A stretch of 59,894 nucleotides of DNA. Source: an uncultured Ignavibacteriota bacterium (GTDB taxonomy: Bacteria; Bacteroidota; Ignavibacteria; Palsa-1295). A program made the translations under genes and the position numbers. The notes beneath the pieces were generated by a model. That model had not been told where the DNA came from. It saw only the letters and a program-made list of their open reading frames with translations, and did not search any database. Shown in pieces: positions 1-59,894 of this stretch. Every line of letters begins with the position of its first letter. The first letter of the stretch is position 1. The DNA lies in NCBI GenBank assembly GCA_903900335.1, contig CAIUMP010000037.1, forward strand, positions 1 to 59,894. The letters are read 5' to 3'.

Positions 1-381
1 AAGCGTCCGCGCAAGCCGGAAGGCCACGCGATCGAGTGCCGCATCAATGCCGAAGACCCGGAGAAGGATTTTCGTCCGTCACCGGGACAGATCACCAGTT
101 TCCACGCACCCGGAGGATACGGCGTACGTCTCGATTCTCACGCCTATTCCGGGTACCACATCCCGCCCTATTACGATTCCATGATCGGCAAGCTCATCAC
201 CTTTGGCGCGGATAGAGCAGAGGCGATAGACCGGATGCAGTCCAGCCTGGACGAGATGATCGTCGAAGGTGTGAAGACGACGATCCCATTCCACCGCGCC
301 CTCATGCGCGACGAACGCTTCCGCAAAGGCGAGTTCGATACGCACTTCTTGGAAACGTTTGATTGGAAGGCGCACGCGTAG
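1..381 (+). CDS. accC: Biotin carboxylase, C-terminal end (partial)
   Basis: Partial gene that enters from the left edge; the open frame runs from base 1 to the TAG at 379-381. The visible 126 residues are the C-terminal lobe of biotin carboxylase, the acetyl-CoA carboxylase subunit that carboxylates biotin with ATP and bicarbonate. Seen: [13 protein letters not shown] near the start (the conserved catalytic Glu/Arg/Asn strand), then FRPSPGQI, the YDSMIGKLI segment, and a final [11 protein letters not shown] stretch as in AccC proteins. The N-terminal ATP-grasp lobe lies outside the window. A long pyruvate- or propionyl-CoA-carboxylase alpha chain is unlikely because translation stops right after the carboxylase domain. 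The product would feed malonyl-CoA to the fatty-acid genes at 31-37 kb. Confidence 0.9.
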
Positions 382-412
382 GTTCTTCCGAGTTCGTTAC
401 CGAACCATCGCG

Positions 413-730
413 ATGATTATCCCGAAAGACGCAGTCATAGCCGTAGAGAAGATACGGGACTATCTGCTCGTCCCGCAACGCAAGAGCGATAAGCTTGGAT
501 ATTTAACATTAGGAGGGTACACGAGAGATGATTTTTGGGAATTGATCCGGGACATTCGCGACCAGTTATTGCCATGTGAGGCTGTCTACCAACGGCAAGA
601 TCAATATGGTGAATACTTTGAGATCAACGGCCACCTCCAATGTCCGAATGGCAGGTTGCTTGGTGTGAGGACTATATGGAAACACGAACTCGATGGAACG
701 ATACGATTTGTAACGCTCTTTCCAGATTAG
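413..730 (+). CDS. DUF6883 family protein
   Basis: Small protein of 105 residues. The ATG at 413 is chosen because family members begin with a short hydrophobic strand and IP(K/N), as here (MIIPKDAVIA); an upstream in-frame ATG at 359 would overlap accC. The body carries IRDYLL near residue 18, a KLGYLTLGGYTRDDF segment and a C-terminal GRLLGVRTIWKHELDG...VTLFP block, which fits DUF6883. Family members often sit next to DUF4926 genes and are suspected toxin- or immunity-like proteins; no biochemical role is known to me. The DUF4926 gene follows after 10 bp, with AGGAGG overlapping this stop, so the two are almost certainly co-transcribed. Confidence 0.7.
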   Translation: MIIPKDAVIAVEKIRDYLLVPQRKSDKLGYLTLGGYTRDDFWELIRDIRDQLLPCEAVYQRQDQYGEYFEINGHLQCPNGRLLGVRTIWKHELDGTIRFVTLFPD

Positions 731-740
731 GAGGACTGCC

Positions 741-992
741 ATGAAATTTGAACTATACAAAGAAGCGGTTTTCGCGCGCGACTTGCCAGAGCGCGGGATT
801 AAGAAGGGCGACGTCGCGACGGTGATCGACTATTACGATCGACCGGAGCCTGGGTATGGATTGGAAGTATTTGATGCGCTCGGGCATACGATTGATGTCC
901 TAACCGTTCCAGAGACTTATCTGGAGCCGATCCGCGAAGGAGAGCGCTGGAATGTCCGACAAGAAGCAACTCAAACAATTTGGGCTGCGTGA
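741..992 (+). CDS. DUF4926 family protein
   Basis: 83-residue protein with a strong Shine-Dalgarno (AGGAGG, 728-733). It resembles the DUF4926 family: small SH3-like barrels with a KKGDVATVIDYY segment, then a glycine-rich YGLEVFDALG strand and a conserved late VP-x-YLEPI. It forms a tight pair with the DUF6883 gene upstream. I infer a toxin/antitoxin- or immunity-type partnership from pairing and size only. The last ten residues are poorly conserved-looking and the stop overlaps nothing essential. Confidence 0.7.
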   Translation: MKFELYKEAVFARDLPERGIKKGDVATVIDYYDRPEPGYGLEVFDALGHTIDVLTVPETYLEPIREGERWNVRQEATQTIWAA

Positions 993-1055
993 GTGTATCT
1001 ATCGTTTGGGCGACAAACGCTTCAGCAAAGGCGTTCGGATCATAAGTTGAATTCC

Positions 1056-1526
1056 ATGAGAAAATACATCTTGAGTTTTGTCGCGCTGCTCGCCTTCGTC
1101 GTCGGGTTTGCAGCGAGCAGTATCTTTAGTCATCCAATCAAACCAGCACACAGCATGAAAGTTACAGGTATCGGCGGTATCTTTTTTAAGTGTAAAGATC
1201 CTCACGCGATGAAGGAGTGGTATAACAAGCATCTCGGGATGGAAGCTGGCCCATATGGTGCGAAGCTCGAGTGGTACACCGAGCCCGATTCCACCAAGAA
1301 GGGCGTCACGATGTGGACTCCATTCAAAGAGACCACCACTCATTTTGAACCATCGACAAAGGACTTCATGATCAACTATCGCGTGGATGATCTTGACGGG
1401 ATGCTCGAAGCGATGAAGAAAGAAGGCGTCACCATCTGCGACTCGGTCGAGACGGTTGAGTACGGAAAGTTTGTCCACGTCATGGACCCTGAAGGGAATA
1501 AGATCGAATTGTGGGAGCCGAAGTGA
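1056..1526 (+). CDS. Membrane-anchored/exported VOC (glyoxalase-like) protein
   Basis: 156 residues from the ATG at 1056. Residues 3-26 form a hydrophobic signal or anchor (LSFVALLAFVVGFAASSIF), followed by a single VOC-fold domain: TGIGGIFFKCKDP at about 36-48, the NKHLGMEAGPYG stretch, and C-terminal VHVMDPEGNKIELWEP, the usual final metal-ligand strand of glyoxalase/bleomycin-resistance proteins. VOC enzymes are normally cytoplasmic, so the leader is unusual; an internal ATG at 1155 (MKVTGIGG) would give the bare cytoplasmic domain. The substrate is unknown. It stands alone between the DUF4926 gene and gcvH. Confidence 0.75.
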   Translation: MRKYILSFVALLAFVVGFAASSIFSHPIKPAHSMKVTGIGGIFFKCKDPHAMKEWYNKHLGMEAGPYGAKLEWYTEPDSTKKGVTMWTPFKETTTHFEPSTKDFMINYRVDDLDGMLEAMKKEGVTICDSVETVEYGKFVHVMDPEGNKIELWEPK

Positions 1527-1619
1527 GGAGGGCAAACTCAAGGTGAGTTTTGGTGGGAAGAATTCTAAGCAGAACAATTTCGTTAAGGCGCCTCTGAAAT
1601 TAACATCGCAGAACAACAC

Positions 1620-1997
1620 ATGAATTTTCCTTCCGAACTCAAATACACGAAAGATCACGAGTGGCTTCTCATTGAGGGCACTACCGGCACCATCGGCGTC
1701 ACGGATTACGCGCAGGGCGAGCTTGGCGATGTGATCTATCTCGATCTCAAGGACGGCATCACCGTGCAGGCGCACGAATCGCTTGGTAATATCGAGGCAG
1801 TAAAGACGGTAAGCGATCTCTACTCTCCCGTGAGCGGCACCGTTCTCGAAGTGAACTCTGGCCTTAACGACTCCCCAGAAACCGTTAATAAGGATCCCTA
1901 CGGCGCGGGCTGGCTGGTCAAGATCAGCATGTCGAACTCCGCCGAGGCGGATGCACTGATGAGCGTTGAGGAGTACAAGGCGTTGATCGGGGAGTAA
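1620..1997 (+). CDS. gcvH: Glycine cleavage system H protein
   Basis: 125-residue lipoyl-carrier protein that shuttles the aminomethyl group between the P, T and L proteins of the glycine cleavage system. Seen: the N-terminal YTKDHEWLL motif, IGVTDYAQGELGDVIYLDL, and the lipoylation site ESLGNIEAVKTVSDL with the modified lysine at K62. Length is normal for the family. gcvT and gcvP are not nearby. No glycine riboswitch is recognisable in the 93 bp upstream. The gene converges on rluB and shares a hairpin terminator with it. Confidence 0.97.
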   Translation: MNFPSELKYTKDHEWLLIEGTTGTIGVTDYAQGELGDVIYLDLKDGITVQAHESLGNIEAVKTVSDLYSPVSGTVLEVNSGLNDSPETVNKDPYGAGWLVKISMSNSAEADALMSVEEYKALIGE

Positions 1998-2031
1998 TCC
2001 TTCGCGCTCTGTTTGATCGTACAAAATCGAA

Positions 2032-2060
2032 GTGGCGCGGAGATTTCATCCCCGCGCCAC
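2032..2060. terminator. Bidirectional hairpin between gcvH and rluB
   Basis: Perfect 9-bp stem (GTGGCGCGG at 2032-2040 with its complement at 2052-2060) around an 11-nt loop, located between the converging ends of gcvH and rluB. The flanking T-runs are short, so efficiency is uncertain. Confidence 0.55.
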
Positions 2061-2087
2061 CTACCCTTTGGTCCTGCTCTGTGCCCG

Positions 2088-3764
2088 TTACTCGATACCG
2101 GCGAGCTTTTTGAGTGCTCGTACTTCCGGCGGAGAGAGATGGCGTGATTCGCCTCGGCTCATTCCACGGTGGCTGATTCCCGCGAAATTTGTGCGGTCCA
2201 GCTTCTCCACTTCGTATCCCATCGCCTCGAATATCCTTCGCACTTCGCGATTCTTTCCCTCGCGCAGTTTCAGGATGATATCCTTCGGGTCTTTCTCGCT
2301 AACAGAGAGTTCAGCGGCGCCTGTGATGTCGCCGTCGCCGATGTCGAGTCCGCCTTCGGCAATGATACGCGCATGTTCATGCGTAAGTGGGTGGTCGATC
2401 GTCACGTGATATTCGCGCTCGATCTCGAAGGAAGGGTGGGTTAGCCGGTTGGTTAGCTCACCGTCGTTCGTGAGCAGCAGTACTCCGGTCGTGTTGCGGT
2501 CGAGACGACCCACAGGGTAGATGCGCTCCTTGGTATCCACGTAGTCGAGCACGGTCGTGCGATCCTTTTCATCGCTTGTCGTGGCGATGGTATCTTTCGG
2601 CTTGTTCAGTAGATAATAGACCAGCTTCGGGAGCATCGTCACCGTGGCTCCGTTGACGGTGATCTGATCCTCATACGGCTTGATCTTCGTGCCGAGTTCT
2701 GTAACGACCTTACCATTTATCGAGACCGAGCCATCCGTGATAAGCATATCCGCTTTGCGGCGGGAGGTAATGCCAGCGTCCGCGATGAACTTGTTCAAAC
2801 GCACCTCGCCTGGCCCCATCTTGCCTTCGAGCGTTCTTGGCTCGGTTGAGCGTGGCGGCGTGGACTTAACACCTGGCTTCTTCGCCAGTTTGAGTGGGCC
2901 AGCGCTGGCACCGAAACTCTTCTTTACCAGTCCGCCTGCCGGACGGGCCGCACCAGTGCGAAGCCGTGGGGCACTCGGTCTGTCGCCGAAGCTCTTGCGG
3001 GGTCCTGCGGAAGTCGGTCTGTCCCCGAAGCTCTTGCGGGGACCTGCGGAAGTTGGTCTGTCACCGAAACTCTTTCGCGGTCCTGCGGAAGTCGGTCTGT
3101 CCCCGAAGCTCTTGCGGGGACCTGCGGAAGTTGGTCTGTCACCGAAACTCTTTCGCGGTCCTGCGGAAGTTGGTCTGTCACCGAAGCTCTTTCGCGGTCC
3201 TGCGGAAGTTGGTCTGTCTCCGAAGCTTTTGCGCGGTCCTGCGGAGCTAGAGCGCGGTGCGCTAGGCTTGTCTCCATAGGCGCGCGGGGCGCGCGGCCCA
3301 ACAGGTCTGTCACCCGCTGTGCGCGGACGGAGTATCGGCGCGGATGAGCGTGGTGAGCGCGGCGGAGCGCCGTCACGCATTGGTGCGCGGCGCACGGGCG
3401 CTGTGCGAGGGGCAGATGGATCGCGGTCGGCCTTCTTGATGATCGGGATCGCCGTTCGGGTCACGCGGCGAATTGGTGCCGCATCACCTGCGCTCTTTGT
3501 GCGAAGCGTTGGCTTGGCTGGAGCATCCCCACTGGCGCTCTTCGTTCGAAGCGTTGGGCGAAGCACTGCTGGCCTTGTCGCAGAGGTTCTAGCCGCGGGT
3601 GGCCGAGGTGAAAATACTCTTCCCGTCGATGGGCGACCGGATGATGGGCGCGCCGATGAGGATCTTGGTGCAGATGGTCGCGCTGAAGTTGATCTGGTCG
3701 AGGAGGTTCGTTTGGTTGACAAAGAACCCAGTTTGCGTGGGCCTTTACGTGGTGCGGTTGGCAT
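2088..3764 (-). CDS. rluB: Pseudouridine synthase RluB family with repetitive basic extension
   Basis: 558 residues. The C-terminal ~240 residues are an ordinary RluB/RsuA-type 23S rRNA pseudouridine synthase: an S4 RNA-binding domain (about 316-375, VRLNKFIADAGITSRRKAD) and the synthase domain with the catalytic Asp near residue 422 in GRLDRNTTGVLLL, then LREGKNREVRRIF. Residues 1-315 are a low-complexity Arg/Ser/Pro/Ala/Gly-rich extension, with seven near-identical copies of the 13-residue unit SAGPRKSFGDRPT. Such basic extensions occur on RluB of several phyla and probably bind RNA, but the length and repeat purity here are striking. It is third in the minus-strand operon scpA-scpB-rluB (11-bp gap after scpB), a common arrangement. 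Confidence 0.92.
   Translation of the reverse strand: MPTAPRKGPRKLGSLSTKRTSSTRSTSARPSAPRSSSARPSSGRPSTGRVFSPRPPAARTSATRPAVLRPTLRTKSASGDAPAKPTLRTKSAGDAAPIRRVTRTAIPIIKKADRDPSAPRTAPVRRAPMRDGAPPRSPRSSAPILRPRTAGDRPVGPRAPRAYGDKPSAPRSSSAGPRKSFGDRPTSAGPRKSFGDRPTSAGPRKSFGDRPTSAGPRKSFGDRPTSAGPRKSFGDRPTSAGPRKSFGDRPTSAGPRKSFGDRPSAPRLRTGAARPAGGLVKKSFGASAGPLKLAKKPGVKSTPPRSTEPRTLEGKMGPGEVRLNKFIADAGITSRRKADMLITDGSVSINGKVVTELGTKIKPYEDQITVNGATVTMLPKLVYYLLNKPKDTIATTSDEKDRTTVLDYVDTKERIYPVGRLDRNTTGVLLLTNDGELTNRLTHPSFEIEREYHVTIDHPLTHEHARIIAEGGLDIGDGDITGAAELSVSEKDPKDIILKLREGKNREVRRIFEAMGYEVEKLDRTNFAGISHRGMSRGESRHLSPPEVRALKKLAGIE
2975..3247 (-). repeat. 39-bp tandem repeats inside rluB (7 copies)
   Basis: Seven consecutive 39-bp units encode SAGPRKSFGDRPT. 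Units differ at a few mostly synonymous sites. Two variants alternate for part of the array, one with CCCCGAAGCTCTTGCGGGGA and one with CACCGAAACTCTTTCGC, giving a 78-bp higher-order period. This points to recent unequal duplication, so copy number is likely to vary between strains. Confidence 0.93.
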
Positions 3765-3775
3765 GTTATAGTGTG

Positions 3776-4768
3776 TTAGTTGCTCGGCGATACGTCATTC
3801 GACGCTTCACCATCTATCTCCGGATGTCCCGGAGATGCATGTTCAAATTGTGTTATTTCGAGTGCCACGCCGAGTTCTTCCTCGACATTCTCCTCATCAC
3901 GAGGATATGTGGCCTCTTCAAGCTCTGCAAGCTCCTTGGCGACGGCAATAGCTTCATCGACCGTTAGGTCCATTTCTGATGATGCGAATTCCGGATCTAC
4001 AAATTCGTTTGCTGCTTCCTCCAGAGTCGTCGCTCGAACAGATTCTTCCTTCATCAGTTCATCGATCTCCCGTGCGCGCGGCAGATCGGCAATGGAATGG
4101 AGGCCAAAGTGGCGGAGGAAGTCCACCGTAGTGCCATAGAGCAACGGGCGTCCAACAGAGTCCGCGCGTCCTGTGATGGTTATTAGGTTCTTTTCCAGCA
4201 GTGATTTCAAGACTTCGTCGCAGTTCACACCGCGAATGTTCTCGATGTCGTTTTTAGACACTGGTTGCTTGTAGGCAATGATCGCAAGAGATTCCAGCGC
4301 CGCACCGGAAAGCCGACGTCGGGACTTTTCCTTAAATAAGCGAGCTACGTATTCCCCGAATTCGGAGCGAGTAGCGAATTGATAGCCACCAGCGATCTCT
4401 ACAATCCTATACGCGCGCCCGTTGCCTTCGTAAAAGACATTGAGATGCTCGACCGCGGCATGTATCGTCGGAAGCTCGATGAGTTGTCTCTTCTTGCGTT
4501 TTTTCTCAGGAACTTGAGGGACAATTTCTACGGGCCCATCCGGTGCATCGATCACAGTGGCCGCATCGGTGTCCTCGGAATCTGGTGCCTGGGCCTCGGT
4601 CGGCTTTGGGGCTTCTTCGACAACTGCTGGCGTGGCTTCTGAGGTTGGCGTCTCCTCTCCGAGAATGAGGGCACGGAGAGTTTGGGCATCCAACGGATCA
4701 TCGCTCGCAAAGAGCAATGCTTCGATGACGGGTGCCAGGGATTCAGATGAATGGTAATCGAGACGCAT
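3776..4768 (-). CDS. scpB: Segregation and condensation protein B
   Basis: 330 residues; ScpB is the winged-helix partner of ScpA in the SMC condensin complex. Seen: PVIEALLFASDDPLDAQTL at the N-terminus, GGYQFATRSEFGEYVARL, and LSGAALESLAIIAYKQPVSK, which is the diagnostic ScpB segment, followed by RADSVGRPLLYGTT. It is longer than the usual ~190-220 residues: an acidic/proline-rich insertion lies at about 38-95 inside the first winged-helix region and an acidic tail of about 95 residues follows the second. It lies 59 bp downstream of scpA and 11 bp upstream of rluB. Confidence 0.93.
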   Translation of the reverse strand: MRLDYHSSESLAPVIEALLFASDDPLDAQTLRALILGEETPTSEATPAVVEEAPKPTEAQAPDSEDTDAATVIDAPDGPVEIVPQVPEKKRKKRQLIELPTIHAAVEHLNVFYEGNGRAYRIVEIAGGYQFATRSEFGEYVARLFKEKSRRRLSGAALESLAIIAYKQPVSKNDIENIRGVNCDEVLKSLLEKNLITITGRADSVGRPLLYGTTVDFLRHFGLHSIADLPRAREIDELMKEESVRATTLEEAANEFVDPEFASSEMDLTVDEAIAVAKELAELEEATYPRDEENVEEELGVALEITQFEHASPGHPEIDGEASNDVSPSN

Positions 4769-4827
4769 TCCGGGAAAAAGATGAAAGTTGGATGGTAACG
4801 AATAATCGGGGAAAAAGCAGCAAACCG

Positions 4828-5667
4828 TTATGGCTTAAACAAAATGATCTCGTCGAATACTCCATGCTGACGAAGCGCCACGAGCCTGGTTCGCACAAGA
4901 TCCAGAATAGCTATGAACGTTACCGCGATCCAGAGCCGAGCAGCAGGGGAGTACTCCTGAATATCTCCGCTTGGTAGATTTTCGATAAACAATTCGCTCA
5001 GGCTCATCTCGCCCTTGAGCGATACGGCTGTCAGGATCAACTCCGATTGCTCCTCAACGGTCACCGGGATCATGTCCACGTCATGTGTTCGCTTGATCTT
5101 TGGTGCGCGCTCCATTGCGCGGCGGAAAGCGTTCATCAGGTGGAAGATCGTCACATTTTTGAGCAGATCTTCTTCTGTCGGGGCAACTTCCGTCTTTTCG
5201 TCCTGCGCAAAGTACTGTCGGAAGTAAACTTTGCGCTGCTCCTCGCTCATGACGGAGAGTCCCTCAGCCATTTCCTTGAAACGGCGGTATTCGATCAGTC
5301 TTCGGACAAGGTCGGTCCGAGGATCTTCTTCTTCCACACCGTCCACTCGCTCCTCGCGTGGCAGTAGCATCTTTGCCTTGATCTGGCAAAGTTCTGCCGC
5401 AACGACGATAAATTCACCAGCAAACTCCAGATCGAGCGCCTTCATCAGGTGCAGATATTCCAGGAATTCCTGGGTAATCAGCGTGATCGGGATGTTGTAG
5501 ATGTCCAATTCGTCCCGTTTTATGAAGAACAGGAGCAAATCGAGCGGCCCCTCGAAATCGTGGAGACGAACTTTATAGGGTGCCGCACTTGCCCCGGCTC
5601 TGGGTGGGGCAGGGGGCTCCACTTCGAAGGCGGGCGCGTCTGTGGGCGTATATTCGAGAACTTCCAT
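4828..5667 (-). CDS. scpA: Segregation and condensation protein A
   Basis: About 280 residues from the ATG at 5667; an ATG at 5691 is possible but adds an atypical basic start. ScpA is the kleisin that bridges SMC heads. Seen: VRLHDFEGPLDLLLFFIKRDELDIYNIPI, the strongly conserved kleisin N-terminus, then ELCQIKAKMLLPRE and the C-terminal winged-helix (ILDLVRTRLVALRQ...DEIILF). It is the first gene of the scpA-scpB-rluB operon, divergent from the S9 peptidase gene. A proline/alanine-rich lead of about 30 residues precedes the domain. Confidence 0.94.
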   Translation of the reverse strand: MEVLEYTPTDAPAFEVEPPAPPRAGASAAPYKVRLHDFEGPLDLLLFFIKRDELDIYNIPITLITQEFLEYLHLMKALDLEFAGEFIVVAAELCQIKAKMLLPREERVDGVEEEDPRTDLVRRLIEYRRFKEMAEGLSVMSEEQRKVYFRQYFAQDEKTEVAPTEEDLLKNVTIFHLMNAFRRAMERAPKIKRTHDVDMIPVTVEEQSELILTAVSLKGEMSLSELFIENLPSGDIQEYSPAARLWIAVTFIAILDLVRTRLVALRQHGVFDEIILFKP

Positions 5668-5744
5668 GTACCGGCGTTGGATTAGCAACATCCTCTAAGC
5701 GTCGGAGGGCCGTTTTAGATTCATTGAAATGCCATTTCTTCGTA

Positions 5745-5760
5745 ACAATTTCAGAATTGT
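5745..5760. promoter_or_regulatory. Dyad in the scpA / S9 peptidase divergent region
   Basis: A perfect 6-bp inverted repeat, ACAATT-TCAG-AATTGT, is centred in the 167-bp region between the divergent starts. It could be an operator or simply promoter-associated AT-rich DNA. No clear -35/-10 pair was identified around it. Confidence 0.25.
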
Positions 5761-5834
5761 CGTATTTTTGAAGCCGCTGGCTTCCCCACGAGGCCGGAAG
5801 CTCTTCCTGTATTTCTCTTTTGTATCGATTTTCG

Positions 5835-7703
5835 ATGATAGACAATCATTCTTTAGTTAGCGCAGGCCCTGCCAACCGTGCTCCACAAATTCCCATTCGC
5901 GATTTCTTCCGCAATCCGGAAAAAACGGGATACCGCATTTCCCCAGATGGAAAGTTCGTTTCTCATATGGAGCCCTACGAGCGGCGAATGAATGTCTTCG
6001 TCGAACCGAGAGAGGCAATTGGTAAGCTAGGTGCCGCCGTGCGTGTAACCTCCGAGACCGCGCGAGACATTGGCGGGTACTGGTGGAAGAACAATGACCG
6101 AATTGTCTATGTAAAGGATTTCGCCGGAGACGAGAACTTCCATCTCTTCGCCGTGGACAAGGACGGCTCTAATCTGCTCGACCTCACGCCCTTTGATGGG
6201 GTGAAGATCGACATGGTCGATGAGTTGGAAGAAATTCCCAACGAAGTATTGATCGGCATGAACCAACGCGACCCCGAGGTCTTCGATGTGTACCGATTGA
6301 ACATCGTTACGGGGGAAATGCATTTGGTTGCCGAAAATCCCGGATCTGTCACCCGGTGGGTGACGGATCACGATGGGTGCATTCGAGTCGCGATCACTGC
6401 CAACGGGTTGGAGAATACGCTGCTCTATCGCGACCGCGACACGGAGGAATTCCGGGAGGTGCTACACACAAATTTCAAAGAGCAATTAGAACCGTTCTTC
6501 TTTTCCTTCGACAACAAATATCTGTACGCCCTGAGCAATCTGGGTCGTGATCGCGCTGCCATCGTAAAATTTGATATTGCCAACGGGCGCGAGTTGGAGG
6601 TGATCTTCGAACATCCTGAAGTTGACGCTGACGGCTTGGCGTATTCCAGGTTTCGCAAGGTGCTTACCACGATCGCCTATACAACCTGGAAGCAACAACG
6701 GGAGTATTTGGACGAGCGTACCCGCGAGTTATATGACAAGCTCGCGCAGAAGCTTCCGGGATATGAGCTCGGAATTTCGGATTACACAAGGGACGAGGAG
6801 ACGTTCATCGTTCGCGCTTATAGCGACCGTTCGATGGGAGCGTTCTACCTCTATGAACTAGCCTCCGACACCCTAACGCTTCTTGCGGCGGTCAGCCCGT
6901 GGCTAAAGGAGGAGGATCTCGCCGAAATGAAGCCCATCGTGTATCGCTCACGAGATGGCCTGACGATCAATGGATATTTGACGCTACCCGTTGGTAGGGA
7001 GCCCAAAGGACTGCCGGTGATCGTCAATCCGCATGGAGGCCCGTGGGTGCGCGACCGCTGGACATTCAATCCAGAAGTACAATTTCTCGCTAACCGGGGA
7101 TATGCCGTGCTTCAAATGAATTACCGCGGCTCTACGGGCTTTGGCCGCAAATTTTGGGAGGCATCGTTTAAACAGTGGGGAAGGACGATGCAGGATGACA
7201 TTACCGATGGTGTCAACTGGCTTATCAACGAAGGCATTGCTGACCCGAAGCGCGTCGCCATTTATGGTGCCAGCTATGGTGGATACGCAACGCTAGCTGG
7301 CGTTACGTTCACGCCTGATCTCTATGCTTGTGCTGTTGATTATGTTGGCGTCTCCAATCTTCTCACGTTCCTAAATACGATGCCACCTTACTGGATGCCA
7401 CATCGTGAGACGATGTACGAGATGGTCGGCAATCCCGTGACAGACCGAGTAGAGTTGGAAGCCGCAAGCCCGGTCTTTCATGTCGATAAGATCAAGACAC
7501 CGCTCATGGTTGTGCAGGGAGCGAAGGACCCGCGTGTGAATATCGACGAGTCAGATCAAATCGTTAAAGCGCTTCATGCTCGCGGAGTGGATGTGCCATA
7601 CCTTGTGAAAGAGAACGAAGGGCACGGCTTCCGCAACGAGGAGAATCGCTTTGATGTGTATGAAGCGATGGAGACCTTTTTTGAGAAGCATTTGAACAAT
7701 TGA
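5835..7703 (+). CDS. S9 family peptidase (prolyl oligopeptidase / acylaminoacyl-peptidase type)
   Basis: 622 residues from the ATG at 5835 (an ATG at 5820 is also possible). An N-terminal beta-propeller-like region (about 20-370) precedes an alpha/beta-hydrolase domain (about 380-620). Catalytic triad as read: Ser480 in YGASYGGYA, Asp565 in GAKDPRV, His597 in NEGHGF. NYRGSTGFGRKFWEA is the usual oxyanion/active-site neighbour in this family. No signal peptide is visible, so it probably works in the cytoplasm on peptides; substrate preference cannot be read. Transcribed alone; converges on trpS across a palindromic repeat element. Confidence 0.92.
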   Translation: MIDNHSLVSAGPANRAPQIPIRDFFRNPEKTGYRISPDGKFVSHMEPYERRMNVFVEPREAIGKLGAAVRVTSETARDIGGYWWKNNDRIVYVKDFAGDENFHLFAVDKDGSNLLDLTPFDGVKIDMVDELEEIPNEVLIGMNQRDPEVFDVYRLNIVTGEMHLVAENPGSVTRWVTDHDGCIRVAITANGLENTLLYRDRDTEEFREVLHTNFKEQLEPFFFSFDNKYLYALSNLGRDRAAIVKFDIANGRELEVIFEHPEVDADGLAYSRFRKVLTTIAYTTWKQQREYLDERTRELYDKLAQKLPGYELGISDYTRDEETFIVRAYSDRSMGAFYLYELASDTLTLLAAVSPWLKEEDLAEMKPIVYRSRDGLTINGYLTLPVGREPKGLPVIVNPHGGPWVRDRWTFNPEVQFLANRGYAVLQMNYRGSTGFGRKFWEASFKQWGRTMQDDITDGVNWLINEGIADPKRVAIYGASYGGYATLAGVTFTPDLYACAVDYVGVSNLLTFLNTMPPYWMPHRETMYEMVGNPVTDRVELEAASPVFHVDKIKTPLMVVQGAKDPRVNIDESDQIVKALHARGVDVPYLVKENEGHGFRNEENRFDVYEAMETFFEKHLNN

Positions 7704-7724
7704 GTTCATCGCCACGACTTAGTT

Positions 7725-7834
7725 CGTCGTTGCGAGCGTAACGCAGTGAAGCGAAGCAATCCGTTGTTGAAGAAGGAGTAAATCTCCAACAACGGATTGC
7801 TTCGTCACCCCTATGGGGTTTCCTCTCAATGACG
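7725..7834. repeat. Palindromic intergenic repeat element
   Basis: A MITE/REP-like unit between converging genes. The core is a perfect 17-bp inverted repeat (7753-7769 with 7787-7803) around a 17-nt loop. The outer ends CGTCGTTGCGAG and CTCTCAATGACG form an imperfect second pair. The GAAGCAATCC...GGATTGCTTC style of sequence is familiar as a dispersed intergenic element in many genomes; only one copy is in this window. The hairpin could also end transcription from both sides. Confidence 0.6.
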
Positions 7835-7853
7835 GTATGCTGTGGGATCAGAG

Positions 7854-8855
7854 CTACACAATGAGTCCCATCTTGCGCTTCACATCGGTGAGCCGTGGTT
7901 CCGAAATGGCACGTGCCTTTTCGGTACCCATGTTGATTATCCGTGTCAGTTCGCCCCGATCCTTCATCAGCTCGGCATGACGCTCGCGAATCGGTGCTGT
8001 TTCCGCGATGACAACTTGCGCAACTGCTTTCTTTAGATCACCATACCCACGCGCATTTGCGAAGTCCCGCTCGACTTCCTCGGCGGATTTCTTTGTCAAT
8101 GCTTGATAGATCGAAAGTAGATTGTTCACCCCGGCTTTCTCCGGCTCTTTCGAAAAACGAATATCCGAACCCGAATCCGTTACGGCACGCATGATTGACT
8201 TCTCGATGTCCTTGGGTTCATCGAGCAATCGAATCGCGTGACCTTTGATGTGCGCTGAACTTTTGGACATCTTCGCTGTGGGGTCGTCGAGCCCCATGAT
8301 GCGCGCACCCACTTTGCCAATGACGGGTTCCGGCACGATGAACGTCTCGCCGTAATGGTGATTGAAACGCTCGGCGATGTTGCGCGCGAGTTCGACGTGC
8401 TGTTTCTGATCTTCGCCAACTGGGACTTCGTCAGTATCGTAAAAGAGGATATCCGCAGCCATGAGCACAGGGTAGTCGAAAAGGCCCGTCAGTACGATCT
8501 CCTGCTTGGCCGACTTATCCTTGTACTGCGTCATCTTCTTCAACCAAGCTTCCGGTGTGACGCAGTTGAGTAACCACGCACCTTCGGCATTCACGCTTAC
8601 ATGGCTTTGCAAGAAGAGCAGGCTCTTTTCCGGGTCCAGTCCGACGGCAATAAAGAGGGCCATCAGTTCCATCGTCCGCTCCCGGAGTTTCTCAGGTTCC
8701 TGCCGCACCGTCAGAGCATGGAGATCGACCACGCAGAAGATATTCTCCTTTTCCGGATCGTTTTGCAACTCCACCCAACGGCGGACCGCACCGATGTAGT
8801 TACCGATGTGGATGACTTCCGATGGCTGGATTCCGCTAAAGACCCGTTTCTTCAT
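7854..8855 (-). CDS. trpS: Tryptophanyl-tRNA synthetase
   Basis: 333 residues from the ATG at 8855, where the class-I synthetase fold begins (KKRVFSGIQPSEVIHIGNYI; HIGN is the HIGH-type motif). AKMSKSS near residue 200 is the KMSKS loop. Length is typical of bacterial TrpRS. The open frame extends 58 codons upstream to 9029, but that sequence has no family similarity. It attaches tryptophan to its tRNA. Transcribed alone, divergent from the TPR gene at 9089. Confidence 0.96.
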   Translation of the reverse strand: MKKRVFSGIQPSEVIHIGNYIGAVRRWVELQNDPEKENIFCVVDLHALTVRQEPEKLRERTMELMALFIAVGLDPEKSLLFLQSHVSVNAEGAWLLNCVTPEAWLKKMTQYKDKSAKQEIVLTGLFDYPVLMAADILFYDTDEVPVGEDQKQHVELARNIAERFNHHYGETFIVPEPVIGKVGARIMGLDDPTAKMSKSSAHIKGHAIRLLDEPKDIEKSIMRAVTDSGSDIRFSKEPEKAGVNNLLSIYQALTKKSAEEVERDFANARGYGDLKKAVAQVVIAETAPIRERHAELMKDRGELTRIINMGTEKARAISEPRLTDVKRKMGLIV

Positions 8856-9088
8856 AGGTTTGAATTGTACTTGAGTTTTGGTGTCGCCGAAAATTCTGCA
8901 AAGACTGCCAACACAGCGCAAAGCCCTTCGCGCTCCCGCTAAATTACGGTTGTTGACCCTTCTGGTCCGGAGATTTGGAACGAAGATTCTTCCGTCTGCT
9001 TTTAGTACCTGCCGAGGATTCAGTCGCATTTGAGTGACTTTTCCCTCAAACTTGGCAGTAGGTATGTTTGACTCAGTAATGCTTTTCG

Positions 9089-10150
9089 ATGGATCTCCGC
9101 TCGTTAGTTAGCCCCCAGACAATTGACGGCTCCTTAGCTTCCTTAGAAGCAAAAACAGAAGAGCCGTTCGATTTCCAGCTTCGTGCGCTGGAACCGCTCT
9201 TGCGCGGTGCGACAGAGATCGGCTACGCTCTTGGAGTGGCCAATATCAATCGGCAGCTCGGCCAGGTGTATCGCCTTCAGGGCACGTTCGAAAAATCCCT
9301 CTTCCATCTTTCTGAGGCGATCGCCTACTACGAGCGCGAGCATCAGGATGCGCTTCTGGCCCGCGCGTTATTACAGCTTGCGGCACTCTATCAGGCGGCG
9401 AGCCTGCCGATGGCCTCCGTTGAAGCGGCTCTGCGGGCTTCTCACTTTTACGAACGTTCCAACAATACCGCCGACCAGGCGAAGGCGCTCTTCCTGCTTA
9501 CGAATGTCCTCAACGACGCGGGAGATTACGAGCACGCAAAGGAATTTGCTCAGAACACCATCGAGCTTTTCTCTTCTCTCGGCAACCCACAGTATATCGC
9601 GCTTGCCCGGGGTACGCTCGGTCTTATCCATCTTCAGCTCGGTGAACTTGAGGATGCATTGACCCAGACGCTTCTTGCTTATGAAGAATTCGAACGAGAG
9701 GATCTAAAGCCGAACGAGGCCATCGTTCGAAATAATCTGGCGGAGATCTACCTCAAGATGGGACGTGGCGATCTTGCGATCAGTTATGCCGGAATGGCTC
9801 GACAAATCGCCGAAGAGTGCGGGATGAAGCAGTTCGAAGCTGCCGTAAATCTCTCTGTCGCAGAAATCTATGAAGCAAATGGTAGTTTCGCGATGGCAGA
9901 GACATACTACAATGTAGCGATCACACGCGCCGAAGACACGACCGCATTCAAGCCGCTCGAACTTGCTCACCAGCGCCTCGCTTCGCTCTGCCGCCGCCTT
10001 GGACGTATGGAGGAAGCGTTCGAACACTTGGAGGCCTCCATTGCCGCACGCGAGCGCCAGCATGAGTTTGAGATCTCCGCATTCCGTGGTCATTTCGAGG
10101 CGCTTCGTCAAAGGCTCGAACAACCTAAGTTGGAAGAAGCAACATTGTGA
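9089..10150 (+). CDS. TPR-repeat protein
   Basis: 353 residues composed almost wholly of tetratricopeptide repeats from about 35 to 330 (for example VANINRQLGQVYRLQGTFEKS, LARGTLGLIHLQLGELEDAL, VRNNLAEIYLKMGRGDLA). There is no signal peptide or enzyme domain, so it is likely a cytoplasmic scaffold. A second soluble TPR protein of similar style lies at 27017. Its partner is unknown. asnB follows 91 bp downstream on the same strand, but a functional link is not evident. Confidence 0.8.
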   Translation: MDLRSLVSPQTIDGSLASLEAKTEEPFDFQLRALEPLLRGATEIGYALGVANINRQLGQVYRLQGTFEKSLFHLSEAIAYYEREHQDALLARALLQLAALYQAASLPMASVEAALRASHFYERSNNTADQAKALFLLTNVLNDAGDYEHAKEFAQNTIELFSSLGNPQYIALARGTLGLIHLQLGELEDALTQTLLAYEEFEREDLKPNEAIVRNNLAEIYLKMGRGDLAISYAGMARQIAEECGMKQFEAAVNLSVAEIYEANGSFAMAETYYNVAITRAEDTTAFKPLELAHQRLASLCRRLGRMEEAFEHLEASIAARERQHEFEISAFRGHFEALRQRLEQPKLEEATL

Positions 10151-10241
10151 GCGTGACTTATAGGCCGCGCCAATCTCGATGCTCGCAATTAGCTCGTCCC
10201 ATTGGCGAATCTTACTCCACCCAATTTCGTAGTATGCCACC

Positions 10242-12152
10242 ATGTGTGGAATTGGCGGAGTTTTCGATTACGGATATAGACGACAGCCCGAGGTAACCCC
10301 GGAGCTACTCGTACGCATGTCGGACGCGATGGTGCATCGTGGGCCGGATGATTCGGGCTATCATGTCAGTGCAAAAGGCGTGTGCGGACTCACCTTCCGC
10401 CGGCTCGCTATCGTCGATCTTTCTCCCGCCGGACATCAGCCTATGTCCACACCCGATGGGCGATACACACTTGTATTCAACGGCGAGATCTACAACCATC
10501 TTCTCATTCGTGAAGAGCTTGAAGCGAAAGGCTATCGCTATAAATCGCACAGCGACACGGAGACGATTCTCTACGCCTATCAGGAGTGGGGAGAAGCATG
10601 CTTCTCGAAATTCCTCGGCATGTTTGCTATTGCGATATGGGATGAAGAGAAGCAAGAGCTATTCTGCATCCGCGACCGCATCGGCATAAAGCCGTTCTAC
10701 TATTCTAACCCCGATGGCCGCTTCATTTTCGGAAGCGAGATGAAGGTCATCCTCCAACATCCCTCGCAGCGAGCGAAGCTGAACGAAGATGCTCTGCCGC
10801 ACTATCTCTCGCTCATGATGCCCCCCGCGCCGGACACGATGTTCGAAGGCATTCACAAGTTGGAAGCTGGGCACTCGCTTCGTATCACATCCGATGGGAA
10901 GATAACCAAGAAGAGATGGTGGTCGTTGCTTGATGCTGGTGAACCACTCGCGGGCATTAAGGAAGAGGAAGCGATAGAAGAGATTCGCAGATTGCTGCGA
11001 AGGGCGATCAAAGATCGGATGATGTCGGACGTGCCGTTCGGCGTGTTCCTCTCCGGTGGGATTGATTCGAGCTTGAACGTTGCGCTGATGTCCGAACTGA
11101 TGGACCGGCCCGTGCAGACATTCTCCGTGGGCTTCAAGGATTTGGAGAAGTACAACGAGATGAAATATGCTCGTGGTATTGCGGAGAAGTTCGGCACGAA
11201 CCATCACGAAGTGCTGATAGATTCAAGCGACGCCGAGCGCGTTATCTCGGATCTCGCATGGCACGAGGACGAACCCAACGGCGACCCGGTCTGCATTCCG
11301 CTCTACTTCGTTAGCAAGCTCGCGCGCGATGCGGGGACTATTGTTGTGCAAGTGGGTGAAGGTTCGGACGAGGAGTTTGCGGGTTATCCGTGGCTTGTGC
11401 GCGATATTAAATTGTACGATAGACTCTGGAAGCCGCTTGGCAAACTCTCGCCGAAGATCATGCGGCGCGCGGCGTATATGGCGGGTTCGCCGCTCGTGAA
11501 GAACCCGCTCATCCGCGAGTACATGCGGCGCTTTGCAAAAGGCGAGGAGCTGTTCTGGGGTGGCGCTCTCGCTTTTACCGAAGAGCACAAGCGCGAACTT
11601 CTCACCAATTACAACGACGACGATTCCTCCAACAAATTCGCGGAGCAGTGGCACAAGCAAGTGCGCGATGCGTATCCGAAATCGGAGTACACGCGGCGAA
11701 TGATGTATCTGGAGTTCCAGCAGCGACTGCCGGAGCTATTGCTGATGCGCGTGGATAAAGTCTCGATGGCGACGAGCATCGAGGCGCGCGTGCCGTTTTT
11801 GGATCATCGCATTGTGGAGTACGCGTTCCGATTGCCCTCGCGCATCAAGCTCGGACCCAACTACGAGCCGAAGCACATTCTGAAAAAAGCGGCGGAAGGG
11901 ATTTTACCGCACGAATACATTTACCGCAAGAAGATGGGCTTCGCCGCGCCGGTCAACGAGTGGCTGAAGACGGAGCTGCGCGGATTCGTCGAAGACCATC
12001 TCTTCCAAAGCGAGTTGCTGAAGACCCACACCGATTTGGGCTACGTCCGCCGCCTCTTTGTCGAGCACACCACCAACACCCGCAACAACGGCCAGCTCCT
12101 CTGGACGCTGCTGAACCTGGTGTTGTGGGAGGAGCGGTATTTGAAATCCTGA
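10242..12152 (+). CDS. asnB: Asparagine synthase (glutamine-hydrolysing)
   Basis: 636 residues. The start is fixed by the N-terminal MCGIGG, whose Cys2 becomes the catalytic N-terminal nucleophile of class II glutamine amidotransferases after Met removal. The amidase domain spans about 1-215 (VHRGPDDSG, FNGEIYNH). The synthetase domain, about 245-630, has the PP-loop SGGIDSS. It makes asparagine from aspartate, glutamine and ATP. AsnB-like proteins also occur in polysaccharide-modification clusters, but no such neighbours are seen, so a housekeeping role is favoured. Confidence 0.94.
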   Translation: MCGIGGVFDYGYRRQPEVTPELLVRMSDAMVHRGPDDSGYHVSAKGVCGLTFRRLAIVDLSPAGHQPMSTPDGRYTLVFNGEIYNHLLIREELEAKGYRYKSHSDTETILYAYQEWGEACFSKFLGMFAIAIWDEEKQELFCIRDRIGIKPFYYSNPDGRFIFGSEMKVILQHPSQRAKLNEDALPHYLSLMMPPAPDTMFEGIHKLEAGHSLRITSDGKITKKRWWSLLDAGEPLAGIKEEEAIEEIRRLLRRAIKDRMMSDVPFGVFLSGGIDSSLNVALMSELMDRPVQTFSVGFKDLEKYNEMKYARGIAEKFGTNHHEVLIDSSDAERVISDLAWHEDEPNGDPVCIPLYFVSKLARDAGTIVVQVGEGSDEEFAGYPWLVRDIKLYDRLWKPLGKLSPKIMRRAAYMAGSPLVKNPLIREYMRRFAKGEELFWGGALAFTEEHKRELLTNYNDDDSSNKFAEQWHKQVRDAYPKSEYTRRMMYLEFQQRLPELLLMRVDKVSMATSIEARVPFLDHRIVEYAFRLPSRIKLGPNYEPKHILKKAAEGILPHEYIYRKKMGFAAPVNEWLKTELRGFVEDHLFQSELLKTHTDLGYVRRLFVEHTTNTRNNGQLLWTLLNLVLWEERYLKS

Positions 12153-12260
12153 ACCGGGATCAAGCGGATGCGGATGTTTGGGAAGTGTTCGGCCTTTCAT
12201 TCCCGCGAATTGCTGGCTCTCGACCTGAGCGGGGGAAGGGAATCCAGATCCCGGCTGCGC

Positions 12261-12587
12261 TCACTCCGCCTTACAAACGTGCACCTCTCCCGGCTTCGCC
12301 ACTGCCAACGCCCTAAGTGCCGATGGAATGCAAGGTCGAAGTGACACAAGAGAATTATTGTAGGCATCCAAGACAATGATAGCAAATGGCAGCTTCGATG
12401 CGTTTTGTTGATAAGGCAAATTCTTATCTGCTGTTAACATCGCGCCAAATCCCTCGGCGGACATTCGTCGCAACAACTCGCCATTCTTTACACCGCGCCA
12501 ACCCATCGCAGCGATGGTGATTGCTTCGTGGCCCGTCAGCTCTCTGCCGAGCTTCCGGGGAACACACTCATCGAGAAGAACTTTCAT
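12261..12587 (-). CDS. DUF5615 PIN-like toxin candidate
   Basis: 108 residues starting MKVLLDECVPRKL, the conserved N-terminus of DUF5615 PIN-like proteins, with LTADKNLPYQQN in the middle where the family has its second acidic cluster (TxDxDF in relatives). By family analogy a putative RNase toxin. Its ATG overlaps the stop of the upstream DUF433 gene by one base (TAATG), so the pair is translationally coupled. A second copy of the same type of module lies at 55.4-56.0 kb with a quite different sequence. Confidence 0.8.
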   Translation of the reverse strand: MKVLLDECVPRKLGRELTGHEAITIAAMGWRGVKNGELLRRMSAEGFGAMLTADKNLPYQQNASKLPFAIIVLDAYNNSLVSLRPCIPSALRALAVAKPGEVHVCKAE

Positions 12588-12820
12588 TAGAGCGCGTGCG
12601 CGGCAAGGACAAGCTCTTCCGAATACTTCAATAGTTCGAGCGCCTGTTCGCGCATAACGGTCGGGAAGTCGGAGAGGAAGGAGTCGAGGTCTTCACCAGA
12701 TTCCAGGTAATCGAACAGCGTCTTGGCGGGCACACGCGTACCGGCAAAGCAAGGTGTGCCGCTCATGATCTCTGGATCGGAAAGGATTGGGTCGTGCGGT
12801 GCAATGGTGGCAGTAATCAT
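12587..12820 (-). CDS. DUF433 antitoxin candidate
   Basis: 77 residues from the ATG at 12820. Seen: DPEIMSGTPCFAGTRVPAKTLFDYL, the standard DUF433 N-terminal pattern (xGxPxFxGTRVP), a small helix-turn-helix-like fold. Proposed antitoxin of the DUF5615 protein encoded next to it; as in other modules it probably binds its own promoter. The frame extends upstream to 12913, but that part lacks the family pattern. Confidence 0.8.
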   Translation of the reverse strand: MITATIAPHDPILSDPEIMSGTPCFAGTRVPAKTLFDYLESGEDLDSFLSDFPTVMREQALELLKYSEELVLAAHAL

Positions 12821-12897
12821 ACTATCCGAAACAACGAGGCTTCTCAGAAAAGATTCAGGAAAGAAATACTCGGTTACTCTTCCCGCAAGCCCAGGAC

Positions 12898-12991
12898 GGG
12901 GGCAGTGAAGCATTTGGGCGAGATGTCGCCGCTGTACGAGATGGCGAAGGCGGGGATATATGTGAAGTCAATTGAACGGGCGGCGCACTAA
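12898..12991 (+). pseudogene. Possible 3' remnant of an unrecognised gene
   Basis: An open frame ending VKHLGEMSPLYEMAKAGIYVKS and then IERAAH before the stop at 12991 looks protein-like, whereas its upstream part overlaps the opposite-strand DUF433 gene. It may be the C-terminus of a gene whose 5' part was lost when the toxin-antitoxin pair arrived. I could not identify the family. Confidence 0.25.
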
Positions 12992-13028
12992 AGGCAGAAC
13001 TGGGATTACGCGGATGATGGATGAGACC

Positions 13029-13235
13029 TTATAACTCACGGAGAAACTCTCGGACTGGGCGTAACTGAGTCTCACCGCGATCTGCAGCTTTGAGTTGTGC
13101 GACCGATTGCCGTATCTCACGGAGGAGCTTTTTCCGTTCAGGCGAAATCGGTTCGACCTTGACGGAGCGAAGGTTCTTCATCAATTCAAGAAAGAACGGT
13201 GCTTTACTATCTTCGACATTTACGATGAAATCCAT
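13029..13235 (-). CDS. Small antitoxin-like protein
   Basis: 68 residues: a short N-terminal strand (MDFIVNVEDSKAPFFLELMKNL) followed by a charged helix (SPERKKLLREIRQSVAQLKAADRG) and LRPVREFLREL. This layout matches small antitoxin-like proteins common in Bacteroidota, usually paired with a RelE-type toxin. No toxin is seen on either side, so it would be an orphan antitoxin. Weakly supported beyond size, charge and composition. Confidence 0.45.
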   Translation of the reverse strand: MDFIVNVEDSKAPFFLELMKNLRSVKVEPISPERKKLLREIRQSVAQLKAADRGETQLRPVREFLREL

Positions 13236-13482
13236 GGCTTCTTCAGAAAGAATTGTTCGAGATTAGAACACCGGCCGCCACAAATAAAGTGCGCTAGGGG
13301 CACGTAGGGTATCCCCCAGATGGGAAGCCCAACTCCGCGAGCGGCTGCATGAGAAGACAGTGGGTCCCCCGGTGTCGAGGAGGGGGAGAGTTGTTTAGTT
13401 TTAGAAGTGATGCGTCACTTTGAACCTTAGCGCAGATACACCACCAAGCATTGCCTTGATGTATCGAGGCCGCGTTCAAGAC
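13236..13482. other. Intergenic stretch with no recognisable gene
   Basis: 247 bp between the small antitoxin-like gene and the 3' end of the interrupted AIPR gene. No convincing coding frame, hairpin terminator or RNA gene was seen. Confidence 0.5.
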
Positions 13483-15243
13483 TCAATCGGCAGATAAGAG
13501 CACCGAATCGAGTTTCTTGAGATAGCTCGAGATATCAGGCCCCTTCTGCTCCCAGAAGGCTGCGAACTCTTTATGGCGCCCTCGCGTGTTTTTGAAGAAC
13601 GTTGAAATGTCTTTGCGATCTGCGCCTGCGCCGCGATTCTCTCGGTAATACCGTAGTGCCCCTACGTAAAGTTTCTCAATCATTAGGAGTAGGGGTGCAA
13701 CGCTGTCCTCCTCGCATAGTTTCCAAAACTTTTCAGATTTTGATTTGGTCTTTAGCAGAGGATAGACCTGAGCCCACGCGAATCCAAGGACCATCCATTT
13801 CGCATATCCCCGCTCTGGGAAGCCGTGGCTCTTTGAACTAACAGCCTTGAAGAGCCAATACCGAGGAAGGTAGAAATGAGGATCCGAATTAGGAAAAACC
13901 AGTGCGTACCACTCTTCCTGAAAAAGATTATCTTTTCCCTCGCGAGGCACAGCAGGATCGAGCTCGCATCCTGCAATCGCCAACGCTAGTTCGGTCTTGC
14001 CAATTACGATGTATTTCCGGTTATCCGCTGCCGCTCTCGCCTCGCCCTTTTTCTGTCGTTTGCGTAAATAGAGGTAACCCTGCTTGCGAAGACTTCTTTC
14101 TATTTCAATCTATTGTCGATCATTGGACATCAAATCTGATGGTGTCACTGCATTCTGCCGATTCGTACCTGCAACAACTTGAGAAAGCAGATCGTCGAAC
14201 CCGTCCCGTTGTTTCGATTCAGGCGGGACCTGAATGACCTTCACGAGTACACTTGCCTTGCGAGCGCCAGCAAGGTTGTTCGCAAGCATCCTTGTCGTCT
14301 GCTGGCCGTTGATTACTTGCGGATTGTCCACTCGTAGAATATCGCGTCCATTCCTACTCGTCTTCTCGGCTCTCTCGCAGAGAATAGTGATACCGTTGTT
14401 GTAGTAGAAGAAATGCTCTGGCTCCTTGACTATCGTATTGCTGATTCCCTTGTTGATGAGTCCGCCATCTCCAAGGAAACCGCGGATATTGCGAGCAAAA
14501 AGCCGTAGGCCTGCGAGTTCAAATAGCTGGCCGACATGGTCTCCCTTCATCGAAAACACCCACGATTCAATATTACTATCAGTGTCATATCTTTGGAGAA
14601 TTCCCGTTACCTTGACTCCTTTGCCCTGCTCCATCTCAAGATCGAGAGTCGGGATTGGAGGCGCAACGCCGTCAAGATAATCTTGAAGGAGTGTCATTAG
14701 GCGCTTACCATCAAAGAATGTAATCTCCGCAGTTGGGTAACGGCTTTCGCGGACTATCTGCTTTGCTCGATCTATTACTGAACTGGTGATCTTGCCAGGT
14801 GTTACATAGAACAAAACGAGCCGGTAATGATCGTTCTGGATTCTCCGTCTGGCATCTTTTAATCGGGTCCGAGTAGCGTCGTTACAACTAACGACAAATT
14901 TATTGAACTCGTCATGATCTTCCATTGTGAGCAGGCCAGCCAACTGAGCGAAGGTCGAAACGTCATGCCGATTCTCAGTCTTCTGAGACAATTTTTGCCG
15001 ATACTTGGCCTGTATGATTGCCACATATTTTGATGCTCCGTCGATGTAAATAGCGTCGACGTCATTATCGTGACTTCCCCCGCACAAGGCCTCAAGGGCA
15101 GCATGCTCGCTTTCAGATATGTATGCCCGTACAAACCAGAGAATAAAGAGGTCGTCTTCGCTCAATTTTGGATGTCGGAGTCCGATATCTCGAACCTGAA
15201 CCTTCAAATCATCGATAGTCAGTGGCTTCGTTTTCACAACCAT
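13483..15243 (-). pseudogene. AIPR-family phage-resistance gene interrupted by an in-frame amber codon
   Basis: From the ATG at 15243 (AAGGAA Shine-Dalgarno four bases upstream) translation runs 377 codons to a TAG at 14110-14112. The same frame then stays open to 13483, so the unbroken protein would be about 586 residues. The first part matches the AIPR (abortive infection phage resistance) family: a nuclease-like ALEALCGGSHDNDVDAIYID/AIIQAKY region at about 40-75 and the signature VINGQQTTRML, then VAGTNRQNAVTPSDLMSNDRQ just before the stop. The continuation IEIERSLRKQGYLYLRKR is what follows this motif in intact relatives. Either a recent nonsense mutation, an assembly error, or a split gene. 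AIPR proteins are associated with phage defence and restriction loci. Confidence 0.8.
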
Positions 15244-15380
15244 TCGTTTCCTTGATGCGCTTATTGGTTTCAATTCACCCTATACACCAGATTCCGTCAG
15301 GAAAGGTAACTTTTTTGCGGTTTGTTCCCGTGAATTTGTTAGGGGTGTTCGTACTTACATTATTATCGATTTTAGCCAGT

Positions 15381-15453
15381 GGGTCGGGCATCCCAGCCCG
15401 ACATCCCCGTCCTCATCTCACAAACCAGGCTGTCGGGCAAGGATGCCCGACCC
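15381..15453. repeat. Inverted repeat hairpin
   Basis: Two nested perfect arms: GGGTCGGGCATCC (15381-15393) with GGATGCCCGACCC (15441-15453), and inside it GCCCGACA (15396-15403) with TGTCGGGC (15431-15438). The arrangement resembles a dispersed intergenic element; it continues rightwards into CTTCGGCAAGATCAGGGCAG. Confidence 0.65.
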
Positions 15454-15514
15454 TTCGGCAAGATCAGGGCAGGCACTCCGGGAAAAAGTTTTCTGAAGAA
15501 TATTAGGAAAGCTC

Positions 15515-15702
15515 TTGACTTCGGGTTTAGGATGTGTTATGTTACAGGTAATGAGACGGGCACCTTTTCAATTCCGCACACACCCACCGGGGATCTGGAT
15601 TCCCGCATCCGCGGAAATGACAGAGAGGAGAGGGCGTTCATTAAATGAACACTCAATTGAGAGAACACTGGCACCCGTTTTCAAGAAAATGGGTGCCTTT
15701 AT
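15515..15702 (+). ncRNA. Candidate small RNA with own promoter and terminator
   Basis: TTGACT (15515-15520), a 17-bp spacer, and TATGTT (15538-15543) form a good sigma-70-like promoter. About 125 bp after the expected start is a 12-bp hairpin with one G-U pair (15670-15697) followed by TTTATT. The ~150-nt interval has no protein-like frame. It could be a small RNA or just a decayed gene's promoter; a dispersed repeat-like palindrome lies inside it. No known RNA family was recognised. Confidence 0.35.
15670..15702 (+). terminator. Rho-independent terminator
   Basis: GGCACCCGTTTT (15670-15681), loop CAAG, AAAATGGGTGCC (15686-15697), then TTTATT. One G-U pair in a 12-bp stem; the best terminator in this non-coding stretch. 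Confidence 0.65.
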
Positions 15703-15799
15703 TAAAAACAAACGCAAAAAAAAATGGCGATTGCGCTTCGGGAGCGGTAATTGGGTTTAGTCGTTCATTGGAAAAGATAATTGCTGGGAGGAGAATCGC

Positions 15800-17284
15800 T
15801 CAGGTAGTCCTCGGCAAGCGCCCCCCGAACGAATCCCCGTTCTCAGGTGACTGGTCGTCGTGCTGCATGACGGCGTCTTCGTCCACGGCCTGCACGACGG
15901 CGCGGCTGCCGCTCATGCGGATGACGCTGACGGGTGTTCCGGGCGAGAGGAACTCGCCGTTGGTAACGGCGTCAACCTTTCGGTCGCCAAGAAGCACGAT
16001 ACCGGCGGGTCGGAGCATCGTTTGGGTGATGCCTTGTCGGCCAATGATGAGGGCGGAGTCGGTGGCGTAGAATGCGGTGTCGGCGGTGGTCGCGTTGTTG
16101 CGGAATTTCTGTAACCACGTGGATTTCGGCCCGTACTTGATGATGAGGTATCCGAGTACGATCACGCCGGTGAGCGAAATGGCGAGCGTGACGAATGTCT
16201 GCGTGGTGCGTTCGGGCGTGAGGGTTCGGAGATCGCCGGCGAGCGCGAGGAAGAGTCCGATGGTGATGCCGAGAATTCCGAGCACGCCCGCGAGGCCGAA
16301 CGTCGGGACCGGGGAGACCTCGATGAGAAGCAGCGTGAGGCCCGCCATGAAGAGGATGATCGCCAGCATCGGCGCGACTTCGGTGATGAATTGTCCGCCG
16401 AAGAACAGCGCGAACGCGGCCACCGCGGCGAGCGTGACCGCGCCGAAGTGACCGGTCTTGATCGTGTAAAACGCGCCCGCCATGCCGATCATGATGAGCA
16501 GCGAGCTGACGATGCCGGTCGTGAGGAAGCGGACGAGTTTATCGCCAAAGCCTTCTTCGGCGTTGATGATCTCGGCGGAGTTCACGCCAACCGCTTCCAG
16601 CGCGGCGGAGATCGTCTCAGCGGTGGTGTCGCAGTAGTGGACTTTGAGGGCGTCGTCGGTGGTGAGGGTGAGGAGCTTGCCCTGGGCGAGGGAAAAGCCG
16701 ATCTTTGCGAGGCCTGTATCGTTCTTTGAAAGTGGAGTGGGTTGGTCGGTTGAATCGAGGCCGCGCGATTCATCCACCATTGCTTCGGCGTATTTCGGGT
16801 CGCGGTGATTCTTCTCCGCAGTCGCTCGCATTTCGGCGCGCATGAAGGAGTTGACTTTTTCCGAAGCCTTCTCGCCGGTGGAGTAGATCGGCGTTGCCGC
16901 GCCCATCGTCGAGCCGCTGGACATGACGATCTTCTTTGCCGCCAGCGAAATGAGCGAGCCAGCGGAGATAGCGCGCTTATCGATGAAGGCGATAGTGAGC
17001 GGCACCTTGGCGTTCATGATGGCGTCGCGAATCTTGATCGCTGCGTCGATGCGTCCGCCGAGCGTGTTGACGTGGAGGAGGATGACGGCGTTGTCCTTCT
17101 CCGCATCCGCTACAGCGCGGGTGACGTACGAGACCATTCCGAGATCAACTTCGTCGGCGATGTCGATGACGTGGACTTTGTGGGTGGTGGGTTTGCGGGT
17201 GGTGTCCTGCGCGCGGGAGACGGATGCGATTCCGGGAGTGGCCAATAGCAACGCCAGGATCAAGCGCAGAGAAAGCTGTTTCAT
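15800..17284 (-). CDS. Long-form NfeD protein (ClpP-class membrane serine protease)
   Basis: 494 residues from the ATG at 17284, chosen because a signal peptide follows directly (MKQLSLRLILALLLATPGIASVSRAQ); an ATG at 17296 is possible. Residues about 35-215 are a ClpP-like protease domain with the nucleophile region ISAGSLISLAA and a Lys in KASEKVNSF as in the archaeal homologue 1510-N (Ser/Lys dyad). Four or five hydrophobic segments follow (about 235-390), then a C-terminal NfeD OB-fold (residues about 430-480, GRQGITQTML...VSVIRM). Related proteases cleave membrane proteins such as stomatins; no stomatin gene is adjacent. Likely in the inner membrane with the protease outside. Confidence 0.9.
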   Translation of the reverse strand: MKQLSLRLILALLLATPGIASVSRAQDTTRKPTTHKVHVIDIADEVDLGMVSYVTRAVADAEKDNAVILLHVNTLGGRIDAAIKIRDAIMNAKVPLTIAFIDKRAISAGSLISLAAKKIVMSSGSTMGAATPIYSTGEKASEKVNSFMRAEMRATAEKNHRDPKYAEAMVDESRGLDSTDQPTPLSKNDTGLAKIGFSLAQGKLLTLTTDDALKVHYCDTTAETISAALEAVGVNSAEIINAEEGFGDKLVRFLTTGIVSSLLIMIGMAGAFYTIKTGHFGAVTLAAVAAFALFFGGQFITEVAPMLAIILFMAGLTLLLIEVSPVPTFGLAGVLGILGITIGLFLALAGDLRTLTPERTTQTFVTLAISLTGVIVLGYLIIKYGPKSTWLQKFRNNATTADTAFYATDSALIIGRQGITQTMLRPAGIVLLGDRKVDAVTNGEFLSPGTPVSVIRMSGSRAVVQAVDEDAVMQHDDQSPENGDSFGGRLPRTT

Positions 17285-17745
17285 ATGTTCTATCAAAATG
17301 TAGCGATGTCAGGGACACAAAACTGCCCTATCTAATTCCATTTTCCTATGAAATAGAGTGCCCCGCAGGATTGCTGAAACAGGCCAAAAGATCGAACTAT
17401 TCGGGGGTCTGGGTGGTTTACCGCCCCGCTGTTAGGTAGGGGCGGGTGCGTCGTATGGAATGACGTGCTGCGGTCCACGGTGAGGCACTGGGGAGCACTG
17501 GCCATTACGGGCAAAGACTTCGCCTTACGAAATGGTCTTGATTGGAGAGCTTCTAACTTCGATCATGGCAACTTGCGGCCTGGGGTGAATTATGAATGAA
17601 GGTGAAGATTTCGGTCTTTGGCTCATTCAGAAGATCCGGGCAACTATCTTCGGCAAAACAATAGGGAGCGAAAGCGGAAGGCCGGGAGGTCTGCGCAGCT
17701 TGATGCACCTACTGATACACATCAATCCATTAGTAACAACAATCA
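17285..17745. promoter_or_regulatory. Leader region upstream of rplJ (unresolved)
   Basis: 461 bp without a convincing gene. A 7-bp GC hairpin (17421-17427 with 17439-17445) lies mid-way. TTGATT/GATCAT with 17-bp spacing near 17533-17561 could be a weak promoter. The last ~130 bases would carry an L10 autoregulatory leader if one exists (as in other bacteria, where L10-L7/L12 bind their own mRNA), but I cannot fold it reliably. Confidence 0.3.
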
Positions 17746-18300
17746 ATGACACGCGAAGAAAAAGCGCAAGTCGTTGCTGAACTGAAGGAAGTCATCGACC
17801 GCGCGAGTGGTATGTACTTCACCGACTTTGAGGGCATGAACCTTGCACAGACGACAAGTCTGCGTAATGAATTGCGCAAGGCCGGATTGACCTACAAGGT
17901 CGCGAAGAACACACTTATTCGCCGCGCACTCGAGGACTCGGGAAAGCTGACGGAAGATCTCCGAAAGGCGCTTGTCAATCAGACGGGTGTCGCGTTCGGA
18001 TTTGACGATCCGGTTGCTCCAGCCCGTGTGCTCCGCGATTTTATTGACAAGAATCGGGCGACCCCGACCTCCGAAGATAAGCCATCTCTGAAGATCGCGT
18101 ATCTCGAAGGCGTGACGTATCCCGGCTCTGCGCTCAAGCAAGTCGCTGCGCTGCCGACCAAGAAGGACGTTATGGCAAGCATCGTCGGAAGCCTCGAATC
18201 CCCCATGCGGGGCATCGTTGGCGCACTCGGCGCTCTGCAACGCGACATCGTCTATCTTGTCGATGCGATCGAGAAGAAGAAGGCGGAAGCCGCCGCATAA
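17746..18300 (+). CDS. rplJ: Ribosomal protein L10 (uL10)
   Basis: 184 residues. Seen: the N-terminal TREEKAQVVAELKEVIDRASG pattern, FTDFEGMNLAQTTSLRNELRKAG, and KVAKNTLIRRAL, all standard for bacterial L10, with a C-terminal helix (IVYLVDAIEKKKAE) that docks L7/L12 dimers. Forms the stalk base on the large subunit. No Shine-Dalgarno is seen before the ATG. rplL follows after 68 bp. The usual flanking rplK, rplA and rpoBC genes are absent here. Confidence 0.96.
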   Translation: MTREEKAQVVAELKEVIDRASGMYFTDFEGMNLAQTTSLRNELRKAGLTYKVAKNTLIRRALEDSGKLTEDLRKALVNQTGVAFGFDDPVAPARVLRDFIDKNRATPTSEDKPSLKIAYLEGVTYPGSALKQVAALPTKKDVMASIVGSLESPMRGIVGALGALQRDIVYLVDAIEKKKAEAAA

Positions 18301-18368
18301 GATTGCGCCCTTTGGGCACGATCATCCATCAGTTTTAAGCAACCGAAATTTCAAAACATTAGAAGATC

Positions 18369-18749
18369 ATGGCAGATATTAATTCAATCGTAGATCAGAT
18401 CAGCGCACTGACGCTCGGCGAAGCCGCCGACCTGAAGAAGGCGCTCGAAGAGAAGTTTGGCGTAACGGCACAGGCCCCAATGATGATGGGCATGATGCCG
18501 GCAGCAGGCGGCGCAGCAGCACCAGCGGCCGAAGAGAAGACGGAGTTTGATGTCGTACTCGCCGATGGCGGTGCGCAGAAGATCAACGTCATCAAGGCGG
18601 TTCGTGAGGCGACGGGTCTTGGCCTCAAGGAAGCAAAGGACCTCGTTGACGGCGCCCCCAAGGTCGTCAAGGAAGCAATGCCGAAGGCAGATGCAGAGGC
18701 TCTCAAGAAGAAGCTTGAGGAAGCTGGCGCGAAGGTCGAGCTTAAATAA
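18369..18749 (+). CDS. rplL: Ribosomal protein L7/L12 (bL12)
   Basis: 126 residues: N-terminal dimerisation helix pair ([25 protein letters not shown]), an Ala/Met-rich hinge, and the C-terminal domain with [27 protein letters not shown] that recruits translation factors. Normal length. Ends in a strong terminator, so the rplJL operon contains only two genes. Confidence 0.97.
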
Positions 18750-18777
18750 GCTCCGAACTTACAGCGTAAGTGTGAAA

Positions 18778-18806
18778 AGCCCCGGCAGATTCTGCCGGGG
18801 CTTTTT
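18778..18806 (+). terminator. Terminator of rplJL
   Basis: 11-bp perfect stem AGCCCCGGCAG/CTGCCGGGGCT with a 3-nt loop and a run of five T. A classical intrinsic terminator. Confidence 0.95.
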
Positions 18807-18827
18807 CGTGCACACTTTTATTTTTGT

Positions 18828-19445
18828 TCATTTCACAACCTGAAAGCTTTTAATGAAAAGCTCGGTCCCACGACGAAGTTCGTATCGGTAACTGCCCGAA
18901 GCCAGCCGATCACATGGCAAGTCGATCCCACCCTGGCTGAATACCGCTGCTATTGGAACGCGAACACCTTGTTGATCAAAGATCAATAGTTTCCAACCTT
19001 CGCCATCAGGATGAGGAATATGCAAGGTTCCATGCGTGGGATTAGGGTATGGCTGGAGTGATAAAGGCGTGGGCGCATGCTCTTTCACCCCGATCTTTTC
19101 TGGCAAGCCCAATTCGAATGGCGGGGAGTAGAGGGTGTCACCGGCGGCACCGCGAACACGAATCATACAGGAAGCCCATGGGTGATCGAAGGAGGTCCAG
19201 TTATACCATCCGTTGTAGGAGAACGGGCCAGTCGAGAGCAACTGCCATTTCTGTTTTGGGTCAACAGAGATCTCTATCGTGACCGGATCGGAAATTACAT
19301 ACTGAGTGGGCCAGGATATCGTAACCTCAGAATTATTTGGGACGAACGGCACGTGAGAAACAGTGACCCACCGCACCTGCGCCGACGCTGCAGTGCTAAG
19401 GAGCCACAGCAGCATCGGGATCACACTCAATCGTCGTGGTTTCAT
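18828..19445 (-). CDS. Secreted protein with T9SS type-A sorting domain
   Basis: 205 residues. A signal peptide (about 1-22, ending TAASAQ) precedes a ~100-residue beta-rich region (EVTISWPTQYVISDPVTIEI), similar in style to domains found in FCB surface proteins. The last ~75 residues are a type IX secretion sorting tail: LQPYPNPTHGTLHI (the PNP motif), then LLIFDQQGV and ASGSYRYEL. It should be exported by Sec, crossed over the outer membrane by T9SS and cleaved or anchored at the surface. Function of the N-terminal part is unknown. Faces rplL across its terminator. Confidence 0.8.
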   Translation of the reverse strand: MKPRRLSVIPMLLWLLSTAASAQVRWVTVSHVPFVPNNSEVTISWPTQYVISDPVTIEISVDPKQKWQLLSTGPFSYNGWYNWTSFDHPWASCMIRVRGAAGDTLYSPPFELGLPEKIGVKEHAPTPLSLQPYPNPTHGTLHIPHPDGEGWKLLIFDQQGVRVPIAAVFSQGGIDLPCDRLASGSYRYELRRGTELFIKSFQVVK

Positions 19446-19474
19446 CGTTGTGCGCTCTCGGAGCTTCGTTGTGG

Positions 19475-19822
19475 TTAGTGCACCTTATCTCCTCCGCCAA
19501 CCGTCGGGCCGCTTGTTCGGAACCCGAATGGATGTTCGCCTTGACTATCGGTGCGAACTTCGCCATATTGTTGTTCGAAGCGGTCCATGTTCTCGTTCAT
19601 CGCATTCATGAGCAGCTTGAAATGCTGCGGGGTCATGATGATGCGTGCGTGAACGCGCGCGCGCGGTACGCCGGGGGTTACACGAGTAAAATCCAGAATG
19701 AACTCCGCAGGGGAGTGCGTGATGATCGCGAGATTCGAGTAAATACCTTCCGCCTCTTTTTCTCCAAGTTCGATCTGGAGCTGCTGCGTCATCGGAGGCT
19801 GTTCGTTTGTAAGATCTGCCAT
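19475..19822 (-). CDS. DUF3467 family protein
   Basis: 115 residues from the ATG at 19822 (the frame extends upstream without family similarity). Seen: IELGEKEAEGIYSNLAIITHSPAEFILDFTRVTPG and ARIIMTPQHFKLLMNAMNENM, which is the DUF3467 pattern. Small, soluble proteins widespread in FCB and other phyla; the role is unknown to me. The C-terminal 25 residues are Gly/Ser-rich and likely disordered. Confidence 0.88.
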   Translation of the reverse strand: MADLTNEQPPMTQQLQIELGEKEAEGIYSNLAIITHSPAEFILDFTRVTPGVPRARVHARIIMTPQHFKLLMNAMNENMDRFEQQYGEVRTDSQGEHPFGFRTSGPTVGGGDKVH

Positions 19823-19926
19823 GTTGTTTATCCTGCTGAGCGCTACGTGCTTAGCGCCCAGTGTTCGACTTAAAATTCCTGATGCTATTCCTAAGCTCTG
19901 AGCACGCATCGCTTAGGAATTCTTTA

Positions 19927-21414
19927 CTACTTGTGTGCTTGCTTAAGAGCGTCTGCCTTCTTGTAAGCGGCGCTGGAATCCTCCGAGCGATTTGCGCGAG
20001 CGTACAGCTTAGCCAGCCACTCCCAGTAATCCGCAGAGTTCGCAATGTCTGTTGACTTTAGCGCTTCGAACTCCGCGATCAGAGAAAGGGACTTGTCCTT
20101 CTTGCCGAGAATGTCATAATTCTCTGCAAGGTTTTCGAGCACTGCAGCGTCGTTCTTGTTGATCGCGTGTAGCTTCTCGAAATATTCGCTGGACTTATCA
20201 AGTTCGTTCTTATACTCGGTCTTCTTGCCAGCCTTCTGATCGGCGGCGGCCCAGTTCTTGTAAGCTGCCGCGATATCAAAGAGAGCTGCTTCATCATCTG
20301 GCTTAAGCGCGAGTGCCTTCTCATAGGCATTGATTGCAGCAGAATAATCCTGTGCCTTCATGAGGAGTGTGCCATAGGAGATATACATCGCACGGGATGG
20401 ATGCTCCGCGAGAATACGATCATACTCCTGCTTGGCTTTGTCCGTGCGCTCTAAACGTGTGTAAATGTCCGGGATGGCCTGTGCTGCGAACTCGTCCGTC
20501 GGATCGAGCTGCTGAAGCGTCATGAGCAGCGGCACTGCCTTGTCGAACTGTGCGGTTGCTGCGGATTTGTTACCGTGGGCTAACAGCGCAAGTCCCTTTT
20601 GATAATAGTCGTTCGCGACCACCTCATACGGAGCGGTCGAGACCATCAGAGGTTGATTGCCTTCGGCTTCGGTGGCACCGATCCTCCAACCGGAGAGCTG
20701 CCATGCATACGGCGGTTTTGTGGCTTTTTCGAAGTAGATGTACGCCTGCTTGCTGGGATAGACATACACGAGAGCACTGTCGTTGCCGAGTGGCGCTACG
20801 AATTTGCGTGCCGGCGCACCACCGATGGCGCGCTCCGCTGATTCTGTTGTCATTTTCACCATCAATCCGAGCGACACACCCTGATCGTAGGAGGCGCTCA
20901 CCTGATTGATCTCAGCGACGTAATTCTCGATACCCTTGGCTGTGTCGCCCGACGAGTAATAGATATTACCGAGGAGTTCGTAGGTTTGGGGCTGTTCTGG
21001 TTCGAGTTTGCGGGCATCTTCCAAATACGCGATGGCGGTTTTCTGAGCCTCCTTCGAATCCGGGTTCGCGTTGTAGGCACCGTAGCCACCCATATAGAGC
21101 TGGATCCACGTGTTATGCTTGTACTGCTGAAGCTCGCCACGGTGAGTTGTCGAGTAAAGCATGGCCGTGTCGATATTCGCGGCGATCTTCTCGAACTGCT
21201 TCAGATCGTAGAGATTCTCGATATAGAGGAACCAGCCTTCGTCGTTGGTCGGATCTTCTGTGATCGCTTTTTGAAGCATCTTGTCCGCAGTCGTGTAGTC
21301 TCTGCGTTGGCGGTAGAGTTTTGCGCTCTGCACATCAGCGGCACCGCAGCCGACGAATTGGACGGCAAAGGTCAGGAGGAGGGAGTAGAGTAGGGTTCTG
21401 TAGGTAGTCTTCAT
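19927..21414 (-). CDS. TPR-repeat lipoprotein
   Basis: 495 residues from the ATG at 21414. The N-terminus is a lipoprotein signal (LLYSLLLTFAVQFVGC, lipobox Cys near residue 24). TPR units are seen in two blocks, about 30-170 and 270-480 (AYEKALALKPDDEAALFDIAAAYKNWA is the clearest), separated by a ~90-residue non-repeat part with KFVAPLGNDSALVYVYPS. Probably faces the periplasm or sits at the outer membrane as an assembly scaffold. The open frame starts 5 codons earlier with TTG, which is not favoured. Confidence 0.82.
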   Translation of the reverse strand: MKTTYRTLLYSLLLTFAVQFVGCGAADVQSAKLYRQRRDYTTADKMLQKAITEDPTNDEGWFLYIENLYDLKQFEKIAANIDTAMLYSTTHRGELQQYKHNTWIQLYMGGYGAYNANPDSKEAQKTAIAYLEDARKLEPEQPQTYELLGNIYYSSGDTAKGIENYVAEINQVSASYDQGVSLGLMVKMTTESAERAIGGAPARKFVAPLGNDSALVYVYPSKQAYIYFEKATKPPYAWQLSGWRIGATEAEGNQPLMVSTAPYEVVANDYYQKGLALLAHGNKSAATAQFDKAVPLLMTLQQLDPTDEFAAQAIPDIYTRLERTDKAKQEYDRILAEHPSRAMYISYGTLLMKAQDYSAAINAYEKALALKPDDEAALFDIAAAYKNWAAADQKAGKKTEYKNELDKSSEYFEKLHAINKNDAAVLENLAENYDILGKKDKSLSLIAEFEALKSTDIANSADYWEWLAKLYARANRSEDSSAAYKKADALKQAHK

Positions 21415-21469
21415 AAAGAGTGTCGTCAAAAAATTTGGATCCGGGGAAAACCAAACATCCAGCGAAAGT

Positions 21470-21500
21470 ATCCGACTCCCGAACAGATCGGGAGTCGGAT
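21470..21500 (-). terminator. Hairpin downstream of leucyl aminopeptidase
   Basis: 13-bp perfect stem (ATCCGACTCCCGA / TCGGGAGTCGGAT) with a 5-nt loop, just past the stop of the minus-strand pepA gene and before the next minus-strand gene. The T-run is weak. Confidence 0.6.
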
Positions 21501-21507
21501 GTCAGCG

Positions 21508-23022
21508 TTAGGCCTTGGACTCTTCTTTTAGCATGTGCGTAAGCAAGCGCACGGCCACGCCGGTTCCACCCTTGGGGATGTAATCCGTTGCTGCTTCGCT
21601 GCGTGCTGTGCCAGCGATGTCCAAGTGCACCCACGGGTAGGTGGTGAAGCGCTTGAGGAACATCGCAGCGCTGATCGCGCCTGCCCAGCGGCCACCAGCA
21701 TTCTTGATGTCGGCCACGTCGGACTTGATCAGCTCATCGTACTCATCATAGATCGGCAGTTCACACACGCGCTCGTAGGTCGCATTGCCAGAACGGCTAA
21801 GTTGCTGCATCATCGCGGTGTCCGTGCCCATCATACCGGTGGTTGTGTGGCCAAGGGCTACGACGCAGGCTCCTGTAAGGGTTGCCAGATCGATAACCGA
21901 CTTTGGCTTGTAGCGATCTGCCCAGATCAAGGCATCCGCGAGGACCAGGCGGCCCTCGGCGTCTGTATTGTCAACCTCAACAGAAAGGCCGTTTGCGTAG
22001 GTGATGATGTCACCCGGACGCATCGCGCTGCCGGAAGGCATGTTCTCCGCACTAGCGACGAGGCCAATGACGTTGACATTTAACTTCAGGTCAGAAGCGG
22101 CTTTCATCGTTGCGATTACGGCCGCCGCGCCCGACATATCGCTCTTCATATCGCCCATACCGGCGGCTGGCTTAATGGAGATTCCACCCGTATCGAACGT
22201 GATGCCCTTACCAACTAACACGACCGGCTGGGCCTTTGCGTTTTTCGCACCGCGATACTCCATGATGATGAATCGCGCTTCCTTTACGCTACCCTTGTTG
22301 ACGTTCAGGGTGCCTTCCATCTTGTGGGCCTTTAGCTCTTTGGGGCCAAAGACGGTAACCTTTACTTTGCTCCCCTTGGCAAGTGTCTTTGCCCAAGCGG
22401 CCATCGTCTCCGGAAATTTGTTGTTCGATGGCTCATTCTCCATCTCGCGAGCGAAGATCGTTGCGTTGCAGATCGTCTCTGCCTCTGCGATTGCAGCCTT
22501 GACCTCGGCGGAGGTTGAGCCATACATCCCATGGTCGCCCTCCATGAAGGTCACCGTTTCGAGTGGTGTGCTGACTTCTTCCTTCTTGAAGAACTTGTCG
22601 AATTTGTAGAGTCCGAGCATGATACCTTCGACGCACGCGAAGGCGATTTCCGCTCCGGAGCAACCATTTACTTGCGGCAAATACATAGCAAGCGTCTTGG
22701 ACTTCATCGCTTCCGCCTTCTTTGCTGCACGAGCGGCGGCGCGGCGAACGACTTCAAGCGTCAGCTTTTCGGGCTTACCAATTCCAACGAGAAACACGCG
22801 GCTTGCCGAGGTCTCGGATTTCGTTGGATAGAGTGTAAATAGCTCATCTGTCTTACCTTTCATGTCCCCAGATTCGATCAGCGCAGAAACAGAGGATGTG
22901 AGGGAGCCTCCGCCATACATTTTTGCATAATCCTGAAGAATGCCCTTATCTTCGCGGGTGAAGAACGCGAGAGAGTTTGCACGAACCTTGTTCCAATTTG
23001 TAGCTTGAAGCGTAAATTTCAT
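21508..23022 (-). CDS. pepA: Leucyl aminopeptidase (M17 family)
   Basis: 504 residues from the ATG at 23022; the frame runs upstream but MKFTLQATNW is the natural start. The N-terminal macro-like domain is about 1-170. The catalytic M17 domain carries the metal-binding motifs GKGITFDTGGISIKP, MKSDMSGAAAV and NTDAEGRLVLADAL, including the conserved NTDAEGR signature. Typically a hexameric two-metal exopeptidase releasing N-terminal residues. It lies between the TPR lipoprotein gene (93 bp downstream) and a 400-bp gap. Confidence 0.95.
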   Translation of the reverse strand: MKFTLQATNWNKVRANSLAFFTREDKGILQDYAKMYGGGSLTSSVSALIESGDMKGKTDELFTLYPTKSETSASRVFLVGIGKPEKLTLEVVRRAAARAAKKAEAMKSKTLAMYLPQVNGCSGAEIAFACVEGIMLGLYKFDKFFKKEEVSTPLETVTFMEGDHGMYGSTSAEVKAAIAEAETICNATIFAREMENEPSNNKFPETMAAWAKTLAKGSKVKVTVFGPKELKAHKMEGTLNVNKGSVKEARFIIMEYRGAKNAKAQPVVLVGKGITFDTGGISIKPAAGMGDMKSDMSGAAAVIATMKAASDLKLNVNVIGLVASAENMPSGSAMRPGDIITYANGLSVEVDNTDAEGRLVLADALIWADRYKPKSVIDLATLTGACVVALGHTTTGMMGTDTAMMQQLSRSGNATYERVCELPIYDEYDELIKSDVADIKNAGGRWAGAISAAMFLKRFTTYPWVHLDIAGTARSEAATDYIPKGGTGVAVRLLTHMLKEESKA

Positions 23023-23431
23023 GTAATGTTGTAATCGAGTTTGCAAAGAAGAGGATGAATGACATCCATGGTGGCGAGGCACGAGAGAAACCCGGGGAGG
23101 AGGCGCGCTTGAGGGCTATTTCCAACCAAGATTATTCCGGATGCCGACCGGCCCCCTTCGAAGGGGAGCCGTAGTATTTCATGCAAAGTTACGAAAACCT
23201 AATACCATTCCCGTCGGACTCGGATTTTATGGAGCGGAGCCTCCGGGGTATTTTGACTGGAATCCGGGAGTAATTGTCGGGAAATAGTTGTCATAATGGA
23301 GCCTTTTCGGTGCGTGACCAGAATCAACGGTGGCGCACATTAGTTGGAAAACTTCATGGATCGATATACTCGGCGAGTATTAAGATTTGAGTATTTGTTT
23401 CGATTGACCTTATTGTGAATTACTAAAAAGT
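23023..23431. other. Divergent intergenic region, pepA / Omp28 gene
   Basis: 409 bp, no gene recognised. Contains a 14-bp palindrome CCCCTTCGAAGGGG near 23154. It must carry promoters for both flanking genes; TTGACC at 23404 lies too close to the downstream start to be a convincing -35. Confidence 0.4.
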
Positions 23432-25429
23432 ATGAAGAAAATTCTGAGTATTGCGTCGCTCATCGTTGTGATTGCGCTACTAACTTCCAGCGCGTCAGCA
23501 CAACTCGTTCGCCGCACTGTCCTTCTCGAAGAGGGGACCAATTGGGCCTGCCCACCCTGCGCGCAGTTGAACCCCGGACTCGAAGCCTGGCTGGAGACAA
23601 AAGGTGATTCGATCATCCAGATCGCGTATCACCCGAACTGGCCTGGCAATACGGACCCCATGTATTTGAACGATGTCACGGACAACCAGAATCGCGTCGT
23701 TGCATATTATGGCATTTCAGGTGTTCCAACGGTTGAAATCGACGGGGCAGCCCAGACCAGCTCAGTGATCTCCTTCGAGCAGGCGTACCAGAAGCGACTT
23801 ACGACACTGTCCCCGGTTTCCGTTGCGATCGAACGAACGCAGACCGCCCTTACAGTGAACGTCAAGGTAACTGTTACTGCTGTTGGCGATGTGAGTAACT
23901 ACTCCAATCTGATGCTTCGCGTAGCGGCAGTTGAGCGATTTGTTGATACCACTGGACCCAATGGTGAGAAGCGCTACATGAATCCGATGCGGCAGATGAT
24001 GCCAGACATGAATGGTACCCCGATCACGCTGGTAAAGGGTACGCCACAGACCTTCACCTTCTCGTATGACATCGGCGACTCCTATCGTCCTGAGAAGATG
24101 TACGAGGTAGCATTCGTTCAAAATGATGACACGAAGGAGGTTTTGCAGGCCGCTTCTACGAAGGAGAGCTTTGGAGTGTGGGCGAAGAATTCGGAGAAAC
24201 CGGTCCAGGTACTACCAGCGAAGAGCGGCAATCTCGATATGCAGATAAGCAATACGACGCCTGAGGATCTAACCTTCACCTGTGCGTATCTTCCAGTCGT
24301 TGGTAAGGACTGGACGGTGACACTGAATGGTCAGGGTACTACAACTATGTCTCTCAAGGCCGGTGGACTGGGCACCATGCAACTTGGCGTCACGGAAGAT
24401 ACCAGCGCTTACACGGCCGGCATTGTTGTAGTCTCTGCGATAACCGCGCGTGGTGACACTATCGTCACCACATATCCTGTGAAGTTCATTTCGCCTTCTA
24501 CTAAGATCGCGTTCATTGATGTCAGTGGTGACTCCGCCAAATCAGTTTCGACCATCAAGAGCCTGACAACGCTTGGACTGCGCTACGTGCCCCTGACAGA
24601 CATCGAAGCCAATACCATGGGTGGATGGGATGCGAAAGTATTTCCGCAAGTGATCCTTCAGGCCAATAAGTGGATCATCACTGGCAGTAATAAGGCCGCT
24701 GTCGAAAGTTATCTGCAGGGCGGCGGGCATCTCCTCGCGCATGGCGGTGAGATCGCATTCGGCCTGGCCGATACAGCTTCTACTGCCTCAGACCGAGACA
24801 TTCCATTCCTGGAGAATGTCTTACATGCAGATTATATTCAAGACGTGGCGACCTCAAAAACAGTCCATGGTGTAGCAGGTGATCCGGTTACTACCACCTT
24901 CGCTGCGACTAACATTAACGTTACCTCCTCCAATGTGGACGTTACCGTGCAGCCTGACGTAATCAAGCCGGCCAATGGCTCCACGCCGATCTTCTACTAT
25001 GGCACAGGCACCACAGATGTGGCAGCTATCCGTTGGGAGAACTCAACCGCACGCCTTGCATACTTGGCGTTTGGACTTCAGAATCTCCCGGCCGTTGCAC
25101 GACAGAACATCATCACAGCGGTGTTGAAGTGGTTTGCCTCGCCAGCGGCAGTTGGTGCAACGGCAGCTACAGTACTTTCGCTTGGTAACTGTTATCCAAA
25201 TCCACTTACCGCTAGCACGATGATCCCGTACACCATCAAGAGTGCGGGTACCGTGCGACTCACCATCGTCGATCTTCGCGGGAATGAAGTCGCCGTGCTG
25301 GCAGATGGCTTCGAGTCCGCTGGTGATCACTTCGTAACGTTTGAGACGCATTCACTTGCGAAGGGGACATATTTCTACGTGATTCACACGGCGGATGGCT
25401 CGGCGATGCACCCCATGTCCGTAGAGTAA
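23432..25429 (+). CDS. Omp28-related secreted thioredoxin-fold protein with T9SS tail
   Basis: 665 residues with a signal peptide (1-23, ending SSASA). Residues about 28-110 are a thioredoxin-like domain with CPPC (Cys40, Cys43) in EGTNWACPPCAQLNP and a cis-Pro loop YYGISGVPTVEI, as in Omp28-related proteins. A beta-rich centre follows (about 120-350), then a ThuA/glutamine-amidotransferase-like region (about 365-570; YLQGGGHLLAHGG). The last ~80 residues (GNCYPNPLTASTMIPY ... AKGTYFYVI) are a T9SS type-A sorting tail. Likely a surface or extracellular thiol-disulfide protein. Own terminator downstream. Confidence 0.82.
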   Translation: MKKILSIASLIVVIALLTSSASAQLVRRTVLLEEGTNWACPPCAQLNPGLEAWLETKGDSIIQIAYHPNWPGNTDPMYLNDVTDNQNRVVAYYGISGVPTVEIDGAAQTSSVISFEQAYQKRLTTLSPVSVAIERTQTALTVNVKVTVTAVGDVSNYSNLMLRVAAVERFVDTTGPNGEKRYMNPMRQMMPDMNGTPITLVKGTPQTFTFSYDIGDSYRPEKMYEVAFVQNDDTKEVLQAASTKESFGVWAKNSEKPVQVLPAKSGNLDMQISNTTPEDLTFTCAYLPVVGKDWTVTLNGQGTTTMSLKAGGLGTMQLGVTEDTSAYTAGIVVVSAITARGDTIVTTYPVKFISPSTKIAFIDVSGDSAKSVSTIKSLTTLGLRYVPLTDIEANTMGGWDAKVFPQVILQANKWIITGSNKAAVESYLQGGGHLLAHGGEIAFGLADTASTASDRDIPFLENVLHADYIQDVATSKTVHGVAGDPVTTTFAATNINVTSSNVDVTVQPDVIKPANGSTPIFYYGTGTTDVAAIRWENSTARLAYLAFGLQNLPAVARQNIITAVLKWFASPAAVGATAATVLSLGNCYPNPLTASTMIPYTIKSAGTVRLTIVDLRGNEVAVLADGFESAGDHFVTFETHSLAKGTYFYVIHTADGSAMHPMSVE

Positions 25430-25454
25430 AACCGTACCTTAGAGAAGCTTAGAA

Positions 25455-25491
25455 AGCGAGGTCCCGACATTCGGGACCTCGCTCTGTTTTT
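25455..25491 (+). terminator. Terminator after the Omp28-like gene
   Basis: 13-bp perfect stem AGCGAGGTCCCGA / TCGGGACCTCGCT with loop CAT, followed after three bases by a T-run. Confidence 0.92.
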
Positions 25492-25554
25492 CTGCACTGG
25501 GAACCGTCAGAACCGGCTACCGCTTATCTCTGCATGATTTTGCCCGATCATCCA

Positions 25555-26964
25555 ATGAAGAGAGAAGTTACGATCGCCATCACGCTTGTCTTCCTGTGTT
25601 GCGCCCCGCTCTGGGCCCAAATGAAACCTGGTGTTGCACCGAGGTTTGCGCCTCGCCCGAAGATCGGGACCGATGTCGTTGTTGCTCCTCATGACAGCGC
25701 AACCTCCATCCAATTCGCGAGAATAAATCTTGGACCGAATATCAATTCGGAATACAGTGAGTTGTTCCCCGTGCTCACACCGGACGAATCCGTCATGTTC
25801 TTCTCCCGCAAAGGTGACCCCACGAATGCCGGTTACGCGACAAACAAGAATGACGAGGACATTTGGTATTCGCTTCGTCAGAGTGATGGCTCATGGTCCA
25901 AGGCGGTGAGAATGGAGGGGCCACTCAATACGGAGAACTATGATGGTGTGCGGGCGATCAATAGCTCGGGGACGCATCTCTATTTGCAGAACATTTATCG
26001 CTCCGATGGCACCGGGCAAAAGGGCTTCTCCATGAGTACGAAGCTCGCCGACGGCTCCTGGGGATTTCCCGAACCGTTGGTCATTGATGACTACTACAAT
26101 GATACCAACACAGCGATGATGGCCGTCTCGAGCGATGAGAAGACCATGATCTTTTCGTTGCAGCGAAAGGACGGAAAAGGCAGGCATGACCTCTACCTTT
26201 CACATTCTCTTGGTGACTTGAAATGGTCACGGCCCGAACTCATTTCCCAACTGAGTACTGCCGACGACGACATCTCACCATTCATCGCGTACGAAGACCA
26301 CACTCTCTATTTTTCGACGGACGGCAGGGGAGGGCTCGGTGGCTACGATATTTTCGTCACACACCGGCTCGATGATACCTGGATGCATTGGACAGAGCCG
26401 AAAAATCTCGGGGAGCCGATCAACACACCTTCCTTCGATGCCTATTTCATGATCGGCGCCTCGGGAGACACGGCTTATTTTTCAAGTTCGCATGAGAGCG
26501 CGAGCCGAGGGTTTGGAAAGAGTGATATTTGGAAGCTTGGTGTGAAAGCTGAACTGCGGCCGGGTTTTACTATGCCTCATGGCACGCCGTGGGACAACAA
26601 ACTTACCGAGAAAGATCTGCAGGGAGCAGTCTTCCGATTGGACGACGTACACTTCGACGTAGGCAAGAGCACCATCACAACGGAGTCGCGGCACTCGTTA
26701 GACAAAGTGGTGGAAGCAATGAAGCGGTTGCCGGGGCTGCGACTGGAGGTGCAAGGGCACACCGATTCCGACGGCGATTACGACCGCAACGTCACCCTCT
26801 CCCAAAACCGAGCGGAGTCTGTCTGCAACTACCTGGAGGCGCTCGGCATTGCTCGCGACCGTCTCTCCGCCAAGGGCTACGGCCCTTCTCGCCCCATTGC
26901 TCCGAACGACTCCCCGCAAGGCAAAGCGCTGAACAGGAGGGTGATGATCGAGGTGAAGAATTGA
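25555..26964 (+). CDS. OmpA/PD40 outer-membrane-associated protein
   Basis: 469 residues from the ATG at 25555, directly before a signal peptide (MKREVTIAITLVFLCCAPLWAQ). The middle (about 50-330) consists of PD40/WD40-like beta-propeller blades (SELFPVLTPDESVMFFSR, ISPFIAYEDHTLYFSTDG, GGYDIFVTHR). The last ~115 residues are an OmpA peptidoglycan-binding domain (DVHFDVGKSTIT, VQGHTDSDGDYDRN, LSQNRAESVCNYL, NRRVMIEV). It recalls the architecture of T9SS component PorE, though PorE also has a TPR part; I note the parallel without asserting it. It likely ties the outer membrane to the cell wall. A cytoplasmic TPR gene follows. Confidence 0.85.
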   Translation: MKREVTIAITLVFLCCAPLWAQMKPGVAPRFAPRPKIGTDVVVAPHDSATSIQFARINLGPNINSEYSELFPVLTPDESVMFFSRKGDPTNAGYATNKNDEDIWYSLRQSDGSWSKAVRMEGPLNTENYDGVRAINSSGTHLYLQNIYRSDGTGQKGFSMSTKLADGSWGFPEPLVIDDYYNDTNTAMMAVSSDEKTMIFSLQRKDGKGRHDLYLSHSLGDLKWSRPELISQLSTADDDISPFIAYEDHTLYFSTDGRGGLGGYDIFVTHRLDDTWMHWTEPKNLGEPINTPSFDAYFMIGASGDTAYFSSSHESASRGFGKSDIWKLGVKAELRPGFTMPHGTPWDNKLTEKDLQGAVFRLDDVHFDVGKSTITTESRHSLDKVVEAMKRLPGLRLEVQGHTDSDGDYDRNVTLSQNRAESVCNYLEALGIARDRLSAKGYGPSRPIAPNDSPQGKALNRRVMIEVKN

Positions 26965-27016
26965 ACAGGGTATTACTCGAAACCAAACAGCTTCCGGCTT
27001 TGCTGTCACAATTGAT

Positions 27017-27907
27017 ATGACAACAGAACTATCAGCCCCCGCAACCGCCACGCTTCCGAACTTCGATGCGCGTTGGAATTACGGTGACCCTGCGGCAACC
27101 GAAAAGGAATTTCGCGAGATTCTTCCGCAGGCGGAAGCTACTGGCAACTTCGAGTATCTCGGTCAGTTACTGACCCAGATCGCTCGGTGCGAGGGACTGC
27201 AAGGGCGATTCGATGCCAGCCACGCAACGCTGGACTCAGCAGAGAAGGTGATTGCGGAGCACGATTTGAAGTTGGCCCATGTCCGCTACTTTCTTGAGAG
27301 TGGCCGCGCGTTCAACTCCTCCGGCAAGCAGGACAAGGCAATTCCTCTGTTTCACTCGGCGTACGAACTTGCAACCGAACAGCATGAGTTGCGCTATGCC
27401 ATAGATGCTGTCCACATGATCGCCATTGCCGAGCGCGACCCACGCAGGCAGGTGGAGTGGAATCTGCGAGGAATCGCATTGTGTGAAGCGGAGCCCAATC
27501 AGAAGGGATGGCTGAATGCGCTGCTGAATAACATCGGGGAGAGTTATTTGCTTTTGGAGGAGTACGATAACGCCGCCGCCACATTCCAGCGGCTCTCAGA
27601 GATTCAGGTGCAGCGATCGGGCGTGGCCGACATGTTCACCGTGAAGGACTTGGCGAAGGCCAGCCGACTCGGAGGCAATCCGAAGAAATCGGTCGAGCTG
27701 ATGCAGCCGATCCTGGATAAGCTGCTTAAGGAAAAGCAAGATGACGGTTATATTCGGCAGGAGTTAGCCGAGGGGTTGTATGCTACGGGTCATCAAGATG
27801 AGGCAAAACCGCACTTCTCTAAGGCATTTGAGCTGTTATCGAAAGACTCCTGGGCAAGGCAGAATGAGCCGGAGAAGGTGGCGAGGATGAAGGAGTTGTC
27901 GTTGTAG
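27017..27907 (+). CDS. TPR-repeat protein
   Basis: 296 residues of TPR-like helices with no signal peptide (EFREILPQAEATGNFEYLGQ, KAIPLFHSAYELATEQHE, LNNIGESYLLLEEYDNAA). The pattern suggests a cytoplasmic scaffold or regulator. It lies 52 bp after the OmpA/PD40 gene and 83 bp before the ECF sigma gene. Function unknown. Confidence 0.75.
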   Translation: MTTELSAPATATLPNFDARWNYGDPAATEKEFREILPQAEATGNFEYLGQLLTQIARCEGLQGRFDASHATLDSAEKVIAEHDLKLAHVRYFLESGRAFNSSGKQDKAIPLFHSAYELATEQHELRYAIDAVHMIAIAERDPRRQVEWNLRGIALCEAEPNQKGWLNALLNNIGESYLLLEEYDNAAATFQRLSEIQVQRSGVADMFTVKDLAKASRLGGNPKKSVELMQPILDKLLKEKQDDGYIRQELAEGLYATGHQDEAKPHFSKAFELLSKDSWARQNEPEKVARMKELSL

Positions 27908-27950
27908 GTGTCTTTTGGAATGCTAAGTCGAAAGTATTTTGATTAATTTT

Positions 27951-27975
27951 TGTAACCGGCATAGTTTTCTCGCGT
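27951..27975 (+). promoter_or_regulatory. Candidate ECF-type promoter of the sigma gene
   Basis: TGTAAC (27951-27956), 16 bp, then CGT (27973-27975), placed 15 bp before the sigma-factor ATG. ECF promoters often show an AAC-containing -35 and a CGT-like -10, so this may be an autoregulatory site. Weak without relatives to compare, and the leader would be very short. Confidence 0.3.
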
Positions 27976-27990
27976 TTCTCTAATAGTCAA

Positions 27991-28629
27991 ATGCAGTTAA
28001 ACGTCAAGCCGGAAGAGATTGGGGCAGCGAGCCGCGTCGTAAGTGACGAGGACTTGTGGATCTCGTTCCAAAACGGAGAAGACGCCGCCTTCAACATGCT
28101 CTATGTCCGGTACGCAGACCGGTTGTATGGCTATCTCAAACTCCTCCTCACCACCGCCCCCCAGCAGCTCGACGATCTCTACCAGGAAGCCTGGATTCTG
28201 ATCTTCAAAGAGCGCAGCAAATTTTTCGTCAGCGGCAGAGGCTCGTTTGGCGGTTGGCTTTTCCGGGTCGTTCATAATTTGGCGATCAGTTTGCTCCGTA
28301 AAGATCAGTACCAGACCATATCACTGGAAGACCTGACCATCGACACGGAGCTTATCGAGGGATTCGTCGTACAGGCCACCCAGGAGGATTTCGAGCGTCC
28401 TTCGATGGACCAGATCTTACTGCACGTGGTGCAGGCCGTGGAGGAATTGCCTCTGTTACTGCGAGAAGTTTTTGTGCTTTCCGAATTTGATCGTTTGACG
28501 TTAGATCAGATCGGGGAGACGTTGGGAATATCCAGAACGAATGCAAAAGTGCGGCTCTTCCGCGCGCGCCGCGTAATACGTGAGCGCATGAGCAAAGTAC
28601 TGGATGTATCCACGATCGAGAATTTATAG
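27991..28629 (+). CDS. ECF-type RNA polymerase sigma factor
   Basis: 212 residues. Region 2 (about 25-100): AFNMLYVRYADRLYGYLKLLL, DDLYQEAWILIFKE and GWLFRVVHNLAISLLRK. Region 4 (about 145-205): VEELPLLLREVFVLSEFDRLTLDQIGETLGIS then KVRLFRARRVIRERM, a helix-turn-helix that reads the -35 element. Group-4 (ECF) sigma with no region 1 or 3. The adjacent downstream gene has an N-terminal zinc-free anti-sigma-like domain and a membrane helix, so the pair should form a signalling switch. Confidence 0.93.
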   Translation: MQLNVKPEEIGAASRVVSDEDLWISFQNGEDAAFNMLYVRYADRLYGYLKLLLTTAPQQLDDLYQEAWILIFKERSKFFVSGRGSFGGWLFRVVHNLAISLLRKDQYQTISLEDLTIDTELIEGFVVQATQEDFERPSMDQILLHVVQAVEELPLLLREVFVLSEFDRLTLDQIGETLGISRTNAKVRLFRARRVIRERMSKVLDVSTIENL

Positions 28630-28731
28630 ATGTGACTTCTTCTGGCGGCGTACGCATCGCCAGCAGTGGTCGAATTGGCTTCACCGTGGCTTACAGAAGC
28701 AGGAGAGAGCCAAGCATTAGAGAGAAATCGT

Positions 28732-30069
28732 ATGGCATCAATCAGTGAGGACCGGATCCTTGATTTTCTCGATGGCCGTTTGGCCTCGGGGGATGAGGAA
28801 GAACTGTTGCACACGTTAGCCGTATCACCCGAGCGACGGCAGCTGTTGCGCGAGCATTTGCGGATCCGCGAGATCACCACAACGCTCAGCGGCCACGAGC
28901 GCTTTAGTGTTCCTGCGCACGTCACCAGCGGCCTCTTTGCCACGCTTGCAACGATGGGCTTCAACGCCCCGGCTTCCACAGAAACAATTTTGACCCGAGC
29001 GCCCCAACTCGTTCGTTCCAATGCGGCAGAGCGTACCATGCTCGCCGCGAAATCGGCGTGGCGTGTCGGTTTGACCTCCATCGCAACCGCCTCTGTCGTA
29101 TCTTTTATTCTGGGCGCCGGTGCGCTCTATGTTTTTGGTTCAAGTCTCGGAATTGGCGCGTTGACGGGCAAGAGCGATCTCGCCGCGAACAGCAATTCGC
29201 AAGCTTCTACGCACCCGGTTCGAACCCAATTTAGCTCTGTTCTGGCGAGGATGACACCATCCACGCCGACAGTGGTCTATGTGAATCAGCCGGTGGCGGC
29301 TTCAACGGCAGGGCAGCAAAGCATCGCCGTTGTTCCTCCCGTACCGGTAGCAGCCGGCCCAGCGTATGAGCCGTCGATTGCCATCACGTCGGATCTTCGG
29401 CAGCATGAGTATAGCATCCCGAGTCGCACACCGCAGGCCGAGGTGGCACAGATACTTCCAGATTGGTACATTGCAACACCGTCTCCGCTCCAGAACGAGC
29501 AGGGTACGATCAGCGTGCGGTATGGCTCTGGCTCTGCGCTGAACTTGCAAAGTGTGGTTCAAAACTCTGCGCCGAATGTGCCGAGCAGTTCACTGAGCGA
29601 GATGAAGTTCACCTGGCATCTGTGGAAGTTCGTGACAGCTCGTGCTTCAATGGGAATGCTGACGGCTTTCGAACGCACACCGGATAAGACTCCGATCTCG
29701 GTAGGTGTGAATAAGTGGGCTGTGACCACATCCCTGACCCCAGCTACGAACCCGATCTTCGGCGGTGAGCTTGGCGTGACGCTCGATCCCGTGGGAATTC
29801 CGCTGGAAACTTCCGTCGGCGCGATGCTCGATGGCGGTGGCCGCTCCTACCTACGTGGTGGGCTTTTCGCGCATTTCGAGCCCTTCGATATGTGCAGCGT
29901 TTCGGCTGGTATCGAGGCGATCGCCTACAAGCATGACGTGACGCAGACCTTGCAGGATATGCACGCGATCTTCGCTGATTACGGTAATCCTGGCTTCGCG
30001 GCTGGTACCCCGACCTCAGAATGGGTAGGATTCATCGGCCCCTCGATCGAGGTAGGCTGGCACTTCTAA
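28732..30069 (+). CDS. Anti-sigma-like inner-membrane protein with beta-rich C-terminal domain
   Basis: 445 residues from the ATG at 28732, 102 bp after the sigma gene. Residues about 1-75 look like an anti-sigma cytoplasmic domain (ISEDRILDFLDGRLASGDEEELLHTL, ERRQLLREHLRIREI). A single hydrophobic helix follows at about 122-145 (IATASVVSFILGAGALYVF). Next comes a Ser/Thr/Pro/Val-rich linker (about 165-270). The last ~170 residues are strand-rich with alternating hydrophobic residues and glycine turns (GGELGVTLDPVGIPLETS, YLRGGLFAHFEPFDMC) and end IGPSIEVGWHF, the aromatic-terminal pattern of outer-membrane barrels. If so, one chain would span both membranes. No HxxxCxxC zinc motif was seen. 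Confidence 0.65.
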   Translation: MASISEDRILDFLDGRLASGDEEELLHTLAVSPERRQLLREHLRIREITTTLSGHERFSVPAHVTSGLFATLATMGFNAPASTETILTRAPQLVRSNAAERTMLAAKSAWRVGLTSIATASVVSFILGAGALYVFGSSLGIGALTGKSDLAANSNSQASTHPVRTQFSSVLARMTPSTPTVVYVNQPVAASTAGQQSIAVVPPVPVAAGPAYEPSIAITSDLRQHEYSIPSRTPQAEVAQILPDWYIATPSPLQNEQGTISVRYGSGSALNLQSVVQNSAPNVPSSSLSEMKFTWHLWKFVTARASMGMLTAFERTPDKTPISVGVNKWAVTTSLTPATNPIFGGELGVTLDPVGIPLETSVGAMLDGGGRSYLRGGLFAHFEPFDMCSVSAGIEAIAYKHDVTQTLQDMHAIFADYGNPGFAAGTPTSEWVGFIGPSIEVGWHF

Positions 30070-30126
30070 GTACTACTTTCGGGGATTATCCGGCACTCCT
30101 CATCAGTACTTCTTGTTGATTTTTCG

Positions 30127-30156
30127 AAGCCCACTGCTCTTTGGCGGTGGGCTTTT
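30127..30156 (+). terminator. Terminator after the anti-sigma-like gene
   Basis: 11-bp stem AAGCCCACTGC / GCGGTGGGCTT (one G-U pair), 6-nt loop, then TTTT overlapping the stem end. Separates the sigma operon from the yceD operon. Confidence 0.8.
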
Positions 30157-30178
30157 GAATGTTAGGAAGGGTAGTACG

Positions 30179-30835
30179 ATGAGCAAGGATACGCTGAAGG
30201 ATAGAGTGGCAGTTGGTGGAGTCCCATTCGCGATGGTCAGTCCTATCGCTGTGCCCGAGCCGCTTTCAGGTATCACGATCCGAGTTCGGGGGCTCGCTGA
30301 TGGGGAACACCCCATTGCTCTTGAACATGATGCGAAATTGCTAGATTATCATGAATTTGAGGGAAAAGTCAGGGTTGATGGGACTCTCACGCGAAGTGGT
30401 GAACGGATCGCCGTACGAGCTTTTGCCTCAAGCAAGGGCAATTTCGAGTGTACTCGCTGTGCTGATCCGTTCGAGAGGGAGATCAAGGCTGAAATGGAGC
30501 TGGAGTTCGTACCACCTCGTCTGGAGCGAGATCCGGAAGACCCTAATATCCACGTCTTCGAGCCGCTAACCACCCCGTATATCGACATCACTCAGGATGT
30601 TCGCGATGCGCTCGCGCTGTCCATCCCAATGCGTCATTTGTGCCGCCCAAACTGCAAGGGGCTATGCCTGGTCTGCGGGGCAGATTTGAACCGCGGAACC
30701 TGTCCGCACCAGTCGGGTGTGACGGAGCCCGAAGAATCGTCAGAAGGAACCCAGCAATGGTCGGCACTGAAAGGGCTTCAGGAGCGTTTGCGAGCCGAAG
30801 AAGAAAATGGGCATGGTATAATGGAGGGCGAATGA
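30179..30835 (+). CDS. yceD: DUF177 / YceD family protein
   Basis: 218 residues from the ATG at 30179 (GGAAGG nine bases upstream). The C-terminal part carries CTRCADPFEREIKAE and LCRPNCKGLCLVCGADLN, the cysteine-containing DUF177 core, with RGTC after it. YceD/DUF177 genes nearly always precede rpmF, as here; the E. coli protein affects 23S rRNA synthesis or maturation. An N-terminal ~40 residues are family-variable. First gene of the lipid operon. Confidence 0.88.
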   Translation: MSKDTLKDRVAVGGVPFAMVSPIAVPEPLSGITIRVRGLADGEHPIALEHDAKLLDYHEFEGKVRVDGTLTRSGERIAVRAFASSKGNFECTRCADPFEREIKAEMELEFVPPRLERDPEDPNIHVFEPLTTPYIDITQDVRDALALSIPMRHLCRPNCKGLCLVCGADLNRGTCPHQSGVTEPEESSEGTQQWSALKGLQERLRAEEENGHGIMEGE

Positions 30836-30889
30836 GCGTCCTGTAAGAGCCGAATTTCCAGGCCCACAACAGAATTTTTAGGAGACACC

Positions 30890-31075
30890 ATGCCAAATCC
30901 AACACATAGAAACTCCCGTACCCGTCGCGATAAGCGCCGTACACATTACAAGCTGGAAACGCCGTCGTTCGGCTCCTGCCCAAACTGTGGTTCGCCAAAG
31001 CTCCAGCACACGGCCTGCGCAAGTTGCGGCTTTTACAAGGGCCGCTCCATGTTCCAGCCGAAGGTTCAGGCATAA
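30890..31075 (+). CDS. rpmF: Ribosomal protein L32 (bL32)
   Basis: 61 residues: MPNPTHRNSRTRRDKRRTHYKL, then CPNCGSPKLQHTACASCGFYKGR. It retains both CxxC pairs, so this is the zinc-binding (C+) form. AGGAGA nine bases upstream is a good Shine-Dalgarno. The yceD-rpmF-plsX order is widely conserved. Confidence 0.96.
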   Translation: MPNPTHRNSRTRRDKRRTHYKLETPSFGSCPNCGSPKLQHTACASCGFYKGRSMFQPKVQA

Positions 31076-31114
31076 TCGCCTGCTGACACGAAGCACGGCA
31101 CGAGATCGTAGAAA

Positions 31115-31138
31115 GCGGCGCACTGCGCCGCGTTTTGT
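31115..31138 (+). terminator. Hairpin between rpmF and plsX
   Basis: 6-bp GC stem (GCGGCG / CGCCGC) with a 5-nt loop, followed by GTTTTGTT. Could attenuate transcription from rpmF into plsX. Confidence 0.5.
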
Positions 31139-31183
31139 TCGTAGCAGGTTGTTGAACGCCTAACTACCTCTTTAGAACGCATA

Positions 31184-32230
31184 GTGGCAATTTCGGGAGG
31201 GGATCCAAAGAAACCGCTCGCCATCGTACTCGATGCGATGGGCGGCGATTTCGCACCTAAGAACGAAGTTGAGGGTGCGCTACTCGCTCTTCAGGAGAGC
31301 GGTGGGCGTTTGAAAGTGATCCTTGTCGGAATGCGGGACGAGATCGCCAAGGAGCTGGCACGTCTCGGAGCTTCTGAGAATCCTGGAATCGAGGTTGTTG
31401 GCGCCTCGGAAGTCATCAATATGCATGATGAGCCAGTCGCTGCTCTTCGGCAGAAACGAGATTCCTCGATAGTGCGCGGGTTCGATCTGTTGCGCGATGG
31501 TGCAGCCTCCGCCTTTGTCAGCGGGGGGAACACCGGAGCAGTGATGAGCGGCGCAACGCTGTTGCTTGGCCGCATTCCAGGGATCAGTCGCCCAACGATC
31601 GGTTCGGCGTTTCCTCGACCAGAAGGGGGCCACACACTACTGTTTGATGTTGGTGCTACGGTCGACTCGAAAGCGATCCACCTGCGAGAGTATGCGATCA
31701 TGGGTTCGATCTATGCGGAGCACATTCTTGGCATCGTCAATCCGCGCGTGGGATTGCTGAGTGTTGGTGAGGAGCGCTCCAAAGGCAACGAACTCGTCTT
31801 CGAGGCCACAGAGCTGCTGGAGAAGGCAAAGATCAATTTCGCGGGCAACGTAGAGGGAAGGGATATTCTCAAATCAACTGTTGATGTGATCGTCTGCGAT
31901 GGCTTTGTTGGTAATGTAGCGCTCAAGCTTGGCGAGAGTGTCCTGCCGGCGCTACGAACCAGAATTAAGAACTACGCTGCAAAGGGCCTGATCAATAAGA
32001 TCAAGGCGGGTATTACCGCCTCTGTCTTGCGCGAGTCCTTGAAGGATTTTGATTATCAGGAGTATGGTGGTGTGCCGCTCCTGGGTGTACGTGGGGTGAC
32101 GATCATTGGTCACGGACGCTCGACACCGAAAGCGATCAAGAACATGTTACTGAAGGCGGAAGAAATGGTGAGTAAGGAGATCGTCAAGAAGATCGCCACG
32201 GCTGTCGCTGCCAATAGTGTTTCTGCCTGA
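31184..32230 (+). CDS. plsX: Phosphate acyltransferase PlsX
   Basis: 348 residues with a GTG start at 31184. Seen: LAIVLDAMGGDFAPKNEVEGAL at the N-terminus, SFVSGGNTGAVMSGATLLLGRI in the middle, VDVIVCDGFVGNVALKLGES and the final GHGRSTPKAIKNML. PlsX turns acyl-ACP into acyl-phosphate for phosphatidic-acid synthesis and sits on the membrane periphery. It is the first of the run plsX-fabH-fabD, the usual order. Confidence 0.96.
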   Translation: MAISGGDPKKPLAIVLDAMGGDFAPKNEVEGALLALQESGGRLKVILVGMRDEIAKELARLGASENPGIEVVGASEVINMHDEPVAALRQKRDSSIVRGFDLLRDGAASAFVSGGNTGAVMSGATLLLGRIPGISRPTIGSAFPRPEGGHTLLFDVGATVDSKAIHLREYAIMGSIYAEHILGIVNPRVGLLSVGEERSKGNELVFEATELLEKAKINFAGNVEGRDILKSTVDVIVCDGFVGNVALKLGESVLPALRTRIKNYAAKGLINKIKAGITASVLRESLKDFDYQEYGGVPLLGVRGVTIIGHGRSTPKAIKNMLLKAEEMVSKEIVKKIATAVAANSVSA

Positions 32231-32242
32231 GACAAAGAGAAA

Positions 32243-33259
32243 TTGAATACAACAACCAGAACCGACTCGGAGCCACAGTATCGCGCCGCAATAACTGCGG
32301 TCGGACACTGGGTGCCAGACGATGTGCTCGACAACAAGTACTTCGCATCCTACTTGGATACCACCGATGAGTGGATCATGACACGCACGGGTATCCGCGA
32401 GCGCCGCATACTTCGCAATGGCGCGACGAGCGATCTCGCCGTTGGAGCTGCGCGGGTCGCGCTCGAACGCCGTGGCTGGACGCCCGACGATCTTGAGCTT
32501 ATCATCTGCTGCACGGTGACACCGGACATGTTCTTCCCGGCCACAGCGTGCGTGGTGCAGAACAAACTTGGCGCAAAGAACTGCTGGGGATTTGACATCA
32601 ACGCGGCATGCTCGGCATTCCTGTTTGGATTAGAGACAGCGCGGCGCTTCATCGAGTCAGGTGCGTATCAACGCATCCTGCTCATCGGCGCGGATAAGAT
32701 GAGTTCGATCCTTGATTACAACGATCGCAATACCTGTGTGTTGTTCGGCGATGGGGCAGGCGCTGTCATTCTTGAGCGTTCGACGGATGAGAATGGTATA
32801 CGCGATTCCTATTTGAAAATCGATGGCTCCGGCGGCGCGCATCTGCACATGAAGGCTGGTGGAAGTCTTAATCCAGCGACTGTCGAGACCGTGGAGAAGC
32901 GGATGCACTACGTCTATCAGGAAGGGAAACAAGTATTTAAGTCTGCGGTCGTGGAAATGGCCGAGTCCTCCGCGCTCGTGATGGAGCGGAACGGCCTTAC
33001 GGCAGATGACGTCGCATTCCTTGTTCCGCATCAGGCAAATCTCCGAATCATTGATGCAACGCGTCAGCGCATGGGATTGCCGGAAGAGAAGGTGATGATC
33101 AATATTCAGAAATACGGCAACACGACTGCCGGCACGATCCCGATCTGCCTCAGCGAGTGGTGGGCTGCAGGTAAGTTAAAGAAAGGCGATAACCTCATTC
33201 TTTCCAGCTTCGGTGCTGGTTACACATGGGGTGCAATACTTGTCCGCTGGGCGTTTTAA
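32243..33259 (+). CDS. fabH: 3-oxoacyl-ACP synthase III (FabH)
   Basis: 338 residues with a TTG start at 32243, 12 bp after plsX (AAAGAGAAA upstream is the only ribosome-binding hint). Catalytic residues as seen: Cys in INAACSAFLFG, His in VPHQANLRII, Asn in YGNTTAGTIP. FabH condenses acetyl-CoA with malonyl-ACP to start fatty-acid synthesis; TTG may limit its level. The N-terminus before YRAAITAVGHWVPDD is short and variable. Confidence 0.96.
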   Translation: MNTTTRTDSEPQYRAAITAVGHWVPDDVLDNKYFASYLDTTDEWIMTRTGIRERRILRNGATSDLAVGAARVALERRGWTPDDLELIICCTVTPDMFFPATACVVQNKLGAKNCWGFDINAACSAFLFGLETARRFIESGAYQRILLIGADKMSSILDYNDRNTCVLFGDGAGAVILERSTDENGIRDSYLKIDGSGGAHLHMKAGGSLNPATVETVEKRMHYVYQEGKQVFKSAVVEMAESSALVMERNGLTADDVAFLVPHQANLRIIDATRQRMGLPEEKVMINIQKYGNTTAGTIPICLSEWWAAGKLKKGDNLILSSFGAGYTWGAILVRWAF

Positions 33260-33263
33260 GGAT

Positions 33264-34175
33264 ATGATAGCACACGTATTTCCGGGACAGGGATCGCAAT
33301 ATGTCGGCATGGCGAAGGAATTTGCCGAGGCATTCCCTGCTGCAAAAGCGAAGATGCAAGAGGCCGACGAACTTCTGCATGTCCACCTTTCGCGCACGAT
33401 GTTCGAAGGCCCCGAGGAGGTGCTGCGACAAACGGATTACACACAACCGGCGATATTTCTTCATTCCATCATTGCTATTGAGTGCGACGAGGAGCGGAAC
33501 AGTGCACAAGCATTGGCTGGGCACTCCCTTGGTGAGTATACGGCGTTATGTGTCGCGGGTGCGATCACGTTTCGTGATGCACTAACACTCGTTCACACGC
33601 GTGGACTGCTGATGGCCGAAGCGGGTCGGCGCTCGACGGGCACGATGGCTGCGATCATTGGTATGGATGAGCAGAAGCTATCGGCGCTTTGCAAGGATGT
33701 TGAAGCGAACCACGACAGCATCGTTCGTCCAGCGAACCTGAATTCGCCCGGACAGATCGTCATCTCTGGCGCGACGTTCGGAGTACAAGAGGTGATGCGC
33801 CGTGCAAAGTTGGAGGGAGTCCGCATTGCGAAGGAGCTTCCAGTTTCCGGAGCATTTCATTCGCCGCTGATGCAGTACGCTGCGGATGGACTGAGTGAGC
33901 GCTTGGCTTCCACCAACATTTTACAGCCGAGTGTGCCCGTCTTCAGCAACGTGACGGCCGAGCCCGTGGAAAGCCCGAGCGACATACGCCGGTTGCTCAT
34001 CGAGCAGTTGACCGCGCCGGTGCGATGGGAACAGTCTGTAAAGAACATGTATGAGTTTGGCGTCCGGGAGTTCGTCGAGTATGGTCCTGGGAAGGTGTTG
34101 CAGGGGCTGATCTCACGTACGTTGAACGATGTCAAGACAAGCGGAGTCGAGAAACCAAAACAGGTTGCAGCATAA
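33264..34175 (+). CDS. fabD: Malonyl-CoA:ACP transacylase
   Basis: 303 residues from the ATG at 33264 (AAGGA directly upstream, overlapping the fabH stop). FPGQGSQYVGMAK at the N-terminus, the nucleophile Ser in GHSLGEYTAL, the catalytic His in VSGAFHSPLM, and VEYGPGKVLQGL at the end. It loads malonyl groups onto ACP. Four bases separate it from fabH. Confidence 0.96.
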   Translation: MIAHVFPGQGSQYVGMAKEFAEAFPAAKAKMQEADELLHVHLSRTMFEGPEEVLRQTDYTQPAIFLHSIIAIECDEERNSAQALAGHSLGEYTALCVAGAITFRDALTLVHTRGLLMAEAGRRSTGTMAAIIGMDEQKLSALCKDVEANHDSIVRPANLNSPGQIVISGATFGVQEVMRRAKLEGVRIAKELPVSGAFHSPLMQYAADGLSERLASTNILQPSVPVFSNVTAEPVESPSDIRRLLIEQLTAPVRWEQSVKNMYEFGVREFVEYGPGKVLQGLISRTLNDVKTSGVEKPKQVAA

Positions 34176-34178
34176 GCT

Positions 34179-34892
34179 ATGGCAGACGCAGAACTGGACG
34201 AACAACTTTCCACGCGGGATGATATTCCTTCCGAGCGGCTTGCATCCATAAAGGTGCGCGGCCTCGCGGTGGACGAGCTGATCTTCACGCAAGGTTTTGT
34301 AGACTATTGCAACATCGACCGCTGCGGCGGGGGCTGCTGCCACTCCGGGGTCTATGCTGATCTCGGCGAGCAAGCTGTCATCCTGGAGCACGCTAACGAG
34401 ATCGCCCTCGCCATGGACGATACGCAGGACACCAATCCAGAGACATGGTTCGATGGCGAGATCATTGATGATGCAGATTTCCCATCAGGTCAGGCGATCG
34501 GGACGCAGGTTCATGAACGCGATGGTGGCATTTCAGGGTTTACTGAGGGCTGTGTCTTTTTGGACAAGCGCCATTTCTGTTCGATCCAAGTCGCGGCCGC
34601 AAAGGCGGGGCTTCACCGCTGGGCGTGGAAACCGAAGTATTGCATCCTCTTTCCAGTGACCGTTGTCGAAGGGACGATCACCTACGACGACTCGCACTCT
34701 GCTGATCTACACTATTGCGGACCCAAGGGAACCTCGAATTACGTGCACAGCGTCTATGAGGCGATGCGCGAAGAACTTCAGGATTTCCTTGGAATGGAAG
34801 AGTTTGGGAAGCTGAATGATTATTACCTTTCGAACCGCGAGCGGTTTGAAAAATCAAGACTGACACCAGGACTAATTCAGGTTACGTTATGA
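34179..34892 (+). CDS. DUF3109 cysteine-rich protein
   Basis: 237 residues, embedded between fabD and fabG (3-bp gap; its stop overlaps the fabG start as ATGA). It carries clustered cysteines: CNIDRCGGGCCHSG at about 44-57, then GFTEGCVFLDKRHFCSIQ, KYCILFP and LHYCGPKGTS, about nine in all, matching DUF3109. Clustered Cys suggest zinc or iron-sulfur binding, as proposed for the related YkgJ family. Position implies a link to lipid synthesis, but none is known to me. Confidence 0.82.
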   Translation: MADAELDEQLSTRDDIPSERLASIKVRGLAVDELIFTQGFVDYCNIDRCGGGCCHSGVYADLGEQAVILEHANEIALAMDDTQDTNPETWFDGEIIDDADFPSGQAIGTQVHERDGGISGFTEGCVFLDKRHFCSIQVAAAKAGLHRWAWKPKYCILFPVTVVEGTITYDDSHSADLHYCGPKGTSNYVHSVYEAMREELQDFLGMEEFGKLNDYYLSNRERFEKSRLTPGLIQVTL

Positions 34893-35698
34893 GCGCCGAA
34901 CAATCGAGAGAGATCGTCAATAAGTTTAATCAGCCAGCTTGGCCATTTCAAAAGATGGTCGCAATGGTCACTGGTGGCGGCCGCGGCATTGGCAGAGCGA
35001 TCGTCGAGGAGCTGTTTCAAAAGGGCTACTCGGTCATTATCGCTGATTATTCCATAGATGCGGCGGCCGAAGAGTTCGTCGCCGAGCTTAACAAGCAGTC
35101 CATAACGCCGGAACATCGTTTCGTAAAGTGTGAAAAGCTCGATGTAACAGACGGAGCCGCGGCAGTAGCATTGGTCGAAAAGATCATTGCAGAGCATGGC
35201 CAGCTTGACGTTCTCGTGAACAACGCTGGCGTAACGAAGGACGGGCTTCTCATGCGTATGTCCGAAGCGGATTGGGATTTTGTCATAGACACTAATTTAA
35301 AGGGAGTCTATAATGTGACAAAAGCCGCAATTCGGCCCATGATGTCACAAAAACGCGGGAAGATAATTAACATCGCCAGTGTTGTGGCCCTGACCGGGAA
35401 TCCCGGGCAGGCGAATTATTGCGCTTCGAAGGCAGGTGTGATCGGATTTACGAAGTCCATCGCCAAGGAGATCGCAGTCCGCGGGATCACCGTGAATGCG
35501 GTTGCGCCGGGATTCATCGAGACGGACATGACTCGTAAATTGAGCGACACACAGCGAGAGGCAATGCTCGCCCTAGTGCCGCTTAAGCGAGCTGGACAGC
35601 CCGAGGATATCGCGCGTGTCGTCAGCTTCCTCGCTTCGCCATCTGCCGATTACGTCACAGGCCAAACGCTTGTCGTTGACGGCGGAATGGCGATGTAG
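34889..35698 (+). CDS. fabG: 3-oxoacyl-ACP reductase FabG
   Basis: 269 residues; short-chain dehydrogenase. NAD(P) motif TGGGRGIGRAIV (about 30-41), NNAGVTKDGLLMRM, catalytic Ser in NIASVVALTGNPGQ, then YCASKAG with the Tyr/Lys pair, and the NAVAPGFIETDMTRKL loop typical of FabG. A ~20-residue lead precedes the Rossmann fold. Reduces 3-oxoacyl-ACP with NADPH. Overlaps the DUF3109 gene by 4 nt. Confidence 0.95.
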   Translation: MSAEQSREIVNKFNQPAWPFQKMVAMVTGGGRGIGRAIVEELFQKGYSVIIADYSIDAAAEEFVAELNKQSITPEHRFVKCEKLDVTDGAAAVALVEKIIAEHGQLDVLVNNAGVTKDGLLMRMSEADWDFVIDTNLKGVYNVTKAAIRPMMSQKRGKIINIASVVALTGNPGQANYCASKAGVIGFTKSIAKEIAVRGITVNAVAPGFIETDMTRKLSDTQREAMLALVPLKRAGQPEDIARVVSFLASPSADYVTGQTLVVDGGMAM

Positions 35699-35770
35699 AT
35701 GGTTGAGCAATAAGCTTTTTTAATTCAGGTTTTAGCATTCATTTTTATTTCTTAGGAATCAGGATAACCA

Positions 35771-36010
35771 ATGGCAGACGCGACAGTAGAATCAAAAATC
35801 AGAGAGATCATCGTCAGCAAGCTCGGCGTAGAAGAGTCACAAGTGACGACCGCCGCATCGTTCACGAACGATCTCGGAGCGGATTCGCTCGACACCGTCG
35901 AACTCGTTATGGAGTTCGAGAAGGCGTTCAACCTTCAGATCCCCGATGAAGATGCGGAGAAGATCCAGACCGTCGGTGATGCGGTCTCCTATGTGAGTTC
36001 GAAGAAGTAA
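35771..36010 (+). CDS. acpP: Acyl carrier protein
   Basis: 79 acidic residues. The phosphopantetheine serine lies in [19 protein letters not shown] (Ser near residue 40). Normal ACP length. AGGAT eight bases upstream is a Shine-Dalgarno. The 72-bp gap before it, with poly-T stretches, could hold an extra promoter, fitting the high demand for ACP. Confidence 0.97.
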
Positions 36011-36026
36011 TTGTTGCTTCCGTAGG

Positions 36027-36046
36027 GCCTCCATCCAATTGGAGGC
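36027..36046 (+). terminator. Hairpin between acpP and fabF
   Basis: 7-bp stem GCCTCCA / TGGAGGC with a 6-nt loop, followed by TCTTGTC. A leaky terminator or mRNA-stabilising hairpin just past acpP, which would lower fabF expression relative to acpP. Confidence 0.5.
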
Positions 36047-36068
36047 TCTTGTCAGAGCCTAAACGTCT

Positions 36069-37322
36069 ATGCAGAATAAGCGCCGAAGAGTAGTCGTCAC
36101 AGGTATGGGTGCCATGACCCCGATCGGAAATGATCTCCAGTCCTACTGGGATGGTCTTTCGAATGGGCGTTCCGGTGCTGCGCCCATTACACGTTTTGAC
36201 GCGACAGATTATGATACGAAGTTTGCGTGCGAGGTCAAGAACTTCAATGTTCTCGATTTCATCGATCGCAAGCTCTCGAACCGTATGGATCTGTTCACGC
36301 AATTTGGCGTGGCTGCAACAGACATGGCCGTCAAGGACGCCGGCTGGAATCTCGAATCGCTGGACAGAACGCGGATCGGCGTCGTCTATGGAAGCGGTAT
36401 CGGTGGGATGTGGACCTATCAAAAACAGCAGGAAACGCTGTATGAGACGGGCGGCCCTCACCGGATCTCTCCGTTCTTCGTGCCAATGCTTATCAGCGAT
36501 ATCTGCGCCGGATACATCTCGATGCGCTTCGGTCTGAAGGGACCGAATTATGCAACCACTAGCGCGTGCGCAACGAGCAACAACGCGATCATTGACGCAG
36601 TCATGCTCATTGAACGTGGCACAGCGGATGCGATCGTTGCTGGTGGTGCCGAAGCTGTGATCTGTCCGATGGGTGTCGGCGGGTTTAATGCGATGAAGGC
36701 GCTTTCGACGCGCAATGATGACCCAACCAAGGCAAGCCGTCCGTTCGACATAAAGCGGGATGGCTTTGTCATGGGCGAGGGTGGCGCAACCCTGATCTTG
36801 GAAGAGCTCGAACACGCGATGAACCGCGGCGCGAGGATCTACGCGGAGCTTTCCGGCTTTGGCTTGTCCGCGGACGCCTACCATATCACGCAGCCAGCTC
36901 CTGGAGGTGAAGGCGCAGTGCGTTCGATGAAGATGGCTGTGGAGTCCTCGGGACTTCGACCCGAGCAAGTGGATTACGTGAATGTTCACGGTACCTCTAC
37001 GCCGCTCGGTGACATCAGTGAGTCGAACGCGATCAAGGATGTCTTCGGCGATCACGCGCGCAAGGTAGCGATCAGTTCGACGAAGTCTATGACTGGCCAT
37101 TTACTGGGCGCGGCCGGTGCGATCGAAGCCATCGCGTCGGTGTTGGCTCTCCATCACCAGACTGCACCGCCAACCATCAACTACGAATTCCCTGATCCGG
37201 CTTGCGATCTGGACTATGTTCCGAATGTCGCCCGACCAATGCACATTGGGGCGGCCATGAGCAATGGATTTGGATTCGGTGGTCATAATGCTACGCTGCT
37301 CTTTACCCGGTATCAGGAATAG
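36069..37322 (+). CDS. fabF: 3-oxoacyl-ACP synthase II (FabF)
   Basis: 417 residues. Catalytic Cys in TTSACATSNNAI, His residues in VNVHGTSTPLGD and STKSMTGHLLGAAG, plus the Lys of the latter. N-terminal RVVVTGMGAMTPIGND and C-terminal NGFGFGGHNATLLF. Elongating condensing enzyme of type II fatty-acid synthesis. Last fab gene of the cluster; rnc follows after 45 bp. Confidence 0.97.
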   Translation: MQNKRRRVVVTGMGAMTPIGNDLQSYWDGLSNGRSGAAPITRFDATDYDTKFACEVKNFNVLDFIDRKLSNRMDLFTQFGVAATDMAVKDAGWNLESLDRTRIGVVYGSGIGGMWTYQKQQETLYETGGPHRISPFFVPMLISDICAGYISMRFGLKGPNYATTSACATSNNAIIDAVMLIERGTADAIVAGGAEAVICPMGVGGFNAMKALSTRNDDPTKASRPFDIKRDGFVMGEGGATLILEELEHAMNRGARIYAELSGFGLSADAYHITQPAPGGEGAVRSMKMAVESSGLRPEQVDYVNVHGTSTPLGDISESNAIKDVFGDHARKVAISSTKSMTGHLLGAAGAIEAIASVLALHHQTAPPTINYEFPDPACDLDYVPNVARPMHIGAAMSNGFGFGGHNATLLFTRYQE

Positions 37323-37367
37323 GCGACACCCGATTAGCTGGCTCCCGTTCTCCTCAGTTTCAACTCT

Positions 37368-38348
37368 GTGAATTCAGATTCAACCGACTCCCCAAACCCG
37401 AAAAGCAACGATAGTCAGTCGCCGCAACGTGGGATACTGGACCGGCTCCGCACCCGGATCGACCACTACCGCGAGTTAGGAAAAGCTCGCCGAGAGCGGA
37501 TGGAGTCGAGGTTGAAGTCGCGCTCGATCCCACAGGCTACGGCTACAGCCTCCGAACCTGCAACAAGTTTTGAGCACGTTGCGGGTACAGCCCGCCCGCT
37601 GCTTTCCGGTCGAGATTTTGATGAGTTGGAAAAACGCATTGGCTACACGATAAAACATCGGGCCTACTTCCTTCAAGCGCTTACCCACCGTTCCTATCTT
37701 CAGTTTGTCCAACTTCCGTCGTTGCGATCGAATGAGCGCCTCGAATTTTTAGGCGATTCCATTCTCAACCTGATCATCGCGGAATATTTGTACGGAGAAT
37801 TCGAAGCATTGGCCGAGGGTGAATTGACAAAGCTTCGCTCGCGGTTGGTTTCTGGTGCGGCGCTTGTCGAGCATGGGAATGATATTCAACTCGGCGAATT
37901 CCTGCTGCTCTCCACATCTGCGGATGCCGCGTTAAAACGCGGTTCCGCGACGCTTCTTGCCGATGCCTATGAGGCACTTATCGCAGCGATCTATCTTGAC
38001 GGCGGGATGTCTGCCGCGCGTGATTTCATCTATCGCAATATCATTACGCATACGCGGCGCGATGAGCTGATGCTCTCCGACAAGAATTATAAGTCCATGC
38101 TGTTGGAGTTTGTACAGGCAAAGAAGCTTCCATCTCCGCGCTATGTCACCGTGAGCGAGGCCGGGCCGAATCATGCCCGTACGTTCCTTGTCGAAGTGAT
38201 CGTTGGTGGTGTGAAGCACGGCGCTGGCGGAGGAAAATCGAAGAAGGAAGCAGAGCAGAATGCGGCTCAGGAAGCGCTGGAGTTTCTGGGGGTACTGCCA
38301 CGAACGGCTACGTCCGTCGATCAAACGCACGCTGCCGATCTAGGATGA
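37368..38348 (+). CDS. rnc: Ribonuclease III
   Basis: 326 residues with a GTG start. The endonuclease domain (about 85-220) has the signature NERLEFLGDSILNLIIAEYL and the second acidic cluster LADAYEALIAAIYLDGG. The dsRNA-binding domain is about 240-310 (NYKSMLLEFVQAKKLPSPRY, GGGKSKKEAEQNAAQEAL). The N-terminal ~80 residues are a Ser/Arg-rich lead not found in short RNase III. The acpP-fabF-rnc order is common in bacteria. The next gene, aroA, begins 6 bp after its stop. Confidence 0.95.
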   Translation: MNSDSTDSPNPKSNDSQSPQRGILDRLRTRIDHYRELGKARRERMESRLKSRSIPQATATASEPATSFEHVAGTARPLLSGRDFDELEKRIGYTIKHRAYFLQALTHRSYLQFVQLPSLRSNERLEFLGDSILNLIIAEYLYGEFEALAEGELTKLRSRLVSGAALVEHGNDIQLGEFLLLSTSADAALKRGSATLLADAYEALIAAIYLDGGMSAARDFIYRNIITHTRRDELMLSDKNYKSMLLEFVQAKKLPSPRYVTVSEAGPNHARTFLVEVIVGGVKHGAGGGKSKKEAEQNAAQEALEFLGVLPRTATSVDQTHAADLG

Positions 38349-38354
38349 GACAGC

Positions 38355-39707
38355 ATGGAAATTAGAATACATCCCATTTCCGGCGTTGCCTCAGACTCAA
38401 GACCAGTCCTCATTACTCCGCCGCCGGACAAATCCATTCTCCACAGAATTTTGCTGATCGGATCGCTGACGCAGTCTGCGATCCGCATTCCGATCTCTGG
38501 AATTTACTCCATCTCGCACGACGTGATCGCCACCGTGCTAGCGCTTGAATCTCTCGGAGTTCCGGTGGAGATATTCGATGACCATATTGAGCTTCACGGC
38601 GTCGGCAGAAAAGGCTACCGCGCGCCAACACACGTCATTAACTGTGCAAACTCTGGAACGACAGCTCGCTTGTTGATGGGTGTGCTTGCCGGCCAAAGCT
38701 TTGGATCAGCCCTGAGCGGAGATGTCTCGCTTAGTGCGCGTCCGATGCGCAGGGTGGCCACCCTTCTGGAGGCATTAGGAGCGAACGTCATCACTGGACC
38801 CGAGGGTACGCTGCCCATAATGATAAACGGGAGACGCTTGCATGGTGCAAGCCTATCCCTTCCCGTTGCATCTGCACAAATGAAGAGCGCGGTTCTGCTT
38901 GCAGGCCTTTTCGCGGAGGGGATCACCGCCGTGCGCGAACCCAGCCAAAGCCGCGATCATACGGAGAGAATGCTTGCCTCCTTTGGGTACGACATCGAGA
39001 TCGACGATGAGATTCGGCTGAACCCAGTGACAAACCCAAGCATTGTAGATGAGATTGTGTACGAGGTTCCGGGAGACGCATCGAGTGCTGCATTTCTCGT
39101 TGTAGCCGCGATCTTGCTACGCCGTCGGATCACTTTGTTGGGAGTAGGACTTAACCCAACTCGCACCAGATTCCTCGATGTGCTGGCAGTAATGGGTGTG
39201 GAGATGGAGGCGCAGAATGTGTTGGACTCCTTCGGAGAACCTCGCGGAGACCTTACCGTTTTCGCGGATCAGATCGAAGGGGCGCTTCTGCCACTGGAGC
39301 TTTCCGATGAAGACATTCCCTTACTAATTGACGAACTACCGATCCTGTTCATCCTCGCGATGTTTTCAGAAGGAGTAAGTGAAATTCGTGGCGCCGGGGA
39401 ATTGCGGAAAAAGGAGAGCGATCGAATTGCGGTTTCCGTGGAGCAACTCCGCCGTTTTGGTGTTGAGGTGATGGAGTATGAAGACGGCTTGTCCATCGTG
39501 GGCATTCTGGAGCGGCGGCTGCAGCCATGCACGATCATTCACGACGGGGATCATCGATTGGCTATGGCTTTTAGCATTGCTGCATTATTTTGCACAACAG
39601 AGGTCGAGCTCGACGAAGCGGAGGCCGTCTGCGTTTCCTACCCAGATTTTTTTGAACATTTGCGGGCGCTCTGTGGCCGTAAGCATGTGGAGACTATTGA
39701 GCCATGA
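38355..39707 (+). CDS. aroA: 3-phosphoshikimate 1-carboxyvinyltransferase (EPSP synthase)
   Basis: 450 residues. PPDKSILHRILLIGSL at about 22-37 (shikimate-3-phosphate site), NSGTTARLLMGVLAGQSF, LSARPMRRVATLLEALG, and AGELRKKESDRIA with the catalytic KESDR. It joins shikimate-3-phosphate and phosphoenolpyruvate. First of five aro genes, and coupled to aroE by a 4-nt overlap. Confidence 0.96.
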   Translation: MEIRIHPISGVASDSRPVLITPPPDKSILHRILLIGSLTQSAIRIPISGIYSISHDVIATVLALESLGVPVEIFDDHIELHGVGRKGYRAPTHVINCANSGTTARLLMGVLAGQSFGSALSGDVSLSARPMRRVATLLEALGANVITGPEGTLPIMINGRRLHGASLSLPVASAQMKSAVLLAGLFAEGITAVREPSQSRDHTERMLASFGYDIEIDDEIRLNPVTNPSIVDEIVYEVPGDASSAAFLVVAAILLRRRITLLGVGLNPTRTRFLDVLAVMGVEMEAQNVLDSFGEPRGDLTVFADQIEGALLPLELSDEDIPLLIDELPILFILAMFSEGVSEIRGAGELRKKESDRIAVSVEQLRRFGVEVMEYEDGLSIVGILERRLQPCTIIHDGDHRLAMAFSIAALFCTTEVELDEAEAVCVSYPDFFEHLRALCGRKHVETIEP

Positions 39708-40594
39708 AGACATTAAAGGCGGCCGTCTTTGGCCGCTCGCTGGATCACAGCATTTCTCCTGAGGTGCATAGCGAGATTTTTAAGATCATGTGTCAGCGGA
39801 TTCCGTCGGAGTACCACGCTATTCAGTATGGCAAAGTAGAGTGCGACGATGAGAAGGAGTTTCGCTTTCAAGTTCAACGCGGTACCGAGTGGGGCTTCAC
39901 AGGTATTAACGTAACCAACCCCTACAAACACACCGCCGCCGGCATGGCGCGCGACAAGGACGCAGTTGTCCGTGATATGGGCTCAGCGAACACGATCCGA
40001 TTTGGATTGTCCTTCACTGTTGCCTCTACGGATGGACCGGGATTCTGCCTTTCCATTGCTAAGGAATTCCCGGGTCTCGATGCAAGCAATTATCGTTTGC
40101 TGATTTTAGGTGCCGGCGGCGCATCGCGTGCGGTTTTCCATGCTACAAAAAGCATGGGTTGGCGAAATGTTACTGTTGCAGCCAGGAACGTACCGGCCGC
40201 GAAAGAAGCCTATTCAGATGCGCCAGACGTTCAGGTTATCTCACTTGCCGAGGTGACTCGCGACGACGGCGCACAATTAGTTGTGCAGGCAACCCCGGTA
40301 GGATTGAAATCAAGTGAGCTCATAGCGGAGAATTTCGCATGGAACGCTGGTGACATCGCTGTCGATCTTGTCTATAATCCGATTAGGACCCGCTTTTTAG
40401 ACAGTGCTTCCGAGCAAGGGGCTACCGCGATCTCCGGACTTGGAATGCTCTTGGAGCAAGCCGCACTTTCGCAGCACCTCTGGTTGACAGGAAGAGAAGC
40501 GAAAGATTCGATGCTAACCCCGACGGAGTACAATGAGCTCAAAGAGTCGATGTCAAAAATCCTCACAGCACGATGGGACGCCTTCGCTACCTAA
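39704..40594 (+). CDS. aroE: Shikimate dehydrogenase
   Basis: 296 residues. VFGRSLDHSISPEVH (shikimate site), GINVTNPYKHTAAGMARDKD with the catalytic Lys/Asp pair, LILGAGGASRAVFHA (NADPH loop), and AVDLVYNPIRTRFLDSA. Reduces 3-dehydroshikimate. It overlaps aroA by 4 nt and the start of aroC by 22 nt, so translation is closely coupled. Confidence 0.95.
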   Translation: MKTLKAAVFGRSLDHSISPEVHSEIFKIMCQRIPSEYHAIQYGKVECDDEKEFRFQVQRGTEWGFTGINVTNPYKHTAAGMARDKDAVVRDMGSANTIRFGLSFTVASTDGPGFCLSIAKEFPGLDASNYRLLILGAGGASRAVFHATKSMGWRNVTVAARNVPAAKEAYSDAPDVQVISLAEVTRDDGAQLVVQATPVGLKSSELIAENFAWNAGDIAVDLVYNPIRTRFLDSASEQGATAISGLGMLLEQAALSQHLWLTGREAKDSMLTPTEYNELKESMSKILTARWDAFAT

Positions 40595-41754
40595 CAGCGG
40601 GTGAATCGCATGGAGCGATGCTCGTTGGAATTCTTGAGGGTGTGCCAGCGGGGTTATCACTCATTGCTGAGCGCGACATTGATCCGATCTTACGTGAGCG
40701 ACAGCAAGGATACGGCCGTTCACATCGGCAGAAGATCGAGAGCGATCGTGCAACGATCGTTTCTGGTGTCCGCTTCGGCGTCACCACTGGTGCTCCAATA
40801 GCTATTACCATTGAGAACAACGATTGGGTTCGCTGGACAGAGAGAATGTCGGTCACGCCCGGTGAAAATCAGGGATCACGAGTAACGATTCCGCGTCCTG
40901 GCCATGCCGATCTCGCCGGTGGGATCAAGTATGGTCACGAGCAGGATATGCGTAACGTGCTCGAACGAGCAAGCGCGCGGGAGACGGCCATGCGTGTCGC
41001 GATCGGAGCAGTAGCGAGCACACTACTACATTGTCTTGATTTCGAGTCTATTTCATATGTGCAATCCATAGGTGGTGTTGTAGCGGGGCCATTGTCCGAT
41101 CCCTTCGAGAATCGAGTGCAAATCGCGTCTAGTGTTGTTCGAATGATGGATTCCACGGCCGAGGCGGCGGCTATCCTCGCTATTGACAAGGCGAAAGAAC
41201 GGGGCGATACACTGGGTGGCATTGTAGAGTGTGTGGTTCGTGGCGTGCCAGTCGGCGTTGGAAGTCACGTCCAGTGGGATCGCAAACTCGATGCCGCTAT
41301 CGCACAAGCTGTTATGAGTATTCAGGCCGTAAAAGCGGTGGAGATCGGCGCTGGTCGGAGTGCCGCGTTGCAAAACGGTTCAGAAACTCACGATCCCATC
41401 GTGCTTCGAGATGGCACAATAGCACGGAGCAAGAACAATGCTGGCGGAATAGAGGGTGGGATGTCGAACGGCGAACCCATTGTCGTTCGCGCTGCGATGA
41501 AGCCCATCTCCACACTGATGCGTCCGCTTGAATCGGTCGATCTAAAAACAGGACAGCCGACGGACGCCCACATTGAGCGAAGCGATGTCTGCGCCGTGCC
41601 AGCATTAGCCGTCATCGTCGAACAGGTTGTAGCTTTGACTATCGCATCGGCGTTATTGGAGACGTTTGGTGGCGATACGGTTGACGAGCTTCGCGCCCGG
41701 GTCTCCGAGCGACGCGGCGCGCTCCGTATTGATAGGATTCTCTCGCGAGCATGA
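40573..41754 (+). CDS. aroC: Chorismate synthase
   Basis: 393 residues. The signature GESHGAMLVGILEGVPAG lies at the N-terminus; RPGHADLAGGIKYGHE and ERASARETAMRVAIGA follow, and GIEGGMSNGEPIVVRAAMKP near residue 300. Uses reduced FMN to form chorismate. Starts 22 nt inside aroE; overlaps aroKB by 4 nt. Confidence 0.97.
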   Translation: MGRLRYLTAGESHGAMLVGILEGVPAGLSLIAERDIDPILRERQQGYGRSHRQKIESDRATIVSGVRFGVTTGAPIAITIENNDWVRWTERMSVTPGENQGSRVTIPRPGHADLAGGIKYGHEQDMRNVLERASARETAMRVAIGAVASTLLHCLDFESISYVQSIGGVVAGPLSDPFENRVQIASSVVRMMDSTAEAAAILAIDKAKERGDTLGGIVECVVRGVPVGVGSHVQWDRKLDAAIAQAVMSIQAVKAVEIGAGRSAALQNGSETHDPIVLRDGTIARSKNNAGGIEGGMSNGEPIVVRAAMKPISTLMRPLESVDLKTGQPTDAHIERSDVCAVPALAVIVEQVVALTIASALLETFGGDTVDELRARVSERRGALRIDRILSRA

Positions 41755-43445
41755 CGTGGCGCAATCGTAATCTATATCTTATCGGGCTTCCCGGAGCAGG
41801 GAAGTCTGCAATAGGCGGTGAACTTGCTTCGCTACTACGAGAGCACTCCTATTCTTTTCTTGATCTTGATTCGGAGATCGAGCGGATCGCTTGCCGATCC
41901 ATACCATCTATTTTCTCAACGTTAGGCGAAGCTGCATTTCGTAATTTCGAAACCGCCGCGTTGAAGAATGCTGCGGATGATAAGAGCCGTCACTATGTGG
42001 TTGCAACAGGCGGTGGGATCGTGATGAACCCATTGAACCGCTCGATCATGCGGGGAAGCGGCATCCCGATCTGGATAGACGTTACTGTGCGAGAGGCTGT
42101 GAAAAACGTATTGGCGGATTTCGCAAACGGTATTGACCGTCCACTTCTACGGGCGGCCTCGCACGACGAATTGGAAGCAACGATGCGGGCGCTTCTGGAA
42201 ATTCGTCGGCCATACTACGAAGAGGCAACGCTCCACTTCGTCTCACGCAGCCCGCGAGGCGACATCCGTACCCCATCCGAATTAGCAATGGAATTGTTAA
42301 TGGCACTTGATGAAATGTCTTTCAAAGTGCTGCTGACTCCCCGATTTAAAACAATCGTTGCAAAGAGTGCTCTACGCGATTATCCGATACTCGTTGGTAG
42401 TGGGTGTGCGCTCCGAGAGTTGGTGCATAGTATTCGGGAAACCTCCGCCAAGACGATCGTAACGATTACGGATACGAATGTAGGCGCGCTGCACGGAGAG
42501 GAGTTGCATGCAAAGCTAACGACCGCATTTCCAAGCGGCTATTCATTCCACACGCTGACCATTCGAGCAGGAGAAGGCAGCAAGAACCGTGAAACACTGT
42601 TCGATCTGCTCAGCACACTTTCGACACTTAATGCTGGACGAAAGGACATCCTGATCGTCGCCATGGGCGGTGGAGTCGTGACCGATCTTGCCGGGTTTGC
42701 TGCGAGCATTTACAATCGAGGAGTGAAAGTCATTCATATTCCAACTACGCTACTTGCGCAAGCGGACGCAGCGATCGGTGGGAAGACAGGAATTGATTTT
42801 GACGGCAAGAAGAATCTGGTCGGGACATTCTATCCACCTACTCAAGTTCTCGTGGATCCGCTCTTTCTGAAGACCCTGCCACAGAGAGAATTGCACGCGG
42901 CTCTTGGTGAAGTCTTCAAGTATGCGCTCATCGGGTCGCGGACACTGTGGGAGGAGCTTTCGAGTAAGGTCGGCCGGCTTGTGCGTGGTGTAGATGGCGC
43001 ATACGCAGAGATCATACACGAATCCATTATTCAGAAGCTTCGGTATGTCGAGGCGGATGAGTTTGAACGGGCGAGTGGGGTTCGCGAGTTGTTAAACTTT
43101 GGCCACACTTTTGGACATGCGTTGGAATCTGCAACGGGATTCCACACCGTGTTGCACGGGGAGGCCGTGCTGCTGGGAATGCGAGCGGCTGCGTGGTTGT
43201 CGAAGGAAATGGGTTACATTTCGATCGAGACATGGCAGGAGATTGAACAGACGCTCGGGAGAATTCCAATCGAAGTACGTGTTCAGTGCGAAGCATCAGC
43301 CGTATTGAACGCATTCAAGCACGACAAGAAGCGTCAAGGCGTGAACCGTGTTATTTTGCTTCGCGCGATCGGCGAAGCGTTCGTCCGGGAAATTTTGGAT
43401 GAGGACGCTACCCGTGCAATTGAATTTATGCTCTCACTTACATGA
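41751..43445 (+). CDS. aroKB: Fused shikimate kinase / 3-dehydroquinate synthase
   Basis: 564 residues. Residues 1-185 are shikimate kinase: P-loop GLPGAGKS (12-19), shikimate-binding Asp40, Arg64 and the GGG at 87-89, and lid Arg130. Residues about 190-564 are 3-dehydroquinate synthase: MGGGVVTDLAGFAASI (NAD site), TTLLAQADAAIGGKTGID, KKNLVGTFYPP, LGEVFKYALIG and NFGHTFGHALE with the zinc ligands. Both halves look complete, so one chain should catalyse steps 2 and 5 of the shikimate pathway. AroKB fusions are known in some bacteria. Overlaps aroC and aroQ by 4 nt each. Confidence 0.94.
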   Translation: MTWRNRNLYLIGLPGAGKSAIGGELASLLREHSYSFLDLDSEIERIACRSIPSIFSTLGEAAFRNFETAALKNAADDKSRHYVVATGGGIVMNPLNRSIMRGSGIPIWIDVTVREAVKNVLADFANGIDRPLLRAASHDELEATMRALLEIRRPYYEEATLHFVSRSPRGDIRTPSELAMELLMALDEMSFKVLLTPRFKTIVAKSALRDYPILVGSGCALRELVHSIRETSAKTIVTITDTNVGALHGEELHAKLTTAFPSGYSFHTLTIRAGEGSKNRETLFDLLSTLSTLNAGRKDILIVAMGGGVVTDLAGFAASIYNRGVKVIHIPTTLLAQADAAIGGKTGIDFDGKKNLVGTFYPPTQVLVDPLFLKTLPQRELHAALGEVFKYALIGSRTLWEELSSKVGRLVRGVDGAYAEIIHESIIQKLRYVEADEFERASGVRELLNFGHTFGHALESATGFHTVLHGEAVLLGMRAAAWLSKEMGYISIETWQEIEQTLGRIPIEVRVQCEASAVLNAFKHDKKRQGVNRVILLRAIGEAFVREILDEDATRAIEFMLSLT

Positions 43446-43888
43446 ATATCTTAGTACTCAACGGACCCAGTCTAAACCTACTTGGCGAGCGCGAGCCTGC
43501 GCTTTATGGAACGGCGACGCTACGTGATGTCGAGAAAATGCTGAAGGACGAGGCCGCGATTCACGGTGCCAGCTTGCACTTCCTGCAGTCCAACCACGAG
43601 GGGGTGCTTATCGACAAGCTCCATGAGGAGCGCCACTGGGCAAATGGTATTCTCATGAACCCTGGTGCGCTTACACATTACTCCTATTCACTTAGGGATG
43701 CAGTGGCAGCGATCAATAAACCGATGGTGGAAGTGCATTTGACGGATCTTACGAAACGGGAGGAGTTCCGTAAATTCAGTGTCTTCGAAGGTGCGACCAA
43801 TGTACGCCGCATCATGGGGCGCGGCGCGCAAGGGTATGTGGATGCGCTGCGAATGCTGGTCAACCCGGAGGGCTCTACCGCAGCATGA
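43442..43888 (+). CDS. aroQ: Type II 3-dehydroquinate dehydratase
   Basis: 148 residues. LVLNGPSLNLLGEREPALYG with the catalytic Arg/Tyr region, LQSNHEGVLIDKLHEE, MNPGALTHYSYSLRDA, and MVEVHLTDLTKREEFRK with the catalytic His. Dodecameric enzyme that dehydrates 3-dehydroquinate. NGPSLN replaces the usual NGPNLN, a mild deviation. Overlaps its neighbours on both sides by 4 nt. Confidence 0.95.
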   Translation: MNILVLNGPSLNLLGEREPALYGTATLRDVEKMLKDEAAIHGASLHFLQSNHEGVLIDKLHEERHWANGILMNPGALTHYSYSLRDAVAAINKPMVEVHLTDLTKREEFRKFSVFEGATNVRRIMGRGAQGYVDALRMLVNPEGSTAA

Positions 43889-44754
43889 AGAAGCTACTCT
43901 CCTTTGTAAAGATCGAGCACACGCTCTTTTCCCTGCCGATGATCTACTCCGGTATGGGGCTTGCTCTTCATGCGGATTGGCTTTCGGGCACACCAAAACC
44001 GGACGCAATGACGTTGGTATCGAAGGGATTACTGATACTCGGCGCCGCAACAGGCGCGCGGACGATCGGCTTTGCGGTGAATCGAATCGTTGATCGTCAC
44101 ATCGACGCAAAGAATCCACGCACAGCAAACCGCGAGTTGCCATCCGGCAAGATGACACTTGCACAGGCCTACGTGGTGATCGCCGGTGCGGTGATACTCT
44201 ATCTTGCGTGTGCTGCTTCCTTGAATAGTCTGTGCCTGATGTTGTCGCCGATACCCGTTGCTATTTTTTGCATTTATCCATTCATGAAGCGCTTCACTTC
44301 GCTGGCGCATTTCGGGCTTGGTGCTTCGCTCGCGCTGGGACCGCTGGGCGGTTACTTTGCAGTAAGGCCATCGCTGGATGGCGTTTTTCCGGCAGCACTG
44401 TTATCGCTCTTCACCTGGCTGTGGGCTTCCGGCTTTGACATAATCTATTCCACATCCGATGAAGAGTTTGACAAGCGGCAAGGGCTTTACTCGTTGCCTT
44501 CAAAGTTTGGTACAAAGAAGGCGCTTCAAATATCAGCTGGAATACACGTTGCAGCATTCATTGTGCTGATCGGAGTGTATTTGACAACATTCACAGGCAG
44601 TGTAGTGGCGCTCTTGCTATTAGTAGAAGCAGGAATATTACTTTACCTTGAACAAAAAAAGGCATCCGATGTGGAGCTTGCCTTCTTTAAGATCAATGCG
44701 GTGCTTGGCTTCGTCGTCATGCTTTTTGTTTTGTTAGGAGGATTAACTTCATGA
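43885..44754 (+). CDS. mqnP: UbiA-family prenyltransferase (menaquinone pathway, MqnP-like)
   Basis: 289 residues with about eight membrane helices. The two prenyl-diphosphate motifs are NRIVDRHIDAKNPRTANREL (Asn/Asp-rich, residues about 70-90) and DIIYSTSDEEFDKRQGLYSL (about 187-206). UbiA enzymes attach an isoprenoid tail to an aromatic acid. The neighbours are ubiX, ubiD, mqnEA and mqnC, so the substrate is most likely 1,4-dihydroxy-6-naphthoate, as for MqnP of the futalosine route. It overlaps both neighbours by 4 nt. Confidence 0.9.
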   Translation: MKKLLSFVKIEHTLFSLPMIYSGMGLALHADWLSGTPKPDAMTLVSKGLLILGAATGARTIGFAVNRIVDRHIDAKNPRTANRELPSGKMTLAQAYVVIAGAVILYLACAASLNSLCLMLSPIPVAIFCIYPFMKRFTSLAHFGLGASLALGPLGGYFAVRPSLDGVFPAALLSLFTWLWASGFDIIYSTSDEEFDKRQGLYSLPSKFGTKKALQISAGIHVAAFIVLIGVYLTTFTGSVVALLLLVEAGILLYLEQKKASDVELAFFKINAVLGFVVMLFVLLGGLTS

Positions 44755-45323
44755 GCGAACGCCCGAAACGAATTGCCGTAGGTATAACGGGTTCGAGTGG
44801 CGCAGTCTATGCGCTGGATTTTTTGAAGCGATGCCCGTACGATAAATACCTGGTTGTTTCGAAGTGGGGGAAGGCCATTCTAAAGGACGAGCTCGGCCTT
44901 GCCGACCCCATTGCGGATCTCGCACCATACTATAAGCGGAATTTTCTTGACTCGGATATGACAGCTCCGCTTGCCTCTGGTACGAATCACATTGATGCGT
45001 TCGTGATTCTTCCAGCTTCGACCAGCACCATCGGTAAAATAGCTTCTGGTATTGGTGACACGCTGCTGACGCGAACGGCAGCGGTCTGTTTGAAGGAGCG
45101 TACGAAGCTCATAATTTGCGTTCGGGAGACACCGCTATCGACAATTACTCTGCGCCAGTGTGCGGATCTCTCTGCAGAGGGGGCGCTCATCATGCCGATC
45201 TCCCCGCCATTATACTTTGTACCGAAGACGGTCGAGGAGTATGTTCAGGGATTTGTGAATAAAGTGCTGGCGCATGTTGGAGTGGAAGTTGGCGGTGGAT
45301 GGCGTGCGGAGGAATTAGAGTAG
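44751..45323 (+). CDS. ubiX: Flavin prenyltransferase UbiX
   Basis: 190 residues. IAVGITGSSGAVYAL (FMN loop) at the N-terminus, LPASTSTIGKIASGIGD in the middle, and RETPLSTITLRQCADL, all diagnostic. UbiX prenylates FMN to make the prFMN cofactor of UbiD decarboxylases; ubiD is the next gene, one base away. In the futalosine route this pair is thought to act after ring prenylation. Confidence 0.94.
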   Translation: MSERPKRIAVGITGSSGAVYALDFLKRCPYDKYLVVSKWGKAILKDELGLADPIADLAPYYKRNFLDSDMTAPLASGTNHIDAFVILPASTSTIGKIASGIGDTLLTRTAAVCLKERTKLIICVRETPLSTITLRQCADLSAEGALIMPISPPLYFVPKTVEEYVQGFVNKVLAHVGVEVGGGWRAEELE

Positions 45324-45324
45324 C

Positions 45325-47157
45325 ATGGCAACGAAAGAACGCGGATTCAACACGTTATCCCAATTCCTCACTCGACTTGAACGTGAGGGCGAAATGCATC
45401 GCATAACGGCAGAAGTCGATCCTCATCTGGAAGCAGCCGAGATCGCGGTCCGTTCGATGCGCGAGGGAGGCAAAGCGCTTTTATTTGAACGCGTCAAGGG
45501 CTCCCAGTATCCGCTGGTGATGAATGTGCTGGCAAGTGATCGGCGCATCGAGATCGCCCTCGATGGCGACCCCGCCACCATCGGGCATCAGTTGCTCAAT
45601 GTGGTCGAGCAGGCGATGCCGCCCAAGCCGCGTCGAATATGGAACGCTGCTCGTCCGCTCATTCCTCGCTTGATGTCGGCCCGTGTGCGCCGGACCAACC
45701 CGCTAGAGCCGCGGCGGGCCTTCGATCAGCCCGATCTTGGTGAGCTTCCGATCCTCCAAACCTGGCCGGAAGACGGAGGTAAGTTCATCACATTGCCACA
45801 GGTCTTCACCTACGATCCGATCACGGGCAAGCGCAATCTGGGCATGTATCGGGTTCACATCTTCGGTCCGAACGAGACGGGGATGCACTGGCAGATTCAG
45901 AAGGGCGGAGGTTTCCACTACTATCAAGCGGAAATGATGAATCGTCCGCTGGAAGTGGCGGTAGCTATTGGCACTGACCCTGCACTGCTGCTCGCCACGA
46001 TCGCTCCGCTGCCCGAAGGCATTGACGAGGTAATGTTCGCCGGTTTCCTGCGTGGCCGACCAACGGAGATGACGCGAGGCAAATCAATTTCGATAGATGT
46101 GCCAACCAACGCAGAGTTTATTCTCGAAGGGATCGTCCCACCGCATGATAGAAGGGTGGAAGGGCCGTTCGGAGATCACTTCGGCCACTATTCGAATGCG
46201 GCACCGTTTCCGGTCTTTCATGTTCGGGCGATCACGCATTTATCGAAGCCGGTGTTTGCCGCGACCGTTGTCGGTAAACCGCCCATGGAGGACAAGTGGC
46301 TCGGCGACGTCAATCAATTGATCCTTGGGCCGCTTGCGAAGTTGATGCACCCGGAGGTCAGGGACATCTGGGCCTTCTACGAATCTGGCTTTCATAATCT
46401 CTTGGGTATCGCGACGAAGCAGCGGTATGGCAAAGAGGCGATGAAGACCGCACTCTCGCTTGTCTCGGACAGTCAGCTTTCGCTCACCAAGTGTGCTGTT
46501 ACGGTCAGCGAGAAGGTGAACAACCGGGACTTCCGCGCGATACTCCGCGCTATCCGCGACAACTTCGATCCGCACTATGATTGGCTGCTGATTCCCAACG
46601 TCGCTATGGATACGCTCGATTTCACGAGCTACACGATGAACCTGGGAAGCAAGATGATCCTCGATGCTACGGTGAAGATGCCAGACTCCGCGAGCGGAGG
46701 CAAGTATCCACCGAGAGCACCGAGCGCGTACTTTCAGCGGACCGGACGCCTGGCGGACGATCCGAAGAACATGGATCTCCGAATCCGGGAAAGCAAGGTC
46801 TTCGAGGATGTTTTGTTGGTCGTGAAAGTGGAGAAGGAGGGCAGGGATGTTGTCGAGAAGCTCGTGGCCGATGCCAACATCGAGCGGTTACCAAAGGGAG
46901 TGAAGATCGTCGCGGTAGTGAGTGAGGACGTGGATCTCATGAGCGACATGGAGGTCATCTGGGGTATCTTCACGCGATTCGATGCCGCCCGCGATGTCAT
47001 TTTCACTCGGTCCGCACTGATCGGCTCCTCGCCTGTCTACGAGGGAGTAATGGGGATCGACGCGACGTGGAAGGTGGGATATCCGAATCCGTGCGTTATG
47101 TCGGAAGAGATCGTTAAGAGGGTGGACGCACGTTGGGGAGAATTTGGTTTCCGATAA
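45325..47157 (+). CDS. ubiD: UbiD-family decarboxylase (MqnL-like)
   Basis: 610 residues, UbiD-type prFMN-dependent decarboxylase. Seen: MREGGKALLFERVKGSQYP near the start, RRIWNAARPL, a LPQVFTYDPITGKRNLGMYR stretch, and EGPFGDHFGHYSNAAPFPVF, the prFMN/Mn2+ and Glu-Arg-Glu active-site region. Adjacent to ubiX and mqnP, so most likely removes the carboxyl group of the prenylated dihydroxynaphthoate. Expected length is ~480-610, so it is at the long end. The 91-bp gap after it is the first sizeable break in the aro-mqn run. Confidence 0.93.
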   Translation: MATKERGFNTLSQFLTRLEREGEMHRITAEVDPHLEAAEIAVRSMREGGKALLFERVKGSQYPLVMNVLASDRRIEIALDGDPATIGHQLLNVVEQAMPPKPRRIWNAARPLIPRLMSARVRRTNPLEPRRAFDQPDLGELPILQTWPEDGGKFITLPQVFTYDPITGKRNLGMYRVHIFGPNETGMHWQIQKGGGFHYYQAEMMNRPLEVAVAIGTDPALLLATIAPLPEGIDEVMFAGFLRGRPTEMTRGKSISIDVPTNAEFILEGIVPPHDRRVEGPFGDHFGHYSNAAPFPVFHVRAITHLSKPVFAATVVGKPPMEDKWLGDVNQLILGPLAKLMHPEVRDIWAFYESGFHNLLGIATKQRYGKEAMKTALSLVSDSQLSLTKCAVTVSEKVNNRDFRAILRAIRDNFDPHYDWLLIPNVAMDTLDFTSYTMNLGSKMILDATVKMPDSASGGKYPPRAPSAYFQRTGRLADDPKNMDLRIRESKVFEDVLLVVKVEKEGRDVVEKLVADANIERLPKGVKIVAVVSEDVDLMSDMEVIWGIFTRFDAARDVIFTRSALIGSSPVYEGVMGIDATWKVGYPNPCVMSEEIVKRVDARWGEFGFR

Positions 47158-47178
47158 GGGGTTGGGATATTCGAGGAA

Positions 47179-47207
47179 TTGGGAGTCCAATGTCCGTTGG
47201 ATATGTT
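47179..47207 (+). promoter_or_regulatory. Possible internal promoter before mqnEA
   Basis: TTGGGA (47179-47184), 17 bp, TATGTT (47202-47207), in the 91-bp gap between ubiD and mqnEA. Hexamer matches are modest; the -10 is the same as in the site at 15538. Confidence 0.3.
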
Positions 47208-47248
47208 AGGCAGCCGTTAACGATGCCTGATAGTTTGACAGCTAACGA

Positions 47249-49177
47249 ATGATCTCATCCAAAGCCTTTACTTTTCGCGATAACTCGCTCTCACCCATCT
47301 GGGATAAAGTCCGAAATGGCGTTCGCCTGACCAAAGAGGACGGTCTTGCTCTCTATGCTTCCGATGACCTGATCGGCCTGGGGCGTATGGCCAATGAAGT
47401 GGCACGTTCGAAGTCCGGGGACAGTGTTTATTTCGTGCTCAATCGCAAGCTTGAGCCGACGAACGTTTGTGTGCTTTCCTGTAAATTCTGTGATTTTGCA
47501 GTGAAGGCGGGCTCGAAAGAGGCTTACGAAATGACGCTGGATGAGATGCTCTCCAAGCTACGTCCGGATCTTCATGAGGTGCACATTACTGCTGGACTCC
47601 ACCCGAGCTGGCCTTGGGAGTTCTACATAGACATGGTGCGCGAGATCAAGACGCAATTTCCGAACGTCGATGTGAAGGCGTTCACGGCAGTCGAGATCGA
47701 CTACTTCTCCAAGAAGTTCAAGAAGAGCCACGAGCAGGTGTTGCGGGAGCTGTATGCCGCCGGACTTCGAACAATGCCGGGTGGGGGCGCAGAAGTCTTC
47801 TCTGAGCGCGTACGTAAGGAGTTATTTAAGCAGAAGATCGGTGCGAAGACGTGGTTCGATGTTCACAAGACCGCGCACAAAATGGGCATCAATTCTAATG
47901 TGACGATGCTCTATGGTCACATCGAAACGATCGAAGAGCGCATCGAGCACATGTTGCGCGTTCGTGAGTGTCAGGATGAGACGAACGGATTTCTCTCGTT
48001 CATTCCGCTCGCGTTTCAACCGGGGAATACCGGCATCAAGACGCGCAACGATTTTACGAGCGCGATAGATGATCTTAAGACCATCGCCGTGTCGCGTTTG
48101 ATGTTGGATAACGTCCCGCATATCAAAGCATATTGGGTGATGCTCACAGCGGAAGTTGCAACTATCGCGCTGAACTTTGGCGCGGATGATATGGACGGCA
48201 CGGTTGGTGAAGAGCGTATTGCGCATGACGCTGGCGCGATCAGTCCGATGGAGCTTGCAAAGGGTAAGTTGATCTCTATCATTCATGAGGCGGGGAAACT
48301 GCCGGTCGAGCGCGATGTATGGTACAACCCGATCGAGATCTATCCGGCCAAGGGCACAACGGTCGTGAGCAAGATGCCGTACTTGAACAGCGTGCCGTTC
48401 TATCACGAGTTCGCACCAGCGCTAAAGAACATTGAAGTTGCGCCGCTGATGCCAAGTGTGCTCGGGCGCTTTGCGCGACTCGGGACCGTTTCGGCGGGAC
48501 CGCTTTCGCTACGTGATTTCATGTCTGTGAGTGATCGTTTTGATCGTCTCGAGTATGGAATTGCGGTCAAGGGCAATGCACATTCTGTTCTGCTATTCAG
48601 CAAATATGGGTGGAGCGATCTCAAGGGTAAGAGGATCGGAATCACTTCAGAGTCTTCGACAAGTATCGAGCTGTTGCGAATTCTTCTTGAGAAACGGCAC
48701 GGCGTACATGAGTACGAGTTTGTCAAACTCCATCCCGCGCAAATTCAAAACAATCTATCAGACTATGATGCGGTCCTACTGATCGGGGACGAGGCCCTGC
48801 GAAATGGTGAACTGGGCGGCATTCCTGGCTTCGACCAGATGTATGATCTTGCTGGCGAGTGGTGCTCGTGGAAGGAACTGCCGTTCGTGTTTGCAGTGTG
48901 GGCCATTGCCAAAGATGTGCCTGCTGAGGCGAAGACGCAGATCACACATTCTCTGGAGAACTCCCTCGTAAGCTCCGCAGGTCACTACGCCGAGATCGGG
49001 CGCGAGCACGGCAAGCGCCTCGGCATGGATGACGCCGCGGTCGATGCCTACTTGCAGACATTCCGCTACCGCTTCGGCATCGACGAACACGCTGCTATGG
49101 CGGAGTTCGAGATGGAGTGGGAGAGCTTGAAGAGAAATAATCGTACGGTACCGGTCGGACATAGTATTGCCGCTTAA
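47249..49177 (+). CDS. mqnEA: Fused MqnE (aminofutalosine synthase) - MqnA (chorismate dehydratase)
   Basis: 642 residues and two whole enzymes. Residues 1 to about 368 are MqnE, a radical-SAM protein: the cluster motif C74-x3-C78-x2-C81 in TNVCVLSCKFCDF, GLHPSWPWEFYID, RTMPGGGAEVFSERVR and MLYGHIETIEERIEHM. From about 370 to 642 is MqnA: MPYLNSVPFYHEFAP (376-390), SAGPLSLRDFM, IGITSESSTSIELLRILL, DYDAVLLIGDEALRNGE and ELPFVFAVWAIAKD. MqnA dehydrates chorismate to 3-(1-carboxyvinyloxy)benzoate, which MqnE joins to a SAM-derived adenosyl group to give aminofutalosine, so the fusion joins steps 1 and 2 in reverse chain order. No stop or frameshift at the junction. mqnC follows 6 bp downstream. 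Confidence 0.93.
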   Translation: MISSKAFTFRDNSLSPIWDKVRNGVRLTKEDGLALYASDDLIGLGRMANEVARSKSGDSVYFVLNRKLEPTNVCVLSCKFCDFAVKAGSKEAYEMTLDEMLSKLRPDLHEVHITAGLHPSWPWEFYIDMVREIKTQFPNVDVKAFTAVEIDYFSKKFKKSHEQVLRELYAAGLRTMPGGGAEVFSERVRKELFKQKIGAKTWFDVHKTAHKMGINSNVTMLYGHIETIEERIEHMLRVRECQDETNGFLSFIPLAFQPGNTGIKTRNDFTSAIDDLKTIAVSRLMLDNVPHIKAYWVMLTAEVATIALNFGADDMDGTVGEERIAHDAGAISPMELAKGKLISIIHEAGKLPVERDVWYNPIEIYPAKGTTVVSKMPYLNSVPFYHEFAPALKNIEVAPLMPSVLGRFARLGTVSAGPLSLRDFMSVSDRFDRLEYGIAVKGNAHSVLLFSKYGWSDLKGKRIGITSESSTSIELLRILLEKRHGVHEYEFVKLHPAQIQNNLSDYDAVLLIGDEALRNGELGGIPGFDQMYDLAGEWCSWKELPFVFAVWAIAKDVPAEAKTQITHSLENSLVSSAGHYAEIGREHGKRLGMDDAAVDAYLQTFRYRFGIDEHAAMAEFEMEWESLKRNNRTVPVGHSIAA

Positions 49178-49183
49178 GACATC

Positions 49184-50368
49184 ATGCTTGAATCAATCAG
49201 AACCCGAGTTAACAACGGCGACCGCCTTTCACGCGAAGAGGGCCGCTGGCTTTTGCAGAACGCTTCGCTCTTAGATCTCGCGGAGCTTGCGGAGACGGTG
49301 CGCTATCGGTTGAACCCGGAGCGCCGCGTCACGTTCGTCATCGACTCCAATCCGAATTACACGAACATCTGCAACATCGACTGCATCTTCTGTGCGTTCT
49401 ATCGGCACGAGGGCGATGCGGATACTTATACTTACACGGTCGATGAGATGATCACGCGCTTCAAGGCTTCGGCCAAGCGCGGCATCAGAACGGTGCTGTT
49501 GCAAGGCGGCGTCAACGCGGCGATCCCGTTCGAGTATTACAAGGAGATGGTTCGCCGCACGCGCGAGGAAGTGCCGGAGATCCATCCGCACTTTTTCTCG
49601 ACGAGCGAGATCATCGGTATGAGCGATGTGTCCGGATTTTCTATTCCCGAGGTTCTGCGTCAGCTTAAAGAGGTTGGGTTGAACTCCATCCCGGGCGGCG
49701 GCGCGGAAATTCTAAGCGATCGCGTGAAGAAGAAAATCTCGAACAAGAAGGGCACGAGCGCCGATTGGCTCGGCGTAATGCGAGAGGCACACAAGCTCGG
49801 ATACAAGACGACGGCGACGATGATGTACGGTCATCTTGAAAAAGACGAGGACATCATCGAGCATCTCTCTGTCATTCGCGATCTGCAGGATGAGTACCAT
49901 GGCTTCACAGCGTATATTCCGTGGAGTTTCAAGCCGGGAAATACGCCGCTCGAAAAAATTATTCCGACGTACGCAACGGGCACGCGATACTTACAGATGA
50001 TCGCCATCGCGCGCATCTTCTTGGATAACTTCCCACACATTCAGGCGAGCTGGTTCTCGGAAGGGAAGAAGATCGGGCAGATCGCGCTGAGCTTCGGCGC
50101 GGATGATTTCGGTGGCGTTCTCGAAGAGGAGAATGTTCATGCCTCCGCGAATTTCGTGCATACAACATCGGTGAAAGAGACTGTGGATCTCATTCGCAGC
50201 GCGGGTTACACACCGGCGGAGCGAACAACACTTTATGACATCATTGCAGAGTACGGGCCTGAAGAATATCCAGCGGCCGTGTTGAACTCCGCTCGGCTTA
50301 GCGTACATACGGATGCTGGCGCGATCATGCACTCCCTGCCGATCATTCAAGCTGCCGTATTGGCGTAA
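49184..50368 (+). CDS. mqnC: Cyclic dehypoxanthinyl futalosine synthase MqnC
   Basis: 394 residues, radical SAM. Cluster motif C63-x3-C67-x2-C70 in NICNIDCIFCAFYRHEGD, GGVNAAIPFEYYKEMVRR, SIPGGGAEILSDRVKK, TATMMYGHLEKDEDIIEHL and WFSEGKKIGQIALSFGADD. It closes the cyclic dehypoxanthinyl-futalosine ring, third step of the branch. MqnC and MqnE are sister radical-SAM families; the YRHEGD and (N)SIPGGGAEILSD features fit MqnC. Nothing overlaps its end; the next gene has its own promoter candidate. Confidence 0.95.
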   Translation: MLESIRTRVNNGDRLSREEGRWLLQNASLLDLAELAETVRYRLNPERRVTFVIDSNPNYTNICNIDCIFCAFYRHEGDADTYTYTVDEMITRFKASAKRGIRTVLLQGGVNAAIPFEYYKEMVRRTREEVPEIHPHFFSTSEIIGMSDVSGFSIPEVLRQLKEVGLNSIPGGGAEILSDRVKKKISNKKGTSADWLGVMREAHKLGYKTTATMMYGHLEKDEDIIEHLSVIRDLQDEYHGFTAYIPWSFKPGNTPLEKIIPTYATGTRYLQMIAIARIFLDNFPHIQASWFSEGKKIGQIALSFGADDFGGVLEEENVHASANFVHTTSVKETVDLIRSAGYTPAERTTLYDIIAEYGPEEYPAAVLNSARLSVHTDAGAIMHSLPIIQAAVLA

Positions 50369-50433
50369 CTAAAATTATTATCGGCGATATTGGGCCGATT
50401 TAGGCTTTCCAAAGCATTGAGGAATCTTGGGAC

Positions 50434-50462
50434 TTGACTTTGTCTCGAGAATGTGCGATATT
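50434..50462 (+). promoter_or_regulatory. Sigma-70-like promoter before the lipoprotein gene
   Basis: TTGACT (50434-50439), 17-bp spacer, GATATT (50457-50462), 24 bp before the ATG of the lipoprotein gene. Same -35 hexamer and spacing as the site at 15515. It would start a separate transcript for the genes at 50486 and 51257. Confidence 0.5.
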
Positions 50463-50485
50463 AGTGGGCAATAATACAGACACCC

Positions 50486-51241
50486 ATGAGAATACTTACT
50501 ACTTCTGCTGCCGTTCTGGCGCTTTCCGCCTGTTCGCTGCTGGCTTCCCCCGCAAAAAATGGCATCGAGCGAAGCCTTTCCATCAAGGGATTTAAGGGAC
50601 GCATTGCTCTGCATCAGCTCCCCGGTGATAAGATCGAGGTGAAGATCCGGACGTGGCGCACTACGCGAGATACGGTTCGCGGGCATGAGATCTTTCCAGT
50701 GCTCGTCAACGGACACAAGCAGAATTTCTTCTTCGGACGGTTTGGCTACTCCAAAATGCCTCTTCTGATCTTCGCTGTGAGTGATCCGGATCGCATTACG
50801 GAATCCCGCACACTGAGCTATCAGGTCTCTCCGAGTGGTGCGCTGATCGGTCAGCAAGTTGTCGTGGATGAGGCTGTGCAACACGCACATTCGGATGAGG
50901 TCATCAGTGGGCGCTATCCTCTGGCTGGCATTAATCCGGAGATAGGAGCGATCTATTCGATCGCCTATCAGGATGCGCACTTCGAGGGCTTCTTCGTCTC
51001 CTATGAGAAGCTGCGTGTGCGTCAGTGGGATCCGAACATCAATGCCTTTATTGAGACGGACCAGGGCTTCCTGCGTGATAAGTCTGGCAGGATCATCGAG
51101 AGTGGTAAATTTCATTCGTGGTCGGACAAGACCCGCGAGGAGATGTTTGCATCGAACCTCACCAAGTTGTCTGAATACCCTCGGCACTCCCTGGATTCAG
51201 CCAAGACTCCTGCTGTCTCCGCAGCAGTACTCAAAAAGTAG
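50486..51241 (+). CDS. Conserved-looking lipoprotein of unknown function
   Basis: 251 residues. The N-terminus MRILTTSAAVLALSACSLLA has a lipobox (LSAC, Cys16), so a lipid-anchored protein facing the periplasm or outer membrane. The rest has no motif I know; it is beta-rich at about 28-110 (GIERSLSIKGFKGRIALHQL, VKIRTWRTTRDTVRG) and has a later part with VSYEKLRVRQWDP. It lies between mqnC and an ATP-grasp-like gene, 15 bp upstream of the latter, so the two are probably co-transcribed from the promoter at 50434. No link to menaquinone is shown. Confidence 0.65.
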   Translation: MRILTTSAAVLALSACSLLASPAKNGIERSLSIKGFKGRIALHQLPGDKIEVKIRTWRTTRDTVRGHEIFPVLVNGHKQNFFFGRFGYSKMPLLIFAVSDPDRITESRTLSYQVSPSGALIGQQVVVDEAVQHAHSDEVISGRYPLAGINPEIGAIYSIAYQDAHFEGFFVSYEKLRVRQWDPNINAFIETDQGFLRDKSGRIIESGKFHSWSDKTREEMFASNLTKLSEYPRHSLDSAKTPAVSAAVLKK

Positions 51242-51256
51242 TATCTCGATCAGCTT

Positions 51257-52072
51257 GTGACCCCAAGAAAGATAGCGATCCTGTTTCACGAGCGTCACCG
51301 GGGCTTCACACTAAACTATCACGTTCAGGAATTTGCACAGATCTGGCGAGAAGAGGGGCACGAGGTTGTTGAGCTATTCGGTGTGAATGAGTTTGTCCCG
51401 GCTGATCTGCTTTTTGTCCACGTTGATCTTTCGGTGGTACCCGAGGAATACCTTCGATTCGGACGACGATACCCGATCGTTCTCAACGGCAGACTGCGTG
51501 ACATTCGTAAATCCAGTTTTAGCAAGATCCGGCTGCAACTCGGTGACATCTACGATGGCAAAGTGATCGTAAAGTCGGATCTGAACTATGCAGGTAAACC
51601 AGAGCGATTTGTAGGAGCGTCCCATCAGATTCGAGAACACGGTATCATGTTCACTTCGCCCATGGAATATCGAGTGTTTGAATCCATCCGGGACGTGCCG
51701 GAGTCGGTTTTTACCGATCCGCTCATGATCGTGGAGCGTTTTATGCCGGAGATTACGGAAGATGGGAAGTACGTTATGCGCGCGATGCAGTTCCTTGGCA
51801 ATCAGGTTGACTGCGTGCAATTTGTGTCCGACACGCCGATCGTCAACGGCTCAACTGGGACCCTCACCGGGTTAGTGGAGCCACATCCAGAGATGCTCGC
51901 GGCAAGGAAGCGGATGTATTTCGACTATGGAAAATTCGATTACGTCCTACACAACGGCCATCCCATCTTGCTCGACACCAATAAAACAGTGGGCGCCGGT
52001 ATCCCGAACGCCCCCGAGGATATTCTCGCGGCCCGCAGGAAGCGAGCCGACGGTATCTACGATTACTTCTAG
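51257..52072 (+). CDS. ATP-grasp-like protein of unknown substrate
   Basis: 271 residues with a GTG start. An N-terminal Rossmann-like segment (KIAILFHERHRGFTLNYHV) precedes an ATP-grasp-type core: KVIVKSDLNYAGKPERFVG (lysine-bearing strand and flexible loop), IVERFMPEITEDGKYVMRAM, and KFDYVLHNGHPILLDTNKT, where Asp-Thr-Asn matches the metal-binding D/E-x-N ending of the fold. ATP-grasp enzymes usually ligate a carboxylate to an amine or thiol. The GRYPIVLNGRLRDIRK stretch may bind substrate. It ends tail-to-tail on mqnD, sharing CTAG at 52069-52072. Confidence 0.6.
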   Translation: MTPRKIAILFHERHRGFTLNYHVQEFAQIWREEGHEVVELFGVNEFVPADLLFVHVDLSVVPEEYLRFGRRYPIVLNGRLRDIRKSSFSKIRLQLGDIYDGKVIVKSDLNYAGKPERFVGASHQIREHGIMFTSPMEYRVFESIRDVPESVFTDPLMIVERFMPEITEDGKYVMRAMQFLGNQVDCVQFVSDTPIVNGSTGTLTGLVEPHPEMLAARKRMYFDYGKFDYVLHNGHPILLDTNKTVGAGIPNAPEDILAARRKRADGIYDYF

Positions 52073-52908
52073 TAGAGAGTGATTTCTCCGACTGGAGGGA
52101 TGATGTTGTGCTCTGCCCCTAAGTTGAAAAGATACTCCAGCGCCTTTTTGCCGCGCTCGCCCATGTCGATCGTTACGTCATTGACGTACATCTTTACGAA
52201 GCGCGCACCAGTCTCTGCGTCAATTCCGCGGCCCCACTGAAGAGCGTATTCGACGGAGTCCTTCTCGTTGTCATATGCGGCCTTGATGGAATCGCGAAGT
52301 GCTTGAGAGATAACGCGGGCGGTCTCTTCGCCCATATCCTTACGGACACAATCGAGGCCAAGTGGGAGAGGAAGTCCACCGGTCTTTTCCTGCCAGATCA
52401 GACCGAAATCCGCAAGCAAATTGAGACCGTATTCTTGCCAGGTGATCTGTCCTTCGTGAATCAGCAGGCCCGCATCCACATCGCCTTCGAGGACGGCGTC
52501 AATGATCGCATCGAAGGACATCTCCACCGATTTGATATGGCCGAACCACGAGCGAAGAAGAAGGTTTGCAGTCGTGAGCTTTCCCGGCTGTGCAATGACG
52601 GCACCCGGATTGGCCTCCAGCTCTTCGATGGTCTTATACTTTTTCGAGACGATGATAGGACCATAGCCCTCACCCATCGACGCGCCGGTCTTCATGATCC
52701 AGTATTTATCTGAGACGTATGGATACGCGTGCGCGCTGATGGCTGTCACCGGCATTTCGCCGGTCATCGCTCGGACATTCAGCGACTGAATATCGTCGAG
52801 GACGTGATCGATTTCGAAACCAGGAATGGTCACCTTCTTGGAGGCAAAGCCGTAAAACATGAAGGCGTCATCAGGGTCAGGGGAGTGGCCGATTTGTAAG
52901 TTTACCAA
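52069..52908 (-). CDS. mqnD: 1,4-dihydroxy-6-naphthoate synthase MqnD
   Basis: 279 residues, periplasmic-binding-protein fold. LQIGHSPDPDDAFMFYGFA at the N-terminus, the diagnostic MqnD start, then EMPVTAISAHAYPYV, GYGPIIVSKK, QPGKLTTANLLLR, LLIHEGQITW with the catalytic His, and GGLPLPLGLDCVRKD. It cleaves cyclic dehypoxanthinyl futalosine to 1,4-dihydroxy-6-naphthoate. On the opposite strand from the other mqn genes, with its own upstream pair of small membrane-protein genes. Confidence 0.95.
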   Translation of the reverse strand: MVNLQIGHSPDPDDAFMFYGFASKKVTIPGFEIDHVLDDIQSLNVRAMTGEMPVTAISAHAYPYVSDKYWIMKTGASMGEGYGPIIVSKKYKTIEELEANPGAVIAQPGKLTTANLLLRSWFGHIKSVEMSFDAIIDAVLEGDVDAGLLIHEGQITWQEYGLNLLADFGLIWQEKTGGLPLPLGLDCVRKDMGEETARVISQALRDSIKAAYDNEKDSVEYALQWGRGIDAETGARFVKMYVNDVTIDMGERGKKALEYLFNLGAEHNIIPPVGEITLY

Positions 52909-52969
52909 AATTGCTTTCTTTTAAGAGGATGAATGTTACTTTATATTCTTGGATTCGGAGCCGGTCGAT

Positions 52970-53209
52970 TTACTCGCTATTCGAAGCGTCCCTCAGTTTC
53001 CGCTCCACGCGGCCTACTAGTTCGGGATCGCCCCCGTACATGTTAACTCCGTTAAAACCATTGCTGACTCCATGTACAGAGTCATCGACATCAAGTCTTG
53101 AGTCCTTGAATCGCTCCCAATCATTCCGTTGAGACTTCACCAGAAGTCTCCAAAGGATGAAGGTCGCCCCGAAGGCAAGTGAGAAGAAGATGATATTGCC
53201 TGTGCTCAT
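52970..53209 (-). CDS. Small single-pass membrane protein
   Basis: 79 residues from the ATG at 53209. An N-terminal membrane helix (NIIFFSLAFGATFILWRLL, residues about 5-23) is followed by a soluble tail ending LVGRVERKLRDASNSE. It shares a layout and the RVERxLR ending with the next gene, so the two look like old paralogues. 61 bp upstream of mqnD and on its strand; probably in one transcript. Function unknown. Confidence 0.55.
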   Translation of the reverse strand: MSTGNIIFFSLAFGATFILWRLLVKSQRNDWERFKDSRLDVDDSVHGVSNGFNGVNMYGGDPELVGRVERKLRDASNSE

Positions 53210-53222
53210 TGAAGATATTGAC

Positions 53223-53459
53223 TCAGCAGGTTTCGCCCTTTCGGTTCTCGACTTCCTGACGTAACAGCCGTTCAACGCGGTTTATGGTACCCGGTTTCAT
53301 ATTCGCCCCCCCTCTTACGCTACGTCGTCCGACTTTTGAGAGGTCAACATCGGTGCCTGTTCCAGTATTGCGTTGCCGCCAGATGGTACGGAAGCGCATT
53401 CCAAACACTACGAAGAGTCCCACCGTCAAAATTGAAAGAATGATACTGGTGCCGTCCAT
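53223..53459 (-). CDS. Small single-pass membrane protein, paralogue of neighbour
   Basis: 78 residues: N-terminal membrane helix (SIILSILTVGLFVVFGM), a QRN sequence after it, a Gly/Arg-rich linker and INRVERLLRQEVENRK. Like its downstream neighbour (13 bp away) it has helix, QRN, linker and RVERxLR in the same order. No family recognised. First gene of the small-protein-mqnD transcription unit. Confidence 0.55.
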   Translation of the reverse strand: MDGTSIILSILTVGLFVVFGMRFRTIWRQRNTGTGTDVDLSKVGRRSVRGGANMKPGTINRVERLLRQEVENRKGETC

Positions 53460-53501
53460 CTCCGATCTGGGTAAGGTATATTCAAGTGAATGTGACTGAG
53501 C

Positions 53502-53588
53502 CTACGGAAACAGCACGATCTTCTCCACCCTATTCGGTGTCTCGAGAATATACTCGAGGGGTTCGATGAGAGTGAAGAGGAGCATCTT
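53502..53588 (-). pseudogene. 3' remnant of a threonine-dehydrogenase-like gene
   Basis: 28 codons plus stop, reading LIEPLEYILETPNRVEKIV and LFP at the end, align without gaps to the last 28 residues of the intact tdh at 54297 (FAEAFELMIETPKKVGKIV then LFP), about half identical, and the last ~25 bases match closely in DNA. It begins one codon after the vapC stop. A leftover of a second, diverged dehydrogenase gene cut away by the toxin-antitoxin module or by deletion. Confidence 0.75.
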
Positions 53589-53591
53589 GCA

Positions 53592-53993
53592 TTAAGCGAA
53601 CGGATTTCGAATCATTAAAGGGTCATCGATCACTAGCCCATCCTGAAGGTCTTCGGTCAAGAAGTCATCTGCACCAGATCGGAGTGCTGTTGCCACCATA
53701 AGGCTGTCCCAATATGAGAAGTTGTATCGCGCTCGCAAATCGAATGCCGTAAGGATATCATCCGAGTTAGATTCTACGACATCGAACAACGAAAAGAGAT
53801 CCTCGACAATACGCAGCAGCTCCCGTTCTGAGATCTTCGCCTTACTCCTCAGCACGGAAGCCATCTCATTGACGACCTGCGTGCTGATGAGAAATCCGCC
53901 TTCGGCCAGCAGCGAAACCGCAATTGCATGTTTAGCCGGTGCCTGTTCTGCCAAAAGGCTATAGACCAGGATATTCGTATCGACGAATGTCAC
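53592..53993 (-). CDS. vapC: PIN-domain toxin (VapC type)
   Basis: 133 residues. PIN-domain acids as read: Asp5 in TFVDTNILVY, Glu43 in STQVVNEMASVL, then Asp in FSYWDSLMVATAL and TEDLQDG near the C-terminus. VapC toxins are Mg2+-dependent RNases cutting tRNA or rRNA. Its ATG overlaps the end of the antitoxin gene by 4 nt (ATGA). The downstream DNA is the dehydrogenase remnant. Confidence 0.88.
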   Translation of the reverse strand: MTFVDTNILVYSLLAEQAPAKHAIAVSLLAEGGFLISTQVVNEMASVLRSKAKISERELLRIVEDLFSLFDVVESNSDDILTAFDLRARYNFSYWDSLMVATALRSGADDFLTEDLQDGLVIDDPLMIRNPFA

Positions 53994-54208
53994 GTTCTAT
54001 CGCGGTATATTTCGTCGCGATCAAACGGCAGCACTCCGGGCATCTTGAGCGGATGCTGCATGTAATGGCTGAGAGCGCCGTTGCTACCCTGTGGGATGTG
54101 CAGCGCCACACGTATCCGAGTGTGGGGCGGAATATCCCGCGCCACTTCGGGCGGGATGGCTATCCTGTGCCTCTCATCCACTTCTGCTTCAAATCGAAAG
54201 TCTAGCAT
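53990..54208 (-). CDS. vapB: Antitoxin of the PIN toxin (VapB-like)
   Basis: 72 residues from the ATG at 54208, backed by a strong GGAGGA Shine-Dalgarno. LDFRFEAEVDERHRIAIPPEVARDI looks like an AbrB/SpoVT-type beta-barrel DNA-binding half (cf. INKKGRIVIP in AbrB), followed by a variable toxin-neutralising tail. It is expected to repress its own promoter. The open frame continues upstream to 54286 without such features. Confidence 0.75.
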   Translation of the reverse strand: MLDFRFEAEVDERHRIAIPPEVARDIPPHTRIRVALHIPQGSNGALSHYMQHPLKMPGVLPFDRDEIYRDRT

Positions 54209-54296
54209 AAGTCCTCCTATAGTTGCAAACCGTGGGCACCCACATTTAGTTGAGAACGCCTGCTGGAGTGGTGCGGCCCGAATCACAAAATAGGCG

Positions 54297-55346
54297 CTAC
54301 GGAAACAGCACGATCTTCCCCACCTTCTTCGGAGTCTCGATCATCAGCTCGAAGGCCTCCGCGAAATTCGCGAGAGGCATTTTGTGCGTGACGACCGGGC
54401 GAACATCGAGCCGACCCGATGAGAGCAAGTTCGAAACGGTGAACCATGTGTCCATCATCAGGCGACCATTGATGCCATAGAAACGACCGCCGTTGAAGAT
54501 GATGTCGTTGAGCGGCGTGGGCACGAGGTTCTCCTTGAAGATACCGAACCAGCAGTAGCGTCCGCCGCGGCGGAGCATTGCGATGCCTTCCTGCATGGCG
54601 CTCTCGACGCCGGACATTTCGATCACGACATCCGCACCGAGTCCGCCGGTCTTTTCCTTGATGATCTCGACAGCGTTCTCCTTCGATACATTAATCACCT
54701 GATCCGCGCCCATCTGCTCGCCGATGTTGAGACGGAACGGATCGATACCCGTGAGGAAAATCTGCGTGGCACCCGTCGCGCGCGCAACGCCGACGGAGAA
54801 GAGACCTATAGGCCCATCGCCTAAGATCGCGACGCTCTTGCCATGCACAGGCTCGATGAGCGTGGCATGAACCGCGTTGCCGAGCGGCTCCTGAATGCAC
54901 TGATACTCCGGCGGAATTTTCGGATCGTTCTTCCACAGCACGATCTCCGGCACGACGAGGTACTCCGCGAACGCGCCATCGCGATCAACGCCGAGAATTT
55001 TCAGATTGTGGCAGATGTGCGTTTGTCCTGTCATGCACTGCTTGCAATGCATGCACGGGATGTGCGTCTCAACGGAAACGACATCGCCCTCTTCAACGCG
55101 CGTGACGCCGCTGCCCTTCTTCATCACGATGCCGGTCGTCTCGTGCCCGACGGTGTAGGGGATATTCTTGATCCGCGACTGCGCCCACGAATCCCACTGA
55201 TAGATGTGAACGTCGGTGCCGCAGAGGCTGCTGGCGAGCACCTTGATGAGAACTTCGTTGTGCTTAAAATCGGGAATCGGAATTTCCTGCATCTCGGCAC
55301 CGCGCGCGCGCTGCGTCTTGCGGAGTGCCATCATCGTTGCTGCCAT
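54297..55346 (-). CDS. tdh: L-threonine 3-dehydrogenase (zinc type)
   Basis: 349 residues, medium-chain dehydrogenase. Catalytic zinc Cys in SSLCGTDVHIYQWDSWAQSR, a diagnostic Tdh stretch; VGHETTG; structural zinc cysteines in CMHCKQCMTGQTHIC; QEPLGNAVHATLIEPVHG; and NAD loop ILGDGPIGLFSVGVARATG. Oxidises threonine to 2-amino-3-ketobutyrate. The ketobutyrate ligase gene (kbl) is not adjacent, whereas a toxin-antitoxin module is. Downstream lies a shortened second copy of its 3' end. Confidence 0.9.
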   Translation of the reverse strand: MAATMMALRKTQRARGAEMQEIPIPDFKHNEVLIKVLASSLCGTDVHIYQWDSWAQSRIKNIPYTVGHETTGIVMKKGSGVTRVEEGDVVSVETHIPCMHCKQCMTGQTHICHNLKILGVDRDGAFAEYLVVPEIVLWKNDPKIPPEYQCIQEPLGNAVHATLIEPVHGKSVAILGDGPIGLFSVGVARATGATQIFLTGIDPFRLNIGEQMGADQVINVSKENAVEIIKEKTGGLGADVVIEMSGVESAMQEGIAMLRRGGRYCWFGIFKENLVPTPLNDIIFNGGRFYGINGRLMMDTWFTVSNLLSSGRLDVRPVVTHKMPLANFAEAFELMIETPKKVGKIVLFP

Positions 55347-55356
55347 CGGGTAAGAG

Positions 55357-55728
55357 TTAGTTAAATACGTTTGGAATTTCTCGCTGTCGAATGGAGTGGC
55401 GAGTAATTACAGTGAATTTTTGGAGGAGTGTAAATTCGTCAAGAACTGGCAATAGAATCTCTGCAGGCTCGCGTGGGTAGCTTGGTTTCAGTCTCAAATA
55501 GACTACTCCATTCGGACATTGAACTCCCTTTCGAAAAATCTGGTCGCCGAAATCCCTGTCGAATGTCAAGAGCAACCTTCCATAACTTGCCGCAAGTTCG
55601 AGCACTCCGACATCGGGAGTACCCGCAAACGACTCTTGTATAGAGAGAACATCGTAGCCAACCTCTCGGAGCATCTTCACGCTCGGTAACGGAATGTTCT
55701 CGTCAGCAAGAAGAGGAGGTGCACTCAC
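55357..55728 (-). CDS. DUF5615 PIN-like toxin candidate
   Basis: 123 residues with a GTG start immediately after the DUF433 stop (TGAGTG). Seen: LLADENIPLPSVKMLRE, then LLLTFDRDFGDQIFR, the two acidic clusters of DUF5615. Putative RNase toxin. It is about as long as the one at 12261 but only distantly similar, so the two modules are probably independent arrivals. Confidence 0.85.
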   Translation of the reverse strand: MSAPPLLADENIPLPSVKMLREVGYDVLSIQESFAGTPDVGVLELAASYGRLLLTFDRDFGDQIFRKGVQCPNGVVYLRLKPSYPREPAEILLPVLDEFTLLQKFTVITRHSIRQREIPNVFN

Positions 55729-55956
55729 TCAGTACGACTCGACAAGATTCACGTCCTGAATGTTTTCGACGGCATACGCAAATACCGCCTGCAACGCCTC
55801 TGGCGTCACGTGCGGGTAGCTCTCGAAGATCTGCGCTTCTGTCCAGCCGGACGCGAAGAGTCCAAGAAGGAATTCGACGGATAGCCGCGTCCCTTTGATG
55901 ACTGGCTTGCCCGCTAAGATGCCCGGATCGGAGTGTATGTAATTATGCCATTCCAT
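55729..55956 (-). CDS. DUF433 antitoxin candidate
   Basis: 75 residues from the ATG at 55956 (AGGTGA upstream). NYIHSDPGILAGKPVIKGTRLSVEF is the standard DUF433 N-terminus and SGWTEAQIFESYPHVTPEAL its helix-turn-helix-like second half. Paired directly with the DUF5615 gene. Confidence 0.85.
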   Translation of the reverse strand: MEWHNYIHSDPGILAGKPVIKGTRLSVEFLLGLFASGWTEAQIFESYPHVTPEALQAVFAYAVENIQDVNLVESY

Positions 55957-55991
55957 TGCTTCACCTAAAACGCCAGAGTGCGTTTCATAAT

Positions 55992-56708
55992 TCATCCTTC
56001 ATCATTCATAATTTGCCCAAGCCACTCCACCACGTCCCCGACCGTATCCGGATGCACGGCATGCACGGTCGGATAGAGCTTCGCCGTCACGTTCGCGCCG
56101 TGGGCGGAGAGGAGGTCTTCGGCTTCTTCGAGCGCGATGGAGGGGATGAGCGGATCGTCCTCGCCGTGCGCGAGGAACATCGGCAGTCTGGCGAAATCCT
56201 TCTGCGTCAGGGGGCCGAGAATATCGCGCGGAAGGTAGCCGGACATCGCAATGACGCCGCGAACGGTGAGGCCGTAGTTCTGAAAATTGTAGAGCGTAAC
56301 GAGCGAGTAACACACCGCCGAGCCCTGACTGAATCCCATCAGCAGAATGTCGTTCGGGTCGCCGCCTTCGCGCTCGATGATCGAGGCCAGCGTGTGGACA
56401 AGCATGTCCTCGCTCTCGTGTCGGCTGAGTTCATCGGGGATGATGCCGCCCGCCGTTTCTTCGAGGTAATACCACGCATAGCCGCCGCCCCCAAGCGGGA
56501 TGGGAGCCTGCAAGCTGATGATAAGCCGCTCTGTGCCTAACTCCTCCGCAATGGGGAGCAAGTCCTGCTCATCGGCACCATAGCCGTGGAGCACAACGAG
56601 GACGGGCATTTTGTGGGGCGCGCCTCCGGCCAGTCCAGAGGGTTTTCGAGTCAGATAATTAATCACGGACGCAGAACAACAGCGGGGCGAGGTGGTTTCC
56701 GAATTCAT
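55992..56708 (-). CDS. Phospholipase/carboxylesterase-family hydrolase
   Basis: About 238 residues from the ATG at 56708; the frame extends 86 codons further up but shows no family similarity there. VLHGYGADEQDLLPIAEEL (oxyanion), catalytic Ser in LLMGFSQGSAVCY, Asp in HGEDDPLIP, His in PTVHAVHPDTV. Matches the abhydrolase_2 family of cytosolic esterases. The first ~18 codons (MNSETTSPRCCS) lie in a 35-bp sequence repeated at 57547, so the start region may be a graft. Confidence 0.85.
   Translation of the reverse strand: MNSETTSPRCCSASVINYLTRKPSGLAGGAPHKMPVLVVLHGYGADEQDLLPIAEELGTERLIISLQAPIPLGGGGYAWYYLEETAGGIIPDELSRHESEDMLVHTLASIIEREGGDPNDILLMGFSQGSAVCYSLVTLYNFQNYGLTVRGVIAMSGYLPRDILGPLTQKDFARLPMFLAHGEDDPLIPSIALEEAEDLLSAHGANVTAKLYPTVHAVHPDTVGDVVEWLGQIMNDEG
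56673..56707 (+). repeat. 35-bp direct repeat, copy 1
   Basis: AGAACAACAGCGGGGCGAGG and the following 15 bases to GAATTCA recur at 57547-57581 with one mismatch. This copy contains the 5' end of the esterase gene. Confidence 0.85.
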
Positions 56709-56792
56709 CGCTTGGCGATGGATGTTTAGTAATTTGCAGGACTTTGCTGTCGGATCTTTCTTGTCGCCTTTCGTGATGTTGAGCAGAGAATA

Positions 56793-57164
56793 ATGGGGAG
56801 TACACTTCGTGGGATTTTCGAACTGGCGCTGGCGGAAGCTCGGGTTAGGATTTCCGCGCAGCCGGATTTGAATTATCGAGTCTTTTATCTCGATAGTTTT
56901 ATCGAAACATTCACGGACTACGGGGACAGCGACCCGCGCTTGATGGAGCGATTTCTCGTGCTTCAAGAGAAATTACAATTCGTCCGGGCGGGCAACCGAG
57001 GTTCGAACTTGCAGAGGACATGCGGAGCGCACAAGCACGACATTGGGCGGCAAAACAAAGGGGCGCGTGATGGATATAGAATCATCTACTATCCACACAT
57101 TCCCGGCGAGGTGCATTTTCTCGCCATGTTCGCGAAGTCCGATCAAGTGAACTTGACGACTTAA
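56793..57164 (+). pseudogene. RelE/HigB-like toxin gene, apparently frameshifted
   Basis: The open frame gives 123 residues ending DGYRIIYYPHIPGEVHFLAM and FAKSDQVNLT, a clear RelE/HigB-type C-terminus (basic residues, R-x-IYY, late A-K-x-x-x-x-x-LT). The middle, between about 56970 and 57060, reads poorly in this frame, but a neighbouring frame gives RFELAEDMRSAQARHWAAKQ, the kind of segment that should precede it. So two compensating frameshifts are likely. Possibly dead toxin; the alternative is a functional, divergent protein. Confidence 0.5.
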
Positions 57165-57176
57165 CAGGAGAAGTTT

Positions 57177-57236
57177 ATGTGTGCGATTATCGACAGAATA
57201 AAACGAGATGCGGAGCGAAGAGGGAAGGCTACTTAG
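57177..57236 (+). pseudogene. Truncated antitoxin-like stub
   Basis: A 19-codon frame (starts MCAIIDRIKRDAERRGKAT) with GGAGAA upstream follows the RelE-like gene, where a HigA-type antitoxin would be expected. It stops after one helix. It overlaps the opposite-strand gene at 57229. Probably a remnant. Confidence 0.3.
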
Positions 57237-57447
57237 CGTGCTTCGATACCGCTCGTTTGCTGGCAATGAGCTTCTTGAATCCTTCGCGGTGATTCTCTGA
57301 TTCAATTGTGTGGACGCGCCCCTCCTCCACATCTTCCAAAGCTCTGCGAAGCCGCTCGGTTAGGAGGTGTGTCCGATCTTCCTTTGTCTCAACGCGCTTT
57401 GCAGCCGCCTGTTTTGCGGCTACAGACTTCAATGCAATTGTGCTCAT
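57229..57447 (-). CDS. Small basic antitoxin-like protein
   Basis: 72 residues from the ATG at 57447: very Lys/Arg/Ala-rich (SVAAKQAAAKRVETKEDRTH), then LTERLRRALEDVEEGRVHTI and a Lys-rich tail. A long helical protein with the AL-D-E-G-R-V-H turn seen in some antitoxins. No partner seen on its strand. Low confidence in function. Confidence 0.45.
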   Translation of the reverse strand: MSTIALKSVAAKQAAAKRVETKEDRTHLLTERLRRALEDVEEGRVHTIESENHREGFKKLIASKRAVSKHAK

Positions 57448-57546
57448 AGTAGGGTGCCGGTCTTGACCGAATCCACGAATGGATTTTCTACCTTCTTCAA
57501 CGACCACCATTGCCAGCGGCGTTCCCGCGAGCAGTGGCTTCGGAAA

Positions 57547-57581
57547 AGAACAACGGCGGGGCGAGGTGGTTTCCGAATTCA
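57547..57581 (+). repeat. 35-bp direct repeat, copy 2
   Basis: Second copy of the repeat at 56673, in the same orientation, with one base change (ACGGC versus ACAGC). It lies outside any gene. The two copies flank 840 bp holding the toxin remnants. Confidence 0.85.
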
Positions 57582-57615
57582 GGTGGGGGGAGGGAAAGAT
57601 GCGTAAATTTCGGGA

Positions 57616-57731
57616 TGAGGTTTAGGTCATTCGGCGGGTACTCTCGCAGGTTGTTGTGGATCGCGCTGCTGCTGCTCTCGGTTGCGGGGGATGGGGCGAG
57701 GGGGCAGTGGAGGATGGTGGAATGGAATTAG
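57616..57731 (+). pseudogene. Signal-peptide stub of a lost secreted protein
   Basis: A frame from the ATG at 57616 encodes about 38 residues: a basic start, a hydrophobic core RLLWIALLLLSVAGDGARGQ ending in a signal-peptidase-like site, then WRMVEWN and a stop. It looks like the 5' end of a secreted-protein gene truncated by the DUF4258/DUF2283 pair, whose first ATG lies inside it. Confidence 0.45.
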
Positions 57732-57973
57732 AGTATTCCATTCATGCTCGTGATGTCGTAATCGAACGGATGATCGATCCGGATTGGATCGTGCGGACAA
57801 TTGAAAATCCGGTTCGGACGGAGCCAGACCGAGAGGATCCGGACGCAACCCATTATCTGGCCCGTGTTCCCGAAAACGGAAACCGCGTTCTTAGGGTTGT
57901 ACTTAATAATACGGTCGCTCCTCCGCGCGTCGTATCTGTCTTTTTCGACCGGAGGCTCAAGAACAAGCTATGA
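57722..57973 (+). CDS. DUF4258 family protein
   Basis: 83 residues from the ATG at 57722. MELEYSIHARDVVIERMI (the conserved SxHA pattern) and VVLNNTVAPPRVVSVFFDRR near the end match DUF4258, small proteins found mostly in toxin-antitoxin-like settings. Overlaps the DUF2283 gene by 4 nt. Toxin role is an inference. Confidence 0.82.
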   Translation: MELEYSIHARDVVIERMIDPDWIVRTIENPVRTEPDREDPDATHYLARVPENGNRVLRVVLNNTVAPPRVVSVFFDRRLKNKL

Positions 57974-58170
57974 AACTAAAAGTGGATCGGGAATCGGACG
58001 CGCTGTATCTTCGCCTCGACGAATCGCGGATCGTCGATTCGGAAGAGGTCTCACCTGGCGTTGTGCTCGATTTTAACGAACTGGATGAAGTGGTCGGCGT
58101 GGAAATTCTCCGCCTTTCCAAGCGCGTTGCGATGGGTGACATCTCGAAGGTTTCGCTCGAAACCGTATAG
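57970..58170 (+). CDS. DUF2283 family protein
   Basis: 66 residues. MKLKVDRESDALYLRL, SPGVVLDFNELDEVVGVEIL and the late LSKRV match DUF2283 closely. It regularly accompanies DUF4258, probably as the antitoxin. The start overlaps the upstream stop (ATGA). Confidence 0.88.
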   Translation: MKLKVDRESDALYLRLDESRIVDSEEVSPGVVLDFNELDEVVGVEILRLSKRVAMGDISKVSLETV

Positions 58171-58214
58171 GTCGTTACACCGCTCATGCTGTTGCTGTTG
58201 TACCATCTCTAACC

Positions 58215-58856
58215 ATGACCCTCTTCGAAAAACTAAAGCTCGCCAAAACCGAGGAGGATGTAAAAGCTACCTACATCAAGGCCCTGGGACTCAAGGAGTA
58301 TTCGCTGAACCTGATCGACATTCAGACCAAGGACATTTGGTTCGAGACGAAGGATGGGTACAAGCACTCCACCTACGCCATGTTCACGCAACTGCTACAT
58401 TACGTGTATCGGGCACACGAAAAGGGCGAGTTTATTCCGCCATTTCTTGCGGTCGCGGATACGCAGAAAGCGGCGATCATGAAGACGGAGGATGTCATTC
58501 CGTTACTCGCGAAGAAGAATATCAAGTGGGGGAAACGAGCGAGCGACATTACACCGGAAGCGTTGGAGGTTGTCTCCGCCTTCATCGGGACGTACCTTGT
58601 GTCGTTCAGGATCGAGACCCATGAAGAGGAGTTTCTCAAGACCTTCAAGGACGCCATACAAAAGGGCGAGATCATTCGCATCCAGATCACGCCCGACAAC
58701 CTGAAACAGGTTTTCGATAAGTGGGTCACGATGATCGGACGCGAGATCAGGAATGTCCCCGAGGATGATTACGCGCTCTTCGAGCTCCACCGCGTGCTAA
58801 AACCCGCCGGCTCGCTCTATCTCCATTGCGATCCGACCGCGAGTCATTATTGCTAA
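58215..58856 (+). pseudogene. Chimeric remnant of restriction-modification enzymes
   Basis: 213 residues. Residues 1 to about 190 resemble the N-terminus of large type IIG restriction-modification proteins (DIWFETKDGYKHSTYAMF, LHYVYRAHEKGEFIPPFLAV, DTQKAAIMKTEDVIPLL). The frame then passes without a stop into ELHRVLKPAGSLYLHCDPTA and SHYC, the conserved catalytic-domain segment of type III-like DNA methyltransferases, and stops in the middle of it. Both source proteins are normally 600-1300 residues. It therefore looks like a deletion fusion of two genes, most likely non-functional. Confidence 0.65.
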
Positions 58857-58862
58857 AACGAT

Positions 58863-59576
58863 ATGAAAGAACAAATAGGAAGAATTCGAGAATTACTAAC
58901 TGAAATCGAGTCGGACTCAGAAGCCGCTGCTCCCGATTCGTTTGAACGAAACTTCGATGCGCTCGAACTTCCGAACATTTTTTGTCAAATTGTTGACTTT
59001 CTCCAACCAGGATTAAAACCTTATGAAGCTGCAATCTATTGGTATATGTTTCGGCACTCAGTTGTCTCCACCGGATCACAAAATGTGAGAGTAAGCACGC
59101 GAGGGCTCGCCAAAAAAGTAGTCTCATCGCTGCGAGCAGATTCTTCTAATGCGTCGATTTCATATGGTGCAGTAACTGAAGCATTAGCTGGCTTGGAAAA
59201 TAAAGCTGCAATCCGCAAGAATGGCGATACGACCGGAGATGGCACACCATATTTCGTCGCGTTACCGGAGGAAATTTCTTGGTGTTTGGAAGCGATTCAA
59301 GCTGCGACAGTCGTTGAAGTTCCAAAGGCTATTGATGAAAAAAAGGAGCTTGATTATTATAACGTTGCTGAGAACCGCTTAAAGATTTTTGAGCGTGATA
59401 GCTACAAGTGTTATAAATGTGGAAAGCAGCTAACGCGATTCAGCGCGACACTCGATCACATTCAGCCGGTTTCAAAAGACGGAGACAATTCGTATGACAA
59501 TCTCGTGACTTGCTGTCTGCACGATAATTCTCGGCGGAGGAATACTCCGATTATGGATGCACTGATGAGTGAATAG
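58863..59576 (+). CDS. HNH endonuclease with N-terminal winged-helix region
   Basis: 237 residues, seven bases after the RM remnant. Residues about 45-145 look like a replication-initiator-type winged helix (KPYEAAIYWYMFRHSV, RVSTRGLAKKVV, GAVTEALAGLENKAAIRK). The C-terminus, about 175-230, is an HNH domain: YKCYKCGKQLTRFSATLDHI (Cys pair and DH) then VTCCLHDNSRRRN with Asn/His and second Cys pair. AT-rich compared with its surroundings, pointing to transfer. Possibly the restriction part of the decayed RM island or a homing-type nuclease. Its TAG stop lies inside the start of the downstream repeat. Confidence 0.8.
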   Translation: MKEQIGRIRELLTEIESDSEAAAPDSFERNFDALELPNIFCQIVDFLQPGLKPYEAAIYWYMFRHSVVSTGSQNVRVSTRGLAKKVVSSLRADSSNASISYGAVTEALAGLENKAAIRKNGDTTGDGTPYFVALPEEISWCLEAIQAATVVEVPKAIDEKKELDYYNVAENRLKIFERDSYKCYKCGKQLTRFSATLDHIQPVSKDGDNSYDNLVTCCLHDNSRRRNTPIMDALMSE

Positions 59577-59857
59577 TCGCGGAGCGACGGTGTACCCGCA
59601 GCCCAGGGTGGAGCGAGCTTGCGAGCGGAACCCTGGGTTCGATGCGCGTTTGGAAGTGCGAGTCCTGAAAGGACGGAGTACCCACCGTCGCGAATGGGTA
59701 CAGCGCCCTTTCAGGGCTTTTGATTTTGGTGGCGATCCCCACCCAGGGTTCCGCTACGCTTCACCCTGGGCTGCGGGTACTTCGTGCCTACGGCACTTGG
59801 GATGTCAGGCCGGAGGCGCCGACCCTTCGACAAGCTCGGTGCAGGCTCTACGGGAGA
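59574..59857. repeat. 284-bp repeat unit with nested palindromes, unit 1
   Basis: A unit beginning TAGTCGCGGAGCGACG recurs at 59858, giving a 284-bp period. Inside it a long imperfect palindrome pairs 59593-59640 with 59740-59779 (ACCCGCAGCCCAGGGTG and its complement), and a shorter CCTGAAAGG / CCCTTTCAGGG pair nests between them. Contains GACCCTTCGACAAG, related to a motif at 15450. No gene was seen in this 318-bp end region. Confidence 0.75.
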
Positions 59858-59894
59858 TAGTCGCGGAGCGACGCAGTACCCGCAGCCCAGGGTG
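59858..59894. repeat. 284-bp repeat, start of unit 2 (cut by window end)
   Basis: 37 bases match the start of the unit at 59574, except for GCAG in place of GTGT near the middle. The unit continues beyond the window. Confidence 0.8.

Follow-up and report, generated by a model that had tools for sequence, protein, structure and literature searches.

A predicted bifunctional MqnE-MqnA fusion enzyme of the futalosine pathway in an uncultured Ignavibacteriota bacterium

The DNA analyzed in this study, referred to below as the window, is a stretch of 59,894 nucleotides from an uncultured Ignavibacteriota bacterium (contig CAIUMP010000037.1 of assembly GCA_903900335.1). An mqnE-mqnA fusion gene occupies positions 47249..49177 of its forward strand and encodes a protein of 642 aa; the 642-codon open reading frame starts with the ATG at 47249, ends with the stop codon at 49175-49177, and contains no internal stops. 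Its N-terminal part, residues 14-362 (47288..48334, +), is the MqnE (aminofutalosine synthase) domain. Residues 17-362 match the TIGR03700 (MqnE) profile over its whole length (1-351 of 351) with 481.2 bits, the curated equivalog cut-off being 434.55, and the best solved relative by sequence is 6xi9 (291 bits). After a junction with a nearly nil linker, residues 363-372 (48335..48364, +), delimited by aligned junctions and by the model strands 361-364 and 371-375, comes the MqnA (chorismate dehydratase) domain, residues 373-621 (48365..49111, +). It is assigned from PF02621, the MqnA/MqnD family (151.7 bits against a cut-off of 26, residues 373-620), from solved MqnA chains and mutants, and from conservation. 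The best solved relative of this half is the chorismate dehydratase 7ahr/2nxo (85 bits), and the solved chains that it matches by sequence belong to chorismate dehydratases and DUF178 relatives. The initial annotation, which read this locus as MqnE and MqnA in a single uninterrupted frame, and as consecutive pathway enzymes fused in the reverse of their reaction order, is thus borne out.

The fusion gene is preceded by genes encoding a UbiA-type, MqnP-like prenyltransferase (43885..44754, +), a UbiX-type, MqnM-like flavin prenyltransferase (44751..45323, +; TIGR00421 over its cut-off), and a UbiD-type, MqnL-like decarboxylase (45325..47157, +). The UbiA and UbiD neighbors score below the strictest equivalog cut-offs: the former is over the cut-off of TIGR01475 with the MqnP models below theirs, and the latter has 482.0 bits with TIGR03701, just below the cut-off of 495.9. 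The mqnC gene (49184..50368, +; TIGR03699, 452.4 bits vs 428.1) completes this run 6 bases 3' of the fusion gene, and a probable mqnD gene (52069..52908, -) lies on the opposite strand. The latter product matches PF02621 with 233.5 bits and has no NCBIfam match; it is assigned by elimination, since it is the only PF02621 protein of the genome besides the fusion. Between mqnC and mqnD lies a 271-aa open reading frame (51257-52072, +) that is convergent with mqnD, the two overlapping by 4 bases; on visual inspection its product resembles ATP-grasp proteins, but neither Pfam nor NCBIfam gives a match. In a relative of the same genus, a gene 3' of the fusion and mqnC (L045:8256-10373, +) encodes a repetitive protein of 705 aa, whose long, near-identical repeats resemble the head repeats of surface adhesins.

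No separate mqnA or mqnE gene was found in the genome, where the sole other MqnE homolog is MqnC. A single nucleosidase is present, which exceeds the MTAN cut-offs but not that for futalosine hydrolase, and menD has no match in the genome. With mqnA, mqnE, mqnC, mqnD, and a nucleosidase present and menD absent, the gene content is that of the MTAN branch of the futalosine pathway. MenD is over its cut-off in other families of the class; within fusion-bearing families, MenD-bearing genomes are limited to two (G322 and G554, both of family f16), and they have no fusion among the matches listed.

The same two-domain architecture is found elsewhere, in the window's class and in two further phyla. 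A full-length, stop-free fused frame is present in 65 of the 294 genomes of the class (a count of rows), distributed over nine families (f1, f3, f9, f11, f12, f16, f19, f23, and f66); fused relatives include Bacteroidetes bacterium Centralia_MAG_334, WY3.bin23, and Ignavibacteriae bacterium palsa_1295. The phylum holding a "candidate division KSB1" genome has full-length fused copies in five of 82 genomes, and the phylum holding a "Deltaproteobacteria" genome has them in two of 198. In the phylum of a SAR202 genome, 43 of 350 genomes have a match, and none is fused among the matches listed.

A sequencing or assembly error that joined two genes by removing a stop or shifting the frame would give the same appearance. 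The window comes from an assembly in draft state (62 contigs), and false fusions do arise from assembly gaps elsewhere: the seeming triple fusion MqnE-MqnA-MqnC of 898 aa at L069 was rejected on account of an N gap. Nevertheless, 48 distinct sequences, drawn from many independent assemblies, align across a nearly linkerless, open junction, which reads PVERDVYYNPLxLYxDNVIGKIPYLNSVPF in most of them and PVERDVWYNPIEIYPAKGTTVVSKMPYLNSVPF in the window; the junction is likewise open in the 65 class genomes. In no close relative are mqnA and mqnE separate or the junction interrupted by a stop, and the breaks seen in relatives never fall there; they are assembly gaps in L069 and L073 and, in G1020, a frame break within the MqnE portion. 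An artefact is therefore regarded as having a negligible probability. Several other candidates were discarded. The frames of "677 aa" in G070 and "691 aa" in G442 are not additional MqnE-MqnA fusions, the genes being separate; L073 is not a natural split, as its assembly has an N gap; and L108, a seeming unfused outlier of the first tree, is a contig-edge fragment with its MqnA in a fused frame.

Both activities of the fused protein are inferred. The C-terminal MqnA domain would form 3-[(1-carboxyvinyl)oxy]benzoate by dehydration of chorismate; to this product the radical SAM MqnE domain at the N-terminus would add the 5'-deoxyadenosyl radical, yielding aminofutalosine. The radical SAM cysteines of the CxxxCxxC motif, C74/C78/C81 (47468..47491, +), already pointed out in the initial annotation, are invariant in 47 fused proteins. 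In the same set N380 and S446 of the MqnA domain are invariant and Y601 is conserved in at least 90%; these three residues align with those mutated in structures of the S. coelicolor MqnA (N to S in 7an7, S to A in 7an8, and Y to F in 7an9). The MqnE part is under purifying selection, with a dN/dS of about 0.03 among members of the same genus; the MqnA part has a pN of 0.22-0.26, well below its pS of 0.76-0.80, with dS saturated. The faster divergence of the MqnA part could be taken to mean that one domain has no catalytic activity and plays a regulatory or structural role instead, for instance an MqnA domain merely binding chorismate. Conservation of the three catalytic positions argues against this, as does the lack of a second MqnA or MqnE in a genome that retains mqnC, mqnD, and MTAN, and we consider a dead domain very unlikely.

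The AlphaFold2 model of the fused protein (69 sequences) has a mean pLDDT of 91.5 and a pTM of 0.91. By the definition of pTM, the latter value for a two-domain chain implies that in the model the domains of ~365 and ~265 residues would have a defined relative orientation. Foldseek searches with the model retrieved 6xig (MqnE) and 7an7 (MqnA) for the respective halves, and for the MqnA half the MqnA chains rank far above MqnD (2czl).

The fusion would be just apparent if two polypeptides were produced after all, either by cleavage or from an internal start near codons 372-376, where an in-frame GTG (V372) and ATG (M376) are present at the junction. The latter had been proposed initially as the first residue of MqnA, an assignment that does not hold, the domain starting at about residue 370 (TVVSKMPYLN). 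The methionine is specific to the window's family, most members outside it having isoleucine or valine there (GKIPYLN), and it adjoins the first strand of the domain, residues 371-375, which a start at 376 would delete. Given also the nearly nil linker and the high pTM of the model, two separate polypeptides seem very unlikely, and we prefer the single bifunctional chain. If that chain is uncleaved and the internal start unused, a fixed 1:1 stoichiometry of the two activities follows trivially. One could further speculate that the chain is the functional unit, holding the active sites in a fixed geometry and passing the MqnA product directly to the MqnE site, but such channelling is rather doubtful at present. 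The instability of the intermediate is a weak argument for it, because the MqnA product is sufficiently stable for preparation and use as a substrate of MqnE in vitro.

In the MqnE-domain trees a single clade holds all fused copies (100/97 in the careful tree); its only member labelled "separate" in the first tree, L073, is explained by the assembly gap. The MqnA-domain tree likewise unites the fused copies (SH-aLRT 99). The KSB1 copies are the earliest branch of the fused clade in the MqnE-domain tree, and the position of a "Deltaproteobacteria" copy (L068), nested within the window's class, suggests a transfer. Judging from these trees, the fusion is of one origin and was then kept. The earlier proposal that the fusion marks a lineage holds insofar as the proteins form one clade; it does not hold for organisms, since this clade spans most futalosine-using families of the class and includes members of two other phyla, so the fusion does not cleanly mark a single lineage.

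The tree neighbors of the fused clade are separate, adjacent mqnE-mqnA(-mqnC) genes of Chloroflexota, Latescibacterota, and Acidobacteriota. In four such loci (L076, L077, L079, and L083) mqnA can start in the +1 frame inside the final codons of mqnE; for instance, in L079 mqnE ends with ..IYDN* and mqnA has MTIRVGQIPYLN. The fused junction fits either a net gain of 2 bases or a loss of 1 base plus one codon. Given this out-of-frame overlap, a small indel within it would account both for the fusion of these neighboring operon genes and for its reversed order: the domains would follow the gene order of the operon, not the order of reactions. Taking all observations together, we consider it very likely that the window encodes a truly bifunctional futalosine-pathway enzyme, which originated once by an indel in the gene overlap and has no second copy of either half in its genome.

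Other futalosine enzymes were also found fused. In family f4 of the same class, MqnA-MqnC fusions (L125:2652-4865, +; L126:2956-5022, -; L127:2316-4457, -) have frames of 689-738 aa with an N-terminal MqnA and a C-terminal MqnC-like radical SAM domain, the latter scoring 390-406 bits, just below the MqnC cut-off of 428. Four f4 genomes (L126, L127, L163, and L164), which are 99-100% complete, encode nothing that exceeds the MqnE cut-off. The one further homolog in each is an MqnE-like protein of ~370 aa, intact except that the CxxxCxxC motif has been lost (L126:5203-6324, -; L127:4373-5473, -; also in L163 and L164), two of these proteins being 42% identical. In two genomes of the "Deltaproteobacteria"-named phylum, MqnE-MqnC fusions (L153:904-3156, -; L154:582-2768, +) form frames of 729-751 aa with two radical SAM domains, reminiscent of FbiC (CofG-CofH). 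Because fusion of futalosine enzymes recurs in this way, the MqnE-MqnA case is less surprising.

The fused protein would represent a natural, conserved single-chain form of the first two futalosine steps toward vitamin K2 (menaquinone). Because these two steps share one natural chain, the hand-over from a dehydratase to a radical SAM enzyme becomes directly testable, and the protein may serve as a scaffold for structural and inhibitor work. For genome annotation, counting MqnA and MqnE as separate proteins can lead pipelines to underestimate how often the pathway occurs in Bacteroidota and KSB1 genomes.

The initial annotation gave such a fusion as not known to have been described, and no published description of it was found in the full text of open-access papers. 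Fused genes are not mentioned in the main text of Zhi et al. 2014 (PMC3914697) or of a 2026 quinone survey (PMC13386864). Curated models would name this protein MqnE, so it may have been noticed earlier in databases, and we do not claim that it has never been seen before.

Both halves resemble known separate enzymes in fold, catalytic motifs, and inferred reaction, namely MqnE of Pedobacter heparinus (6xi9/6xig) and MqnA of S. coelicolor (7ahr/2nxo) and D. radiodurans (2i6e), whereas here they form one chain with MqnE first and a nearly nil linker. The mqnEAC operons described by Ravcheev and Thiele 2016 (PMC4746308), and seen also in L075-L085, have the same order mqnE-mqnA-mqnC, but their genes are separate, while in the window a single frame combines mqnE and mqnA, with mqnC coming next. 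The fused protein does not belong to the FbiC family itself, having 242 bits with NF006687 (cut-off 1018) and a single radical SAM domain. FbiC (CofG-CofH) of F420 synthesis likewise joins consecutive enzymes of a cofactor pathway, including a radical SAM domain of the CofH/MqnE type; however, FbiC consists of two radical SAM enzymes, whereas the protein described here combines one radical SAM enzyme with a dehydratase of a different fold.
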